A DNA stretch of 64,000 bases from Chloroflexota bacterium (GTDB lineage Bacteria > Chloroflexota > Dormibacteria > Dormibacterales > Dormibacteraceae), in NCBI GenBank assembly GCA_005880795.1, contig VBGP01000009.1, positions 1-64,000 on the forward strand, given 5' to 3'. Shown here piece after piece: positions 1-64,000 of the stretch; the stretch's first letter is position 1; every line of letters begins with the position of its first letter. A program made the translations under genes and the position numbers. The notes under the pieces are model-generated. The model did no database searches, was not told where the DNA came from, and saw nothing but the letters and a program-made list of their open reading frames with translations.

Positions 1-1006
1 AACGCGCCGCGACTTGCCGGTCGTAGTCGGCGGCCAGGTCGAGGTCCTCGCAGGCGGCCAGCACTCCGGCCTGCCAGACGCGGCCGGCCAGCCCGATCCC
101 GCTCGCCGCGGTCAGCCCGCGGCTGGCGTGCACGAAACCCTCCAGCACCGTGCTCGAAGCGGTCGAGACGTGGCGCACGCGCATGGCCTGGCGCGCGGGG
201 TCGACGGCCCAGTAGAGCGCCACCCTGGATTCCAGGCGGTTGCAGAAAGCACCGAGGATCTGCGGCATGCCCTGCTCGACCGAAGGTGTCGTGACGATGA
301 CCTTGCGAATCGCGGCCGCGCATTCTCGCAGCGCGTCGGTCCTTCTGCGCGCGGAGTTGTCGCGCTCCTGCACCAGGAGGACAGGCTCGCCGGCGGCGGT
401 GTTCGGGAGCTTGACGATCAGCATGCCGACCTGCACCTCCGTGCCATCGGGCCGGGCCTGGCTGACGTCGGCCTCCCATCGCACGAGATCGCCGTTGCGC
501 AGCAGAGCCAGCGCATCGACGACCGCGGGGCGATCCTTCTCGGCCGTGACCTCGGCGACCGTGGTCTGCACCAGGTCGTCATTGGTGCGTCCGAGGACCG
601 CGACCAGCGGCTCGTTGGCCTGCATCCACCTGCCGTCGAGGTCAGCCATTCCGAGCCCCAGATCGGCTGAGTCAAGCGTGGCTCGCAGGCGGCGCTCCGC
701 CTGGGCCGCGCTTTCGCGCGAGTGCCTGCTGAGCACGCTCATCGTGATCGCCACCGCCAGCAGCACCGCAGCCAGCAGCACGGCGGCCGCGACATCCGTT
801 GCCTGACCTGCCGAAGCGATCGGCTGGAACAGGACCGCCATCGCCGCGACCACGGCGACCGCGATCGACTCCGCCCGATTCTGCTGGAGCGAAACGAGCA
901 GCACCACCGCGAGATAGAGCGGGAACGCGACCACTGGCTGCGCGTCAGCCAGGATCTGGACCGCGAAGATGGCGGCCAGCGCCGCAAACGGCGTGGCCCG
1001 GCGCAC
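1..1006 (-). CDS. Membrane PAS/GAF sensor protein, C-terminus cut by window edge
   Basis: I translated this frame by hand from the minus strand; it is open from about position 1009 to the window edge. The first ~85 residues are hydrophobic and form several membrane segments. A PAS-like domain follows (around residues 95-210, with L-R-A-T-L-D-S-A-D-L-G-L and later G-R-T-N-D-D-L), then a GAF-like domain (V-A-L-Y-W-A-V, then G-I-G-L-A-G-R-V-W) that runs off the edge. The output domain is missing, so it could be a histidine kinase, a GGDEF protein or a phosphatase. The start is uncertain: GTG at 1006 or TTG at 1009, without a clear ribosome site. It is divergent from the hybrid kinase at 1298. 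Confidence 0.7.
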   Translation of the reverse strand, partial: MRRATPFAALAAIFAVQILADAQPVVAFPLYLAVVLLVSLQQNRAESIAVAVVAAMAVLFQPIASAGQATDVAAAVLLAAVLLAVAITMSVLSRHSRESAAQAERRLRATLDSADLGLGMADLDGRWMQANEPLVAVLGRTNDDLVQTTVAEVTAEKDRPAVVDALALLRNGDLVRWEADVSQARPDGTEVQVGMLIVKLPNTAAGEPVLLVQERDNSARRRTDALRECAAAIRKVIVTTPSVEQGMPQILGAFCNRLESRVALYWAVDPARQAMRVRHVSTASSTVLEGFVHASRGLTAASGIGLAGRVWQAGVLAACEDLDLAADYDRQVAAR

Positions 1007-1148
1007 CAAGACCCGAGTCCCCGAGACAGACTCCGAACCGGCCCCTGGCAATACCCCTGATGCCTCGCCCCCCCTGGCGGGTTGGAAGGTGCGCAGGCGA
1101 CAAAGTGTATCGACGGACAGTGACGCTTCAGCCCCCTTAGAAGAAGTC

Positions 1149-1240
1149 GCAAAGGCACCCTCTCCCCCCAGGGGAGCAATCAGATGGCGCGCCTCGCGCG
1201 TCCTTAACGGGCTCGTCCCGCAGGGCCGGGGAGAGGGGGG
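1149..1240. repeat. Interspersed 93-bp element, copy A (intergenic)
   Basis: This begins GCAAAGGCACCCTCTCCCC and ends GGGGAGAGGGGG, so the ends are near-perfect inverted repeats. It is about 88% identical by eye to the reverse complement of 58131-58223, including the central GGAGCAATCAGATGGCGCGC and CGTCCTTAACGGGCT blocks. A shorter copy with the same ends lies at 17749-17798. It occupies most of the roughly 290-bp gap (1007-1297) between two divergent sensor genes; nothing else is recognised there. Confidence 0.85.
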
Positions 1241-1297
1241 TGCGCCGAAGTACAAAAGCGTGGCTACGTTGTGTAAGCTTCGGCCCGGCTGCCGAGA

Positions 1298-3568
<2,271 letters not shown>

Positions 3569-3581
3569 GGACCGGGCACCT

Positions 3582-3601
3582 CGGATAGTCCGGACTATCC
3601 G
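3582..3601. repeat. Palindromic repeat, single copy, between convergent genes
   Basis: The perfect 18-bp palindrome GGATAGTCCGGACTATCC (3583-3600), extended by one C/G pair, sits between the stops of the hybrid kinase and the receiver-PP2C gene. The same palindrome occurs at 43011-43028 and 55400-55417. As RNA it would form a hairpin, but there is no T-run, so it is not a classical intrinsic terminator. It may be a terminator-like hairpin, a protein-binding site or a small mobile palindrome. Confidence 0.85.
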
Positions 3602-3615
3602 GGAAAGGGGCCCGC

Positions 3616-4755
3616 CTAGAGCCGCTTGAGTGCGACCACCGTCACGTCGTCGAACAGGTCCTTATCCCGCGCGCCGTGGGCAAGGATGTCGACCATCTCC
3701 TGGGCGGTGCCGGCCCGGCGCGCCTCGTAGGGGAGCTGGACTTCCTTTGTCGCGAGGTCCGGCCGCAGGTCCAGCAGCCCATCGGAGAAAACGACCAGCG
3801 AGTCCCCCGGCTGGAGTGTTACCCGCCCCGCGACGAACTGCGTGTCGGGGAAGATGCCGATGGGAGCGCTGCGATGCGGAAGCAGCTCCTGGCCCTTCGC
3901 TCCGCGAAGCAGCCGAGCGTGGCCGTGTCCTGCATCGACGTAGTCGAGCTGCCCCGTGCGCGGGTCGAACGTGCAGTGGAAGACCGTGACGTATGCGTGG
4001 CTCACCTCGAGCGCGGCAGACATCACGCCGGCGGCCTGCTTGATGCCCGCCTCCAGCGGCGCGACGCCAGATACGCCCCGCAGCGCGGCGCGCGCGGTGG
4101 CCATCATCAGTGACGCCGGCAGGCCCTTGCCCATCACATCGCCCAGCGTCACCGCGATCCGCTCTTCTCCCGCCCGGTACCAGTCGTAAAAGTCTCCGCT
4201 GATCTCTCGCGCCGCCGTGAGGTGAGCGGCGACCTCGAACCCCTCCTCCCTCAAAGGCGAGGCAGGCAGCATGCCGGCCTGGAGCTCGGAAGCCCGCCGC
4301 ATCTGTTCCACGCGCTCCGCGACCAGGCCCTCGAGCCGGTCGAGGTTGGCCCGGTTGTCCAGCTCGAGGCTGCGCCGGCGCAGGTTGTTGACAACAAGAA
4401 GGTAGAGCTGGGTTGCGCCGACAGGCTTGACGTGGTACGCGAACGCCCCGTGTTCGAGCGCGGCCTTGCCGAGCTCAGCGTCATCGACCCCGGAGATCAT
4501 GACCACGGCCGTGTCCGGCCTGGTCGAACGAAGCTCCTCGAGCAAGCCGTAGCCCGACTCGTCCGGAAGGCGCACGTCGAGCAGGGCGACCGCGTAGTCG
4601 TTCGCCTCTACGAGGCGGCGAGCCTCGGCGGCGCTCAAGGCCACGTCGCACTCGAAGCCCCGGCTCCGGAGGGTGCGCGCCATCACCCGCGCGAGCGGCT
4701 CGTCGTCGTCCACGACCAAGACACGTTCGGTGGCTTTGGAGCCGGCCACGGCCAT
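3616..4755 (-). CDS. Response regulator with PP2C/SpoIIE-type serine phosphatase output
   Basis: A 379-residue protein. Residues 10-125 form a receiver with phosphoacceptor Asp60 (ALLDVRLPDESG). A linker helix follows (130-170), then a PP2C-like SpoIIE/RsbU phosphatase domain with the metal-ligand motifs EISGDFYDW, LGDVMGKG and VFSDGLLDLR. Proteins of this build dephosphorylate a STAS anti-sigma antagonist and so release a sigma factor, under phosphorelay control. The STAS and RsbW-like genes start about 50 bp away on the other strand, so this is very likely their phosphatase. Confidence 0.9.
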   Translation of the reverse strand: MAVAGSKATERVLVVDDDEPLARVMARTLRSRGFECDVALSAAEARRLVEANDYAVALLDVRLPDESGYGLLEELRSTRPDTAVVMISGVDDAELGKAALEHGAFAYHVKPVGATQLYLLVVNNLRRRSLELDNRANLDRLEGLVAERVEQMRRASELQAGMLPASPLREEGFEVAAHLTAAREISGDFYDWYRAGEERIAVTLGDVMGKGLPASLMMATARAALRGVSGVAPLEAGIKQAAGVMSAALEVSHAYVTVFHCTFDPRTGQLDYVDAGHGHARLLRGAKGQELLPHRSAPIGIFPDTQFVAGRVTLQPGDSLVVFSDGLLDLRPDLATKEVQLPYEARRAGTAQEMVDILAHGARDKDLFDDVTVVALKRL

Positions 4756-4806
4756 GCAGTGTAGAGAGGCTAAAGTCCTCGCTTTCTGCCATATGCTCTT
4801 CCGGCT

Positions 4807-5148
4807 GTGGCTCTCGACGTTCAGACCCGCCAGACGGAGGGCGGCATCTCAGTGGTCGTCCCCACCGGCCGCCTCGACGTTGCAGGCGCCCCGGCGCTGA
4901 AAGACGCGATCGGAGAGCTGGTCAAGAACGGCCCGCCGCGGGTGGTCATCGACATGGAGGGCATCAGCTTTGTCGACTCCACCGGGCTGGGCTCCGTGAT
5001 CTCAGCCCTGAAGCAGGTCCGAGGCAGCCAGGGCGACCTGCGGCTGGCCGCCCCCAACCAGCAGGTCAGAGTGGTGCTGGAGCTCACCACGCTCGACCGC
5101 GTGTTCCCTTACTACGCCACTGTCGAGGAAGCCCTCACTGGCTTTTAA
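4807..5148 (+). CDS. STAS-domain anti-sigma factor antagonist (RsbV/SpoIIAA-like)
   Basis: A 113-residue single STAS domain. The conserved phosphorylatable serine is Ser58 in FVDSTGLGS. In the family, the unphosphorylated form binds the RsbW/SpoIIAB kinase and frees a sigma factor; phosphorylation by the kinase inactivates it. The start is GTG 4807. The next gene, 4 bp downstream, is the RsbW-like kinase, and the PP2C phosphatase is divergent, so all three parts of a partner-switching module are present. No sigma factor gene is seen in the window. Confidence 0.92.
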   Translation: MALDVQTRQTEGGISVVVPTGRLDVAGAPALKDAIGELVKNGPPRVVIDMEGISFVDSTGLGSVISALKQVRGSQGDLRLAAPNQQVRVVLELTTLDRVFPYYATVEEALTGF

Positions 5149-5152
5149 GCCT

Positions 5153-5566
5153 GTGAGGAGTCAACCCTTTGAATTCCGCGCCAGCTTCATCGACCTCGAA
5201 GAGGGGCTCGACGTCCTGCACCAGTCGATGGAGCGCCTGCGCAGCGCGACCGGCCGCACGCTGGAAGACCGGCCGCTCATGCTCTTCGAGACCGCGCTGG
5301 GTGAGATCGGCAGCAACGTCCTCACACATGGCCGGCCGCCGGGCACCGAAAAGCCCGTCGACTACGTCCTTCGGTTCGATGCCGGCGTGGTCGAGGCTTC
5401 GCTCACCGACTCCGGCGCCCCAGCTCACGAGCACCTGGCTCGAGAGATGCCCACGCATGACAGCGAGCAGGGCCGTGGCCTCGCAATGGCGCGCTCGCTG
5501 CTCGACGAGCTTGGTTATCGACGCGACGGAGAGGTCAATCGGTGGCGGCTGGTGAAACGGCTTTGA
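5153..5566 (+). CDS. RsbW-like anti-sigma serine kinase (stand-alone HATPase)
   Basis: A 137-residue GHKL ATPase domain. The N-box is visible as ETALGEIGSNVLTHG, G1 as DSGAP and G2 as GRGLAMARSLLDELG. It has no dimerisation/phosphotransfer domain, which fits the RsbW/SpoIIAB family that phosphorylates STAS partners and sequesters a sigma factor. Start is GTG 5153, 4 bp after the STAS gene. Its 3' end overlaps the next gene, a stand-alone DHp-like domain, so an alternative reading is that the two products act as a split histidine kinase. Confidence 0.85.
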   Translation: MRSQPFEFRASFIDLEEGLDVLHQSMERLRSATGRTLEDRPLMLFETALGEIGSNVLTHGRPPGTEKPVDYVLRFDAGVVEASLTDSGAPAHEHLAREMPTHDSEQGRGLAMARSLLDELGYRRDGEVNRWRLVKRL

Positions 5567-5781
5567 ACCAGGACAGCGAGCACATCGAGGATCCCGGTCG
5601 CGTGCTGATCCACGACTTTCGCAACCTGCTCGCCGTGATCGTGAACTACAGCGAGCTCATCGGCGAAGAGCTGAACGACCCGGAGGCGATTCGCGCGGAC
5701 ATTGCCGAGGTGAAGGCGGCGGCTGAACGAGCCATCGTGCTGACGGAAAAGCTGCCTCTCCTGGGAAGGCCCCGCGCGTGA
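5542..5781 (+). CDS. Stand-alone DHp (HisKA-like) domain protein
   Basis: A 79-residue protein that is nothing but a dimerisation/phosphoacceptor hairpin. The first helix has LIHDFRNLLAVIVNYSEL, which matches the H-box of HDFNNLL-type histidine kinases with His24 as candidate phosphoacceptor. The second helix ends ERAIVLTEKL. There is no catalytic ATPase domain, so it cannot phosphorylate itself. GTG 5542 gives a 25-nt overlap with the RsbW-like gene; TTG 5563, overlapping the stop TGA, is an equally plausible start. The next gene (receiver-GGDEF) overlaps its stop, so receiver phosphorylation by or through this hairpin is a reasonable inference. Confidence 0.75.
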   Translation: MAAGETALNQDSEHIEDPGRVLIHDFRNLLAVIVNYSELIGEELNDPEAIRADIAEVKAAAERAIVLTEKLPLLGRPRA

Positions 5782-6782
5782 CTGTCACCAGACGGGTGGG
5801 CGTGGGACCTGAGCGACCTCGCTCCGCCTTGGTCCATCGCGACATCGCGCTGGTCGTCGATGACGACGAGCAGGTGCTGCGCCTGGTCAAGCGCGTGCTG
5901 GAGCGAGCTGGGTTTGAGTGCATCACCGTCAACGACGGACAGGCGGCCCACGACGCCGCGGTCGAGTGGCGTCCCGACATCATCCTGCTCGACCTCATGA
6001 TCGGAGAGGTCACGGGCGACCACGTCATGTCAGAGCTCCGCGACGACTTTCGTACGCGTCTCATCCCGGTCGTGTTCCTGACGGTCAGAGATTCGCTGAA
6101 GGACAAGGTCGAGCACCTTCTTTCCGGCGCGGACGACTATGTGACCAAGCCTTTCATTCCCGAGGAGCTCGTTGCTCGCCTGCGTGCGGTGATGTCGCGC
6201 TCCACAACGACTCGTGGACTCAGCCCACTCACGGGCATGAGCGGAAACAGCGACATCCTTCGCGAGATCACGCGCAGACTTGCCCAGAGCGAGCGCTTCG
6301 CTGTGCTCTACCCCGACATCGATTCGTTCAAAAGCTACAACGACCACTACGGGTTTCTTCGAGGCGACGACGTGATCAAGACGCTCGCCACGATCATCCT
6401 TGAGGTCCTCGAAGAAAACCATTCCGACCACCACTTCGCGGGCCACGTCGGGGGCGACGACTTCGTGGTCCTGACCGAGCCGAGCATCGCTGAGACGATC
6501 GCGACGGAGATCACGAAGCGGTTCGACCAGGCGATCGTCGCGCTCTACGACCCAATCGACCGCGATCGCGGATGGATCGAGTCCGAAGAGCGCAATGGCA
6601 GCATGCTGCGCACCCCCCTCGTCTCGGTGTCCATCGGGATCGTCATCGCCGAGCCCGGCAGCTACAGCAGCGCGGCCGCGGTGGCCGCTCGTGCCTCCGA
6701 GGTGAAGGGTGTCGCCAAGCGCATGCCGGGCTCGAAATGGGTGCTTGACCGTCGGCGGCCACCGGAGCGATTCAGCTCTTGA
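5778..6782 (+). CDS. Receiver-GGDEF response regulator (PleD-like, GGDDF variant)
   Basis: A 334-residue protein. The N-terminal receiver (about 20-140) has VVDDDEQ, phosphoacceptor DLM in ILLDLMIG, and the lysine in VTKPF. The C-terminal GGDEF-type domain (about 155-315) retains the metal-binding DIDSFK block and VSIGI, but its active-site signature reads GGDDF rather than GG[DE]EF. It may make cyclic di-GMP weakly, or act as a nucleotide-binding sensor. The GTG start overlaps the preceding gene, and its stop overlaps the start of the Tad ATPase fusion, so it is translationally coupled to the pilus motor. Confidence 0.85.
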   Translation: MTVTRRVGVGPERPRSALVHRDIALVVDDDEQVLRLVKRVLERAGFECITVNDGQAAHDAAVEWRPDIILLDLMIGEVTGDHVMSELRDDFRTRLIPVVFLTVRDSLKDKVEHLLSGADDYVTKPFIPEELVARLRAVMSRSTTTRGLSPLTGMSGNSDILREITRRLAQSERFAVLYPDIDSFKSYNDHYGFLRGDDVIKTLATIILEVLEENHSDHHFAGHVGGDDFVVLTEPSIAETIATEITKRFDQAIVALYDPIDRDRGWIESEERNGSMLRTPLVSVSIGIVIAEPGSYSSAAAVAARASEVKGVAKRMPGSKWVLDRRRPPERFSS

Positions 6783-9700
6783 GCGACGTCACGATCGAAG
6801 CAATCGCCGGACCACCTGACGACGCAGCCGCGCGAGCGCCGCGCGTCAAGGTGGTCATCCACCGCCTGGACGGCGGGCTGGAGGACGGCGAATCGGACTC
6901 TCGCACGATCACGACGGCGGGCTTTCCCGTCTACTCTCCTTCGGATCCGGATCGGGCGCGTTTCGTGCCCAGTCGCGACATCAAATACGTGGTTTTCGGT
7001 TCGGCGGACGACCCGGCCCTCGAGCCTGATCCAGGCGATAGCAGCACCGCGCGCAAGGCGATCCTCCGCTTCCGTGATGGTGAGTGGATCGCGGCATACA
7101 TCGAGCAGGGCGCGCAGCCTGTGGGAGACGGCATCGCGATCAAGATCCGGCTGGCTGAGATCCAGCGCGTGATCCCGGCGGTCGCGGCCTCGCCCTCCCT
7201 TCTAGAGATGCAGTTCGTCGACATGTGGACCGCCACGGCCGCGTCCACAACTCATCCCCAGCGGCGGCGCTCCGACGTGCTGGAGGCAGCGGCGAGGCAG
7301 GGCAGGGACCTGAACAAGCTCGCGAACGATTTTCGCGACCGCCTCGCCATGATCCGTGACGTCGGCCTCACGACCGGCGACACGCTGGCCTTCTCGCGAG
7401 CCGTCCGCACCCACCTCGATCGATTCCTGCTCGAGGAGAGCATCGTCCTCAACACTCAGGAGAAGTCAGCGCTCGCCGACCTCATCCTGCGGAAGGCAGT
7501 CGGCTACGGCCCTCTCGACAGCCTGCTGCACGACCGGTCGGTGAGCGAGATCATGGTCAACAGCCCGGACGAGATCTACATCGAGCGGCGCGGCGTCCTG
7601 ACCAAGGCCGATGTCCGGTTCGAGGACGAGAACCAGCTGCTGGAGACGATCCGCCGCATGGTGGCGACGACCGGCCGCCACATCGATGGTCTCAACCCGA
7701 TGGTGGACGCGCGCCTTCCGGACGGCAGCCGTGTCAACGCCATCATCCGTCCCGCGGCGATCCACGGTCCGGCGCTCACGATCCGCAAGTTCAAGGACGC
7801 CGTCCTGGGCATGGAGGACCTGAAGCACGAGGGAAGCCTCAGCCCCGCCATGGCGGAGTTCCTACAGGCGGCGGTGCTGGGGCGCATGAACATCCTGGTC
7901 TCCGGCGGAACCGGCTCCGGCAAGACCACGACGCTCAACGTCGTCGCGCGCTTCATCCCGCACAACCAGCGCGTGATCACCATCGAAGACGCAGCCGAGC
8001 TGCAGATCGATCACCCCCACGTCATCGCGCTCGAGCACCGTCCACCCAACGTGGAAGGCAAGGGCGAGCTCACCATCCGGCAGTTGCTTCGCAACAGCCT
8101 GCGAATGCGACCCGACCGCATCCTCGTCGGCGAGGTCCGCGGCGCCGAGGCGCTGGACATGCTGCAGGCGATGAACACCGGCCACGACGGATCGATGTCG
8201 ACCATCCACTCCAACTCGGCGCGCGATGCGCTTTCGCGCCTGGAGACGATGGTGATGATGGCCTCGATCGACATCCCGTTCGAGGCGGTGCGGGCGCAGA
8301 TCGCGTCCGCGGTCAACCTGATCGTGCACCAGGCGCGCATGCCTGACGGGCGGCGCAAGGTCGCCCAGATCGCAGAGGTGGTCGGCTACGACTCGAACGG
8401 CCCCATCCTGCGCGACATCTTCCTGCTGGGCATGGGCTCGGACCTCAGGCTCGAGTACAACGCCACCGGCTATGTGCCGACCGCCCTGGACAAGGCAGCC
8501 TTCTACGGCGTGCAGGTCAACCAGGACCTGTTCGACCCGGTGAAGTCGCGCTACGTGCCGGCCGGGTCCGACAGCATGATGCCCGTCGTCAAGGACCCGA
8601 TGATGTCGGGCCAGGGCAGGAGCGACAACGTCGAGCGCCGGACGGTCGTGGTCGTGCCATTCAGCTCGGAGCGACCCGCATCCCGTCCGACGAGTGGCGG
8701 GCCGGCACAGGCAGAGGCGGCGCCCGCCGCCCAGACCCCGGAGATGCAGGAGGAGATGCGCAAGCTCATCGACGCCGCCCGCTCAGCCGTCGCCGACCTC
8801 CAGGCAGCGGCGCCGCAACCGGCCGAACACCCTCCGGCGGTGACGAGCGCGCCGCCACAATCAGCGCCGGCCGCGTATCCGGCTCCCGCGCCTGTGGCGC
8901 CGATCGTCTACCCCACCCAGGCGCCGCCCGCCTACGCCGGCGGGGCGCCGACGCCACCGCCGGCCTATTACTCGCCCCAGCAAGACCTCCACGCGGGCCA
9001 GGCGCTGGAGGCTGCCACCGCCATGGCTCGCGCCACCACCGCCCTCGGCCAGCTTGCCGCGGCATCGAGCGGGTTTGGCGGCATGCTGCCGACGGTCCGC
9101 GGGACCGAGGGCGCACCGGGGCCGGCCGGCGCATCGCGCCGGATCCAGGCAGTGATCGAGAGCATCATCACGCGCCGCGGGCTGAGCTTGCGCCTGGCCA
9201 ACGCGCTCACCGAAGCCTTCGAGGGCGCGGAGCTGAAGGGGAGCGACTACGCGAGAGACAACAAGATCAGCAAGGATTCGGCAGGACGCGAGCTGCGCCT
9301 GGCCGGTGAGGCCGGCCTTCTGCAGACCGTGCGCTACCCCCAGGGCGAGGCCGGGTTCCGGGCCTCGCAGGGTCTGCTCCGCGAGATCGCCGAGGGACTT
9401 GGGCAACCTATCAACGCCGCAGCCCCGCTGACCGCGGAGACGATCATCGGCAGCCTCGCGGTCGGCCAGACGGAAGGCACCGTCACCATCATGTTCACAG
9501 ACGTCGAGGAATCGACGCGGCTGCTCTCGACACGGGGCTTCACCGCCTCACACGAGATCATGAAGGCGTACGAGACGATCATCGACGAGACGGTCAACCA
9601 GCACGCAGGCCGCAGGATCAAAGGTCTCGGGGACGGGTTCATGATCAGCTTCGGCTCAGCCCGGCATGGCGTCGAATGCGCGCTCGACATCCAGCAGGCC

Positions 9701-11599
9701 ATCGGCGACTACAGCAAGCAGAATCCCGAGCGCAAGCTGCGCATTCGCATCGGTCTCAATACGGGTGAGGTCGTTGAGGAAGCCGGTGACATCTTCGGCG
9801 CCGCGGTGAACGTCGCGGCTCGAGTCGCGGGCAAAGCGAAAGGCGGCGAGATCCTCGTCTCGGAGATCGTCCGCCAGCTGGTGGGCCCGATTACCGAGAT
9901 GAAATTCGATTTTCGCGGCCGCTACAAGCTCAAGGGATTCCCCGACCGATGGCGGCTGCACCAGGTCACGCCGGGCGAGGTGAAGGAATCGCATCGCGTG
10001 CTCACCTCCGGCGATGGTTTTGTCGACCGAGAGCAGGAGCGGCTCGACATCCGGATTGCGCTCGACCGGGCTGCCACAGGCAGCGGATCGGTCATCTTTC
10101 TGACCGGCGCCCCAGGCATCGGCACATCGCGTCTCGCCTCCGAGGTCGCGGGCGAAGCGGCCGCCAAGGGATGGCTCGTCCTGAGCGGGCGCTGCCTCGA
10201 GAAAGATGGCGAACCGTATGGGCCGTTCCGGGATGTGCTGGCCGCTGCTGTCGGGTCGGCTACCGCGAAGACGCTGCAGGAGGCGGCCGGCCACCACGGC
10301 CCGCTGCTCGCATACCTCGCACCTGCCCTTCGCCAGAAGGTCCGCGCCATGCCGGTCGCGGCCACGATCGGGGCCGACAAGGTTCGCGAGCAGCTGTTCA
10401 AAGCGACGCACGCATTCCTGGACCGCGTGCAGGGCGCCAAACCGCTGCTGATCGTGCTGGACGACCTGCAGTGGGCCGATGAAGCGACCGTCATGCTCCT
10501 CCGGGACCTCGCGGAGAGAGTGAACGGAAGCAGGATGGTCATCCTGGGCACCTACTGGGACTCGGAGCTGGACTCGGCCAGACCGTTTGCCACGGCGCTT
10601 TCGCGACTCCTGAAGCGGCGTCGAGCGCAGAGGATTGCTCTGAGCAGGCTCTCCGACCACGATGTGGAACGAATCGTCACGGGCATGACCGAGACTCCGT
10701 TGCCCCCCGTTCAGCTGCTGGGCATCCAGGCGGCGACCGAGGGCAACCCGCTCTTCGTCGAGCACTCGTTCCTCTATATGTCGGAGTCGGAGAGCATGCT
10801 CGGAGGTGCGCGTCCGCAGTCGAGCTACACGGAAGAAGACCTCGAGCTTGCGCAGAGCGTGCGCGGCCTCATCGGCCGGCGGATCCAGCGGTTGAGCGAG
10901 CCTGCGCAGCGAATGCTCGTCGCGGTCGCGGTGATCGGGCGAGATTTCGACGTCGCACTGCTCGAGTCTTTCGGTGAGCTCTCCGGTCACGAGCTGCGAG
11001 AAGCTCTGGACGAAGCGACGCGTGGACATTTTCTTGTCGCCGCCGGAAAGGACTCGTACCGCTTCGCCCACGACCTCGTTCGCCAGCGTGTTCTCGCGGC
11101 GCTTCCGCTGCCACGACTCCAGGCATACCACCTCGCGGTGGCCGAAACCCTCGAGCGCGTTTACGGCAAGACCGCGCAAGACCATGCGAGGGAGATCGGC
11201 TATCACCTCTACCAGGCGGGCACGGCGGCGGATCCGTTCCGCACCGCCGTCTTCCTCGGTCAGGCTGCGGGCAACGCACTCACCGTCGGTGCTTTCGAGG
11301 AAGTGCTGCGCCTGGTCGACTCGACCCTGCAGCTGATGCCGGCGGACAGGACAAGGGAGCGGGCCGAGGCGCTGGCCGGACGCGCGCAAGCGCTCTGGGG
11401 CCTGGGCCGGATCGAGGACGCTAAGTCGGCCTGGAAAGGGGCGGTCGAGCGTTACGAGGAGCTCGGCGATCGCAAGGCGGCCGAAGTCCTCCACCGCCGG
11501 ATCGCGCACCTCGACTCGCGTGGTGAAGCGCACGAGGCCAACGGGGCGGGTCCCGCTGAAGCGGCGGCGCCGCTCGAAGCGGAGGTCACCAGCAGCTAG
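6779..11599 (+). CDS. Tad pilus ATPase (CpaF/TadA) fused to class III cyclase, STAND/AAA ATPase and TPR-like region
   Basis: A single uninterrupted 1606-residue ORF from TTG 6779. Residues 1-150: domain of unknown function, rich in beta strands by eye. 160-590: complete CpaF/TadA secretion ATPase with Walker [10 protein letters not shown] (376-384), [13 protein letters not shown] and MSTIHSNS. 630-740: Pro/Ala-rich linker. About 785-875: winged-helix-like segment. 895-1065: class III adenylate/guanylate cyclase domain with MFTDVEEST (metal Asp908), KGLGDGF (Asp952) and NVAAR (Asn1011, Arg1015). 1080-1450: STAND/AAA-type ATPase with degenerate Walker [10 protein letters not shown] (no lysine) and Walker [13 protein letters not shown]. 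1450-1590: helical TPR-like repeats. The first half powers Tad pilus assembly or retraction; the second half is normally a separate signalling protein. The cyclase residues look competent, but substrate choice cannot be settled by eye. Confidence 0.93.
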
Positions 11600-13620
11600 T
11601 TGGTGATCCGGCTCGCCTGCGGTACGGGTGCGTAGCTCGAGCTGAAGCTCATGCTCGGCAGCGAGCCGCTGAAGGCGATCATGTCGGCGATCAACCCGCC
11701 GCCGCCGGCCGCCTCGAAGGTGTACGGCGAGGTGATTGCGACGGAGGCGGTGGGGCAGTAGACCAGGCCGATCCAGGCGCCGTTGCTCCGGGCACCGAGC
11801 GTGTTGGAGCAGCCGTTGGCGGGGGGCTCATAGAGTGCGATCCAGTTGTACTGGTAACCGCTGAAGACGTACGTATCGCCGCTGTTGTTGCTGTTGAAGC
11901 ATCCACCGGCGGGAAGGTTGAACTCAACAGCCCCGGGCGTGATCGGGCCGGGACACGAGATGTAGGCGTTCCCAACCGACTTGCAGTTGTTCTCGTTGGC
12001 GCGATCTCCGGCGGCTCCTGCCCCCCGCGCCGGGTTCTGGTTGGGCAGGCCGGCCGCGAGCGGTGCCCTCTCGGGGTCGGGAGGATAGGCGCCGGTCGTA
12101 CCTGGCGCGGCTCCGGCGTTGGGCGCAAAGGGCGCCGCCAGCTGATTCGAGAGGATGATCGACTCGTTACCGAGCGAACAGCCGTTGCCGTTGACGTTCG
12201 GACACGGGAAGAGGTTGCCGTTGCTCACCGACCCGCTGACCGGAACATTCGCGGCCAGCCCGAAGGGACCGGTGCATCCATTTCCTGGCGGGGCGGCGTA
12301 GATGTTGTACGACGTCGCGCCCGGCACGTTGCTGAATGCGACCTGGACGTTGTCGAAGTGGTTGTTCAGGTTGATCTGGTCGCACATGGAAGGCGCGCTC
12401 TCGCGCGTGTAGCTGACGCCGTTGTAGGTGTCGGTGCGCAGCGAGGTGACGACGAACGACCAGATGCCGGTCTGAATGTCGCGCGGGCCGGACTGCTTGG
12501 TGAGCTGAAAAGCCCCTGCGCAGGTGAGCCCCCCACCGACGTCCCAGAACTGGTTGGCCGCGCGCAAGGTGTTGTTCGAGGCGTTGGGCTCGTCCGGTGG
12601 TTTCAACTCGTTGCTCACCAGGTCTCCGTCGTTGACCGCACCGGCCAGAAACGTGTAGACGCCACCACTCAAGAACCAGCAGTGGTTGCCGCTGACCGAG
12701 GCAAGCGAGGAATAGATTCCCGCCGGAACCACCACGCTGCCGGAAAAGCTGACGCTGCCGCCGAGCAAGCTCGGCGCCGGGTAGCCGGGATCGGGTAGGC
12801 GGTAGCCGGAGCGCGTGGCGCCGGCGACATCCGGATACGAACAGGGAGCCGACGCGTCGCTCGGATAGCACGAGTTCGTCACCGACCCCGGCACCGTGGA
12901 CTGGCAGTTGGCGTAGATGTCGCCGGCCACACGCACGGTGCCACCCGTCACGGAGACGGCCCCGTTGCTCACCAGGTCGCCGATGAGGTCCAGGGTCCCC
13001 GTGCCGTTGATCGTGATCGCCGCGCCGCCCACGCCGCCGCAGCCGTCCTGGTCGAGTGCTGCCACCGTCGGTGTGTAGAGGAGGTTGTTCACGTTGCCCT
13101 GGGCCGCGGCGCCAAGGGTCGGGTTCGAGCCGTTCGTCAGCACCCGCCCGAACTGCAGTTGAAGGCTCCGGGTGGCCGTGAGCGTGAACCGGCTGCCCTG
13201 GGGACCGGTCGCCCTCGCGACGTCGGTGAGCACGGTGCCATCCGAATATGTGCATGTAACGGTCCACGGGCTTGCCCCGGGCGTCCCGTAGGCGGTGCAG
13301 GCTGGCGCGGAGTAAAGGCGGAGGTTGGTCCCGAAGATCGCGGTCGCGGCCTGCTCGGCGCTGACGTAGCTGCCGGTCTGCTGCATCTTGTCGGCTGCGG
13401 CCAGAGCTGCCGCGTCGGTGGCGGCCTGGATGTCGCGACGCAGCGCGTACGCCCGCGATCCGTCGATCGCGATCGCTACCATCCCGATGAGGACGGTGAG
13501 CATGAGCGCGATCAACACGATGGCCTGCCCGCTCTGCTTCCCCCTTCGCTTCCCCACTCGCTGGGGAAGCTGTCCCCGCGCGAAGCGCGCGGACTGATGG
13601 GGAGCTAGAACCCCTTTCAT
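11596..13620 (-). CDS. TadG-like pilus assembly protein with large exported region
   Basis: A 674-residue protein. After a basic leader (1-30) there is one transmembrane helix (SGQAIVLIALMLTVLIGMVAIAIDGSRA), followed by the TadE/G-like stretch RRDIQAATDAAALAAADKM. This is the signature of TadG/Flp-assembly minor components. The remaining ~600 residues are Gly/Ser/Asn/Pro-rich with several cysteines and beta-rich repeats, and would lie outside the membrane. It is convergent with the ATPase fusion; the two stop codons share the tetranucleotide CTAG. It lies 3 bp after tadE. The basic leader is partly encoded by palindromic hairpin sequence at 13550-13592. Confidence 0.8.
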   Translation of the reverse strand: MKGVLAPHQSARFARGQLPQRVGKRRGKQSGQAIVLIALMLTVLIGMVAIAIDGSRAYALRRDIQAATDAAALAAADKMQQTGSYVSAEQAATAIFGTNLRLYSAPACTAYGTPGASPWTVTCTYSDGTVLTDVARATGPQGSRFTLTATRSLQLQFGRVLTNGSNPTLGAAAQGNVNNLLYTPTVAALDQDGCGGVGGAAITINGTGTLDLIGDLVSNGAVSVTGGTVRVAGDIYANCQSTVPGSVTNSCYPSDASAPCSYPDVAGATRSGYRLPDPGYPAPSLLGGSVSFSGSVVVPAGIYSSLASVSGNHCWFLSGGVYTFLAGAVNDGDLVSNELKPPDEPNASNNTLRAANQFWDVGGGLTCAGAFQLTKQSGPRDIQTGIWSFVVTSLRTDTYNGVSYTRESAPSMCDQINLNNHFDNVQVAFSNVPGATSYNIYAAPPGNGCTGPFGLAANVPVSGSVSNGNLFPCPNVNGNGCSLGNESIILSNQLAAPFAPNAGAAPGTTGAYPPDPERAPLAAGLPNQNPARGAGAAGDRANENNCKSVGNAYISCPGPITPGAVEFNLPAGGCFNSNNSGDTYVFSGYQYNWIALYEPPANGCSNTLGARSNGAWIGLVYCPTASVAITSPYTFEAAGGGGLIADMIAFSGSLPSMSFSSSYAPVPQASRITN
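13550..13592. repeat. Tandem hairpins inside the tadG leader
   Basis: Two inverted repeats are visible: TTCCCCA/TGGGGAA (13550-13556 with 13562-13568) and a CGCGC-GAA-GCGCG stem (within 13576-13592). They are translated as part of the positively charged leader of TadG. A related hairpin of C-run/G-run type lies in the leader of tadE (14152-14171). This resembles palindromic repeats that have invaded coding sequence, though composition alone could also produce it. Confidence 0.6.
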
Positions 13621-13623
13621 GAG

Positions 13624-14202
13624 TCAGTACTCCGTCCGGTAGACCGCCGCAGCCGAGATGACCACATGGTTGGCCGTCGCCTGGGCCACGATCGGGGTGA
13701 TCAAAACGAGGTTGAAACGGACCGTGACCTGGACCTGCGAGTTGCCCGAGGCGGGGTTGACCGCGCTGCACGATCCGCTGGCGATCGCGGCATATTCCCC
13801 TCCTGGCGCGTTGGGCGGCGGCGTGCTCTCGACGCCTCCTGGCGGGCTCGGCTCGGTGATGTAGACCCAGGCGGAGTTGGCCGGTGGGGTAGCTCCCGTG
13901 ATCGGGCCCTGCGGGCAGGGCGCGGAGACCGGCGCGCCAAGCATCTGGCCGCTGACGGCGTTGAGCACGTCCGTGTCGGTGGGCAGCTGGTTGGAGGCGC
14001 GAACTGCGACTCGCGCCCCCTCACGCGCTGCGTGGTTGATCGTGTCGTAGTAGAAGATTGCGCGCCCGATGTCGATGATCCCGAACAAAAGCAGAAGCAG
14101 CACGGGCGACACCAACGCGAACTCGATCAAAGCCTGGGAGCGTTGTCTTTTCCTCCCCACTGGTGGGGAGGTGGCCGGCGGACCGAGGGGCTGGTACATC
14201 AT
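13624..14202 (-). CDS. TadE-like pilus assembly protein
   Basis: A 192-residue protein with a short basic leader, one N-terminal membrane helix in RSQALIEFALVSPVLLLLLFGIIDIGRAIFYYDTINHAAREGARVAVR and an exported C-terminal domain. The E-F-A-L and R-E-G-A-R elements are diagnostic of TadE. TadE proteins are pseudopilin-like, normally processed by a prepilin peptidase and required for Flp pilus assembly. I chose ATG 14202 because it overlaps the stop of the upstream tadE-like gene (TGATG); an open frame runs further upstream but only as a shadow of that gene. Confidence 0.88.
   Translation of the reverse strand: MMYQPLGPPATSPPVGRKRQRSQALIEFALVSPVLLLLLFGIIDIGRAIFYYDTINHAAREGARVAVRASNQLPTDTDVLNAVSGQMLGAPVSAPCPQGPITGATPPANSAWVYITEPSPPGGVESTPPPNAPGGEYAAIASGSCSAVNPASGNSQVQVTVRFNLVLITPIVAQATANHVVISAAAVYRTEY
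14152..14171. repeat. Hairpin in the tadE leader
   Basis: CCTCCCCAC and GTGGGGAGG flank a two-base loop, giving a nine-base-pair stem within codons 11-17 of tadE. It is of the same general type as the hairpin in the tadG leader. Confidence 0.6.
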
Positions 14203-14786
14203 CAACTTCCCTGTACCGTCATGTGCTCGTTCGCCGCGACCTGGAAGACGCCGAACTGCGACTTCACGAGTGGGGTGAGCGGCCCGTACGTGTAAAGCAC
14301 GATCACGTTCAGGTCCAGCTGGCCCTGGTTGGTCGCGGGGCTCGTGAAGTCCAGGCCGGGCGTGTTGTTGTAGCAGATGTACAGCCACGGCTGGTTGGCT
14401 GTGGCGGGGTACGCCGATGAGACAAACGGCGGGTTGTGGACCGTGTTTCCGTCGGTCGGCGTCGGGCACGTCGTGCCGGGGTTCTTGAGCACCGAAGCGG
14501 GGAGCGAGATGGTGGCGAGCTCGGCGTCCACCGCAAGCTTGATCTCCGCGTCGTAGAGATAGGGGTGTGATTGGGCCGGGGCCTGGAACCAGGCCCCATG
14601 CCTCGCGCCTTCGCGGGCCGCGTTGGAAAGCGCCTCCGAGACGTAGATCGATCGCCCGATGTCGACCAGCCCTCCGACGAGCAAAAGCAGGATCACGGAC
14701 GACACCGCAAACTCGACCAGGGATTGCCCGCCCTCGTGCAAATGTGGCGTTTTGAGTATCAGGTAAGGGGGGCTCGGCACCGGCAT
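14202..14786 (-). CDS. TadE-like pilus assembly protein (second paralogue)
   Basis: Up to 194 residues. The N-terminal part has GGQSLVEFAVSSVILLLLVGGLVDIGRSIYVSEALSNAAREGARHG, the same leader-plus-helix pattern as the neighbouring TadE, followed by an exported region with paired cysteines. It is probably a second pseudopilin-like subunit. ATG 14786 leaves only 23 bp to the divergent cpaB start, so a shorter product from TTG 14741 should be considered. It overlaps tadE by one base and forms a three-gene leftward unit with tadE and tadG. Confidence 0.83.
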   Translation of the reverse strand: MPVPSPPYLILKTPHLHEGGQSLVEFAVSSVILLLLVGGLVDIGRSIYVSEALSNAAREGARHGAWFQAPAQSHPYLYDAEIKLAVDAELATISLPASVLKNPGTTCPTPTDGNTVHNPPFVSSAYPATANQPWLYICYNNTPGLDFTSPATNQGQLDLNVIVLYTYGPLTPLVKSQFGVFQVAANEHMTVQGS

Positions 14787-14809
14787 ATCTTGCCTATGAT
14801 TGGTCGGCC

Positions 14810-15571
14810 TTGCGGACGTTTAGCGCAATTACCTCGCGCCGGCCATTCACCCTGCTCGGCGTACTGCTGGCTCTCGTCGTGATCGTGGCCTTCGTCCTCG
14901 TAGCTCTCAACGCCAGCCAGGCGGGGATCAGTCCCACTCAGACGGTCGTGGTGGCGAACGCCAACCTGCAGCCCAGGATCCCGATCACCGAGGCCGACCT
15001 GACGACGCGGACGATCCCGGTGCCGTCGAACTACCCGAAGGTCTACTTCGCCAAGGTTCCAGACGTCGTGGGAATGGTGCCGCTCGTGGCCATCCTCATG
15101 GGCGAGGTGGTGTCCTCCAACGACGTGGCCAAGGCCACCCAGGCGCTCGGCTCTCAGTCCGAGTACCTGGCGATTCCCAGGGGCTACGTAGCCCTGACCA
15201 TCCCGACCAGCGAGCAGCAGGGCGTGGCGGATTACATCCAACCCGGCGACTACATCTCCGTGATCGCCACCGTGACAACAGGAAGCAAGGTCGCTGTGAA
15301 GACGATCTTCACCCAGCTGCACGTGATCAAGGTCGGCGCCCAGTCGACCGCCGGCAATTCCAACGCAAGCAGCCTCACTGTCGTGGTCACCCAATGCGAG
15401 GCCGAGGTCATCACGTGGTTCTTGACCTACGCCGCCCTCAAGTACTCGCTCGAGTCGTACCACGATTACGCGCCTGGCGAGCAGGCTCCCGACCCGAAGT
15501 GCCCTAGCGTGGGCGACGCCAAGGGCGTCACGCTGCAGGTCATCCAGGCCGCCTTTCCGACCCTCTTCTAG
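14810..15571 (+). CDS. cpaB: CpaB/RcpC-like Flp pilus assembly protein
   Basis: A 253-residue protein with one N-terminal membrane helix (FTLLGVLLALVVIVAFVLVAL) followed by a SAF-like domain (VVVANANLQPRIPITEADLTTRTIP, then a G-E-V-V-S-S-N-D-V segment) and an RcpC/CpaB-type beta domain (YVALTIPTSEQQGVADYIQPGDYISVIATV). CpaB is an accessory periplasmic or cell-wall component of Tad pilus machines. The start is TTG 14810 with no obvious ribosome site. The next gene begins at the base after its stop. Confidence 0.85.
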   Translation: MRTFSAITSRRPFTLLGVLLALVVIVAFVLVALNASQAGISPTQTVVVANANLQPRIPITEADLTTRTIPVPSNYPKVYFAKVPDVVGMVPLVAILMGEVVSSNDVAKATQALGSQSEYLAIPRGYVALTIPTSEQQGVADYIQPGDYISVIATVTTGSKVAVKTIFTQLHVIKVGAQSTAGNSNASSLTVVVTQCEAEVITWFLTYAALKYSLESYHDYAPGEQAPDPKCPSVGDAKGVTLQVIQAAFPTLF

Positions 15572-16510
15572 GTGAATCTCCCGCCCGAGACGATCGTCGC
15601 GGTGCCGATGGCGGCCGCCATCTTTGTCTTCTTCTGGGCGCTCGACAGGGTCCGCAAGGAGCGCCGGGTCTCCGACCCGCTGCCGGCGCGTGCCACGCCG
15701 CGAGAGCTCGTCGAACGCCTGCTGAAGCCGGCCGCCGAGAACCTCAGCCAGCGCCGCAAGGTGCAGGGAAAGCCGACTCTGACCGAAGACCTGGCTCGCG
15801 CCGGCTTGAACCTGACCGCCCCTGAGTACCTGCTGATGCGGATCGGCGCCGTAGCCCTCGGCGCGCTGATCGGCCTCTTCCGATTCGGCTTCACGCTGGG
15901 TCCGGTGATTCTGGGGGTGATCGGGTTCATCATCCCGCCGCTTGTCGTGGCCTACCTGCAGCGCCGCCGCCAGCGCTTGTTCAGCGAGCAGCTCGCAAGC
16001 ATGCTGCAGCTCCTGTCGAACTCACTGAAGACGGGCTATGCGATCGACCGCGCGCTCGAGACAGTCGCGTCGAAATCGCAGCCACCGGTGTCGACAGAGT
16101 TCGAGCGCGTCGCGACCGAGATCACTCTGGGCACCTCAGTCGAGGATGCACTCAGCGCGTTGCTGCTGCGCATCAACAGCCCCGACCTCGAGTTCATCGT
16201 GACCGCGATCCTGCTCCACATTCGGGTAGGCGGAAACCTCGCCGAGGTCCTCGACAACATCTCAGACACGCTGCGCGACCGCCTCCAGACCAAGCGCGAC
16301 ATGAGCGTGCTGACTGCACAGTCGCGCGCTTCGGCGAGCATCATCACCGGCCTGCCCATCCTGCTAGCGCTGGGACTCTACGTTTTCGTCCCCGGCTACT
16401 ACGCACCGATGACGAGCACATGGGTCGGCTACGCGATGCTGGGATTTGCGGGATTCATGATCCTGATGGGCAACCTGATCATCCGGCGCATGACCACCTT
16501 GGAGGCATAG
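15572..16510 (+). CDS. tadB: TadB-like inner-membrane platform protein
   Basis: A 312-residue type II secretion F-domain protein. There is one N-terminal helix, then a cytoplasmic stretch (30-85), two close helices (about 90-130), and the T2SSF domain (LASMLQLLSNSLKTGYAIDRALETVA), ending in two C-terminal helices. TadB and TadC form the membrane platform on which the CpaF ATPase acts. The GTG start directly abuts the cpaB stop. Confidence 0.9.
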   Translation: MNLPPETIVAVPMAAAIFVFFWALDRVRKERRVSDPLPARATPRELVERLLKPAAENLSQRRKVQGKPTLTEDLARAGLNLTAPEYLLMRIGAVALGALIGLFRFGFTLGPVILGVIGFIIPPLVVAYLQRRRQRLFSEQLASMLQLLSNSLKTGYAIDRALETVASKSQPPVSTEFERVATEITLGTSVEDALSALLLRINSPDLEFIVTAILLHIRVGGNLAEVLDNISDTLRDRLQTKRDMSVLTAQSRASASIITGLPILLALGLYVFVPGYYAPMTSTWVGYAMLGFAGFMILMGNLIIRRMTTLEA

Positions 16511-16512
16511 CG

Positions 16513-17388
16513 TTGCTGCCGATTGCAATTGCTGCCGGCGTCATCTGCGGCGCGGTCGTGTTTGGGTACTTCATCGCGATCGATCAGTTCCGTGCCGCGG
16601 CCGCCAACGGCGGGCATATCACTGGCGCACCTCGCCAGACCTTCGTCAAGCAACTCGAGCTGGTGCTGCGTCCGGTGTCACGCCTGCCCACGCGGACAGC
16701 GCTGCAGCTGAGGCAGAAGCTGAGCCAGGCCGGCAACCCCGGCGGGCTGACCCCGACCGGCTTCCAGGCGGTCCGCTACAGCCTCGCCGCGTTGATGGCG
16801 ATCGTCGGGCTCGGCGTCGGACTGCTCGTGCCTCTTACGTTGCCTGACTTCGTTTCCGCTCCGCTGGCGGGGGCGGTGTTCGCCGCAATCGGGTTCATCC
16901 TGCCTGGCCTCTGGCTAGAGCAGCGCATCAGCCAGCGCCGCCACCAGATTCAGCGCTCGCTGGCCGAAGCGACCGACCTGCTCACCCTGGTCGTTGAGTC
17001 CGGCATGAGTCTTGACGAGGGCATGCTCAGCATCGTAGAGCGCTTCCACAACGCGCTTGGCGACGAGATCGGCAAGGTCTTACGCGAGATCCGGTTGGGC
17101 CGGCCCCGCATGGCTGCCCTCGAGCACATGGCCGACACGGCCGGCGTGTCTGACCTGCATCACCTCGTCGAATCGATCGTTCAGTCGGACCAGATGGGCG
17201 TGCCCATCGCTCGCCTTCTTCGGGTGCAGGCGACGGAGATGCGTCGTCGTCAGCGGCAGGGTGCGCAGGAGCGTGCGGCCCAGGCCTCCTCGCGAATGGT
17301 GTTTCCTATGGTCGGGTGCATCTTCCCCGTGCTCTGGGTGGTGCTGCTCGGCCCGGCCATCATCCAGGTGCTGAAATCACTTCATTAA
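16513..17388 (+). CDS. tadC: TadC-like inner-membrane platform protein
   Basis: A 291-residue T2SSF-domain protein paralogous to TadB, with RSLAEATDLLTLVVESGMSLDEGMLSIVERF and a second F-domain half (HHLVESIVQSDQMGVPIARLLRVQATEMR). I moved the start to TTG 16513 because GGAGG at 16501-16505 lies 7 bases upstream and an N-terminal helix (LPIAIAAGVICGAVVFGYF) follows; the frame is open further upstream only inside tadB. It is the last recognisable Tad gene. Confidence 0.9.
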   Translation: MLPIAIAAGVICGAVVFGYFIAIDQFRAAAANGGHITGAPRQTFVKQLELVLRPVSRLPTRTALQLRQKLSQAGNPGGLTPTGFQAVRYSLAALMAIVGLGVGLLVPLTLPDFVSAPLAGAVFAAIGFILPGLWLEQRISQRRHQIQRSLAEATDLLTLVVESGMSLDEGMLSIVERFHNALGDEIGKVLREIRLGRPRMAALEHMADTAGVSDLHHLVESIVQSDQMGVPIARLLRVQATEMRRRQRQGAQERAAQASSRMVFPMVGCIFPVLWVVLLGPAIIQVLKSLH

Positions 17389-17441
17389 CTGTCGTGCACA
17401 ACCGCAGAGCGCCGCGCGGCCAGCATCAATCGTTCAGCGAT

Positions 17442-17744
17442 ATGGACAAACCGCTGTACACGATCAGCGTTGCGGCCGAGATTCTCGAAACGCACCCGCG
17501 CACGCTGATGCTCTACGAGGACGCGCGGCTGATCGAGCCGCATCGCACGACGACGAATCGGAGGCGATACTCGCAGCGCGACATCAGCAAGGTCCAGGTC
17601 ATACAGCACCTCACACGGGAAAAAGGCGTGACGCTGGCGGGCGTGCGTCACATCCTGAGCTTGTTCGACGTGATGAAAAAGCATCGCGTAGAGCCCCCAG
17701 CCGACCTACGTGAGATTTACGACCGGTACGCCCAACTAATCTGA
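17442..17744 (+). CDS. MerR-family regulator, HspR-like
   Basis: A 100-residue protein with an N-terminal MerR winged helix (YTISVAAEILETHPRTLMLYEDARLIEPHRTTTNRRRYSQRDI) and a short C-terminal dimerisation helix. Sequence and size match HspR, the heat-shock repressor that usually sits beside dnaK. No dnaK or clpB is seen here, so the target is unknown. ATG 17442 is preferred over upstream in-frame codons, which belong to the end of tadC. Confidence 0.85.
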   Translation: MDKPLYTISVAAEILETHPRTLMLYEDARLIEPHRTTTNRRRYSQRDISKVQVIQHLTREKGVTLAGVRHILSLFDVMKKHRVEPPADLREIYDRYAQLI

Positions 17745-17748
17745 TTCG

Positions 17749-17798
17749 CAGCCACCCTCTCCCCCCAGGGGAGAGGGCGGGGAGAGGGGGGCGCAAAG
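17749..17798. repeat. Short copy (C) of the interspersed element
   Basis: This has CACCCTCTCCCCCCAGGGG at the left and CGGGGAGAGGGGGG at the right, the same ends as the copies at 1149 and 58131, but lacks the ~45-bp middle. It fills the gap between the convergent hspR-like and rsfS genes and could form a strong hairpin, so a role as a terminator is possible. Confidence 0.75.
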
Positions 17799-17800
17799 CA

Positions 17801-18178
17801 CTATGCGCTAGCCGCTCTTCGACGTCTTTTCGCCGCCGGCGCCCACAGGCTCTCCAGGTCGTAGTACGAACGCTCGCCCGGCAAGAAGACGTGCGCGAGC
17901 ACCGAATCGAAATCGAGCAGGATCCATCCGGCGTCGCTGTAGCCATCGACCGCGAGCGGCCTGCGATCTTTCGCCTTGGCCGCCTCCACCATCCCGTCGG
18001 CGATGGCCCGCACCTGCCGGTCGGTCTCGCCCTCGCAGATGACGAAGTAGTCGGCGATTGAGGTCTGGTCGCGCACGTCGATCACGACCGGGTCCCAGGC
18101 CTTCTTTTCGGCTGCTGCGCTGCGCAGCAAGCGCGCGAGCTGGAGTGGCGTGAGTCGCCTGGTCCCGTCAGCAGCCAA
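17801..18178 (-). CDS. rsfS: Ribosome silencing factor RsfS
   Basis: About 125 residues matching the RsfS/DUF143 family: WDPVVIDVRDQTSIADYFVICEGETDRQVRAIADGM followed by GYSDAGWILLDFDSVLAHVFLPGERSYYDLESLW. RsfS binds ribosomal protein L14 and blocks subunit joining when nutrients are scarce. TTG 18178 is the most likely start, overlapping the nadD stop; the open frame further upstream is a shadow of nadD. The nadD-rsfS pair is a conserved arrangement. The C-terminus ends in a basic tail (KRRRRA). Confidence 0.88.
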   Translation of the reverse strand: MAADGTRRLTPLQLARLLRSAAAEKKAWDPVVIDVRDQTSIADYFVICEGETDRQVRAIADGMVEAAKAKDRRPLAVDGYSDAGWILLDFDSVLAHVFLPGERSYYDLESLWAPAAKRRRRAASA

Positions 18179-18776
18179 CGTCTCGATTATCCATATACAG
18201 ACGATGTTTGGCGATATAGCGTTCGACGGCCGGCGCGAGGTCGCGGACCGGTTCGCCGGCCGCGATCGCTCTGCGTAGCGCGCTGCCAGAGATGTCGGGA
18301 GTGGGCCGCACGCAAAGCACCGTCTTGGCAGGATCGAGGCCGGCTGCGACGAGCATTGTCGCGTCGGGTGATTCGCTGCCCGGTCGGGAGACCACCACGA
18401 TCGTCGCGAGCCGGCGGACCTCCTCCGGCTCGCGCCAGCTCGAGAACTGCCGAGCCGCATCCCAGCCCAGCACAAGGAAGAGCTGGTCGCCCGGGCGCTC
18501 GCGCTTGAGCTCGCGCAGGGTATCGGTGGTATAGGAAGTGCCGCCGCGGCGGATCTCGACGTCAGAGACCTCGAAAGCGCTTTCCGAATCGATTGCCAAC
18601 CGGCTCATCTCCAGCCGCTGTGCACCCGACGCGACCGCTGGACCACGGTGGGGCGGCGTGCCGGAAGGGACGAACAGGACGCGGTCGAGCTCAGCGCATT
18701 CCATCGCGACTCGCGCCGCTGCGAGATGCCCGAGATGGATGGGGTCGAACGTGCCGCCCAAAATCCCGACCCTCAC
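18168..18776 (-). CDS. nadD: Nicotinate-nucleotide adenylyltransferase
   Basis: 202 residues, the normal length. The nucleotidyltransferase signature GGTFDPIHLGH is at the N-terminus and the second motif ISGSALRRAI (ISxTxxR type) is near the C-terminus. NadD converts nicotinate mononucleotide to deamido-NAD in NAD synthesis. The ATG at 18776 overlaps the obgE stop by 4 bases. Confidence 0.95.
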   Translation of the reverse strand: MRVGILGGTFDPIHLGHLAAARVAMECAELDRVLFVPSGTPPHRGPAVASGAQRLEMSRLAIDSESAFEVSDVEIRRGGTSYTTDTLRELKRERPGDQLFLVLGWDAARQFSSWREPEEVRRLATIVVVSRPGSESPDATMLVAAGLDPAKTVLCVRPTPDISGSALRRAIAAGEPVRDLAPAVERYIAKHRLYMDNRDVGC

Positions 18777-19984
18777 GGCTGGTACTCGAACTCGACGCCG
18801 GCGATCCGAACATCGTCGCCCGGCTTGACGCCGGCCGCCTCGAGCGCCTCGTTGACGCCAAGCCGGTCCAGCTCCGACTGGAATCGCGCCAGCCCGCCTT
18901 CGGAGTCGAGGTCGAACCGTTCGAGCAAGCGCTCGACGCGTTCTCCGTGGACGACAAATCCCGAAGGCTTCTTCTCCACGACCATCTGGCTCGAGCGAAC
19001 CGGTAGCTTGGTGACCTTGGCCGCGTCAGGCAGGGAAGGCGCCGGCGCGGCGGCGACGACCTTGACCACGGCTTCCATGAGCTCGGTCAATCCTTTTCCC
19101 GTCAGGGCCGAAACGAAGTAGACGTCCGGCTTGCGAGTCTTCGCGCGCAGCTTGCGCACCGGTTCGAGATCGACCTTGTTCACCGCCACGACGTACGGAC
19201 GCTTGACGAGATCCGGTGAAAAACGTGCCAGCTCATGCCGCACCGTTTCGAGATCGTTCCACGGTTCGGGCGACGAGCCGTCAAGCACGAAGACGAGCGC
19301 CCTGGTCCGCTCCACGTGACGCAGGAAGCGCAGGCCGAGGCCGGCCCCGTGCGCGGCGCCCTCGATCAAACCTGGGATGTCCGCGATCACGATTCGTCCA
19401 CCCTCAGCCTCCGCGACCCCGAGCTCGGGGTCGAGGGTCGTAAATGGGTAGGCACCGACCTTGGGATGCGCCGCGGTCAACGCGCGGAGCAATGAGGATT
19501 TGCCGGCATTGGGCGGGCCGACCAGGCCGACGTCGGCGATGAGCTTGAGATCGAGCGTGAGCTCGCGGTCTTCGCCCTTGAGGCCCGGCTCCGCGTAGTC
19601 AGGCGCGCGCCTGCTCGAGCTTTTGAAATGCACGTTGCCCCGGCCGCCCACGCCGCCGTGCGCCACCACCACGCGTGCATCTGGGCGATCGAGGTCGGCG
19701 ATGAGCGCACCAGCCGCGTCGAGCGCGATGGTGCCGACCGGGACCTCGAGCGTGACATCTGCCCCGTTCCGTCCCGTCTTGCGTCCGCCCGCGCCGTCGG
19801 CGCCGGGTTCGGCGTGCCACCGACTTCGGCGCTTGTAGCGCGAGAGGTCGTTCAGCTCGTTTGTAGCGGTGAGGATTACCGAGCCGCCGCGACCACCGTC
19901 ACCACCGTCTGGGCCGCCTCTCGGCACAAACGGTTCGCGTCGAAATGATGCCGATCCTTTGCCGCCGTGACCGCCGCGCACCAC
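18773..19984 (-). CDS. obgE: GTPase Obg/CgtA
   Basis: 403 residues from GTG 19984. It has the glycine-rich Obg fold (GGHGGKGSASFRREPFVPRGGPDGGDGGRGGS), the G domain with Walker A GPPNAGKSSLL, DIPGLIEGA, NKVD and a C-terminal OCT domain. It acts in 50S assembly and stringent response. The family N-terminus F-V-D-x-A is encoded just upstream (TTC GTC GAC TCC GCT CGC ATC, about 20005-19985), yet there is no ATG, GTG or TTG before it in that frame. Either translation begins at the GTG pair and the first strand is lost, or a non-standard start is used. Confidence 0.93.
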   Translation of the reverse strand: MVRGGHGGKGSASFRREPFVPRGGPDGGDGGRGGSVILTATNELNDLSRYKRRSRWHAEPGADGAGGRKTGRNGADVTLEVPVGTIALDAAGALIADLDRPDARVVVAHGGVGGRGNVHFKSSSRRAPDYAEPGLKGEDRELTLDLKLIADVGLVGPPNAGKSSLLRALTAAHPKVGAYPFTTLDPELGVAEAEGGRIVIADIPGLIEGAAHGAGLGLRFLRHVERTRALVFVLDGSSPEPWNDLETVRHELARFSPDLVKRPYVVAVNKVDLEPVRKLRAKTRKPDVYFVSALTGKGLTELMEAVVKVVAAAPAPSLPDAAKVTKLPVRSSQMVVEKKPSGFVVHGERVERLLERFDLDSEGGLARFQSELDRLGVNEALEAAGVKPGDDVRIAGVEFEYQP

Positions 19985-20012
19985 GATGCGAGCGGAGTCG
20001 ACGAACCTTCCC

Positions 20013-20276
20013 TCAGCCTTGCTCGTTGCGCTCTATGACTACGCGCCGGCCGTCCTTGCCCACCCGCTCGTACTTGACCTGGCCGGCGACGAGCGCGAAC
20101 AGCGTGTCATCGCGTCCAAGGCCGACGCCTTCGCCCGGCGCGATCTTGGTGCCGCGCTGCCGGACAAGGATCGTGCCCGCGTTGACGATCTGTCCGCCGT
20201 AGATCTTGACTCCGAGCATCTGCGGGTTCGAGTCGCGACCGTTGCGCGACGAACCGCCGCCCTTCTTGTGTGCCAA
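20013..20276 (-). CDS. rpmA: 50S ribosomal protein L27
   Basis: 87 residues, typical length. It begins [29 protein letters not shown], an unmistakable L27 N-terminus without the Firmicute-type cleavable extension. It lies directly after rplU and before obgE, the universal L21-L27-Obg order. Confidence 0.97.
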
Positions 20277-20804
20277 TTACTCCGTCTCCTTCTTGGCCCG
20301 GCGCCGCGTGGGTTTCTTCGGTTCATCCGATTGAGCCTCATCAACGTCGGCCGGCTCGGCCGCCTCGGCCTTCGCTTTGGGCGCCGCTTTCTTCTTTGGC
20401 TCCGCCTTGGCCCGACCCCTCTTCGGCTTTGCGGTCTCCTTGACCTCTTCCTCTTCTTCTGTAGCCAGGCCCACGCCCCCCACCGCGATGATCTCGAGTG
20501 CGGTCAGGTGTGCGCGCCCACCATGGTGGACCCTCACGCGCTTCTTCGACTTGTAGCGGAGGCTCTCTATCCGCGGCCCTCGCCGGTGCGCAAGCACCTT
20601 CGCATCCACGTCCAGGTCACCAACCTGCTGCCCTACCTTGAGGTCATCGCCGTTGCTGAAGAGCAGGACACGGCCGAGCTTGACCGACGAACCGAGTTCC
20701 GCCGCGAGGCGGTCGACCAGGATGCGATCGCCGGGCACGACGCGGTACTGCTTGCCGCCGCTGACAACGACAGCCGACGGTCCCAGGGGTCGCCGCGAAG
20801 TCAC
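20277..20804 (-). CDS. rplU: 50S ribosomal protein L21 with long charged C-terminal tail
   Basis: About 175 residues. The L21 core (AVVVSGGKQYRVVPGDRILVDRL to LTALEIIAV) occupies about 100 residues. It is followed by ~70 residues of Glu/Lys/Ala/Pro-rich, probably disordered tail (runs of E, then KKKAAPKAKAEAAEPA and RRRAKKE). I place the start at GTG 20804, where the sequence GTG ACT TCG and its upstream AGAGG match the start region of mrdA; the frame is open to 20873. Both start codons lie in the same hairpin. Confidence 0.92.
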   Translation of the reverse strand: MTSRRPLGPSAVVVSGGKQYRVVPGDRILVDRLAAELGSSVKLGRVLLFSNGDDLKVGQQVGDLDVDAKVLAHRRGPRIESLRYKSKKRVRVHHGGRAHLTALEIIAVGGVGLATEEEEEVKETAKPKRGRAKAEPKKKAAPKAKAEAAEPADVDEAQSDEPKKPTRRRAKKETE

Positions 20805-20824
20805 GGCTTCAGCCTCTGACTTCG
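20796..20824 (-). promoter_or_regulatory. Start-codon hairpin of rplU
   Basis: CGAAGTCA (minus strand 20824-20817) pairs perfectly with TGACTTCG (20803-20796), with an inner GGC/GCC pairing. The AGAGG ribosome site and the GTG start of rplU lie inside the stem-loop. A nearly identical structure is at the start of mrdA (23811-23838). Confidence 0.6.
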
Positions 20825-20841
20825 TGGGGTGTAGAGAACTA

Positions 20842-21942
20842 TCAGGCTTGGGCACGGCGAGTGATTGTACCAAGAGAAGGGAGCCTCTCTTGATGGGCCA
20901 CCCTCCGCCGCCGCAGCATCACCGATTGGACGAGCCCCAACGCCGCAAAGGTGGTAATCGTCGCCGAGCCGCCGTATGAGATCAGGGGCAGCGGGATGCC
21001 GGCGATCGGAAGCAGGCCGATGTTCATGCCGACGTTCTCGACCACCTGCACTAAAACCACACAGAACGTTCCGCCTGCGAGCAGCTCGCCGAAGCGATCA
21101 GAGGCCACCGTCGCCGTTCGCAGCAACCGAACCAGGAGCACCCCGACGAGGGTCAGCAAGACGAGGCTGCCGAGCAGTCCGAACTCCTCTGCGAACGTCG
21201 CGAAAACGAAGTCGGTGGCCCGCTCGGGAACAAAACCCAGCTGGCCCTGCAGCCCGTGCAGCCACCCGCGGCCGAACAGCCCCCCGGAACCAACCGCGAT
21301 CCGGGCCTGCAGCAGGCTGTAGCCGGCGCCGAGTGGATCCTGGGCTGGGTCGAGAAAGATCTCGAGGCGGCGCCTCTGGTAGCCATATAGAAGATGAGGC
21401 AGGAGGGGCACCGCGGTGATCGCAACCACGACGACGGATGCCAGCTGGACCGGCCGAGCCCCAGCCAGGAAAAGGATGCCGAGCGCCACCGCAAGGAGCA
21501 CGAGGGTGGTGCCCAGGTCGGGCTGAGAGATGACCAGCGCCGCGGGCGCCGCCACCATGCCGAGGGCCCCACCGAAAGTGCGCCACGACACGCGCTCCTG
21601 GCGCGAGAGGTAGGCCGCGAGAACGACGACCAGCAGGAGCTTGGAAAGCTCGGACGGCTCGAGCGGGAACCCTGCCACCGCAAGCCAGCGTCGAGCCCCC
21701 AGCGCGGAATGGCCGACGAGGCGCACCGCCACCAGCAGCAAGAGCATTCCTCCATACAGTGCGGGAGCAATCGGGCGCAGCCGGCGATAGTCAAACAGCG
21801 CGGCGGCGACGTATACCGAGGCGCCGAGCAGCACCCAGATGACCTGCCGGACCCAATCCGCGCGCGCGCTGAACACCGTCATCACGCCGAGCGTCGCGAG
21901 CATGAACGCAACCAGCGGCTGCAAGCGGTCAAGCCGAGACAT
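20842..21942 (-). CDS. rodA: Rod-shape determining SEDS glycosyltransferase RodA
   Basis: About 366 residues from ATG 21942, with roughly ten membrane helices. SEDS motifs visible are LEPSELSKLLLVVVLAAYL, SQPDLGTTLVLL, GSGGLFGRGW, PERATDFVFATFAEEFG and GIPLPLISYGGSATI. RodA polymerises lipid II for cell elongation together with PBP2. The start overlaps the mrdA stop (TGATG); the frame extends upstream of 21942 only as a shadow of mrdA. Confidence 0.94.
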   Translation of the reverse strand: MSRLDRLQPLVAFMLATLGVMTVFSARADWVRQVIWVLLGASVYVAAALFDYRRLRPIAPALYGGMLLLLVAVRLVGHSALGARRWLAVAGFPLEPSELSKLLLVVVLAAYLSRQERVSWRTFGGALGMVAAPAALVISQPDLGTTLVLLAVALGILFLAGARPVQLASVVVVAITAVPLLPHLLYGYQRRRLEIFLDPAQDPLGAGYSLLQARIAVGSGGLFGRGWLHGLQGQLGFVPERATDFVFATFAEEFGLLGSLVLLTLVGVLLVRLLRTATVASDRFGELLAGGTFCVVLVQVVENVGMNIGLLPIAGIPLPLISYGGSATITTFAALGLVQSVMLRRRRVAHQERLPSLGTITRRAQA

Positions 21943-23819
21943 CAGGCGCGGATCGAGCCCAGGTTGCTGCGGTAGAACTTCATGATGTCGACGCCGATCG
22001 GCGCTGCCTCGACCTCCGACAGCTCGCCGCGCTCGACGAAGACCGACAGGGCGATCTCGGGCTGCGCGTACGGCGCGAAGAAAACAAACCACGCATGGGT
22101 CGGAAGGTCCAGGCCGCTGCCACCCCACTGCGCCGTTCCGGTCTTGCCGCCGCCGTCCGCCGGCACGCCGGCGGCGCGGAACCAGTAGTTCATGTTGTAA
22201 GGACGATTGATCTCTTCGCGCATGCCCTCACGCACGGCCTGAATGTTGTCCGCGGAAGCCGGCACCGTGCCCGTCACCTCGGTCTGCTGCCGGCTCATGA
22301 GCTGTCCGGCCGGATCCCGCACGAAGTGCACCAGGGTGGGGCGCAGCACACGGCCGCCGTTGGCCACCGCCGCGACGTAGACCGCCTGGTTGAGAGGTGT
22401 CGTGAGCAGGTACGACTGGCCGATCCCGAACGTGATCGTGTCGCCCTCCGTCCAGCGGCACGCATCCGAGTTGAGGTCGGGCACGCCGCATTCGAGCTGC
22501 TTCCAGATCCGGTCCGGCACGAGCCCGGGCATGACGCCCGGCATCTCGATTCCCTTCGCCTGGCCGAAACCAAAGGCGCGGGCGTAGCGCGCAAGCGTGA
22601 CGTCGCCGACCATCGAGGCGACCTGGTAAAAGAACGTGTCGCACGAGGTCGCAAGCGCTTTGGCCACGTTCATCCATCCGAGGCTGTAGCTCGCCCAGTT
22701 GTGATAGATCCAGCCGTTGACGTTGATATAGGGCGGGCAGCTCAGCAGCGTCTGGGCGGTGATCTTGCCCTCCTGCAAGCCCGCCGTCGCGGTCACCATC
22801 TTGAAGGTCGATCCTGGTGCGTACTGCCCCGCGATCGCGCGGTTCAAGAGCGGCTTTTCAGGGTCCTTCAACAGCCGGTCGTAGTCGGCTCGCGAGATGC
22901 CGTGCGTGAACAGGTTGGTGTCATAGCCCGGCAGGCTGACCATGGCGAGGACCTCGCCCGAGCTCGGATCGATGACCACTGATGCCCCGGCCAGCTTGTT
23001 GTCGCGCGTGAGTCCCGCGGCGAGCGACACCGCGGTGGCCTTCTGCAGACCGGCGTCGAGGCTCAAGTACACGGCGTCGCCCGCGACAGGAGCCCGCGCG
23101 GCGAGGACCTTTACCACCTGCCCCCTTGCGTCGACCTCGACGTCGGCCCACCCGTCCATTCCGCGCAGCAGCGACTCGAGCCCAGCCTCCACGCCGACCT
23201 TGCCGACCATCTCGTCGGGCTGGTAGCCGACCGCTTTGAGCTGCCTGATTTGCAAGCCATCGATGGGTCCCACGTAGCCGAGGACGTGGCCGAAGACCAT
23301 CGGGTCGACATAAGTCCTGACCGAGCGTTGGGTGATCGAGGCTCCGGGCAGGTCAGGGAGCCGTTCGCTGACGGCGAGCTCATCCGCCTGCGCGAGGTTG
23401 GCTTTCACGGTCACCGGAGCAAACAGATCGGGAGCCGCCAGCAGCTCCGTCGCGAGCGTGCCTTCGGGGACTCCGGACAGATGCGCAAGCTCGATGAGCT
23501 CCTTGGTGCGGTCACGCGCATCCGAAGGAAGTCCGGCGGGTACGACTGCGATACTCCAAACCGGGCTGTTCTGGACCAGCGCCGCTCCGTGGCGGTCGTA
23601 GATGATGCCGCGGTCCGCCTCCAGCACCACATGGCGGACGGAGTTCGCCAGCGCCAGCGCCGCGAGGTGCGTCCCGTCCGTCACCTGAAGCTGAGCTAGC
23701 TTGACCGCGAGGACACCGATGACGAGGATCGCGGTCGCCGCGGCCGCGGCGACCCGAAGCGACCACCGCGGCTTCGGCGCCACACCTCCGAGTGCTATCG
23801 GGGGCTCCTGCGAAGTCAC
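21942..23819 (-). CDS. mrdA: Penicillin-binding protein 2 (elongasome transpeptidase)
   Basis: 625 residues. There is one N-terminal membrane helix (about 22-45), then a PBP dimerisation domain and a transpeptidase domain. The catalytic serine is Ser337 in PGSTFKM, with the second motif SCD in ATSCDTFFYQ and the third KTGTAQ. It cross-links peptidoglycan made by RodA. The start is GTG 23819, inside a hairpin shared with the rplU start region. The gene is next to mreD and overlaps rodA. Confidence 0.95.
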   Translation of the reverse strand: MTSQEPPIALGGVAPKPRWSLRVAAAAATAILVIGVLAVKLAQLQVTDGTHLAALALANSVRHVVLEADRGIIYDRHGAALVQNSPVWSIAVVPAGLPSDARDRTKELIELAHLSGVPEGTLATELLAAPDLFAPVTVKANLAQADELAVSERLPDLPGASITQRSVRTYVDPMVFGHVLGYVGPIDGLQIRQLKAVGYQPDEMVGKVGVEAGLESLLRGMDGWADVEVDARGQVVKVLAARAPVAGDAVYLSLDAGLQKATAVSLAAGLTRDNKLAGASVVIDPSSGEVLAMVSLPGYDTNLFTHGISRADYDRLLKDPEKPLLNRAIAGQYAPGSTFKMVTATAGLQEGKITAQTLLSCPPYINVNGWIYHNWASYSLGWMNVAKALATSCDTFFYQVASMVGDVTLARYARAFGFGQAKGIEMPGVMPGLVPDRIWKQLECGVPDLNSDACRWTEGDTITFGIGQSYLLTTPLNQAVYVAAVANGGRVLRPTLVHFVRDPAGQLMSRQQTEVTGTVPASADNIQAVREGMREEINRPYNMNYWFRAAGVPADGGGKTGTAQWGGSGLDLPTHAWFVFFAPYAQPEIALSVFVERGELSEVEAAPIGVDIMKFYRSNLGSIRA

Positions 23820-23838
23820 GGCAACGCCTCTGACTTCG
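23811..23838 (-). promoter_or_regulatory. Start-codon hairpin of mrdA
   Basis: CGAAGTCA (23838-23831) and TGACTTCG (23818-23811) form an 8-bp stem, with a further GGC/GCC pair inside; AGAGG and the GTG start of mrdA are contained in it. About 26 of 29 positions match the rplU hairpin at 20796-20824, with differences only in the loop. Confidence 0.6.
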
Positions 23839-23850
23839 TGGTGATCTCGA

Positions 23851-24351
23851 TCAACTGGGTTGGGGCGCGGAGTGCGTCAGCGCCTGCAACCTCCTCAACA
23901 GCTCCATCGCAAACGGCATGAGCACCGCGTTGTAAGCAGCCGCGGCCAGGGTCAGCTGGAGGGCGACGCCGGCTTCAGGCGCCGGCTGGCCCAGCAGGCC
24001 CGCTGTGAGCACGAGCACCGCCGAGTAGAGAACGGTGCTGCCGGCCGCGGTCAGGGCGATGTGGACGGGGCTCGCGTGCTCGAGGTTGCGAGTCCAGAAT
24101 CCGATCAGGTAGGCGCCGGCCAGAAGCGCAAGCGCGTGGGGCCCGACGGCGCCTGACGAGGTCAGATCGAGCAGGACGCCGCCGATGCATGCCCAGATCA
24201 TTCCCGCCCGCGCCCCCAGGGTCCATGTCACGCCGACCACCACGAGCAGCACGAGATTGGGGAAGGCACCGCCGACCTCGAACTTTGGCGCCCACGTGAC
24301 CTGCGCCAGCGCCGCGGCTGCGATGAGCGGGGCGCCCGCGGCCCTTCTCAC
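23851..24351 (-). CDS. mreD: Rod shape-determining protein MreD
   Basis: About 166 residues and five membrane helices (for example NLVLLVVVGVTWTLGARAGMIWACIGGVLLDLTSSGAVGPHAL). The position between mreC and mrdA supports MreD, a poorly conserved elongasome membrane subunit. GTG 24351 overlaps the mreC stop (GTGA); the upstream frame is a shadow of mreC. Confidence 0.85.
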   Translation of the reverse strand: MRRAAGAPLIAAAALAQVTWAPKFEVGGAFPNLVLLVVVGVTWTLGARAGMIWACIGGVLLDLTSSGAVGPHALALLAGAYLIGFWTRNLEHASPVHIALTAAGSTVLYSAVLVLTAGLLGQPAPEAGVALQLTLAAAAYNAVLMPFAMELLRRLQALTHSAPQPS

Positions 24352-25166
24352 GACGGCAGGAAGTCCGTTATTACCAGCACGAAGCTGATCGAGGTCGGGT
24401 CGTTGACCCAGGCCACCTGCGCGTGGTCGGTCGTGGCCGAATCGCGGCGCGTCACGCTCGCGATCTCGCCGACGACCAGGCCGCGCGGATAGCCGCCGCC
24501 TACCCCGCTGGTCAATGCCCACTCGCCGTTGGAGGCGGTCACGCCGAGGCCGTGCTGGACCTCCAGCTGCAGCGCGTTTGCACCGCCCGACACCGTGCCC
24601 TGGAGCGCTGAGGTCGAGAGGTAGACGTTGACCCGGCTCTGCGGGTCGGCCAGAGTCTGGACGTTCGCGGAGTGCGGACCGGCCTCACGCACGCGGCCCA
24701 GCAAGCCGGCGCCAGTGACCACCACCATGCCCGCCCGCACACCGTCTGCTGTGCCGCGGTCGATCTCGATGGTCCGGCTGAACCCGTCTGGACCGAGTCC
24801 GATCACCTGCGCAGCCACCATCCGATGGCCGGACGCCTTCTCGAATTTGAGCGCGGCCTTCAGGTCTGCGTTCTCCTTGGCAGCGGCGTTCAGCTCCACA
24901 ATCTGGCGGCGCAGTGCCTCGTCCGCGTTGCGGAGCCGGACATTCTCAGCGCGCAGCGCTGAGACGTCACCGAAGACCGCCGTAACCCGATCGACCTGCG
25001 CCGCGAGTGATGTCATGGCTTCCTCCGCCGGCGCGAACGCGCTCCGCGCCGCCCCACGCGCACCCGCCGCCCACGGTTGCTGGCTCAGCATCGCAAGCAG
25101 GAGCATCGCCGCACCCAACGCCAGGAAGAGCCCGGTCGATCGGGACGGGCTCTTCGCGTTGTACAT
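24348..25166 (-). CDS. mreC: Rod shape-determining protein MreC
   Basis: About 272 residues from ATG 25166. There is an N-terminal membrane helix (GLFLALGAAMLLLAMLSQQ), a coiled coil (about 65-110, ENVRLRNADEALRRQIVELNAAAKENADLKAAL) and the beta-rich MreC domain (GFSRTIEIDRGTADGVRAGMVVV). MreC links the cytoplasmic MreB filament system to PBP2/RodA. An upstream in-frame extension to 25256 reads through the inverted-repeat region and is unlikely to be translated. Confidence 0.93.
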   Translation of the reverse strand: MYNAKSPSRSTGLFLALGAAMLLLAMLSQQPWAAGARGAARSAFAPAEEAMTSLAAQVDRVTAVFGDVSALRAENVRLRNADEALRRQIVELNAAAKENADLKAALKFEKASGHRMVAAQVIGLGPDGFSRTIEIDRGTADGVRAGMVVVTGAGLLGRVREAGPHSANVQTLADPQSRVNVYLSTSALQGTVSGGANALQLEVQHGLGVTASNGEWALTSGVGGGYPRGLVVGEIASVTRRDSATTDHAQVAWVNDPTSISFVLVITDFLPS

Positions 25167-25170
25167 GGTT

Positions 25171-25349
25171 AGTGGTGCGGCCGGAGGGCCGGCCGAGAGA
25201 TCCGGCCTCCAGGCGGCCCAGATGCTAGGCGCCGACGAGCACCGGAGCGAGCGCATCCGTCGATGCGTGAGCGAGGAGCGCAGGAGGCAACGACGCAGAT
25301 GGGCTGCATGGAGGCCGCAGATCCGGCCGGCATCTCTGGCCGCACCACT
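25171..25349. repeat. Imperfect long inverted repeat between mreB and mreC
   Basis: The left arm begins AGTGGTGCGGCC and the right arm ends in its complement (25340-25349). The arms match imperfectly over about 85 bases, including a GCCTCCAGGCGGCCCAGATG block against a CATCTGGGCTGC-like block, and a CGCATCC/CGATGCG turn in the middle. It fills the whole mreB-mreC gap. Transcribed, it would fold into a long bulged hairpin. It may be a MITE-like insertion or an mRNA processing/attenuation structure. Confidence 0.6.
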
Positions 25350-26407
25350 TAGTAGCGCAAGGCCCTCGCGCGGCGGGTGCCGAGAAGGACGCGGTTCAGG
25401 GTGTCGATGTCCTCGAGCACGATGCCGGTACCGCGCACGACGCAGGTCAGCGGATCGTCCGCGATCCGCACCGGCATGAGCGTCTCATGCGCGAACAGCT
25501 GATCCAGCCCGGCGAGAAGCGCGCCGCCGCCGCACACGACGACTCCGCGCTCGATGATGTCCTCGACCAGCTCCGGCGGGGTTGCATCGAGAGTCGCCTT
25601 CACGGCGCGAACGATGTCGATCAAGACCCCCGACAGCGCTTCGCGGACGTGGGCGCTCGACATCTCGACCGTTTTCGGCAGCCCAGTGATGAGGTCGCGC
25701 CCGCGCACGAGGAATGAACGCTCCCGCGGCATTGGGAAGGCCGAGCCCATGGCGATCTTGATGTCCTCGGCGGTTCGCTCGCCGATCAGCAGACCCATGG
25801 TGCGCCGGACGTACTGCACGATGGCGTCATCCATCTCGTCGCCGCCGACGCGCACCGACGTCGCCGCGACGACGCCGCCGAGCGAGATGACGGCCACCTC
25901 GGTGGTGCCGCCACCGATGTCCACGATCATCGATCCGCCGGCGGCCTGGATCGGAAGGCCTGCGCCGATCGCGGCAGCCATCGGCTCCTCGACCAGGTGA
26001 GCTTCACGCGCACCGGCCATCGTCGCGGCGTCCGTGACGGCGCGCTTCTCGACTTCGGTCACCCCCGAAGGAACTCCGAGCACTACGCGGGGGTGGCTCA
26101 CGTGCCAGGCGCGGTTGTGTGCGCGCGCGATGAAGTGTCGAATCATCTGCTCGGTGCGCTCGAAGTCCGCGATCACGCCGTCACGCAGCGGACGCATCGC
26201 CACGATGTCGGCGGGCGTGCGACCGAGCATTCGCCTGGCTTCAGTCCCGACAGCCAGCACCTGGCCGGTCCGCTTGCTCACCGCAACAACCGATGGCTCG
26301 TTGACGACGATGCCGCGCCCGCGGACGTGCACCAGCGTGTTGGCGGTCCCGAGGTCGATGCCCACGTCGGCCGACCAGATCCCCAACACGGAGGTCAGTA
26401 GGTTCAA
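25349..26407 (-). CDS. mreB: Actin-like cell-shape protein MreB
   Basis: About 352 residues. The phosphate-binding loops of the actin fold are clear: VGIDLGTANTLVHVRGRG, MIVDIGGGTTEVAVISLGG and GVVVCGGGALLAGLDQL. MreB polymers guide lateral wall synthesis. TTG 26407 is preferred, giving a normal N-terminus (LNLLTSVLGIWSADVGIDLGTANT); the frame is open to 26461. It is the first gene of the leftward mreB-mreC-mreD-mrdA-rodA cluster. Confidence 0.95.
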   Translation of the reverse strand: MNLLTSVLGIWSADVGIDLGTANTLVHVRGRGIVVNEPSVVAVSKRTGQVLAVGTEARRMLGRTPADIVAMRPLRDGVIADFERTEQMIRHFIARAHNRAWHVSHPRVVLGVPSGVTEVEKRAVTDAATMAGAREAHLVEEPMAAAIGAGLPIQAAGGSMIVDIGGGTTEVAVISLGGVVAATSVRVGGDEMDDAIVQYVRRTMGLLIGERTAEDIKIAMGSAFPMPRERSFLVRGRDLITGLPKTVEMSSAHVREALSGVLIDIVRAVKATLDATPPELVEDIIERGVVVCGGGALLAGLDQLFAHETLMPVRIADDPLTCVVRGTGIVLEDIDTLNRVLLGTRRARALRY

Positions 26408-26486
26408 GACGCGTGGAAGACGTTGGTCAAAATTTCGGTCGGGTCGCGGTGGATGATACACCGCGCGTCCACGATTTATTGACGCG

Positions 26487-27296
26487 CTATCGCATCAGGA
26501 TCGAAGTCGCGACTACGACCGCAAGCACGAGGGCGGCGTATGGCGGGACGGCCCTCACGTAAAGTCCTCGCGCGATCGCGGGGCCGCGCCGCTGCATCAG
26601 CAGCCCTGCCGCAATCACGATTGCCGCGACGAGAAAGTCAAATCCAAAGAAGCGCAGCAGCCCAATCGCATCATCCGATGACGGCGTGATGAAGAGCGTC
26701 GTGAACAGCCCGCAGTATGGGAACCACGTGAGGATTCGGCCCGCGTCAAGCCTTCGCTTGCCACGTCTCTCGCCCGCTGGCGCGAATGGCCAAAGACGGA
26801 GAAGCGGCGGCAAGCACAAGAGATAGAGAAACGCACACGCGATCTTCAAAGGAAGGAGACCTGGCACAAGTACGTTGCCGAGCACTTGCGGGCGAAGGCT
26901 TTCGGGCTGCACCGCGGGCCCAAGCACCGCGAGCAGCCAGCAGACCTGGATGAGCAGAAGAAGTCCCGGTTCGGCCACGAACTCGACGGTCAGCGCCAGC
27001 TCGGCCCATGCCGTGAAGGCCAACCCGACCGCGGCCAGCACGATGCTGCGCTCCTCGCCCGGCACAGGATTCAGCGGCGCGGCAAGCTGGACCGCCGCCA
27101 GCACCGAGCACAGCGCCACCGTGGCGACGACCGGGGTCGGGCGGCGCCGCGGCAGGACCGGCCACTCCCACTCACGCGAGCTGAAGCGCAGCCATGCGAG
27201 CTCGACGAGGGTTCCGAAGGCGACCATCGCGAGAAGCCCGGGATACAGGAGCAGCGCCACCGCGTGGGTGGCGATCGAGACGATGACCTGGATCAC
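26487..27296 (-). CDS. Multi-spanning membrane protein, NuoH/HyfC-like
   Basis: About 269 residues with seven to eight hydrophobic segments. The opening LLLYPGLLAMVAFGTLVELAWLRF and the segment ALTVEFVAEPGLLLLIQ resemble the NuoH/HycD/HyfC family, the subunit that joins the membrane and peripheral arms. The conserved charged loops of true NuoH are not well preserved, so the call rests on general pattern and on its partners. GTG 27296 overlaps the stop of the upstream gene; the larger open frame to 27704 is a shadow. It is last in a four-gene overlapping set. Confidence 0.5.
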   Translation of the reverse strand: MIQVIVSIATHAVALLLYPGLLAMVAFGTLVELAWLRFSSREWEWPVLPRRRPTPVVATVALCSVLAAVQLAAPLNPVPGEERSIVLAAVGLAFTAWAELALTVEFVAEPGLLLLIQVCWLLAVLGPAVQPESLRPQVLGNVLVPGLLPLKIACAFLYLLCLPPLLRLWPFAPAGERRGKRRLDAGRILTWFPYCGLFTTLFITPSSDDAIGLLRFFGFDFLVAAIVIAAGLLMQRRGPAIARGLYVRAVPPYAALVLAVVVATSILMR

Positions 27297-28339
27297 AGAT
27301 GGGCCGCCAGGAGGATCGGAAGCGGGTATAGGCCCGCGGCCACGTTGACGGCGAGCACCAGCGCAACGCCAACCGCTTGTCGCCCTTTGGGCAGGCCAAG
27401 GCTGCGGCCAAGCCGCAACGAGCCGGGGAGCCACAGCAGCATCCCCGCCGCCAGGACGATCGCGAGGGGCCAGAACAGCTGCGTCGCGGCACGAAGCAGG
27501 AGGAGCCGGGCCGCAAAGCCGGCAAAAGGTGCCGACCCGGCAAGCGCGGCCGCGACCACCAGGTTGACGGGGCGGCCCGTGACGACCTTTTCGTGCGGAG
27601 CGTGGAGCGCCACCAGGTAGAGAGGTAGGCGGCCGAGCACGATGCTGAACAGCATCACGATCGCGGCTCGCTGGCCGTCGGCCACGATCAGGCCAAGGCC
27701 GCACAGGACCAGGCCCCAGTCGGCGACGAATGAGTATCGCCAGGCGACCGCCTCGCTCTCAGTCAGCCAGGCCGCGGCGCCGCCCCACACCACGTTGATG
27801 AGGCCGAGCCCGATGAGCATCGCGCCGAAGGCGCCGGCAGCATCGACTGGGAGCAGGCTCTGCGCCCGCTGCACGATGACGGCCGCCAGCACAGGGCCGG
27901 CGAACGCCAGCCACACGACAGGAGAGGAGACGAGCGGCTCATCGGGGTCGATCGGATGGAGGTACGGAAGGACCCCGACCCCGGCGGCAAGACCGGCGAC
28001 GAGGCCGACGGCGGCAAACCGCTCCATGACCTCGGGACCCTGGACGCGCGCAAAGAACGCCCCCAGACCGAGCAATGTCACCGCCACCACGGGTCCTCGC
28101 AGCCGAACCGCCAGGGGCCTCTTGCCTCCGATGATGGAGTGCAGGACGCCGAGCGCCAGCAGGGCGAGCAGGGTCCCCTCAAAGGTCGGAACGGCGGCGA
28201 TCGCGGCCGCCCCTACAACTCCGACGCCGCCCTTGCCGAGCAGCTCCCGCCTGGATGCGGCGGGCGGCGAAAAGGCGACCGCGAACGCGAGAGCGGCCGC
28301 CGCCAGAATGACGAGCTCGACGGCTTCAGGCTGCAGCAA
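27293..28339 (-). CDS. Antiporter-like membrane subunit, NuoN/NuoM-like
   Basis: 348 residues and about nine or ten hydrophobic segments. The region LAGSAPFAGFAARLLLLRAATQLFWPLAIVLAAGMLLWLPGSLRL has the layout of the NuoN/NuoM C-terminal half (small-residue loop, then G-F-x-x-K/R-L helix). The protein is shorter than ordinary NuoN (about 480), so it may lack several helices. Start is TTG 28339, with a 14-nt overlap with the previous gene. Confidence 0.55.
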   Translation of the reverse strand: MLQPEAVELVILAAAALAFAVAFSPPAASRRELLGKGGVGVVGAAAIAAVPTFEGTLLALLALGVLHSIIGGKRPLAVRLRGPVVAVTLLGLGAFFARVQGPEVMERFAAVGLVAGLAAGVGVLPYLHPIDPDEPLVSSPVVWLAFAGPVLAAVIVQRAQSLLPVDAAGAFGAMLIGLGLINVVWGGAAAWLTESEAVAWRYSFVADWGLVLCGLGLIVADGQRAAIVMLFSIVLGRLPLYLVALHAPHEKVVTGRPVNLVVAAALAGSAPFAGFAARLLLLRAATQLFWPLAIVLAAGMLLWLPGSLRLGRSLGLPKGRQAVGVALVLAVNVAAGLYPLPILLAAHL

Positions 28340-28868
28340 CGGTCCTCGGGGAGATCCAACCGGCCAGGCCCGCGATTACGGCGGCGGCCAGGAACGGCCA
28401 CGGTGTGGGAGCGATCTGGCCAATCCCGGCGGCCAGGGCGATCGCCAGGGCCAGCAAACCAATCGCGGTGAAGAGGATGGGCGGCTCGTCCGCGCCGAGG
28501 ACTCGCGCTCCGGACAGCCCTATGACCACCATCGCCGTGAACCGCAAGGGCGCTGCCGGCCCCGTCGTCAGAGCCGCGGCGATCCACAGGGCGAGCAGGG
28601 CTGCGGCGATGCAGAGGACCAGGCGAGGGGTGGAGCCGGCCGGCATGATGTGCCAGCCCCCGCGGCCCGAGCGAAGCCGCCCCGCCGCCGCGACCACCCC
28701 ACCCAACGCAACCGATGCCGCCGCTTCAGGCCCGGCGGCGTCGAGCGCGAGCACCGCCATGCCCGCGACGCTTATGGCGGCGCCCAGCGCCAGACCTCGC
28801 CTTCCATCCGCGAGGACGACGACCGAGGCGCCCAGCCAGGCCACAAACGCGGCGACCGCGTCGACCAC
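28326..28868 (-). CDS. Small multi-spanning membrane protein of the complex I-like module
   Basis: About 180 residues with five or six hydrophobic segments and very Ala/Leu-rich composition. I do not recognise the family. By position it could stand in for HyfE or NuoJ/NuoK-type subunits. GTG 28868 overlaps the stop of the upstream antiporter-like gene (TAGTG), and the C-terminus overlaps the next gene, so the four products are probably made together. Confidence 0.55.
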   Translation of the reverse strand: MVDAVAAFVAWLGASVVVLADGRRGLALGAAISVAGMAVLALDAAGPEAAASVALGGVVAAAGRLRSGRGGWHIMPAGSTPRLVLCIAAALLALWIAAALTTGPAAPLRFTAMVVIGLSGARVLGADEPPILFTAIGLLALAIALAAGIGQIAPTPWPFLAAAVIAGLAGWISPRTVAAA

Positions 28869-30520
28869 TAGCGCGTCACGGCAAAAGCAAGCGCAACCAG
28901 GGCGACCAGCCACAGCACCATTCCGCCACCGGCGGCCGCAGCTTCGAGCTCTCTGACGTTCAGGATCGAGCGGTACTGCTCAGGCACCGCCGCCGAGCGC
29001 AGGGCGGCACGCGCCTGGTCAACCGCGGCGAACGAGGGGAGCTTGAACAGCGGCAAACGCGCCTGCGTCTTGATGGCGGATGTGGTCGACAGCGAGTAAG
29101 CCACGAGCGCGATCACGAGCAGCGGCGCGAAAAGCGTGACCGCGGGTAGAACGCTCGACACGGTGATCACCGACGTCAGGCCACCCCCGAGCGAGGCCGC
29201 GGACGATCGCATCACCTCGGCTGCCACCGGGTTCGCAAACCCCAGCTGGAACGCGGCGATGGCAGGCCCTGCGAGGAGGGTCCCGGCGGCGATGAACATC
29301 GCCACCCGCGGGAAGGTCTCCGAGGCGGGATGGCCGCGGCCGCCCGGGAGGCCGATCGCGCGCGCGCCGGCGACCATCCACGTCGCCCAGGCCGCGGCGC
29401 CCGCGAGCCCTACCAGGCCAAGAAATTCGCCGGCCTCGAACGTCGCGGCGATCCCGAGCACGCGTCCGCCGAACGCGATGCTCGGGGGCAGCCCGACGGC
29501 AGCGGCGACGGTGACCATGGACGCCAGGCCGGCGCGGTCGGGCAGCAGCGCCAGGCACGCCACAAACGCGGAGGCGGTCGCCAGGATGACCAGACCCGCG
29601 ACAAGCCCCAGCGGAGTGCCCAGCGCGACCGCGGCGAGCGCGAAGCCGCCGAGGCCTGGAATGACCTCACCGAAGAATTCGCGGCGCGTGGCCGCCGCTT
29701 GCGCGCGGCCGGCGGCGGCGAACGCCGTAGCCAGCCCGATCACCGCCAGCAGGACGTTGAAAAACGGCGACGGATAATGTCCGTCGCCCAGCTCATAGGC
29801 GCGAACCAGGAGGTAGAAGCCGAGCGGGTAGAGGGTCGCGATCGATATTCCCGCCGCGCGCAGCGACGGGCGTGACCACAGCTTGGATGGCCACATGCGC
29901 CAGGGCAGGAGACACGACGCGAGAAGCGCGGACGCCGCCAGCAGGGCGAAGAGCGCGGCGGTCACGGTCGCCACCGGCACCGCCGAGTAGACGGCGGTCC
30001 CACCACCCACCTGGAGGATGACCCCGACCAGGCTAAGCGCGAGCCAGCCCGCCAGGAGCAGCGCCCAGCTCGGCCGCGGAGCTGCCGGGTCCTCGGTCTC
30101 CAGCAGGACGACCGCCACGGTGGCCGCCGTTCCCCCCGCGATCGCGGTCAAGACGACGCCGCCCGCCTCGACCGCCGCCATCGCCGCTCCAACCCCGAGC
30201 AGCGAGATCGACGCCTCTGGCCACGTCCGCGGCTGAAGCGTCAGCAGCACCGCCGCCGGCAGCACGATCATCAGTCCGAACGCAAAGCTGACGCCGTCGA
30301 CGCGCAGGTCGAGCGCCGAGCCGTAACCGAGCTGGCCGAGCAGCAGCTCGAGCGATGAGCGCACCGGCAGCCATACCGCAACCAGGGCGACCGCGGAGCT
30401 CCATGCGCCCGCCGCGGCGGCTGTCCGGCCGAGGCTGACGCCGGCGATGCCGAAGGCGGCGATCACGGCTGCCGCCAGGATGGGCAGGACTACCGGCGCG
30501 ACCACGGCGGCTGACGGCAT
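28868..30520 (-). CDS. Antiporter-like membrane subunit, NuoL/NuoM/HyfB-like, divergent
   Basis: 550 residues, about 14 hydrophobic segments. LRVDGVSFAFGLMIVLPAAVLL matches the start of the proton-translocating antiporter domain (L-x-V-D-G-L-S). LPWRMWPSKLWSRPSLRAAGISIATLYPLGFYLLVR matches the next block (P-x-x-x-W-L-x-x-A... K-x-G-x-Y-x-x-x-R). By eye the functionally important lysine of that motif is replaced by proline, and the K-R-x-L-A-Y-S-S block is not recognisable. It may therefore no longer pump protons. Confidence 0.6.
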   Translation of the reverse strand: MPSAAVVAPVVLPILAAAVIAAFGIAGVSLGRTAAAAGAWSSAVALVAVWLPVRSSLELLLGQLGYGSALDLRVDGVSFAFGLMIVLPAAVLLTLQPRTWPEASISLLGVGAAMAAVEAGGVVLTAIAGGTAATVAVVLLETEDPAAPRPSWALLLAGWLALSLVGVILQVGGGTAVYSAVPVATVTAALFALLAASALLASCLLPWRMWPSKLWSRPSLRAAGISIATLYPLGFYLLVRAYELGDGHYPSPFFNVLLAVIGLATAFAAAGRAQAAATRREFFGEVIPGLGGFALAAVALGTPLGLVAGLVILATASAFVACLALLPDRAGLASMVTVAAAVGLPPSIAFGGRVLGIAATFEAGEFLGLVGLAGAAAWATWMVAGARAIGLPGGRGHPASETFPRVAMFIAAGTLLAGPAIAAFQLGFANPVAAEVMRSSAASLGGGLTSVITVSSVLPAVTLFAPLLVIALVAYSLSTTSAIKTQARLPLFKLPSFAAVDQARAALRSAAVPEQYRSILNVRELEAAAAGGGMVLWLVALVALAFAVTR

Positions 30521-30526
30521 TGGCCG

Positions 30527-33100
30527 CTAGCGTAGGGTGCCCAGTCTCTCCAGCGCCACGCGGGCCGCCTCGCCTCGCGCCTCAAGGTTGGCGACCACCT
30601 CAGGCGGCGCCTTCTCCCGAAATTCGGGGTTCGCAAGCTTGGCTTCGACCTTGGCCAGATCCTCCTCGAGGCGCCGGATCTCCTTCTGCCTCCGAGCGTC
30701 GCCTGAGCCTGCGGGAAAGCTCACCCGGCCGCCTGTCGCTGCCAGGGGCGTGCCGTGGGCGTCGAGCACGTCCACCAGCTCGACGTTCGCCAGGCCGGCC
30801 GCGAGACGGGCGATCGTGTCATTGACCGAACGGTCGAGATGCAGGTGCCCCCCACGCGGGGGCGCACCCATCGCCTGGCGGTGGCCGCGCACCTCCTCCA
30901 CGATCCTCATCACTTTCTGGAATTCCTCTTCGGCTCCGGGATCGACGAATCGGTCATGCAGATCGGGCCATTCGGCACGCATCAGGTAATCGCGTTCGCC
31001 TGGCAGTCGCGACCACAGCTCCTCCGTGACGAAGGGCATGAACGGGTGCAGCAGGCGGAACACGCAATCGAGACAGAAATGGGCGACATCTTGCGCGACC
31101 GTGTCGCCATCGCGCAGCCGCTCCTTCACCGCTTCCAGATACCAGTCGCAAAGCTCGTTCCATGCGAACGCGTAAGCAGCATTGATCGAATCCTGGAACG
31201 TAAAGCCCTCGATGCCCGCCGTAATGTCGCGAGCGGCAGCAGACAATCGCGAAAGAATCCACCGATCCTCCAGGTTCTCACGTGCCTCAAGCATTCCAGG
31301 CGGCTGGGTCGTGGGCGTGCCCGGCGAGCTGAGCACCAAGCGGGTTGCATTCCACAACTTGTTCGCGAACCGTCGGTAGCCTTCCACGCGGCTCTCGTCG
31401 AAGCGAACGTCCTGGCTGGACATCGCGACTGACGTTGCCCAAGCGCGCAGCGCGTCGGCCCCATATTTCGACATCAGATCGCGCGGATCGACACCTGTGC
31501 CGAGCGATTTGGACATGCGCCGGCCGTCCGCGGCCTGGACGACGCAGTGGATGACGATGTCCGAGAAGGGCGCCTCGCCCATGAACTCGAGACCGGTCAT
31601 GATCATCCGGCTGACCCAGAGGTTGATGATCTCCCGCGCGGTGCAGTTGATGTCGGTGGGATAAAACGCCTTCAGGTCTTCTGTCTCATCCGGCCATCCC
31701 AGGGTCGCGAAGGGCCAGAGCGCAGAGGAAAACCACGTATCCAGGACATCGGCGTCTTGTTCGAGCGACGAGCTGCCGCACTCGGTGCACTCGTCCGGCC
31801 GTTCCACCGACACGATCTGATGACCGTTGTCGCATCGATACACCGGGACGCGATGCCCCAACCACAGCTGCCGTCCGATGTTCCAGTCGCGCAGCCCGCG
31901 CATCCAGTCGAGGTAGGTCCGTTCGTAGCGCTCGGGATGCCACCGCACCTTGCCGGCCTCCGACGCCGCGACTGCGTTGTCCCGCATCTCCTCCATGCGC
32001 AGCCACCACTGCTCGCTGATCAGCGGCTCGATGATCGCGTGGCAGCGGTCGCAGTGGCCGACCTCGTGCGTGTAAGGCTCCTCCCTGACGAGCAAGCCCT
32101 GTGCCTTCAAGTCCTCGACGACACGCCGGCGCGCTTCGAGTGCGGGCAGGCCGTCATAGGGCAGGCCGGGCACATTCATGCTGCCGTCCTCGTGCATGCC
32201 GTTCACGATCTCCAGTCCGTGCCGCTGCCCGATCTCGTAGTCCATCGGGTCGTGGCCAGGCGTGACCTTCAGCGCGCCGGTGCCGAAATCCTTCTCCACC
32301 GCGTCATCGGCGACGATGGGGAGCTTGCGGCCGACCAGCGGAAGGATGGCGGTCTTGCCGACCAGGCTGCGGTAGCGCGGGTCGTCCGGGTTCACAGCCA
32401 CGCCGGTGTCAGCGAGCATCGTCTCTGGGCGGACTGTCGCGATGGTCACGTCACCATCCCCCTCAACCGGATAGCGGATGAAGTACAGCGTGTCGTGCTG
32501 CTCCTGCCACTCGATCTCGAGGTCAGAGATCGCGGAACGGTCGTGCGGACACCAGTTGACGATTCGTGGCGCGCGATAGATCCAGCCTCGCTCGTAGAAA
32601 GCCACGAACGCGGTCATCACCGACCGGTAGTAGCGCGAGTCCATCGTGAACCGCAAGCGGGTCCAGTCCATCGAAGCGCCGAGCAGCCGGAGCTGGTTGA
32701 TGATCGTGGCGCCGACCTGCTCGTACCACGCCTCGACCCTCTCGTCGAACTTCTCTCGGCCCAGCTCTTCCTTGGCCGTACCTTCGCGAGCGAGCTGCTT
32801 TTCGATCACGTTCTGCGTCGCGATCGCGGCATGGTCGTAGCCGGGCAGGAACAGGACCTCGTGTCCGGTCATGCGCTTGTATCGAGCGATCAGGTCGTAC
32901 ACCGCCGTCTGCAGGGCATGGCCCATGTGAAGCTCGCCGGTGATGTTCGGCGGCGGGAAGCACATGGCGAACTTCGGCCTGTCGCTCACAGGGTCGGCTA
33001 TGAAGAGTCCGTCGGCTTCCCAGCGCGCGTACCAGCCGGCCTCGATGGCCTGTGGATCGAACGCTTTGGGCATGTCGTTTTGTGTTTCGTTTTCTGTCAT
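30527..33100 (-). CDS. valS: Valine--tRNA ligase
   Basis: 857 residues, class I synthetase. The HIGH-type motif is in [15 protein letters not shown] and the KMSKS-type motif in [14 protein letters not shown]. The anticodon-binding domain and a C-terminal coiled-coil ([30 protein letters not shown]) characteristic of ValS follow. No T-box leader was recognised in the 130 bp upstream. Confidence 0.97.
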
Positions 33101-33231
33101 GGGGCGTGTTTCATCGCTTGAAGTGGTTCGGTGGCGCCGGCGCGACGGTCGCGGTTAGCGCGACTGAGCCGGCGAGGGTACGGATACGCGTACGTCGCGG
33201 CTCATGGTGATTGGAATCTTAGCGCGGAGGT

Positions 33232-33920
33232 TCAGCAGGCGGTGTCGATGTCGACGTTGTTGGTCGTGACCTGGGTCAGCCAGACCGCCGTGCCCGGCAT
33301 GAACGCCGTGGCGCCGGTGCACGATGGCGCGGGCAGCCAGTCGCCCGCGATGCCGCCGGTGGGGACGAAGTTGCCACCCGTGATCCTGGTCCACGCATAG
33401 GCGGTCGAGTAGACGCCGACCGGCCCCGTTGATTTCAGCCGGTCGAACAAGCCCTGGATCGCGTCGCGGTTCGGCTGGAGGTTGCCAGACGACCAGCTGT
33501 TCGCGGTCTCGACATCCAGCCACCACATCGAGGGGGTTCGCCCGCCGACCTGGTTCAGCGAGTACTCCGCTTCGCTGCATCCGATCGCCCAGGCCTGAGT
33601 CCCGCCCGATGCGCAGCCCGCCGTGATGCGGCTGCGATAGGTCTTCGCGTAGCCCGTGTTGACGTACACCGAGGGTGTCGGGGGCGCCGCCGCGTACTCA
33701 TTGCCGAAACAACTGTTGGGGCTGAACGGCCGGCCACCGTTGACGCCGATGATGCCGAACGATCCCGCGGGCGCCGACGTCCCCGGGCATTGCGGATAGG
33801 AAATGTCGTAGCCCGTTGTCCCGGGGGTGTAGGGATCGCCGGCGGCGCTGGCCGAGACCGCACTGAACGCAATCCCGGCAATCGCGATTGCCCCGATCAG
33901 TAGTCCGCGGAGCCCCGAGG

Positions 33921-33924
<4 letters not shown>
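33232..33924 (-). CDS. Secreted GH25-like (glycoside hydrolase-like) protein
   Basis: I joined this frame by hand: it is open from the clpX stop region to 33232, about 230 residues. A signal peptide is clear ([20 protein letters not shown], cleavage before AGD). The mature part starts [13 protein letters not shown] and contains [24 protein letters not shown] and a GVYSTAYAW segment, the pattern of a secreted TIM-barrel family related to GH25 muramidases that is frequent in actinobacteria. No ATG/GTG/TTG precedes the signal peptide; CTG 33924, overlapping the clpX TGA, is the best start. Enzymatic activity is not proven. Confidence 0.7.
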
Positions 33925-35198
<1,274 letters not shown>

Positions 35199-35216
35199 GG
35201 GTTCTGTTTCGTGTCC

Positions 35217-35411
35217 TTAAGGGGATGCGGGCGCCGGGGGATTATGGCCCCAGAGAATCTCGTTGGCAAGGCTTATGCACTCACTGCAGATGAACACTCC
35301 CGCACCGGCGACCAGGCGAACTCCCCTCTCCCCCTGGGACTTGCCGCAGAACGAGCACTTCGGACGGTGCCTGGTGACCTCGTCGCGCTTTGCTCTGCGT
35401 CGGAAGATCAT
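35217..35411 (-). CDS. Stand-alone ClpX-type zinc-binding domain protein
   Basis: 64 residues from ATG 35411, overlapping the clpP stop (ATGA). A basic N-terminus ([16 protein letters not shown]) precedes [35 protein letters not shown], which is the same C4 fold as the ClpX N-terminus (CxxC...CxxC) but without any ATPase domain. It lies between clpP and clpX. In ClpX this domain dimerises and binds adaptors and substrates, so this product could compete for adaptors or form mixed dimers; that is inference. Confidence 0.8.
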
Positions 35412-36094
35412 CCCGCGACGACCTTCTCCTTTTCTTTCTCTTCCTTGTCCGCTTTCGCCTTGTCTTTTTCGCCGACCTTGGTCGGGGTGAGGATGATGTC
35501 GTCGATCAGTCCATATTCCTTGGCCGCCTCGGCGGTGAGGAAGTAGTCGCGCTCGGTGTCCATGGTCACCTTCTCGATCTTCTGACCGGTGTGCCGGGCG
35601 AGGATCTGGTTCAACTGTTCGCGCGTGCGGAGAATTTCCTTCGCGTGGATCTGGATGTCTGTAGCCTGGCCCTGCATCCCGCCCCACGGCTGGTGGATGA
35701 GGATGTTGGCGTGCGGCAGCGCGTAGCGCTGGCCGTGCGCTCCGCCCGCCAGCAGCACCGCGGCCATCGAGTACGCCATGCCGATGCAGATCGTCGACAC
35801 GGGCGGACGGATGTACTGCATGGTGTCGTAGATCGCGAGCCCGGCTGTCACCTGTCCGCCAGGGCTGTTGATGTAGAGCGCGATCTCCTTCTCCGGGTCC
35901 TCTGACTGCAAGAAGAGAAGCTGCGCGACCACCAGGTTCGCCACCTGGTCGTCGATCGGAGTCCCGATGAAGACGATGCGCTCCTTGAGGAGCCGCGAGT
36001 AGATGTCGAAGGCGCGCTCGCCGCGACCGGTGTTCTCGACCACCATCGGGACGAGGTAGCTGGATGGGTGCTGATTCTTGGTCATATCGCGCAC
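35408..36094 (-). CDS. clpP: ATP-dependent Clp protease proteolytic subunit
   Basis: 228 residues from GTG 36094, or three codons shorter from ATG at codon 4. The serine-protease triad is in place: Ser109 (GMAYSMAA), His134 (ILIHQP) and Asp183. The C-terminus carries an extra Lys/Glu-rich tail ([16 protein letters not shown]), longer than usual. It forms the barrel protease with ClpX and is followed by the solo zinc finger and clpX. Confidence 0.96.
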
Positions 36095-36128
36095 AACGTC
36101 ATTCTAGACACGCCTTCCCCGGATGCCG

Positions 36129-37433
36129 TCAAGTAGCGACCTCCAGAAGGCGGTCGAGGACCCGGCGTCGGCGCAGGCGCGAGGCAAAGTAGCTCCGAAC
36201 GCTCGTACTCCGCTTCAGCTCCTCAACCTGGCCCTTGAGCTCGTCGTCCTGCCCAGCCTGCTCCTCGAGATACTTCAGCACGTCCTCGTCGGAAGGCTCC
36301 AGGCCTTCGCGCCGGGCGAACTCCGCGAGAACGAGGTCGACCTTGAGCCGCGCTTCGGCGTCGGGACGCTCGTCGGCCATCCATTGGTCGATGGACTTGC
36401 CGAGGTAATCCAGGTAGCGGTCGAGCTTCATGCCCTGACGGTTCAGGCTGCGCTCGAGCGCCTCGAGCTGGCTTGTCAGCTCGCGGTCGACGAGTGCCTC
36501 TGGCACCTCGACCTCGGACTCGTCGACGAGCGCCTTGACCACTGCCTGCTCGCGCTCCATCTTCACCACCGCCGTCGCCGATTCTTCGAGCTCCTGGCGC
36601 ACCGCGCCGCGATACGCGTCGGCTGTTTCTTGCTTGCCGTTGGTCAGACTCTTCGCCAGCGCGTCGTCGAGCGCCGGCAGAACTTTCTCCTTGACCCCAC
36701 GCACGGTGACGCGGATTGTCGCCTGCTTTCCCGCGAGCTCAGGGTTGCTGTACGTGTCGGGAAAGCTGACTCCGGCCTCACGCGTCTCGCCGACGAACGT
36801 GCCCGGCAGCACCGCGAGAAGCTCAGGCAGCAGGACGCCTTCCTTAAGCTCCGCTTCGGTCGACTTGCGCGACTCCGATTCGACCAGCTTGCCGTCGACC
36901 TCGACCTCGATGTCGATGACCGCGATGTCTCCGGTGCGCACCTCGCGCTCCACCGGCGTGATCTCGGCCATCGGCTCGCGGAGGTCGTCGAGGCGCCTCT
37001 CCAGCATCTCGTCGGTGACCTCATGGGAATGGTCCGGCGGCTCGATCTTGAGCTTTGTCGCGTCCGCGAGGGTGACCTCGGGCATCACGCTGATCGTCGC
37101 TTTCAACCGGGCCGGACGGCCCCGCTCAAGCTCCAGGACCTCGATGTCGGGATTGTCGATCGGGTCGATCGACTTCTCGTCGAGCGCCTGGCGCACCACC
37201 TCGGGCACCATCGTCTCGACGACCTCTTCGCGCAGCGCCGCGGGACCGATTCGAGATTCGACCAGCGCGCGCGGAGCCTTGCCCGGGCGGAAGCCCTCGA
37301 TCTTGGCGCGCGAGGCGAGACGGTTCAGCACGCGGTCGTAAGTTGCATCGACGACCTCGGCCGGCACCTCGATCGTCATGCCGAGCTTGCTCTTGGGCAG
37401 GCGTTCGGTCGCGACAGAAAGGGGTTCCGGCAC
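36129..37433 (-). CDS. tig: Trigger factor, ribosome-associated chaperone
   Basis: 434 residues, normal length. The N-terminal ribosome-binding domain (with GFRPGKAPRALVESRIG), a central FKBP-type PPIase domain (about 160-245, TGDIAVIDIEVEVDGK... and GTFVGETREAGVSFP) and a helical C-terminal domain are in order. The tig-clpP-clpX order is conserved in bacteria. Start is ATG-type at 37433. Confidence 0.93.
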   Translation of the reverse strand: MPEPLSVATERLPKSKLGMTIEVPAEVVDATYDRVLNRLASRAKIEGFRPGKAPRALVESRIGPAALREEVVETMVPEVVRQALDEKSIDPIDNPDIEVLELERGRPARLKATISVMPEVTLADATKLKIEPPDHSHEVTDEMLERRLDDLREPMAEITPVEREVRTGDIAVIDIEVEVDGKLVESESRKSTEAELKEGVLLPELLAVLPGTFVGETREAGVSFPDTYSNPELAGKQATIRVTVRGVKEKVLPALDDALAKSLTNGKQETADAYRGAVRQELEESATAVVKMEREQAVVKALVDESEVEVPEALVDRELTSQLEALERSLNRQGMKLDRYLDYLGKSIDQWMADERPDAEARLKVDLVLAEFARREGLEPSDEDVLKYLEEQAGQDDELKGQVEELKRSTSVRSYFASRLRRRRVLDRLLEVAT

Positions 37434-37458
37434 GAGCCGGAATTCTACGGAGTGCCGG

Positions 37459-39672
37459 CTAGCAGTTCGGTGGCTGCTTCGCGGGGTTTGGGCACGCCGT
37501 CGGAGAAGGCCTGGGGGAAGGGCTAGGGCTCGCCAGCACCGGACCTCCCGGGTCGGGTGGCACGACGTACACAGGGGTGCTCGGCGTCGGGCTCGGCGGG
37601 TTATCGCCCGGCAGCTTGTCGATGTGCGTGGTGTCGGACAGATACCAGCTGTTGCCCGGCCCGGCTATCACGTCAGGCGGCGGGGTGTACCAGCGGGCGC
37701 CGTCCACTCCGGCAAGGGCGCGTGACACGAACTCGTGCACGCCCGGCGACGCGACGAACACACCGTCCGAGCCGCCGATCATGGTGTACCGGTTGTCCTT
37801 GATGTCGCCCACCCACAGCGCAGTCGCGAGATCCGGCGTGAAGGCGACAGTAACGGCGTCCTTGAAGTTGTCGGTCGTGCCGGTCTTGGCGGCGACGGTG
37901 CGGTCGCTCCAGTGCAGGGCGCTGTTGCAGCCGAAGATCATGCACCGGTTCTGGTCGTCGGCCATGATCTGGGCCATGATGAACGCGACCCCAGGGTCGA
38001 TCGCCAGGCGCGCGCGCTGGTCGGGGTGGTCTGTGTAGAGGACCTTGCCGTGCGAGTCGGTCACGGTCAACACGGCCTGCGGCGAGTGGTAGACGCCCAT
38101 GTCGGCGTATGTGGCGATGCCGTTCACATGCTCCAGCAGGGTGATCGGATAGCCGCCGAGCGTCAGCGAAGGACCGTACTCATCCGCCGGCGCGAGCGGC
38201 GTGTAGCTGCCGTCGGGGTTCACATACCGGGGATCGACGTTGAGGTTGCGCATCCACGACAGCACCGCCGGCACGCCGATCGAGAGCTCGACCTTGACCG
38301 CGGCGATGTTCAGCGAGTTGCCCATCGCCTTCTTCAGCGGCAGCACTCCGTGAGTCTTGCCGTCGTAGTTGTAGAACTTGGTGGTGCTGTACGCGTCCTT
38401 GTACACGAGAGGGCTCGGGCCGTCGTACACGGGCGTGTCCACTGTCGCGGCGCGCGCGTTGATCACGGCGCCGTAGGTGTACGGCTTCATCGAAGAGCCC
38501 ATGTTTCGCGGGATTGTCGTGTAGTTGATCTGGCCGGCGTCCGCGTTGTAATTGGGCGACCCGACCATGACCAGGATGTCGCCGGTGGTTGGCTGAACCG
38601 CGACGAGACCTGACGAGAGCTGGCCATTGCGATCGCGATAGAGATTCCTCGCGAGGTTGCTGCTCACCACCTCCTGGCCCAACTGCTGCTTGCCCCAGTC
38701 CAGAGTGGTTTTCACATTGAGCTGCTGGATGCCAGGCTGAAAGCCGAGCTGGCGCAGCTCGGCGAGCACGTAGTCGACGAAGTGCGGCGCCAGGAAGGAG
38801 TTGGTCGGTGCGTGGTAAACGAGCTTTTCCGCCACCGCTTTGTCCAGCTCGTCCTGCGAGATGAAGTTCGCGCGGACCATCGCCTGAAGGACCTCGGTCT
38901 GACGAAGCTTGGCCGCGTCCGGATGCAGCACCGGATTCCACTCGGTCGGTGCCTGGGGCAAGCCGGCGAGCATCGCGGCCTGGGCGAGGTCGAGCTTCGA
39001 GGCGGGGACCTGGAAGTAGCTCTCCGACGCGGCCTCGATTCCGTACGACTGCGAGCCGTAGAAGCTCTTGTTGAGGTAGAGCTCCATGATCTGGTCCTTG
39101 GAATAGGTCTGGCTCAGCTCGTAGGCGAGGGCAAGCTCTTTGATCTTGCGGTTGACCGTCTGGTCAGGGGTGAGGAACTGCTGCTTGGCGAGCTGCTGCG
39201 TGATCGTGCTGCCTCCACCGACGATGTGGCCCGCGCGAATGTTGTCGAAGGCGGCGCGGATGATGCCCGCCAGGTCAAAGCCGGGGTTGGTGTAAAAACC
39301 GCGGTCCTCGATTGCGACCGTCGCCTGGATCGTGACCGGCGAGACGTCCTTGAGCTTGACCGCCAGCCGGTGGTCTCCCTGGTTGCCGACGTCGGCCAGG
39401 ACGATCTTGCCGCTGTTGTCAGTGATCAGAGTGTCCCCGGCGAAGGCGGCGGAATCCAGGCCCTGGATCGAGGGCAGGCTGTCGAAGAAGGACTGCGCAT
39501 AGGCGTCGGCGGCGAGGCCGATCACGAGCATCATCGCCACCACGGCCGCCAGGCCGCGCAGCACGGTCGTCCGGCGCATCTTCTGGCCGATCGGCGACCA
39601 CGCGGCGTGGATCCGCGCTCGAGGACTGTGTCCCCCCTTCGTCTTTATCCGCTCAGGAACGTTTCGAGCCAT
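37459..39672 (-). CDS. Class A penicillin-binding protein (glycosyltransferase/transpeptidase)
   Basis: 737 residues. One N-terminal membrane segment is followed by the GT51 domain (ATVAIEDRGFYTNPGFDL, GGSTITQQLAKQ, KIKELALAYELSQTYSKDQIMELYLN) and a transpeptidase domain with SSMKP (serine motif), GNSLN and AAKTGTTDN. The C-terminus is a Pro/Ser-rich tail, typical of actinobacterial and related wall PBPs. It makes and cross-links peptidoglycan strands. Confidence 0.95.
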   Translation of the reverse strand: MARNVPERIKTKGGHSPRARIHAAWSPIGQKMRRTTVLRGLAAVVAMMLVIGLAADAYAQSFFDSLPSIQGLDSAAFAGDTLITDNSGKIVLADVGNQGDHRLAVKLKDVSPVTIQATVAIEDRGFYTNPGFDLAGIIRAAFDNIRAGHIVGGGSTITQQLAKQQFLTPDQTVNRKIKELALAYELSQTYSKDQIMELYLNKSFYGSQSYGIEAASESYFQVPASKLDLAQAAMLAGLPQAPTEWNPVLHPDAAKLRQTEVLQAMVRANFISQDELDKAVAEKLVYHAPTNSFLAPHFVDYVLAELRQLGFQPGIQQLNVKTTLDWGKQQLGQEVVSSNLARNLYRDRNGQLSSGLVAVQPTTGDILVMVGSPNYNADAGQINYTTIPRNMGSSMKPYTYGAVINARAATVDTPVYDGPSPLVYKDAYSTTKFYNYDGKTHGVLPLKKAMGNSLNIAAVKVELSIGVPAVLSWMRNLNVDPRYVNPDGSYTPLAPADEYGPSLTLGGYPITLLEHVNGIATYADMGVYHSPQAVLTVTDSHGKVLYTDHPDQRARLAIDPGVAFIMAQIMADDQNRCMIFGCNSALHWSDRTVAAKTGTTDNFKDAVTVAFTPDLATALWVGDIKDNRYTMIGGSDGVFVASPGVHEFVSRALAGVDGARWYTPPPDVIAGPGNSWYLSDTTHIDKLPGDNPPSPTPSTPVYVVPPDPGGPVLASPSPSPRPSPTACPNPAKQPPNC

Positions 39673-39736
39673 GAATTGGAGGCGCGCAGGATTCTACGCT
39701 GTCCCTCCCTGTCGAACGCCGGTCGCCGGGATAGGG

Positions 39737-41206
39737 TTACGCGGGCCGGATGCGGGCGATCAGCCCATCCCTCGCCAGCCGCCATTCCTCCGGCTCGATG
39801 GCGCGCAAGAAGTAGATCGCGACAGCGTAGACGGCGAAACCTGCCGGGACTGTAAGAAAGATCGAGTAGCGGCGGATCAGATAGAGAGCGACGCCCATGA
39901 CGACGCCGGCCACCAGGATTCGCCAGGTGAGCTTGACGACCCCGAGGCGTAGCTCCGGCCGCCTCAGCTGCACGAACCACCAGCCGAATGTGCATAGGGC
40001 GGCTTCGGTCAAAACGGTCGCGAAGCTGGCTCCGATGTAGCCGAAGAACGGGATGGCGACCAGGTTGAGCACGATGGCCACCACCGTGGCCAGTGCTGTA
40101 GCCCCGGCATTGAGACCCTGCCGGTTCATCGCATTCAGCGTCGCGTAAAAGGCGGAGTTGACGAACAGGAAGACGATGCCGAAGGCGAGGATTCGGAGCG
40201 CCGGCTCTGATTGGGCAAACTCGCCTGAACGGTTGAAGATCTGGTTGATGGGATGCACCAGCACGAATGTGCCGACCGTGAGTGGCCAACCCAGCAGGAC
40301 AAGGACCTTGAAGAACCTCTCGTACGCCATCTTGAGCCGGCTCGGATCGCTGACGAAATAAACAGCGAGCAGCGGGTAGACCACGGTCTGTATCGCCAGC
40401 GGGACGAACTGCAGTGCTTCAAAGGGTTTGTAGGCGAGCGTGAACCAACCGACCTCGGCAAACGACCGGAACTGCTGAAGAATCACGAAGCCGGCTCGGA
40501 AGTACACGTTCGTGAGAAAGAACGTGAAGGCGAAGGGAAGCGCCAGAGGCAGCCACCGCCAGATGAGGTCGACGTCGAGTCCGAGGCGGATGCGGCCCAG
40601 GCGAAAGACCTGGATGACAATCACGGAGTAGGCGATCGTGAACGCGTACGACGCGGTGTAAGCCCATATGTAATAGGAGACACCTGAGTGGCGGCGCGCC
40701 CCGAAAACTATGAGTCCTGCCTGGATCAAGGTCTCGGCGACGATCGCGATGGCGTCGAACTCGGCACGACCGACCGAATAGAACGTGTTGCGGAGCAGGC
40801 TCGCATAAGCGGTTGCGATCAGCAGGGCGCAGCCGGGGATGATCAGCGAAGGGAGGCCCGCGCCGAGTCCAAGGGCAAACGCCAGAACGACTGCTGCGAG
40901 TGCGGCGAGGCCGATGCGAAGCACGATCAGGGTGCCGAGGTAATGGCCGAGCTCGCTCCGATTGCGCGCCGCTTCGCGCGTGTAGAGAGATTGGAATCCA
41001 AGGTCGCCGACGACCGCGACCAGGCCCGAGTAGACGATCAGCGTCGTGTACCGGCCGTAGTTGGCGTCGCCCAGAGCATTGGCGAGGACGATGACGACGA
41101 CGAGCGAGATGACTTTCGAGATCGAGCGGGCGGCGAGGATGAAGACTGAGTTGCTGACCGCGCGGGTGCCGAGCTGCGCGGCGGCGCTTTCTGCCGTGTC
41201 GGTCAC
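39737..41206 (-). CDS. Polysaccharide/lipid-linked flippase (MOP superfamily, Wzx-like)
   Basis: 489 residues, about 14 membrane helices, with an N-terminal pattern (VFILAARSISKVISLVVVIVLANALGDANYGRYTTLI) typical of Wzx/PST oligosaccharide flippases. It probably moves an undecaprenyl-linked glycan across the membrane. No polymerase or ligase gene is adjacent; the neighbours on the left are C39-like peptidases, so the link to a specific glycan is unknown. Confidence 0.85.
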   Translation of the reverse strand: MTDTAESAAAQLGTRAVSNSVFILAARSISKVISLVVVIVLANALGDANYGRYTTLIVYSGLVAVVGDLGFQSLYTREAARNRSELGHYLGTLIVLRIGLAALAAVVLAFALGLGAGLPSLIIPGCALLIATAYASLLRNTFYSVGRAEFDAIAIVAETLIQAGLIVFGARRHSGVSYYIWAYTASYAFTIAYSVIVIQVFRLGRIRLGLDVDLIWRWLPLALPFAFTFFLTNVYFRAGFVILQQFRSFAEVGWFTLAYKPFEALQFVPLAIQTVVYPLLAVYFVSDPSRLKMAYERFFKVLVLLGWPLTVGTFVLVHPINQIFNRSGEFAQSEPALRILAFGIVFLFVNSAFYATLNAMNRQGLNAGATALATVVAIVLNLVAIPFFGYIGASFATVLTEAALCTFGWWFVQLRRPELRLGVVKLTWRILVAGVVMGVALYLIRRYSIFLTVPAGFAVYAVAIYFLRAIEPEEWRLARDGLIARIRPA

Positions 41207-41215
41207 GGCGGAAGT

Positions 41216-42052
41216 CTAAATCGTGCCCGGCCTGACCTTCGGCGCGGCTTCCGGCGCGATCAGCAGGAGGACCTGACCCTGGCTGAGCGCAGGGTGGTGC
41301 TGGTCGAGATCGTCGATGGCGTGGGTCAGCTGCGCGTAAGAGATGTGGTAGCCGCGCCCCCACGAGATGCCCGGGTCGTTGAGCCAGACGCCGGAGCTGT
41401 CGTAGCCGATGATCGTGACGAAGTGCGGCACCGAGTAACCGTTCTGCTCGAAGTGATTCGTGTACCCCGGATAGTGCGAGTTGCCAAGCCCATGCGTGCG
41501 GACCTCGGCAAGCAATGGGCGCCCCGCTGATAGCTGCTCGGCGATGACCTTAGGGTCGTTGGGCAGGATGCGATACGTGTACCCGAAGTGCTGCTGCGCG
41601 AGCTGGCCGAGCATCGTGTCGTTGAGGTCGGGCTGCGGCTTCCAGCTGTCGATCTGCCGGATCATGCCGTCGGCGGTGTTGGCGTTGATCACCACGTCCG
41701 AGTTCTTGTTCCAGTACTCGTAGAGCATGGTGAGGTTGGCCGCCTCGCAGCTCTCCTGGTGTTGGGCCCAATTGTTGAGCGGCGCCTGGGTCGTGAACGG
41801 GACCTGGATCAACATGTGGTCAGGCAAGGCCGCCGGCGTCACCTCAGTGCCGGCGCCGACCGTGGGCATGGGTAGCGCGTGCACCTTGGTCGCACCCGGT
41901 AGCGGCCGGGCCACGCTCGCGTTGAGGTAGTGGCGGCCGATGGCTCCCGAGACACCCCCGAGCAAGACGGCGGCGATGATCGCGATCGCGATGCCGCCCC
42001 AATGCACATGCACCGGCGGTATGCCGCCCCTGCGGCTAAGTTGGACTTCCAC
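41216..42052 (-). CDS. Membrane-anchored C39-like papain-fold putative peptidase 1
   Basis: 278 residues. A membrane anchor (IAIAIIAAVLLGGVSGAI, about 20-38) precedes a C39_2-type papain-fold domain. Likely catalytic residues are Cys102 (QHQESCEAA), His210 (SVPHFVTIIGYD) and Asn225/Asp226 (WLNDPG). This family is often annotated 'C39 family peptidase' but most members are uncharacterised. It is 9 bases from the flippase and has two paralogues to the right. Confidence 0.8.
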   Translation of the reverse strand: MEVQLSRRGGIPPVHVHWGGIAIAIIAAVLLGGVSGAIGRHYLNASVARPLPGATKVHALPMPTVGAGTEVTPAALPDHMLIQVPFTTQAPLNNWAQHQESCEAANLTMLYEYWNKNSDVVINANTADGMIRQIDSWKPQPDLNDTMLGQLAQQHFGYTYRILPNDPKVIAEQLSAGRPLLAEVRTHGLGNSHYPGYTNHFEQNGYSVPHFVTIIGYDSSGVWLNDPGISWGRGYHISYAQLTHAIDDLDQHHPALSQGQVLLLIAPEAAPKVRPGTI

Positions 42053-42209
42053 GAAACCGGGTCCCTCCTCCGCTCTAGTCCTCAGCCATAGTTAGAACGC
42101 GGGCTCGGGAGCACGTACCTGTCGTGGTTTAGCGATGTAAAGGTGGCCCTATACTCTTGCCCGGCGCATCGCCGCAACCTTTTGAAGGTGGTTTAAGTTC
42201 TAGCTTTCG

Positions 42210-42986
42210 ATGCTTGGTGCTCTGAAGTGGCTTCTCGGACTTGGCCTGGTGGCTGCCGTCGGCATCGGGGCGGGCGTCTACTTCGCCTTTTTCGGCGCCG
42301 GGCCGCAGGTCTCCTACACCACCCCCGACCTGGTACCGATCGACCTGAACACCGCGGCGCCGAGCGACCAGCCGCCCGTAAACCTGCCGACCGCGGTCAT
42401 CCTGCCCGTGCCCTTCACGCCGCAAGCTCCGCTCGGCAACTGGGCGGCGAAGCAGCACACGTGTGAGGAGGCGAGCATGGTCATGGTGGACCGCTACCTC
42501 CACGGCGACCACTCGGGGAGCTTGATCGACCCGCAGACCGCCGATGCGGCGATCAACCAGATCACCGCGTGGAAGCCGGCGCAGGACCTGACCTCGCTGC
42601 AGATCGGCCAGGTGGCCCAGAAATACATGGGGTGGGCCTACAAGATCTTGCCCTCCGAGCGTTTGAACATGAAGCAGCAGCTGGCACTGGGCCGGCCGCT
42701 CATCTTCGGTGTTCGAACCCACGGCTTGGGCAACCCGAGCTACCCGGGGTACCGTGATCATTACGAGCAGTCCGGTTACTCGGTGTCGCACTACCTGGTG
42801 GTAGTGGGCTACGACCAGTCAGACACCTACATACTCAACGACCCCGGCCTCACCCGGGGCCACGGGTACCACATCACCTACGACCAGCTCATACACGCGG
42901 TGGACGACCTCGACCAGGCCTACCCAGACCTCAACATGGGCCACATATTCCTGGTCCTCGCCCCGTTCGGTAACTCGGGGAGCTAA
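42210..42986 (+). CDS. Membrane-anchored C39-like papain-fold putative peptidase 2
   Basis: 258 residues with an N-terminal membrane helix (about 8-28) and the same papain-fold pattern: Cys85 (AKQHTCEEAS), His194 (SVSHYLVVVGYD), Asp211 (ILNDPG). It is divergent from paralogue 1 and convergent with paralogue 3. By eye it resembles paralogue 1 (RTHGLGN, SYPGYRDHYEQSGYS), suggesting a local duplication and inversion. Start is ATG 42210 with no obvious ribosome site. Confidence 0.82.
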   Translation: MLGALKWLLGLGLVAAVGIGAGVYFAFFGAGPQVSYTTPDLVPIDLNTAAPSDQPPVNLPTAVILPVPFTPQAPLGNWAAKQHTCEEASMVMVDRYLHGDHSGSLIDPQTADAAINQITAWKPAQDLTSLQIGQVAQKYMGWAYKILPSERLNMKQQLALGRPLIFGVRTHGLGNPSYPGYRDHYEQSGYSVSHYLVVVGYDQSDTYILNDPGLTRGHGYHITYDQLIHAVDDLDQAYPDLNMGHIFLVLAPFGNSGS

Positions 42987-43007
42987 ATACCCACGGCCGG
43001 GCCTCCT

Positions 43008-43072
43008 CCCGGATAGTCCGGACTATCCGGGGTTGGCTTTGGACTTCGTGCGGCTTCGTCCGGACTATCCGG
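43008..43072. repeat. Palindrome plus half-copy, 42-bp spacing
   Basis: The full palindrome GGATAGTCCGGACTATCC lies at 43011-43028 with two extra C/G pairs. A second copy of GTCCGGACTATCCGGTG begins at 43058. The two centres are 42 bp apart. The same pair with the same spacing occurs at 55397-55463. It lies between convergent peptidase genes. Confidence 0.85.
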
Positions 43073-43101
43073 TGAACCCGGCCGTCTGGCCAAGGTCGGG
43101 G

Positions 43102-44697
43102 TCAGGCGAACACGATCGCTTCTTCGAAGTCGGAGTAGCCCGCTTCGAAAGCCCCCTTGCTGATCCAGTACTGACCGCGGATCGGATCGTTGACCAGGAC
43201 CTGTGTCGGGCTGACGCCGACCACCGTGTAGACATGTGACGCGTAGACGGGCCCGATCCAGGGGATCCGCTGCCCGTCGAAGCTCAGGTAATCGCGCCGC
43301 GGGTGCCATCTCCAGTCCCAGGTCGAGAAGGCGACCACCGGATGGCCCGCGATAACGCGCGCGTAGATGGCCCCCGCCGACATCGAGCCGTAGGCGAGGA
43401 CGCTCGCGCCGTGCGCCTTGGCGATTCTCACCAGCGGCGGGTAATAGGTGCCGAAGCCGGTGTAGTTGCTCTCACTCCCGTTCACGTTGCCGACAAAGGT
43501 CTCGTACGGGTTCCCCCAACGCACGCGTCCCTGCGCGTCCACGTACATCGGCCGCTGGTCGGCGCCGAGCTCGTTGAGGATCTGGTCCTGGCTCAGCGAG
43601 ATGCCCTGGTGGGTCAGCGCCATCGAGGTGGCGGCCTCCTCGCAGCTCAGCGGATGGTCCTGGTAGATCATCGCCACGCCCGACACGATGTGTGTCTGGC
43701 TCATGACCACATAAATGGATTGGTCTGCCGCGGCTGAGACCTGCTGCAGGTCGGCTGTGACCGTGTTGAACTCGGCCACCGTCAATGCGTTGGCGTAGCG
43801 AATCCGGTCGTTCGCGATCCGGCTCTGGTAGCCCGATAGGTCCAGCCCGTACAGCGCCGCAAGCGAGATCTCATCGGACGCGTGCTGCATGCTCTGCTGC
43901 GTCACCGTGGCGGCGTCGAGCCTGCCCTGCAGGTTCGTCTGCACCGCGACAAGGTCTCGCGTCAGGAACTCGGCCCGCGACATCCGGAGCTGCGCCGAGA
44001 GCTGTGAATACGCACCCGCACGAGCGATGAGACCCGCGGCCGGGTCGCTGCGGACGCCGAGCTGCTCGGCCCGGTGGACCTCTCCGACGACGGTGCCGGC
44101 GAAGCCGGCGATCCGGCGATCGATCGGGACCAGCCTCGCCTCCATGTTCCATTCATCGCGCAGCGTGCTGAAGTCGAGCGGCGTGGTCGCCTGTCCGAAT
44201 GCGTCCAGCCTCGACTTGCGCTGCACGTAGGACTCGGGCGCCAGCGCGACGCGCAGGTTCTGCTCGGCCAGCAGCGCCTCCGAGCGAAACGCGCTGAGGT
44301 CCCGGCTCCAGATCGCGTCTGACTCTTCCTGCCACCGAGTGATCGTCTCCGCGCCGCCGGGCAGCCAGAAGATGCCACCCGCGCCGACGACCATGTAGGC
44401 CTGCGCCGCGGTCCATTCGCGGTTCAGCTCGACGAGGTGGGAGTCCGGGATCCCGTTCTGCCGCATGTAGTCCCAGCGGTCGTGCAGCGTCTGGGCCTTC
44501 GACTGCAGGACGAACGCGCTCCCGAGATCGATCAGCCCCCCACCGCCAAGCGAGCTGACCATCGCGACAAGGAGGACCAACGCTGAAAGCCTCGCCGTCC
44601 AGAGGGTTTTCCGGCGCCGGGCCGGCGCTGCGACGCGGTAGCTAGGGCGTGTTTCTTCGGAAGGTGCAGCCGGCAGCTCCCGCTCGACTGCAATCAC
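43102..44697 (-). CDS. C39-like papain-fold putative peptidase 3 with long helical N-terminal region
   Basis: 531 residues. A membrane helix (about 35-55) is followed by about 250 residues of mostly helical, probably coiled-coil-like sequence, and a C-terminal papain-fold domain. Its likely catalytic cysteine is Cys352 (HPLSCEEAATSM); the histidine is in YASHVYTVVGV and the third residue in LVNDP. The helical part may be an extracellular stalk. Start is GTG 44697. Confidence 0.78.
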   Translation of the reverse strand: MIAVERELPAAPSEETRPSYRVAAPARRRKTLWTARLSALVLLVAMVSSLGGGGLIDLGSAFVLQSKAQTLHDRWDYMRQNGIPDSHLVELNREWTAAQAYMVVGAGGIFWLPGGAETITRWQEESDAIWSRDLSAFRSEALLAEQNLRVALAPESYVQRKSRLDAFGQATTPLDFSTLRDEWNMEARLVPIDRRIAGFAGTVVGEVHRAEQLGVRSDPAAGLIARAGAYSQLSAQLRMSRAEFLTRDLVAVQTNLQGRLDAATVTQQSMQHASDEISLAALYGLDLSGYQSRIANDRIRYANALTVAEFNTVTADLQQVSAAADQSIYVVMSQTHIVSGVAMIYQDHPLSCEEAATSMALTHQGISLSQDQILNELGADQRPMYVDAQGRVRWGNPYETFVGNVNGSESNYTGFGTYYPPLVRIAKAHGASVLAYGSMSAGAIYARVIAGHPVVAFSTWDWRWHPRRDYLSFDGQRIPWIGPVYASHVYTVVGVSPTQVLVNDPIRGQYWISKGAFEAGYSDFEEAIVFA

Positions 44698-44739
44698 GGC
44701 AATGGGTGATCGTGTCGCATTTCGTATTGCTCAACGACC

Positions 44740-45258
44740 TCACCCCGTGCCCCGCTCGCCGGGGCGAGCATACACCTCGTCGGCGGGAACCAGGCGCTCC
44801 TGCCTAGTGCCCGGGAAATGAACTCGGACGCCCGGCTTCCCCGGGCTCCCCAGCTCCCAGCCGGCCGCGTACAGCCGGGCCGCGCTCGCCAGGTCGCCCG
44901 CCTGGGCGGTCTTGGCGCCGTCGGTGAAGGTCAGGCTCTGCGCCCGGGCTCCGGGGAATCCCAGCCGCACCTCCCCGCCGGTCTTGAGGTTGAATGCGTA
45001 GTCGTCCAGCGAGCCGTCGTCCGCGCCCGCGACCAGCTCGGCGACGGTCGGAAACGTCCCTTCCCGCATACGCGACTTCAGGTCCGCCCGGCTGGTGCGC
45101 TCAGCGAGGCGGCGCCGGCGCCGGAGCTCGGTGAGGAGAACGTCTCGCTCGCCGCGCAATGCCCCCAGCTCGGCGTCGAGGGGTCGCATTCGCTCCCGGA
45201 TGACCTCCACCCGCCGCTCGAGCTCGGTCGCGTTCAGCTCGACCAGCTCATCGGCCAC
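44740..45258 (-). CDS. Hypothetical coiled-coil protein
   Basis: 172 residues of unknown family. Residues 1-60 form a coiled coil rich in Glu/Arg/Leu (ELERRVEVIRERMRPLDAELGALRGERDVLLTELRRRRRL). The second half is a small globular domain (YAFNLKTGGEVRLGFPGARAQ, then GWELGSPGKPGVRVHFPGTRQERLVPADEVY). There is no signal peptide or membrane segment. Start is GTG 45258. Confidence 0.65.
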   Translation of the reverse strand: MADELVELNATELERRVEVIRERMRPLDAELGALRGERDVLLTELRRRRRLAERTSRADLKSRMREGTFPTVAELVAGADDGSLDDYAFNLKTGGEVRLGFPGARAQSLTFTDGAKTAQAGDLASAARLYAAGWELGSPGKPGVRVHFPGTRQERLVPADEVYARPGERGTG

Positions 45259-45282
45259 GAAGTGACATTAGACGCCGGGCGG

Positions 45283-46593
45283 TCAGAAGAACGAGTAGTA
45301 AGCCTCCACCACCGTGTTCGTCACGCCATGCTGCTCACCGCCGAAGGCGAAGATGACGCCGTTGTCGAGATTGACGGTCACGACATTGGCCCGCGGAACG
45401 GCCATGCTCGCCACCGGGTACCAGCGATTGTCGGCTCGAGAGTACTGCTCCATCGTCCCGCTCGGCGGCTCAGAGCCGCAGCCGCCGCCCACCGCCAGCA
45501 CGTCTCCCGAGGGCAGCAACTCCGCGCTGTGACCGCATCGGGGTTCGATCATGCTGCCCACCTGCGTCCACGTGTTGGACGAGGGGTCGTAGACGGTGAC
45601 GTATGGGATCGGACGAAGGTCCCGCGAACCACCGGCATACAGAATTCGGCCGTCGCCGAGGACGGTCGCGGTGTGATATTGGCGCGCTCCCGCTCGGATC
45701 TCCGGCGTGGCAAACGACCACGAGTTGGACTTGGCATCATAAATCTCGGGCCTCTCGACGTTCTCGTCGGGCGTGTCCTGCATGTACTGTCCTCCGACGA
45801 CGAGGACGCGTCCGTCCTTGAGCCGCGTGGCGGTTGGGCCGACGGGGCGGTCAAGCGCTGGTGTCGCCGCGTCCGTCCACATATCGCGGACCGGGTCGTA
45901 GATCTCCGCCGGGAGCGTAGCCGGCACCGCTCCGCAGGCGCCAGTACCCGCCTCCGGGTAGGAGCGGCCGCCCGTGACCAGCACCCTTCCGTCGGCGAGC
46001 AGGACGGCCGCGTGACCCGTCCTGCCGTGTTTCAAAGGCGCGGCGGACACCCACGATCCGGGGGCGGAAAATCCCAATCCTGGGCGGTAAACCTCGACAT
46101 TGTTCAGCGCCGCATTGCCGAGCTGCGCGTAGCCCCCGACGATCAACACCAAGCCACTGGTCAAGAGCGTGGCGGTATGACCGGCGCGCCCCATGGCGAG
46201 CGACGGGCTGGGGAAGTCGCGATTGGCGTTCGGGTCGTAGACCTCGACGGCCGAAAGGCCGTGACCAGCGCTCGTCTTGTCGGTCACTCCGCCCGCGATC
46301 AGAATCTCGTGGTTCGCCATGAAAGTGGCCGTGAAGAAGACTCGCGGGACTGACATCGGAGTAAACGTCTCCCAGTGCCCTGACGCAATGGACCCGGTCA
46401 CCGGTCCGGGCGTCGCCACAGCCTCGAGCGGGGTTGGAGAAGGGTTGGGAGCGGAAGACGGGCACGACGATGCCGCGGCTTGCTGAGTTGGGCTCACGGA
46501 GGAGATTGGCGTTTGCGAGGAGGCCGGGCTCTGGGCGACGGTACTGCAATTCACCAGAAGGACCGCGGCAAGTGCGACCGATCCCCTAGTCAT
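45283..46593 (-). CDS. Secreted Kelch-repeat protein
   Basis: About 436 residues from ATG 46593, which gives a clean signal peptide (SVALAAVLLVNCSTVA); an ATG at 46638 is also in frame but would put charged residues before it. The cysteine resembles a lipobox but with Asn at -1, so lipidation is doubtful. After a Ser/Pro-rich linker there are at least five Kelch motifs (for example GHTATLLTSGLVLIVGGYA, GHAAVLLADGRVLVTGG, YHTATVLGDGRILYAGG) that would form a beta-propeller. The ligand is unknown. Confidence 0.85.
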   Translation of the reverse strand: MTRGSVALAAVLLVNCSTVAQSPASSQTPISSVSPTQQAAASSCPSSAPNPSPTPLEAVATPGPVTGSIASGHWETFTPMSVPRVFFTATFMANHEILIAGGVTDKTSAGHGLSAVEVYDPNANRDFPSPSLAMGRAGHTATLLTSGLVLIVGGYAQLGNAALNNVEVYRPGLGFSAPGSWVSAAPLKHGRTGHAAVLLADGRVLVTGGRSYPEAGTGACGAVPATLPAEIYDPVRDMWTDAATPALDRPVGPTATRLKDGRVLVVGGQYMQDTPDENVERPEIYDAKSNSWSFATPEIRAGARQYHTATVLGDGRILYAGGSRDLRPIPYVTVYDPSSNTWTQVGSMIEPRCGHSAELLPSGDVLAVGGGCGSEPPSGTMEQYSRADNRWYPVASMAVPRANVVTVNLDNGVIFAFGGEQHGVTNTVVEAYYSFF

Positions 46594-46749
46594 CGCTTTT
46601 GGGCCAACGTTCGCGTCAGCCAGTTTGTTATGCCTCATGTTCAGGGGTCGATTGTGTGGAGTCGCCTGTGCCCGAGATCTTCGCCGTTTCTTGACCTAAG
46701 AAGCGACTTGCGAGGTTTACGCTCTGCTGACCGGACAGACGGTTAATCA

Positions 46750-47523
46750 ATGAAAGAGCTCCAGGAGAGTCCCGAGATATACGAGGCCCGGCAGCGGGCG
46801 CATTACGACCGGATCGCTGAGGCCTACGACGCGCATTACTCGGATAAATGGAGCCTCCTTTACCGGCGCCTCTTCCTTTATGAGCCGCTGATCGCGGGCA
46901 TCGACCTGCGCGGTCGCAAGGTGCTCGACGCCATGTGCGGGAGCGGCCAGACGGCTGCATACCTGCTGGGGCAGGGAGCGGAGGCCTACGGGCTCGATAT
47001 CTCTCCGCATGTCATCGCCGAGTTCCGCGCGAACCTCCCGGCCGCGGTTGGCGTCAGCGGCTCGATCCTCAGCTCCGGGTTTGACGATGAGTCGTTCGAC
47101 GCGGTCTTCGTGACGGGCGGGCTGCACCACGTGCACCCGCGGGTGCCCGAAGCCGTGGCCGAGATCCACCGGATCCTCAAGCCCGGCGGTTGGTTTTGCT
47201 TCTACGAGCCGCACACGGGTTCCCTTGCTGACACGGCTCGCAGGTTTTGGTACCGGCACGACAGCCTTTTCGAGGAGAACGAGGCGGCCGTCGACCTCGA
47301 GGACCTGATGCGTCGCAACGCACAGAGCTTCGACTTCGTCAGCACCCGGTACTCGGGGGGGCCCGCCTACCTGCTGGTTTTCAACTCGATGGTGTTTCGC
47401 GTGCCTCTGTCGTGGAAGGCGCGGTACACGCGCCCCTTGTTGTGGCTCGAACGCCGTTTGGAGAGGATCCAGGGCAAGCGGCTGTCCTGCTTCGCCATGG
47501 CGCAGTGGCGCAAAAAGGCCTGA
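46750..47523 (+). CDS. SAM-dependent methyltransferase (class I)
   Basis: 257 residues. The SAM-binding motif I is VLDAMCGSGQTAAYLL, with motif II and post-I residues in GLDISPHVIAEF and FDAVFVTGGLHHVHPRVPEAVAEIHRILKPGGWFCFYEPH. The family resembles UbiE/COQ5-like and glycan or lipid methyltransferases; the substrate is not evident. It is divergent from the Kelch gene and convergent with the MFS gene. Confidence 0.88.
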   Translation: MKELQESPEIYEARQRAHYDRIAEAYDAHYSDKWSLLYRRLFLYEPLIAGIDLRGRKVLDAMCGSGQTAAYLLGQGAEAYGLDISPHVIAEFRANLPAAVGVSGSILSSGFDDESFDAVFVTGGLHHVHPRVPEAVAEIHRILKPGGWFCFYEPHTGSLADTARRFWYRHDSLFEENEAAVDLEDLMRRNAQSFDFVSTRYSGGPAYLLVFNSMVFRVPLSWKARYTRPLLWLERRLERIQGKRLSCFAMAQWRKKA

Positions 47524-47526
47524 TGA

Positions 47527-48684
47527 TCAGCTGATCGTCTTTTCGTGGTCAGCCGGGCTGTTGCGGAAACCGGCGAAGAGCGCCAGGTCGTAAGCGACCT
47601 TCAACCCTCCCCCGGCAAGAAACGGAAGCCCGAACGCCGCAGCCCCGATGGCGATTCCGGCGAGCGTCGGCCCGAACGCCATGGCCACTCCACGCACCGC
47701 GCCCGTCATCGCCACCGCGCCGGCTCGCTCACCGGGCGGCACGATCGATACGATGTAGGCCTGGCGCGCGGGCACGTCCATCTGGGAAAGGGCGAATCGC
47801 GCCAGCAGCAGGGCGACGGCCAATGCGAGGTTCGGGCTGAATGGGACGAGCAGGAGCAGCACGTTGCTCGGGAGGTGCGTGAACACCATCGTGTTGATGA
47901 GGCCGACGCGGTCCGCCAACCGGCCGGAAACCTCGTACGAAATCGATTGCAGGATGGCTACCCCAGCAAACACCGGGCCCAGGAGTCCAGGCCCAGCGCC
48001 AAAACGCGCGTGCAGCCAGTAGGCGATGACGGCGTTGGCGACGAAGCCCCCGCCCAGCGAGTCGAGAGCGAATAGAGCGGCGAGCCCCGCCAGTGGACGG
48101 AAAGAGCCGAACACCGGCTGTGCAGGCTCCCCCTCGACGTGGTCGGACATGAAAAGCGGAAGGATGGCGGTGATCACACCGATCGCCGCATAGAGAAAGA
48201 AAAAGGTCCGAATATCGGAGAAAACGGCGGTCGACAGACCGCCCGCCGCGTTGAACAGGCCACCGGTCAGCGAGTAGCGGCCAAACGCACGGTTGCGTGC
48301 CTTCGGCGCCGCCGTTTCCGCCAACACGGCCTGCTCGACCGACGCAAACGGGCCGTAATCGACGCTCGCCGCGCCTAGCATCCCGGTCAAGCCCGAGATC
48401 GCGAGGAGCGCCGGCTGTCGCGCCAGCGCCAGGTCGATCCCGGTCACGGCCATCAAGAGGCCAATCCCGGCCAGCGTCCTCCGTCGACCGAACCTCCCGG
48501 CCAGTGAGGCGGCAGCGAGACCCGTAAGCGAGGCGGCCGCGAGACCCACGGCAAGGGTCACTCCGATCAGCGTGGGCGACAGCCCGGCTCGCTCAAGATG
48601 GAGTGCAAGCAGCACTGCCGAAAAGCCGAATCCGAAAGCACGGAGGCCGCGAGCGGCCAGCAGCAGAGGACGGTCCGGCATCAC
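47527..48684 (-). CDS. Major facilitator superfamily transporter
   Basis: 385 residues, about 12 membrane helices with the usual MFS layout (GRFGRRRTLAGIGLLMAV after the first two helices, GRLADRVGLINT in the middle). It is probably an efflux-type permease; the substrate is unknown. The start (GTG 48684 or ATG 48681) is separated from the SufR-type operator by only a few bases, so SufR may repress it too. Confidence 0.87.
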   Translation of the reverse strand: MMPDRPLLLAARGLRAFGFGFSAVLLALHLERAGLSPTLIGVTLAVGLAAASLTGLAAASLAGRFGRRRTLAGIGLLMAVTGIDLALARQPALLAISGLTGMLGAASVDYGPFASVEQAVLAETAAPKARNRAFGRYSLTGGLFNAAGGLSTAVFSDIRTFFFLYAAIGVITAILPLFMSDHVEGEPAQPVFGSFRPLAGLAALFALDSLGGGFVANAVIAYWLHARFGAGPGLLGPVFAGVAILQSISYEVSGRLADRVGLINTMVFTHLPSNVLLLLVPFSPNLALAVALLLARFALSQMDVPARQAYIVSIVPPGERAGAVAMTGAVRGVAMAFGPTLAGIAIGAAAFGLPFLAGGGLKVAYDLALFAGFRNSPADHEKTIS

Positions 48685-48697
48685 CTCAGAGGTATTT

Positions 48698-48711
48698 CAA
48701 CAGATAGGTTG
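48698..48711. promoter_or_regulatory. Probable SufR operator
   Basis: CAAC-AGATAG-GTTG: CAAC at 48698-48701, six bases, GTTG at 48708-48711, which matches the CAAC-N6-GTTG site known for SufR in cyanobacteria. It is embedded in a longer imperfect palindrome (TTTCAAC...GTTGAGAAA). It lies between the divergent MFS and sufR starts, 23 bp before sufR. Confidence 0.8.
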
Positions 48712-48733
48712 AGAAACTCGTAGACTTGAGATC

Positions 48734-49346
48734 GTGGATCACAAGCGAGCCTCGATCCTTGCCTTTTTGAAGACCCGCGGCCAGGCCACTCTGGGCGAGG
48801 TGGCGTCGCACCTCGAGGTGTCCAAGCAGGGTGCCCTGCGCCACCTCGAGGGCCTCGAGGCAGCCGGCCTCGCCACGATGGCCCCGGCCCTGCCTCATGG
48901 TCCTGGGCGGCCGGAGAACGCGTACAGGCTCACTGCCGCGGCCGGCGAGCACTTTCCGACCGGCCACCGCGAGCTGACAGGGGAACTCGTCGACTTTATG
49001 ACCAACGAGCAGCTGAAGCAGTTCTTCGAGCGCCGGGCGGCAAGGCTCGAGGCTGAATACGCCCCCCGATTGGCGGGCCTAGACTTTGAAGCGCGAGTCC
49101 GCGAGCTGGCCAGGCTCGCAACCGAGCACGGCCACATGGCCGAAGTGGTGGAGCTCGACGAGGGTGGGCTCGCGATCCGCCACTGCAACTGCCCAATCCA
49201 GGACGTCGCGGCCCGCACCGGGCTGCCTTGCGTCAACGAGCAGCACATGTATGAACGGCTGCTGAGCGCCGACGTGGAGCGAACGACATGGATGGCTGAG
49301 GCGGCGGACGACTGCACTTATGTCATGAAGGAGAACGAAAAGAAAG

Positions 49347-49354
<8 letters not shown>
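48734..49354 (+). CDS. sufR: SufR-type iron-sulfur transcriptional repressor
   Basis: 206 residues. An N-terminal winged helix (RGQATLGEVASHLEVSKQGALRHLEGLEAAGLA) is followed by a C-terminal region with Cys151, Cys153, Cys166 and Cys194. The cysteines can provide the cluster ligands. SufR senses cluster status and represses the suf operon. The start is GTG 48734; the stop overlaps sufC. The matching operator at 48698-48711 points to autoregulation. Confidence 0.9.
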
Positions 49355-50131
<777 letters not shown>

Positions 50132-50132
<1 letters not shown>

Positions 50133-51541
50133 TGGCAACGGTACCCAAGGTCGAGGTCGGTACTGACTACAAGGAGAAGTACGGCTTCTTCGTCCCCGAG
50201 GAATATGTCTTCAAGGCCAAGCGAGGCCTCAACCCGGAGATCGTGAAAGAGATCTCGTGGATGAAGCAAGAGCCCGAGTGGATGACCAACATGCGTCTCC
50301 GCTCGCTGGAGATCTTCCGCAAGAAGCCGATGCCCAAGTGGGGCGCGGACCTGTCCGTGATCGACTTCGAGAACATCTTCTACTACCTCAAGGCTTCCGA
50401 CAAGCAGTCGAAGACCTGGGAAGAGCTGCCGCCGGACATCAAGGCGACGTACGACCGGCTCGGAGTGCCGGAGGCGGAGCGCAAGTTCCTGGCCGGCGTT
50501 TCAGCGCAGTACGAGTCGGAGGTCGTCTACCACTCGCTGCAGGAGGATCTCACCAAGAAGGGCGTCATCTTCACCGACACCGACTCCGCGCTGCGGGATC
50601 ACCCGGAGCTCTTCAAGGAGTACTTCGGCACCGTCATCCCGCCCGCGGACAACAAGTTCTCGGCGCTGAACACCGCGGTATGGTCCGGCGGCTCGTTCAT
50701 CTACGTGCCGAAGGGCGTGCGCGTTGACATCCCGCTGCAAGCCTATTTCCGCATCAACGCCGAGAACATGGGACAGTTCGAGCGGACGCTGATCATCTGC
50801 GACGAGGGATCGTTCGTGCACTACATCGAAGGCTGCACGGCTCCCATCTACACGACCGACTCGCTGCACTCGGCGGTGGTCGAGATCATCGTCAAGAAGA
50901 ATGCGCGCTGCCGTTACACGACGATCCAGAACTGGTCGACCAACGTCTTCAACCTGGTGACCAAGCGCGCGATGGCTTACGCCGACGCAACCATGGAGTG
51001 GGTCGACGGCAACCTCGGGTCGCAGATCACGATGAAGTACCCCAGCGTCTACCTGATGGAACCCGGCGCGAAGGGCGATGTGCTCTCGGTCGCGTTCGCC
51101 GGCAAGGGCCAGCACCAGGACGCGGGCGGAAAGATGATCCACGTCGCGCCGAACACGACGTCGACCATCACGTCCAAGTCGATCTCCAAGGGGGGCGGCC
51201 GGACGTCCTACCGCGGCCACATCAAGATCTATCCCGGCGCGAACAACTGCAAGTCGTTCGTCAAGTGCGACGCTCTCCTGCTCGACGACGAGTCGCGGTC
51301 GGACACGTACCCGTACAACGACGTCGACGCCGAGAACGTGACCCTCGGCCATGAGGCGACGGTGAGCAAGGTCTCGGATGAGCAGCTCTTCTACCTGATG
51401 AGCCGCGGCATCCCCCGCGGCGAAGCCGAGACGATGATCGTCAACGGTTTCATCGAGCCGTTCACCAAGGAGCTTCCGCTCGAGTACGCGGTTGAGCTGA
51501 ACCGGCTCATCCAGCTCGAGATGGAGGGCTCGGTAGGTTAG
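50132..51541 (+). CDS. sufB: Fe-S cluster assembly scaffold SufB
   Basis: 469 residues from ATG 50132 (a frame open from 50090 is a shadow of sufC). The sequence is classical Suf[24 protein letters not shown], then [27 protein letters not shown], and [24 protein letters not shown]. It is the cluster-building scaffold with SufC and SufD. No inteins are present. Confidence 0.96.
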
Positions 51542-51543
51542 CG

Positions 51544-52740
51544 ATGGTTTCGACTGAAGCACCCCTGGAGGATTTGATCTTCAGGGGGGAACCCGACTGG
51601 CTGCGCGAAAACCGCCGGAGCGCGCTCGAGAGCTATCAGCGCCTTCCGGCGCCGAGCAAGACCGACGAAGAATGGCGGCGGACCGATGTCAGCCGTCTCG
51701 ATCCGAGCGCGTTTTCTCGATTCGAAAAGGCACCAGCGCACACGACGATGGCGACGAACCTGCCTAAGGGAGTCATCCTTGAGTCGCTGCCCGTGGCCGC
51801 CCGAGACTATGCCGAGCTGGTCCAGCCGCGGCTCTTCTCGCTGGCACAGGCGCACCGCGACCGCTTTACGGCGCTGCAGGCCGCTCTCTTCACCGGTGGC
51901 ATTTTTCTCTACGTTCCTGACGGTGTCGAAATCGACGAGCCGATTACCGGCCGGCACTTCTCACATGAGAGCGGAACGACAGTCCAGCCGCACACGCTGA
52001 TCGTTGCGGGCAAAAACTCGAAGTTCAATTACCTGGACGAGTACATCGCCGAGCACGACGACGAAGCCGGTTACCGCAGCGGTTCTACCGAGATCTTCCT
52101 AGGCGAGGGCTCCCAGGTCGGCTACGTCGCGGTGCAGAAATGGGGCCGCAATGTGTGGCACTTCTCTGACCAGCGCGCAGAGCTTGGGAAGGACGCGACG
52201 CTGCGCCTCTTCAACGTCACCCTCGGAGGCAAGTTCTCCAAGACGCGGGTCGAGGCGTCGCTCGCCGGAGAGGGCTCCAACGCCGAGCTCAAGGCCATCT
52301 ACTTCGCCTCGGGTGAGCAGTTCTTCGACTTCCACACTCTGCAGGAGCACCGCGTCGGCAACACGCGCTCAGACCTGCTCTTCAAAGGCGCCCTGCAAGA
52401 CGTCTCGCGGACCGTATACGCCGGGTTGATCCGGATCGAAAAGCACGCGGCCCGCTCGGACGCGTACCAGGCCAACCGCAACCTCGTCCTTTCGGACAAG
52501 GCGAAGGCAACCTCGATCCCTATGCTCGAGATCGACAACAACGACGTGCGCTGCACGCACGGCGCCACCGTAGGACCGGTCGACCCCGAGCATCTCTTCT
52601 ACCTGCGCTCGCGCGGCATCACCGAGGCGACGGCCAAACGCATGCTGATTCAGGGGTTCTTCGGCGATGTGCTCGACCGCATTCCGTTCGAGCACGCGCG
52701 CAAGCTGGTCGAGGCCGAGCTGGAGTCTCGCATTGGCTAG
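51544..52740 (+). CDS. sufD: Fe-S cluster assembly protein SufD
   Basis: 398 residues, SufB-like beta-helix protein (GGIFLYVPDGVEIDEPITGRHFSHESG, RSDAYQANRNLVLSDKAKATSIPMLEIDNNDVRCTHGATVGPVDPEHLFYLRSRGI). It forms the SufBC2D complex. Its stop overlaps the start of the Rieske gene. Confidence 0.95.
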   Translation: MVSTEAPLEDLIFRGEPDWLRENRRSALESYQRLPAPSKTDEEWRRTDVSRLDPSAFSRFEKAPAHTTMATNLPKGVILESLPVAARDYAELVQPRLFSLAQAHRDRFTALQAALFTGGIFLYVPDGVEIDEPITGRHFSHESGTTVQPHTLIVAGKNSKFNYLDEYIAEHDDEAGYRSGSTEIFLGEGSQVGYVAVQKWGRNVWHFSDQRAELGKDATLRLFNVTLGGKFSKTRVEASLAGEGSNAELKAIYFASGEQFFDFHTLQEHRVGNTRSDLLFKGALQDVSRTVYAGLIRIEKHAARSDAYQANRNLVLSDKAKATSIPMLEIDNNDVRCTHGATVGPVDPEHLFYLRSRGITEATAKRMLIQGFFGDVLDRIPFEHARKLVEAELESRIG

Positions 52741-53047
52741 CTATCGCGTCGCGTCGGTGCAGGAGCTGCCCGAAGACACGATGAAGCGGGTCGACGCCGG
52801 CGCCACGTCCGTATGCCTGGCGCACGCCGACGATGGCAACTTCTACGCGCTCAACGACGTCTGTACCCACGAAGAGTTCTCGCTCAGCGACGGCGAGCTT
52901 TGGGGCATGGACGTCGAGTGCCCGCAACACGGCTCGCGGTTCAACCTCCAGACCGGCAAGGTCACCGGCCTGCCGGCGGTCATCCCCGCCAAGACCTATC
53001 CGGTCAAGGTGGAAGGGTCTGACATCTACGTCGAGGTCCCTGAATGA
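52733..53047 (+). CDS. Rieske-type [2Fe-2S] ferredoxin of the suf operon
   Basis: 104 residues. Cluster ligands are Cys44 and His46 (CTHEE) and Cys63 and His66 (CPQHG). This is the small non-heme dioxygenase-type ferredoxin that sits in actinobacterial suf operons. It may donate electrons for sulfur or cluster transfer. TTG 52733 is preferred; the frame further upstream is a shadow of sufD. Confidence 0.9.
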   Translation: MASYRVASVQELPEDTMKRVDAGATSVCLAHADDGNFYALNDVCTHEEFSLSDGELWGMDVECPQHGSRFNLQTGKVTGLPAVIPAKTYPVKVEGSDIYVEVPE

Positions 53048-54297
53048 CCATGGCCATCGCCGGGCGCGCGCAGGGCGCACTTCCAAATCAGCCACTTGAC
53101 GTCGCCGCGATCCGGAAAGACTTTCCGATCTTCGAGACCGGCATCGCATACCTCGATTCCGCCAACACCTCGCAGCGTCCGAAGCAGGTGACCGGAGCGA
53201 TGCTGGAGTACTTCGAGAAGTTCAACTCGAACATCCACCGCGCGGCCTACCGGATCGCCGAAGAGGCCACGGTCCGCTACGAGGCGACTCGCGAGAAGGT
53301 CCGGGCCTTCATCAACGCCGCGTCGACCAAGGAGATCGTCTACACCCGGGGCACGACCGAATCGATCAACCTGGTCGCCTACGCGTGGGGTCGCAAGAAC
53401 ATCGCGCAAGGCGACCTCATCGTGCTGACGATCCTCGACCACCACTCCAACATCGTGCCCTGGCAGATCCTGGCCGCCGAGCGAGGCGCCCACATCGAGT
53501 ACGTCGACATCGACGAGAAGGGCGAGCTGCGGCAAGACCAGTTTGCAGACCTTTTGCAACGCGGTCCGAAGTTGGTCGCGTTCAACCTGGTGAGCAACGC
53601 GATGGGCACCATCAACCCGGCTCGCGACATGGTCGCCGCCGCAAAGAAGGCCGGCGCGACCGTACTGGTCGACGGAGCGCAGAGCACGCCGCACCAGCCG
53701 GTGGACGTCCGGGCATTGGGATGCGACTTCTATGCCTTCAGCGGCCACAAGATGCTCGGCCCGACAGGCGCCGGCATCCTGTACGGACGCCGCGAGCTGC
53801 TCGAGGCGATGGACCCGTTCATGGCCGGTGGCGACATGATCAAGACGGTCCGCATCGAGGGCACCACCTATCACGACCTGCCCTGGAAGTTCGAGGCCGG
53901 CACGCAGGCGATCGCCGAGGTGATCGGACTCGGGGCAGCCGTCGACTACCTGAGCGCTCTCGGCATGGATGCCGTCCGCGCGCACGAGCTGGAGATCACC
54001 GAGTACGCCTACGAGGCGCTCAGCGACGTCGAGGGCCTGACGCTCTACGGGCCTCCGCCATCACGGCGCGCGGGCGTCGTCTCGTTCGCGCTGGAAGGCA
54101 TCCACCCGCACGACCTGGCGACGATCGCCGACCGCGACCAGGTCTGCCTGCGCGCCGGACACCACTGCGCGATGCCGCTGATGACGCGACTGGGCGTCGC
54201 GGCTACCGCCCGCGCCTCGTTCTATGTCTACACGCAGAAGGAAGAGGTCGACCGGCTCGTAGGCTCGATCAAGGAAGCCCAGAGGATCTTTGCCTGA
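53044..54297 (+). CDS. sufS: Cysteine desulfurase SufS
   Basis: 417 residues, class V PLP enzyme. The PLP-binding lysine is in SGHKMLGPTG and the catalytic cysteine is in RAGHHCAMPLM. It removes sulfur from cysteine as a persulfide for SufU/SufB. The start overlaps the Rieske stop by 4 bases. Confidence 0.96.
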   Translation: MTMAIAGRAQGALPNQPLDVAAIRKDFPIFETGIAYLDSANTSQRPKQVTGAMLEYFEKFNSNIHRAAYRIAEEATVRYEATREKVRAFINAASTKEIVYTRGTTESINLVAYAWGRKNIAQGDLIVLTILDHHSNIVPWQILAAERGAHIEYVDIDEKGELRQDQFADLLQRGPKLVAFNLVSNAMGTINPARDMVAAAKKAGATVLVDGAQSTPHQPVDVRALGCDFYAFSGHKMLGPTGAGILYGRRELLEAMDPFMAGGDMIKTVRIEGTTYHDLPWKFEAGTQAIAEVIGLGAAVDYLSALGMDAVRAHELEITEYAYEALSDVEGLTLYGPPPSRRAGVVSFALEGIHPHDLATIADRDQVCLRAGHHCAMPLMTRLGVAATARASFYVYTQKEEVDRLVGSIKEAQRIFA

Positions 54298-54298
54298 G

Positions 54299-54697
54299 AT
54301 GAGCGCTGCAGCAGACGACCAGTTCTATCGCGAGTACATCCTCGACCACTACAAGAACCCGCGGAACTATGGCCGGCTGGAGCACCCCGACATCACCCAC
54401 GAGGAGGACAACCCGCTCTGCGGCGACGTGGTCGGGATGGACTTCAGGGTCGAGGACGGCGTGATCAGCGACATCCGGTTCCACGGTCGCGGATGCGCCA
54501 TCTCGCAAGCCTCGGCCTCGCTCCTGACCGAGCGCTTGAAGGGCCTTTCGCTCGACGAGGCGAAGAAGATCAACAAGGACGACGTCCTCGGCGAGCTCGG
54601 GATCGACATCTCGCCGGCGCGCATCAAGTGCGCGCTTCTGTCGCTCAAGGTGCTGAAGGTCGGCGCATATGGATTGGCCGGGGACGACGAGGAGTAA
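54299..54697 (+). CDS. sufU: SufU/IscU-like sulfur acceptor or scaffold
   Basis: 132 residues. Cys41, Asp43, Cys66 and Cys111 are the conserved ligands. Spacing from Cys66 to Cys111 is 45 residues, close to IscU and shorter than Bacillus-type SufU, which has an insertion of about 18 residues there. So the protein is SufU by context but IscU-like in length. ATG 54299 is preferred over TTG 54290, which overlaps the sufS stop. Confidence 0.88.
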   Translation: MSAAADDQFYREYILDHYKNPRNYGRLEHPDITHEEDNPLCGDVVGMDFRVEDGVISDIRFHGRGCAISQASASLLTERLKGLSLDEAKKINKDDVLGELGIDISPARIKCALLSLKVLKVGAYGLAGDDEE

Positions 54698-54706
54698 TAG
54701 ATAGAT

Positions 54707-55036
54707 ATGACCGAGCAAACAGCTCCGTTTCGGGACCTCAAGGTCGACGACGTCAAGAAGTTGATCGACGATGGCTATGAGGTGGTCGACGTGCGCGAGG
54801 ACTGGGAGTGGAACAAGGGGCACCTGCCCGGCGCAACGCACGTGGTGCTGAGCTCCATCCTGGCCAACCCTGGTGCCCAGACGTTCCGCGACCGGACGAT
54901 CTTCGTATGCGGCGTCGGCGAGCGCTCGGCCGTGGCCTCCGAGATGGCGGTCGCCCTGGGCGTCAAGGACGTGGTCAACTTCCGGGGCGGCACCAAGGCA
55001 TGGAAGGACGCGGGCCTGCCGATGGAGACGCCTTGA
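54707..55036 (+). CDS. Rhodanese-domain sulfurtransferase
   Basis: 109 residues, single rhodanese domain: VVDVREDWEWNKGHLPGATHV and the active-site loop CGVGERSA with Cys68. It is inserted between sufU and sufT, so it may shuttle persulfide sulfur in the SUF pathway. It is not a standard component of this operon. Confidence 0.9.
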   Translation: MTEQTAPFRDLKVDDVKKLIDDGYEVVDVREDWEWNKGHLPGATHVVLSSILANPGAQTFRDRTIFVCGVGERSAVASEMAVALGVKDVVNFRGGTKAWKDAGLPMETP

Positions 55037-55377
55037 GCGAGCAGGCTGCCGTTACGACCCAGGTCACGCCCGACGCGACGGTGAAGCCGGAAGACGTCAT
55101 CGAGGTGCTGCGCCAGTGCTTCGACCCCGAGATCCCCGTCAACATCATCGACCTCGGCCTGGTCTACGACATCGCGATCAAGCCCGAGCGGGTCGACGTG
55201 AAGATGACGCTAACCGCGCTGGGCTGCCCGATGGCGGCCGACGTCATGGCCGACGTCCGCGACCACCTGCTGACCCTGCCGGGTATCGCCGACGCGGGAG
55301 TCGACATCGTCTACGAGCCGGTCTGGACCCCAGAGCGCATGTCCGAAGAAGCGCGCTGGGAGCTGGGGATGGTCTAA
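55033..55377 (+). CDS. sufT: MIP18/SufT-like Fe-S assembly factor
   Basis: About 114 residues, MIP18 family (DPEIPVNIIDLGLVYDI and LTALGCPMAADV with the conserved cysteine). These proteins help load clusters onto targets. TTG 55033 overlaps the rhodanese stop (TTGA). A long open frame through this region is a shadow continuing into the citrate synthase. Confidence 0.88.
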   Translation: MSEQAAVTTQVTPDATVKPEDVIEVLRQCFDPEIPVNIIDLGLVYDIAIKPERVDVKMTLTALGCPMAADVMADVRDHLLTLPGIADAGVDIVYEPVWTPERMSEEARWELGMV

Positions 55378-55396
55378 CACCCCCGAACCCCTGGAC

Positions 55397-55463
55397 CCCG
55401 GATAGTCCGGACTATCCGGGCTCCGCAAGTTTGAAAACCCCAGTAAGTCCGGACTATCCGGTG
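55397..55463. repeat. Palindrome plus half-copy, 42-bp spacing
   Basis: The palindrome GGATAGTCCGGACTATCC occupies 55400-55417 with extra C/G pairs, and GTCCGGACTATCCGGTG lies at 55447-55463. The centres are 42 bp apart, as at 43008-43072. It lies in the 128-bp gap between sufT and the first citrate synthase. Confidence 0.85.
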
Positions 55464-55505
55464 GCGATCGGTCGAAAACCGGCTCTCCCTACACTTAATC
55501 TCGAA

Positions 55506-56624
55506 GTGGCGGAGTTCAGCCCCGGGCTGGAAGGTGTGGTTGCCGCTGAGACCGCCGTCAGCGAGGTCGACGGCGCCAACGGCCGCCTCATCTATCGCGG
55601 CGGATATCTGATCGAAGACCTCGTTCCCGTCGTGAGCTTCGAAGAGGCCGCTTACCTCCTCTGGCACGGCGAGCTGCCCAACGAAAGCCAGCTCGACGCC
55701 CTGCGTGAGCAAATGGCCACGGCGCGCACCCTCAACAAATCCGCACGCGGAACCCTGATGGCGATGGACGCGGCGACCGAGCCGATGGATGTATTGCGGA
55801 CGGTGGTCTCCGCGCAGGGCGCCAGCAAATCTTTGACCAAGCCTTCTCTCGATGAGGCGATAGCACTCACCGCTGTTTTTCCGACCATCGTCGGCGCGGC
55901 TCGCCGGCGCGGTCAGGGCAAGGCCATCGTCGAACCGCGCGCCGACCTCGGGCACGCGGCCAACCTCCTGTGGATGATGCACGGCGAGGAGCCGGCGCCT
56001 GAGAAGGTCCACCTGGTCGACACCTACCTGGTGCTCCTGGCGGACCACGGACTCAACGCCTCGACGTTCGCTGCCCGCGTGGTGGCGTCCACCGGAAGCG
56101 ACCTGACTTCGTGTGTGGTCGGAGCGATCGCCGCCCTCAAAGGACCGGCGCACGGGGGCGCAACGCTCGCGGCGAGAAACATGCTCGACAAGATCGGCTC
56201 CGCCGAGGACGCCGAGAAGTGGCTGCGTGAAGCCCACGCCCGGCATGAGCGCTTCTCCGGCTTCGGGCATCGCGTCTACCGCACCTATGACCCGAGGGCG
56301 AAGATCCTGCGCGAGATGGCGAAGACCGCCGCTCCCGACCTCCACCGCACCGCTGCGCGCACCGAGGAGGTCGCGCTGGCCATCCTGCACGAGGCGCACC
56401 CCGAGCGACCCAACGCGACCAACGTGGATTTCTGGGCTTCGGTGGTGCTGACTGGCGCGGGGATTCCAAAGGAGCTTTTCACGACCGTCTTCGCGACCTC
56501 GCGCGTGTCCGGCTGGACGGCGCACGTGCTGGAGTCGCTGGCCGACCTGCGCATCATCCGGCCGGCGTCGCGCTGGGTCGGCCCGGAGCCCGGCAAGAAA
56601 CCCCTGCAGCTGACCAAACGGTGA
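55506..56624 (+). CDS. gltA: Citrate synthase, paralogue 1
   Basis: 372 residues from GTG 55506, a short (about 370-residue) citrate synthase. Catalytic residues by alignment are His216 (LKGPAHGG), His255 (FGHRVY) and Asp308 (TNVDFWASV). It makes citrate from acetyl-CoA and oxaloacetate, or 2-methylcitrate from propionyl-CoA. The gene overlaps paralogue 2 by 4 bases. Confidence 0.93.
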   Translation: MAEFSPGLEGVVAAETAVSEVDGANGRLIYRGGYLIEDLVPVVSFEEAAYLLWHGELPNESQLDALREQMATARTLNKSARGTLMAMDAATEPMDVLRTVVSAQGASKSLTKPSLDEAIALTAVFPTIVGAARRRGQGKAIVEPRADLGHAANLLWMMHGEEPAPEKVHLVDTYLVLLADHGLNASTFAARVVASTGSDLTSCVVGAIAALKGPAHGGATLAARNMLDKIGSAEDAEKWLREAHARHERFSGFGHRVYRTYDPRAKILREMAKTAAPDLHRTAARTEEVALAILHEAHPERPNATNVDFWASVVLTGAGIPKELFTTVFATSRVSGWTAHVLESLADLRIIRPASRWVGPEPGKKPLQLTKR

Positions 56625-57739
56625 GCAGCGGCTACGTCCCGGGCCTGGAAGGCATCGTCGCCTCCCAGACTGCCATCTCCATGGTCGACGGGGAGAACGG
56701 CCGTCTGGTCTACCAGGGCTACGTCATCGCGGACCTCGCCGAGCAGATGTCCTTCGAAGAAGTCGCGTTCCTGCTCTGGGAGGGGCGCCTGCCCAACCGC
56801 TCCGAGCTGGACGCACTCTCGCTCGAGCTCGCCAATCACCGGACGCTGACCCAGGCCGCAAACATCACGCTAGACGCGCTGCCCACCGACACCGACCCGA
56901 TGGACGTCCTGCGGAGCGTGGTCTCGGTGCAGGGAGTCGAGCACAGGCTGGGCAAGCCGAGCGTGCCTCTCGCCATCCATGCCACCGCCTCGTTCCCGAC
57001 GATCCTCGCAAGGTTCCATCGCAGGCAGTCGGGTCTCGATCCAATCCAGCCGCGGGCCGACCTCGGCCATGCCGCGAACTACCTCTACATGATGAATGGC
57101 AAGGAATCGAGCCCCGAGGTCGTGCGGGCGCTGAACACCTACCTGGTCCTCCTTGCGGACCACGGGATGAACGCTTCCACCTTCACCGCACGCGTGATTG
57201 CGTCGACGGAATCCGACCTTATCTCGAGCCTCGTTGGCGCGATCGGCGCGCTGAAGGGTCCGGCGCACGGTGGCGCTCCGGCGGCGGTCATCGAGCAGCT
57301 CGAGCTGATCGGCACCGCGGACAATGCCGAGCGCTGGATGCGCGATGCGCGCAAGCGCAAGGTGAAGTTCATGGGCTTCGGCCACCGTGTCTATCGCGTC
57401 TACGACCCGCGGGCGAAGATCCTCAAAGAGATGTGCCGGCGGATGAACCCGAAGTTCTACGAGCTAGCGACCAAGGTTGAGGAGGTGGCGCTGCAGATCC
57501 TCCACGAGGAGCATCCCGAGCGGCCGCAGTCCACCAACGTCGAGTTCTACTCGGCGGGCGTCCTGCAGGCGATCGGCCTGCCCAAGGGGTACTTCACCCC
57601 GACCTTTGCCTCCGCCCGGGTGGCCGGCTGGAGCGCTCATGTGCTCGAGCAGGCTGCCCACAACCGCATAATCCGGCCGCAATCGGAATACATCGGACCG
57701 GAACCGCGGAAACCCATCCCCCTGGCCGAGCGGGTCTAG
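56621..57739 (+). CDS. Citrate synthase, paralogue 2, Asp-to-Glu at active site
   Basis: 372 residues and colinear with paralogue 1. His216 and His255 are conserved, but the third catalytic position reads TNVEFYSAG, Glu308 instead of Asp. This suggests altered activity or substrate (2-methylcitrate or other acyl-CoA), or a regulatory role. The start GTG overlaps the upstream stop. Confidence 0.92.
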   Translation: MSSGYVPGLEGIVASQTAISMVDGENGRLVYQGYVIADLAEQMSFEEVAFLLWEGRLPNRSELDALSLELANHRTLTQAANITLDALPTDTDPMDVLRSVVSVQGVEHRLGKPSVPLAIHATASFPTILARFHRRQSGLDPIQPRADLGHAANYLYMMNGKESSPEVVRALNTYLVLLADHGMNASTFTARVIASTESDLISSLVGAIGALKGPAHGGAPAAVIEQLELIGTADNAERWMRDARKRKVKFMGFGHRVYRVYDPRAKILKEMCRRMNPKFYELATKVEEVALQILHEEHPERPQSTNVEFYSAGVLQAIGLPKGYFTPTFASARVAGWSAHVLEQAAHNRIIRPQSEYIGPEPRKPIPLAERV

Positions 57740-57834
57740 GCGTCCGCAGGCTCGACGCCCGCGCCTGGCGGAACCTCGGCGCCGCCGGCCTCGGCTGGTT
57801 CCTTTTCATCGCCTTCGTCCTGACCGGTTGGTTT

Positions 57835-58950
57835 GTGGTCGTCGTGCCGCTTCGCGCCGACATACTCGACAACGACCTGACATTCGTCTACATCGGCGCC
57901 CGCATCGGCCTCGAGCACGGCTGGAGCCACCTGTACTCGCTCTCCTTGCAGCATCAGCTTTTCGCGCAGCTCCGGCCGCACGCAGTGTTCAACGACGACG
58001 AGTGGTTCGTCTCGCCGCCCCCCTTCGCCTGGCTGGTTCTGCCGCTGAGCGGATTCGGCGCGGCCGGCGCCGTCTACGCGTGGCTTGCGATCTCACTGGC
58101 TGCCCTTGGCGTGGCTTGGCTGCTTTGTTTCCCCCTCTCCCCACATCCCTGCGGGACAAGCCCGTTAAGGACGCGTCCAGCGCGCCATCTGATTGCTCCG
58201 CTGAGGGGAGAGGGTGCCTTTGCCTGGCTGTGGCTCCTTGGCGCGCTGGCCTGGTACCCGGTGCTGTACGGGCTTCGCCTGGCCCAGCCGGACCTTCTGA
58301 TCCTTGCGCTCGTTGCGGCCGCGTGGAGGCTGGCCGACGCCGAAAAGCCCTACCTCGCCGGGGCGGTCCTCGGCCTTTCGGTGATCAAGCCGCAGCTCAC
58401 CCTGTTTCTGCCGCTTGTTTTGCTGGCCTCTGGCCGGTGGAGGATCGCGGTTGGCTGGGCGGTGAGCGCCGGGTTGCTGGCGGCGGCGTCGGCCGCATTG
58501 ATCGGCGGCCAGGGCCTGAGCGACTACGTCAACCTGTTGAATCAAGCCCGGCACGTCACCAACAACCGCTACTTCACGCTCGCCTTCGTGCTCGGCCCCG
58601 ACACGCCCGGCTATGTCGCTCAAGCCGTCGTCGCCGTCGCCGCGATGGTGGGCGCTTACCTGAACCGGTACTCGAGCCACGCTCGAGTCTTCGCGCTAGG
58701 CATCGTGGCCACGTCGGTCGGCGCCACTTACTGGCACCTCCAGGACTTCACGATCCTGGCTCTCGCGGCCTGGCTCTTCTGGCGCGAAGAGCTGCCCGCT
58801 TGGCAGCGTTGGTGGTTGCTCGCTGTCGCGATCACGGCCGAATTCGCCTGGCCGCTGACTCCGCTCCCCGTGTTGCTTGCGGTCGGCGTGTGGTTCGGGT
58901 GCCTGATCGTGCGGCGTAGGTTTTCCGCGGTCGCCGCCTCCGCCGCATGA
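57835..58950 (+). CDS. Polytopic membrane glycosyltransferase, GT87/DUF2029-like
   Basis: About 371 residues with roughly nine membrane helices. The pattern (LDNDLTFVYIGARIGLEHGWSHLYSL, FVSPPPFAWLVLPLS, LSVIKPQLTLFLPLVLLASGRWR) fits polyprenol-phosphate-sugar dependent GT87 mannosyltransferases. GTG 57835 is the first standard start; a hydrophobic helix is encoded upstream (57775-57834) without a normal start, so the N-terminus may be incomplete. A 93-bp interspersed element is inserted in frame at 58131-58223 and adds about 31 residues between helices. Confidence 0.75.
   Translation: MVVVPLRADILDNDLTFVYIGARIGLEHGWSHLYSLSLQHQLFAQLRPHAVFNDDEWFVSPPPFAWLVLPLSGFGAAGAVYAWLAISLAALGVAWLLCFPLSPHPCGTSPLRTRPARHLIAPLRGEGAFAWLWLLGALAWYPVLYGLRLAQPDLLILALVAAAWRLADAEKPYLAGAVLGLSVIKPQLTLFLPLVLLASGRWRIAVGWAVSAGLLAAASAALIGGQGLSDYVNLLNQARHVTNNRYFTLAFVLGPDTPGYVAQAVVAVAAMVGAYLNRYSSHARVFALGIVATSVGATYWHLQDFTILALAAWLFWREELPAWQRWWLLAVAITAEFAWPLTPLPVLLAVGVWFGCLIVRRRFSAVAASAA
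58131..58223. repeat. Interspersed 93-bp element, copy B, within a CDS
   Basis: The reverse complement matches 1149-1240 at about 88% by eye, with ends CCCCCTCTCC and GGGGAGAGGGTGCC. Its length is a multiple of three and it keeps the glycosyltransferase frame open, coding for a Pro/Arg/Ser-rich insert (PLSPHPCGTSPLRTRPARHL...). Confidence 0.85.
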
Positions 58951-60260
58951 CCGCCGCCGACGTCCGCGTTCCGCACGCCCGACTGATCGTCGTCCTCGCC
59001 GGAGTGCTGGTCTGTTCCGCGATCTTATGGCTGAGCCGTACCTACACCTTCTATTTCGACGAGTGGACGTTCATCTCCACGGCGCCCGATTGGACGTTCT
59101 CGACCTTCTTCCAGGCCCACAACGAGCACCCCTCGATGCTCTTCCGGCTTGTGTATTGGGCACTGCTCAACACCGTCGGTTTGCACTCGTACCTGCCTTA
59201 CATGGCCCTCGTGGTGCTCGCCCACCTGGCCAATGTGCTCCTTCTCTTCGAGCTCATCAGGCGCAGGTCGGGCGACGCGGTCGCCCTGGGCACCGCACTT
59301 CTTCTGCTCGTGCTGGGCGCCGGTTGGGAAGACCTGCTGTGGGCTTTTCAGATGGCATGGCTGGCTTCGGTCGCATGCGGCCTGGGCGCCCTTCTCTTGG
59401 TCCAGGCGTCGCGGAGGATGGGCGCGGCGACCATCTTGCTGGCCGCCGCGCTGAGCTTTTCGGCGATCGGCGTGGTTTTTGCCACAGCGGCCGGCGTCCA
59501 GCTGCTGCTCACACCGGCCCGGCGCCGCCAGCTGCTGTGGTTGGCTCCCGTCGCCGTCGCCCTGGTCGCCTGGTATGTCGCATTCGGTCGTTTCGGCACC
59601 CATCCCAACCCGCAGCCGACCGCGGCCAACCTCCTCGTCGATCCCCTCTACGTGTTGTGGGGCTTGAGCCAGAGCGTCGCGGGACTCATAGGGGAGGGAG
59701 GCTGGGTGGGCGTACCCCTGCTCGCGGCGGGGAGCATCGCCCTGGCCTGGTCCTGGAAACGCCATGGCCTGGACCCGCTCTTGGTCGGCGTGGCAGCCGG
59801 CCTGGTGGCTTTTTACCTCATCACCGGCCTGACCCGAGCCCAGCTGGGCTACCAGCAGTCGGGGGCTTCGCGATATGTCTATGTCGGCGCGGTGATGTGG
59901 CTGATCCTGCTCTCGGATGTCGCCCGGGAGCTGCCCTGGCGCCGCACCTGGCGGCCGGCGCTCGCCGCCGTGCTGTTTCTCGCCTGCTTCAACAGCGCCG
60001 TTCTCCTTTTCGCGTACGCCAGCGCGAAAGCCCAGCAGATGGAGCGTGAGGTGGCGGACCTGCAGGCGCTGGCCGCCGAACGCGGCGATCCCTGTCTCGA
60101 CCCGGCCGCCTACGCCGACCGGCTCGTCATGCCGCAGCTCACCCCGCCCGCCTACTACCGCGCGGTCGAGCGCTTCGGCGACCCGGTGTCCGGCCTGCCC
60201 GTACGGGACAAAGCCGATTTCGAGGCCGCGCGAGCCAGACTGCGCAAGGCTGGGTGTTAA
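58947..60260 (+). CDS. Polytopic membrane protein, GT-C-type glycosyltransferase-like
   Basis: 437 residues with about ten hydrophobic segments, an N-terminal helix followed by YTFYFDEWTFISTAPDWTFSTFFQAHNEHPSMLFRLVYWAL; the D-E-W motif near the first loop fits the acidic active site of GT-C family enzymes (PMT/ArnT-like). The C-terminal ~70 residues are soluble. ATG 58947 overlaps the upstream gene, so the two proteins probably act on the same glycan. Confidence 0.7.
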   Translation: MTAADVRVPHARLIVVLAGVLVCSAILWLSRTYTFYFDEWTFISTAPDWTFSTFFQAHNEHPSMLFRLVYWALLNTVGLHSYLPYMALVVLAHLANVLLLFELIRRRSGDAVALGTALLLLVLGAGWEDLLWAFQMAWLASVACGLGALLLVQASRRMGAATILLAAALSFSAIGVVFATAAGVQLLLTPARRRQLLWLAPVAVALVAWYVAFGRFGTHPNPQPTAANLLVDPLYVLWGLSQSVAGLIGEGGWVGVPLLAAGSIALAWSWKRHGLDPLLVGVAAGLVAFYLITGLTRAQLGYQQSGASRYVYVGAVMWLILLSDVARELPWRRTWRPALAAVLFLACFNSAVLLFAYASAKAQQMEREVADLQALAAERGDPCLDPAAYADRLVMPQLTPPAYYRAVERFGDPVSGLPVRDKADFEAARARLRKAGC

Positions 60261-60272
60261 AGCTTCCTAAGA

Positions 60273-61658
60273 TTGAGCACAGTGCCCGATTTCGACTTCG
60301 ACGTCGCCATCCTGGGCGGGGGGATGGGCGGTTATCCCGCCGCCATCCGAGCCTCGCAGCTTGGGCTCAAGGTCGCCCTCGTCGAGGCCGACAAGCTGGG
60401 CGGAACCTGCCTGCACATCGGCTGCATCCCGACCAAGGCGCTGCTCGAGTCGTCTGAGCTCTACCACCGGGTCGCCACGCGGGGTGTCGAGTTCGGCCTC
60501 AAGGCGGAGGTCGTCGGCTACGACTACCAGAGGATCGCCCAGCGCCGCGACGCTGTCGTGGGCCAGCTCTACAAAGGCGTCCAGTACCTGATGAAGAAGA
60601 ACAAGATCGAGGTGATCCAGGGCCGAGGCAGGCTGCGCGATCGCAACTCGATCGAAGTCAACGGCAAGCAGGTCAAGGCCCCAAACCTCATCCTCGCGAC
60701 CGGCTCCAGCGTGAAGACTCTGCCCGGTCTCGAGCTCGACGGCCAGTTCATCATCTCGTCCGACAACGCGGTCCTTGCGAAGGACGTCCCCGAGTCGATC
60801 TGCATCATCGGCGCGGGCGCCGTGGGTGTCGAGTTCGCGACCTTCTACAGCGAGCTTGGCGTAAAGGTCACGCTGCTCGAGGCCCTCGACCGCCTCGTCC
60901 CGCTCGAGGATGAGGAGGTGTCGAAGGAGCTGCTCTCCTCATTCAAGAAAGCCGGCATCGACGTCCGCGTCGGTGTGAAGGTCAGCGGCGCCCGAAAAGC
61001 TCGCGATGGTGTGAGCGTCGATACCGACCAGGGCGAGGTATGGGCGAAACAGCTGCTGGTCGCAGTCGGCCGGGCCGCCGTGTCGAAGGAGCTAGGCCTC
61101 GAGCAGGTTGGCGTGCAGCTGCATCCCAGCGGTTTCATCAAAGTCGACGAGTGGATGCGGACGTCGGCCGAGTCGATCCACGCCATCGGCGACGTGGTGG
61201 GCGGCTACCTGCTCGCGCATGCCGCGTCACATGAGGGAATCGTCGCTGCGGAGGACATAGCCGGGCAGCGCACAGCTCCGATGGAACAGGAGCTCGTCAC
61301 GCGATGCACCTACTCGCACCCGCAGATCGCTTCCGTCGGTTTGACCGAAAAGCAGGCCCGGGAGAAAGGACACGAAGTGAAAGTCGGGCGTTTCCCGTTC
61401 TCCGCCATCGGCAGGGCCCAGATCCATGGCGACACAGCGGGTTTCGTAAAGATCGTCTCGGACGCCAAGACCGGCCAGATGCTCGGCACGCACATCATCG
61501 GGGCTGAGGCGACAGAGCTCATTGCCGAGCCGGCGCTGACGCAGCTCTTCCAGGGCGACGCGTGGGAGCTTGGCCGGAACATCCATCCGCATCCGACGCT
61601 GAGCGAGGCTGTGATGGAGGCGGCGATGGCCGTCGACGGCCACGCCATCCACTTCTAG
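60273..61658 (+). CDS. lpdA: Dihydrolipoamide dehydrogenase (E3)
   Basis: 461 residues, FAD/NAD disulfide oxidoreductase. FAD site GGGMGG (residues 15-20), redox-active Cys46 and Cys51 (CLHIGC), NAD site IGAGAVGVEFA and C-terminal HPHPTLSE. It reoxidises lipoyl groups of 2-oxoacid dehydrogenase complexes. Start TTG 60273. It is followed by the fused E1 and E2 genes. Confidence 0.95.
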   Translation: MSTVPDFDFDVAILGGGMGGYPAAIRASQLGLKVALVEADKLGGTCLHIGCIPTKALLESSELYHRVATRGVEFGLKAEVVGYDYQRIAQRRDAVVGQLYKGVQYLMKKNKIEVIQGRGRLRDRNSIEVNGKQVKAPNLILATGSSVKTLPGLELDGQFIISSDNAVLAKDVPESICIIGAGAVGVEFATFYSELGVKVTLLEALDRLVPLEDEEVSKELLSSFKKAGIDVRVGVKVSGARKARDGVSVDTDQGEVWAKQLLVAVGRAAVSKELGLEQVGVQLHPSGFIKVDEWMRTSAESIHAIGDVVGGYLLAHAASHEGIVAAEDIAGQRTAPMEQELVTRCTYSHPQIASVGLTEKQAREKGHEVKVGRFPFSAIGRAQIHGDTAGFVKIVSDAKTGQMLGTHIIGAEATELIAEPALTQLFQGDAWELGRNIHPHPTLSEAVMEAAMAVDGHAIHF

Positions 61659-61665
61659 AACCGCT

Positions 61666-63729
61666 ATGGCGCAAAAGACCCAGACGAAAGGTCGTTCCTT
61701 CAGCCCCGACTGGCACTTTCAGGAACCGGTCGCGTGGCGCGACACCGACCTGGACGAGAACATCCTCACCGAGTGGTTCCACTACATGCTGCTCGGCCGG
61801 CAGGTCGACTACCGCTTCCAGGTCCTGAACCGTCAGGGCCGCGCGCCGTTCATCATCTCGTGCGCGGGCCACGAGGCGGCGCAGATCGGCATCGGCTGGC
61901 CGCTCAAGCCCAAGTACGACTGGCTTGCGCCGTACTACCGCGACGTTGTGCTGTGCATGCGCATGGGGGTCACGCCGCTCGACCTCATGCTCTCGGTGCT
62001 GGCCAAGGCAGCCGATCCCGCATCTGGTGGCAAGCAGACGCCCGGTCACTTCTCGGACTCGCGGTTAAACATCACATCGGGTGGATCACCCGTTGCGACC
62101 CAGATGGTGCGCGGCGCCGGCGTGGCCTACGCCCTGAAGATGGACGGCACCGACAAGGTCCTGCTCACGTGCTACGGCGAGGGCGCGGGCGCCGAAGGCG
62201 ACGCTCACGAGGCGTTCAACTTCGCCGCGATCTACAAGCTGCCGGAAGTCTTCGTCTGCGAGAACAACGGTTTCGCGATCTCCACGCCCTTCCGCAAGGA
62301 ATACGCGATCGACTACGTCGCGCAGCGAGCCGCGGGATACGGATTCCCCGGCGTCACCGTCGACGGCCGCGACCCGGTGACCTGTTATGTGGTCTCGAAG
62401 GAGGCCGTCGCGCGTGCGCGGGCCGGCGGCGGCCCGACCCTCATCGAGTGCCTCGTCGACCGGCTCGGCGCGCACTCGTCGGAGGACGATCAGCGCCGCT
62501 ACCGAGCCCAGGAAGAGATCGACATGCTTGCGCAGAACGACTGCCTCGAGAGGTTCAAGAAGCAGCTAATCGATGAGGGAGTGCTCAAGGCGAAGCAGGT
62601 CTCGGAGTACGAGGAGCAGGTCAAAGAGGAGGTCACGACCGCCACCACGAAGGGCATGCAGGCGGACGACCCGCGGCCTGAAGACGCGCTCACGAACGTC
62701 TACGCAATCGAAGCTCCCAAGGCGATCGAGCCGGCGGCGGGTGTCGAGACCGAAGAGATGAACATGGTCGCGGCGCTTCGCTCGGCGCTGGCCGAGGAGA
62801 TGGAGCGCGACGAACGCGTGATGGTGATGGGCGAGGACGTCGGCAAGAAAGGGGGCGTTTTCCTGGTCACCGACGGACTACGAAACCGTTTCGGCGAGGC
62901 ACGCGTGATCGACACGCCTCTCGCCGAGTCGTCGATCGCGGGCGTTGCGTTGGGTCTCGCCATCGCCGGGAAGCGCCCGGTCGCGGAAATGCAGTTCACC
63001 GACTTCGCGCACATGGCATTCAACTCCATCACCAACGAGATTGCCAAGTATCGGTATCGCAGCGACGGTGACTGGGCGGTGCCCCTGGTTGTGCGCGCCC
63101 CAATGGGAGGGCACGCGCACGGTGCCCTCTACCACTCGCAGTCGATCGAGGCGCGCTTCGCCACACCTGGCTTGAAGATCGTCGTCCCATCGAGCCCCTA
63201 CGAGGCAAAGGGCCTGCTGATCGCCGCCATCCGCGACCCGGACCCTGTCCTCTTTTTCGAGCATAAGCGCCTCTACCGGATGTTCAAAGAGGCGGTGCCC
63301 AAGGGCGAGTACCTCATCCCGCTGCAGAAGGCGCGCACCTTCCGCGAAGGGAAGGACATATCAGTCTTCTGCTACGGCCTGATGGTGCACTACGCCGCAG
63401 AGGCGGCCAAAAACCTCGAGGCGGAGGGCGTGAGCGTCGAGATCATCGACCTACGCACCGTCTATCCGCTGGACAAGGAGGCGATCGTGGCCTCCGCGCG
63501 CAAGACAGGCAAGTGCCTGGTGCTCTATGAGGACAACTTCAGCGTCTCCGTCGGGTCGGAGGTCGCGGCCCTGATCGCCGACGAGGCGTGGCGCTGGCTC
63601 GACGCTCCGGTCAAGCGCTTTGGAGGGCTGGACGTACCGTCCATGCCGTACGCGGTCCCGATGGAAGAGTTTTTCATGCCCACACCGGACAAGATCACCA
63701 AAGTCTTGAAGGACCTGGCGGCGTTCTGA
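61666..63729 (+). CDS. Branched-chain 2-oxoacid dehydrogenase E1, alpha and beta fused
   Basis: 687 residues. Residues 30-350 are E1 alpha with the thiamine diphosphate segment YGEGAGAEGDAHEAFNF...VCENNGFAIST (the first acidic residue of the usual G-D-G is Glu here) and residues 365-687 are E1 beta (VMVMGEDVGKKGGVFLVTDGL, RAPMGGHAHGALYHSQS). Fused E1 alpha/beta genes are known in several phyla. The complex oxidises branched-chain 2-oxoacids from leucine, isoleucine and valine, or a broader set. Confidence 0.93.
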   Translation: MAQKTQTKGRSFSPDWHFQEPVAWRDTDLDENILTEWFHYMLLGRQVDYRFQVLNRQGRAPFIISCAGHEAAQIGIGWPLKPKYDWLAPYYRDVVLCMRMGVTPLDLMLSVLAKAADPASGGKQTPGHFSDSRLNITSGGSPVATQMVRGAGVAYALKMDGTDKVLLTCYGEGAGAEGDAHEAFNFAAIYKLPEVFVCENNGFAISTPFRKEYAIDYVAQRAAGYGFPGVTVDGRDPVTCYVVSKEAVARARAGGGPTLIECLVDRLGAHSSEDDQRRYRAQEEIDMLAQNDCLERFKKQLIDEGVLKAKQVSEYEEQVKEEVTTATTKGMQADDPRPEDALTNVYAIEAPKAIEPAAGVETEEMNMVAALRSALAEEMERDERVMVMGEDVGKKGGVFLVTDGLRNRFGEARVIDTPLAESSIAGVALGLAIAGKRPVAEMQFTDFAHMAFNSITNEIAKYRYRSDGDWAVPLVVRAPMGGHAHGALYHSQSIEARFATPGLKIVVPSSPYEAKGLLIAAIRDPDPVLFFEHKRLYRMFKEAVPKGEYLIPLQKARTFREGKDISVFCYGLMVHYAAEAAKNLEAEGVSVEIIDLRTVYPLDKEAIVASARKTGKCLVLYEDNFSVSVGSEVAALIADEAWRWLDAPVKRFGGLDVPSMPYAVPMEEFFMPTPDKITKVLKDLAAF

Positions 63730-64000
63730 TGGGCGGCAAAACCACGCGCGTCGTGATGCCGCAGCTCGGTGAATCGGTGCACGAAGGCACCATCTCGAAG
63801 TGGCTGGTCAAGCCGGGCGACAAGGTGGTGGAGTTCGAGCCGATGCTCGAAGTCGACACCGACAAGGTCAACGCGGAGGTGCCCGCCCCGGTGTCCGGCA
63901 TCCTGCGCGAGATCCTGGCCAAAGAAGGCGAGACGGTGCAGGCGGGCGCGGAGATCGCCGTGGTCGAAACGGGGGACGGCGCCACGGCGACGCCTGAATC
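63729..64000 (+). CDS. 2-oxoacid dehydrogenase E2 (acyltransferase), N-terminus only
   Basis: The window ends after 90 codons. Visible is a complete lipoyl domain: VVMPQLGESVHEGTISKWLVKPGDKV with the lipoylation lysine in EVDTDKVNAEVPAPVSG. The ATG overlaps the E1 stop (ATGA pattern). The start of an Ala/Thr-rich linker is seen. Confidence 0.92.
   Translation, partial: MGGKTTRVVMPQLGESVHEGTISKWLVKPGDKVVEFEPMLEVDTDKVNAEVPAPVSGILREILAKEGETVQAGAEIAVVETGDGATATPE

Follow-up and report, generated by a model that had tools for sequence, protein, structure and literature searches.

The window, i.e., the whole analysed stretch of 64,000 nucleotides, contains a Tad pilus locus with an open reading frame of 1606 codons (6779..11599, + strand), which begins with TTG, is devoid of internal stops and encodes a TadA/CpaF-cyclase-STAND-like fusion protein. 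The start codon overlaps the stop of the upstream gene by 4 bases (TTGA), an arrangement observed in the window and two relatives. This upstream gene (5778..6782, +) codes for a response regulator-GGDEF protein, the motif of which reads GGDDF instead of GGDEF or GGEEF and is invariant in 16 of 16 loci checked. Further upstream, genes were identified for a hybrid histidine kinase (1298..3568, +), often kept at fusion loci, and for the three members of a partner-switching cassette (3616-5566): response regulator-SpoIIE phosphatase (3616..4755, −), STAS anti-anti-sigma-like protein (4807..5148, +) and RsbW-like HATPase_c_2 protein (5153..5566, +). The cassette is present at every fusion locus with sufficient flank. 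A simple scan for promoters and terminators found none.

Downstream, the convergent gene for a TadG/TadE-like protein (Pfam Tad; 11596..13620, −) overlaps the stop of the fusion gene with its own stop. It is accompanied by genes for two TadE-like pseudopilins (13624..14295, −, start uncertain; 14202..14786, −), both assigned by reading and kept across loci, RcpC/CpaB (14810..15571, +; profile match), a TadB-like platform protein (15572..16510, +; by reading and position) and a TadC-like platform protein (T2SSF; 16507..17388, +; profile match). The flanks kept among fusion loci comprise the genes for RR-SpoIIE, STAS, RsbW-like and RR-GGDEF proteins upstream, as well as TadG-TadE-TadE and CpaB-TadB downstream. 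In some genera the TadG-like gene is tandemly duplicated (L040:12871-17081, L043:12833-17314). No Flp_Fap match was obtained in the window; Flp-type pilin genes are located on other contigs (G000:C55:30515, C163:38643, C165:41325). Among the ORFs read and scanned in the Tad locus of the window, neither a TadZ/CpaE gene nor a second TadA gene was found. All five other TadA-type motors of the source genome that were read are unfused. The fusion is assigned as a Tad motor because of its motifs and gene neighbourhood and, as judged from gene content, it is the only motor ATPase that the locus encodes.

The encoded protein is composed, in this order, of an N-terminal domain, the CpaF/TadA motor, a Pro/Ala-rich linker, a winged helix, a class III cyclase, an AAA_16/STAND-like part and a helical tail. 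Three Pfam matches, all far over cut-off, delineate this architecture: T2SSE (aa 242-518, E 2e-67), Guanylate_cyc (aa 897-1056, 1e-22) and AAA_16 (aa 1081-1253, 1e-27). The sequence-only reading had described a single frame joining a complete CpaF/TadA ATPase to a class III cyclase via a Pro/Ala-rich linker and a winged-helix-like segment, and each of these elements was recovered. The motor ATPase (7502..8332, +) retains Walker A (GGTGSGKT; 7904..7927, +, aa 376-383), Asp box, Walker B and His box in all copies. Its best NCBIfam model is TadA (TIGR03819), which it matches with 327 bits versus a cut-off of 373.15, this hypothetical-equivalog model being narrower than the CpaF/TadA family. Ahead of the ATPase lies a helical segment (7271..7498, +; aa ~165-240) at the position of the three-helix bundle of CpaF (as judged from the model and PMC12019362).

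The N-terminal ~150 residues represent a further domain passed over initially (6839..7222, +; aa ~21-148), which is predicted to fold into two small, five-stranded beta-barrels of SH3/Sm/Tudor-like type (pLDDT ~90). It yielded a weak DUF6982 match under cut-off and no hit to the PDB at E<=0.001. An assignment as PilZ receptor for c-di-GMP was unsupported, with weak Tudor/Sm-like matches only. Such barrel pairs, weakly DUF6982-like, are carried by TadA-type motors of this class, among them an unfused one from another family (L130) and a second one from a genome with a cyclase-less motor (G021; L132).

Motor and cyclase are connected by the Pro/Ala-rich linker (8579..9127, +; aa ~601-783), the least conserved part of the protein, and by the winged-helix domain (9128..9448, +; aa 784-890). 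The latter has no Pfam match, and its assignment is supported by a predicted structure with the succession H-H-H-beta-beta (pLDDT about 85). The class III adenylyl cyclase domain (9467..9946, +; aa 897-1056) possesses all six catalytic residues: D908 and D952 for metal binding, K948 and D1004 for adenine recognition, and N1011 and R1015 for transition state stabilization; they are invariant in the fused copies. Since a Lys/Asp pair (K948/D1004) occupies the adenine site, ATP is the predicted substrate and cAMP the predicted product of a presumably active enzyme. The model of the domain can be superposed on two adenylyl cyclases of known structure, Ma1120 and Rv1900c, with 30-38% identity. For the C-terminal half as a whole, a pTM of 0.32 was obtained, so the relative placement of the domains is not predicted with confidence.

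The subsequent part (10019..10537, +; aa 1081-1253, Pfam 98 bits) had been read as a STAND-type ATPase, of which the AAA_16/STAND NTPase fold stands and the ATPase function does not. The P-loop is degenerate (GAPGIGTSR; 10106..10132, +, aa 1110-1118) and carries T1116 (codon 10124-10126) in place of the lysine. All 20 fused proteins examined have Thr, Ala, Met or Gly at this position, whereas the lysine is present in 49 of 49 stretches from unfused homologues. In view of this loss, the STAND-like part is unlikely to be an ATP-driven switch; the nucleotide-driven STAND switch envisaged at the outset is therefore abandoned, and the domain is, by its residues, catalytically dead rather than a functional STAND ATPase. 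The tail (11216..11518, +; aa ~1480-1580) produced one weak TPR_2 match (E 0.006) and is predicted to be an all-helical, TPR-resembling array (pLDDT about 90).

A search for the joint architecture among 110 genomes of the class revealed matches across the motor-cyclase joint in 28 genomes, which represent seven genera of a single Dormibacterota family of uncultured soil bacteria; one of the 28 carries an N-run close to the joint. When the phylum was sampled evenly (121 genomes; query aa 541-1056), the fusion was likewise found solely in this family. Full-length, stop-free relatives with 71-95% identity exist within the genus as well as in further genera of the family, and these frames from independent MAGs exclude the joining error that had initially been considered. 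Named relatives of the fusion gene originate from MAGs of soil Chloroflexi and Ca. Dormibacterota. In single MAG copies (G007, L010; L057), the fusion frame breaks, probably due to sequencing or assembly indels. A near-identical fragment was observed on a 3.7 kb contig of a MAG from another family (G083:C220; L129); it is probably misbinned, and an occurrence of the fusion in that family was set aside.

Trees of the motor and cyclase halves have 10 of 13 splits in common; the halves therefore descended together. Ratios of dN/dS amount to 0.016-0.06 for the motor and, close to this, 0.025-0.08 for the cyclase, followed by 0.09-0.18 for the AAA_16 part and 0.14-0.31 for the linker, indicating that all parts of the fusion are under purifying selection.

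Two further genera (G021, G108, G109; loci L051, L052, L054) encode proteins with the same N-terminal domain, motor, linker and winged helix at ~60% identity, which end or change to a different tail at the point where the cyclase starts. In the two stretches long enough (L051, L054), TadG-TadE-TadE and CpaB genes follow the cyclase-less motor. Homologues are not always split at the joint: fused relatives exist, and those devoid of the cyclase at the orthologous locus reveal the direction of the fusion. The seam could be placed by junction alignment at 9455..9475 (+; aa ~893-899), where cyclase-less relatives end or diverge and unfused cyclase-AAA_16 proteins begin. Cyclase-less orthologues together with unfused modules starting at about the seam demonstrate that the cyclase/STAND module was added to a motor that was already complete; the winged helix, being shared with cyclase-less relatives, belongs to the motor half and not to the cyclase half. 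The upstream signalling cassette was not found beside the cyclase-less motor of L054, where genes for metabolism and transport are located instead.

A candidate for sensing the predicted cAMP is encoded away from the Tad genes: a TadZ/ParA-like protein of 424 aa with an N-terminal cNMP_binding domain (G000:C76:19305-20576; L154:9803-11077, −), here termed cNMP-TadZ. Its identity amounts to 90-98% across the fusion-bearing genomes possessing it and to 65-66% in genomes with the cyclase-less motor. An orthologue remained undetected (E 1e-60) in the six family members devoid of both protein and Tad system and in 68 genomes from other families of the class. Within the family, 31 genomes have cNMP-TadZ and the Tad system, 3 the system only, 2 cNMP-TadZ only and 6 neither; this co-occurrence (Fisher p 4e-4) is suggestive only, as the genomes are related and incomplete. 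Glu and Arg of the ligand site are kept in 13 of 13 orthologues aligned, whereas the aligned paralogues lack the Arg. These features single out cNMP-TadZ as the best candidate reader of cAMP formed by the fusion; since it accompanies the cyclase-less motor too, the reader, if it is one, predates the fusion. Cyclic-nucleotide-binding TadZ-like proteins are also encoded at two other Tad loci of the source genome (L136:3126-4514; L137:6240-7463, −), in either case beside the genes for a canonical TadA and a HEAT-repeat protein; their cNMP domain is degenerate or has lost the ligand Arg. Such proteins beside canonical TadAs were set aside as cAMP readers, the ligand Arg being absent from the paralogues aligned. 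Nine class III cyclase domains and further cAMP-capable readers are encoded in the source genome, and cAMP need therefore not be private to the pilus.

Class III cyclases act as dimers with shared active sites. CpaF hexamers are reported to assume C2-symmetric and other conformations, which change with nucleotide (PMC12019362). Six cyclase domains tethered to the motor ring could pair head-to-tail into as many as three dimers. How well they pair, and hence the amount of cAMP, would be set by the conformational and occupancy state of the motor (idle, extending or stalled); tethered in this manner, cyclase activity would be sensitive to ring conformation. The dead STAND/helical part may serve as scaffold or partner-binding regulator instead of as an ATP switch, and the loss of its own P-loop would fit a handover of control to the motor. 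Cyclic-nucleotide-binding proteins, with cNMP-TadZ as best candidate, would then sense the cAMP. We infer the activity and product of the cyclase, the geometry of hexamer and dimers, the coupling to motor state and the identity of the reader. That the hexameric motor arranges the cyclases such that cAMP output follows motor state is favoured with modest confidence. The more far-reaching proposal, in which the motor is its own sensor, converting mechanical or nucleotide state directly into cAMP by means of cyclases built into its own chains, with the loop to pilus assembly closed by a cAMP-binding TadZ, is advanced tentatively. Against cNMP-TadZ as reader speak its location outside the Tad locus, its occurrence with the cyclase-less motor and the shared ancestry that confounds the co-occurrence.

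The length and variability of the linker argue against coupling, as it could uncouple the parts. They are compatible with an active cyclase that is co-localised with the motor and regulated by the STAND/helical part following it; the fusion would then merely provide placement at the pilus base and fixed stoichiometry. Proteins of the cyclase-AAA_16-TPR type act as independent sensors elsewhere; however, none of the fused copies examined has kept the P-loop that the unfused proteins retain. This points to a transfer of regulation to something else and renders the uncoupled arrangement somewhat unlikely. Still less probable is a coupling in the reverse direction, in which the C-terminal module is the input and the motor is gated either by local cAMP or by partners that bind the STAND/helical part. 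The conserved helical tail and the two-component and partner-switching genes kept beside the fusion agree with such gating, but the strict conservation of the cyclase catalytic set is beyond the needs of a pure input domain. It is very improbable that the halves work apart following processing or an internal start: the flexible Pro/Ala linker could be cut, yet every fused lineage has preserved the frame even though splitting would be easy, and at position 769, where Met could act as an internal start ahead of the winged helix, some members have Val or Gln. An assembly or binning artefact, conceivable for a window from a MAG of 217 contigs, has a negligible probability given that the same join recurs with conserved flanks in the 28 genomes of seven genera, which stem from several studies.

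A survey of 292 CpaF orthologues distinguished three classes (minimal, N-terminal IDR and FHA-IDR), which differ at the N-terminus only, and names neither a C-terminal addition nor a C-terminal enzyme (PMC12019362). The fusion fits none of these classes, as its additional domains follow the ATPase domain. Proposed early on to be an undescribed type of motor, the architecture is indeed absent from this one published CpaF survey found (PMC12019362), and searches of the open-licence literature on TadA-cyclase fusions, Dormibacterota Tad pili and cNMP-TadZ retrieved no description of a protein of this kind. In common with CpaF/TadA, the fusion has the helical segment, the T2SSE ATPase with all motifs and a Tad locus with CpaB, TadB, TadC, TadE and TadG; it differs by the two-barrel domain replacing IDR or FHA and by about 1000 extra C-terminal residues. 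Fold and catalytic residues of the cyclase are those of Ma1120 from Mycobacterium avium, its nearest relative of known structure (matched structurally at 33-38% identity), and of Rv1900c/LipJ, which, unlike the fusion, are without a pilus motor. The domain order of aa 895-1580 recurs at <=40% identity in unfused cyclase-AAA_16-TPR proteins, for example from an Actinomycetota MAG (L059) and Dormibacterota family f2 (L128), in which, in contrast to the fusion, the P-loop lysine is present. The cyclase-AAA region of the TOMM kinase/cyclase fusion (TIGR03903) aligns at aa 879-1511 with 149.5 bits, below the cut-off of 705.75; according to the name of this model its N-terminus is a kinase, while that of the present protein is a pilus motor.

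The conserved fusion of pilus motor and cyclase is thus real and apparently undescribed, and it touches on the question of how pilus activity is converted into an internal signal. Cyclase-less orthologues at the same locus provide a natural control, and the module's own ATP switch has apparently been removed. In the Pil-Chp system of Pseudomonas and the Tad system of Caulobacter, surface sensing by pili leads to a second messenger (cAMP or c-di-GMP), the cyclase being a separate protein, whereas in the fusion it is part of the motor. To our knowledge, motor and cyclase of the known systems are separate proteins with several steps between them; here, one molecule could drive the pilus and make cAMP, rendering direct coupling of motor to messenger addressable with a single protein.
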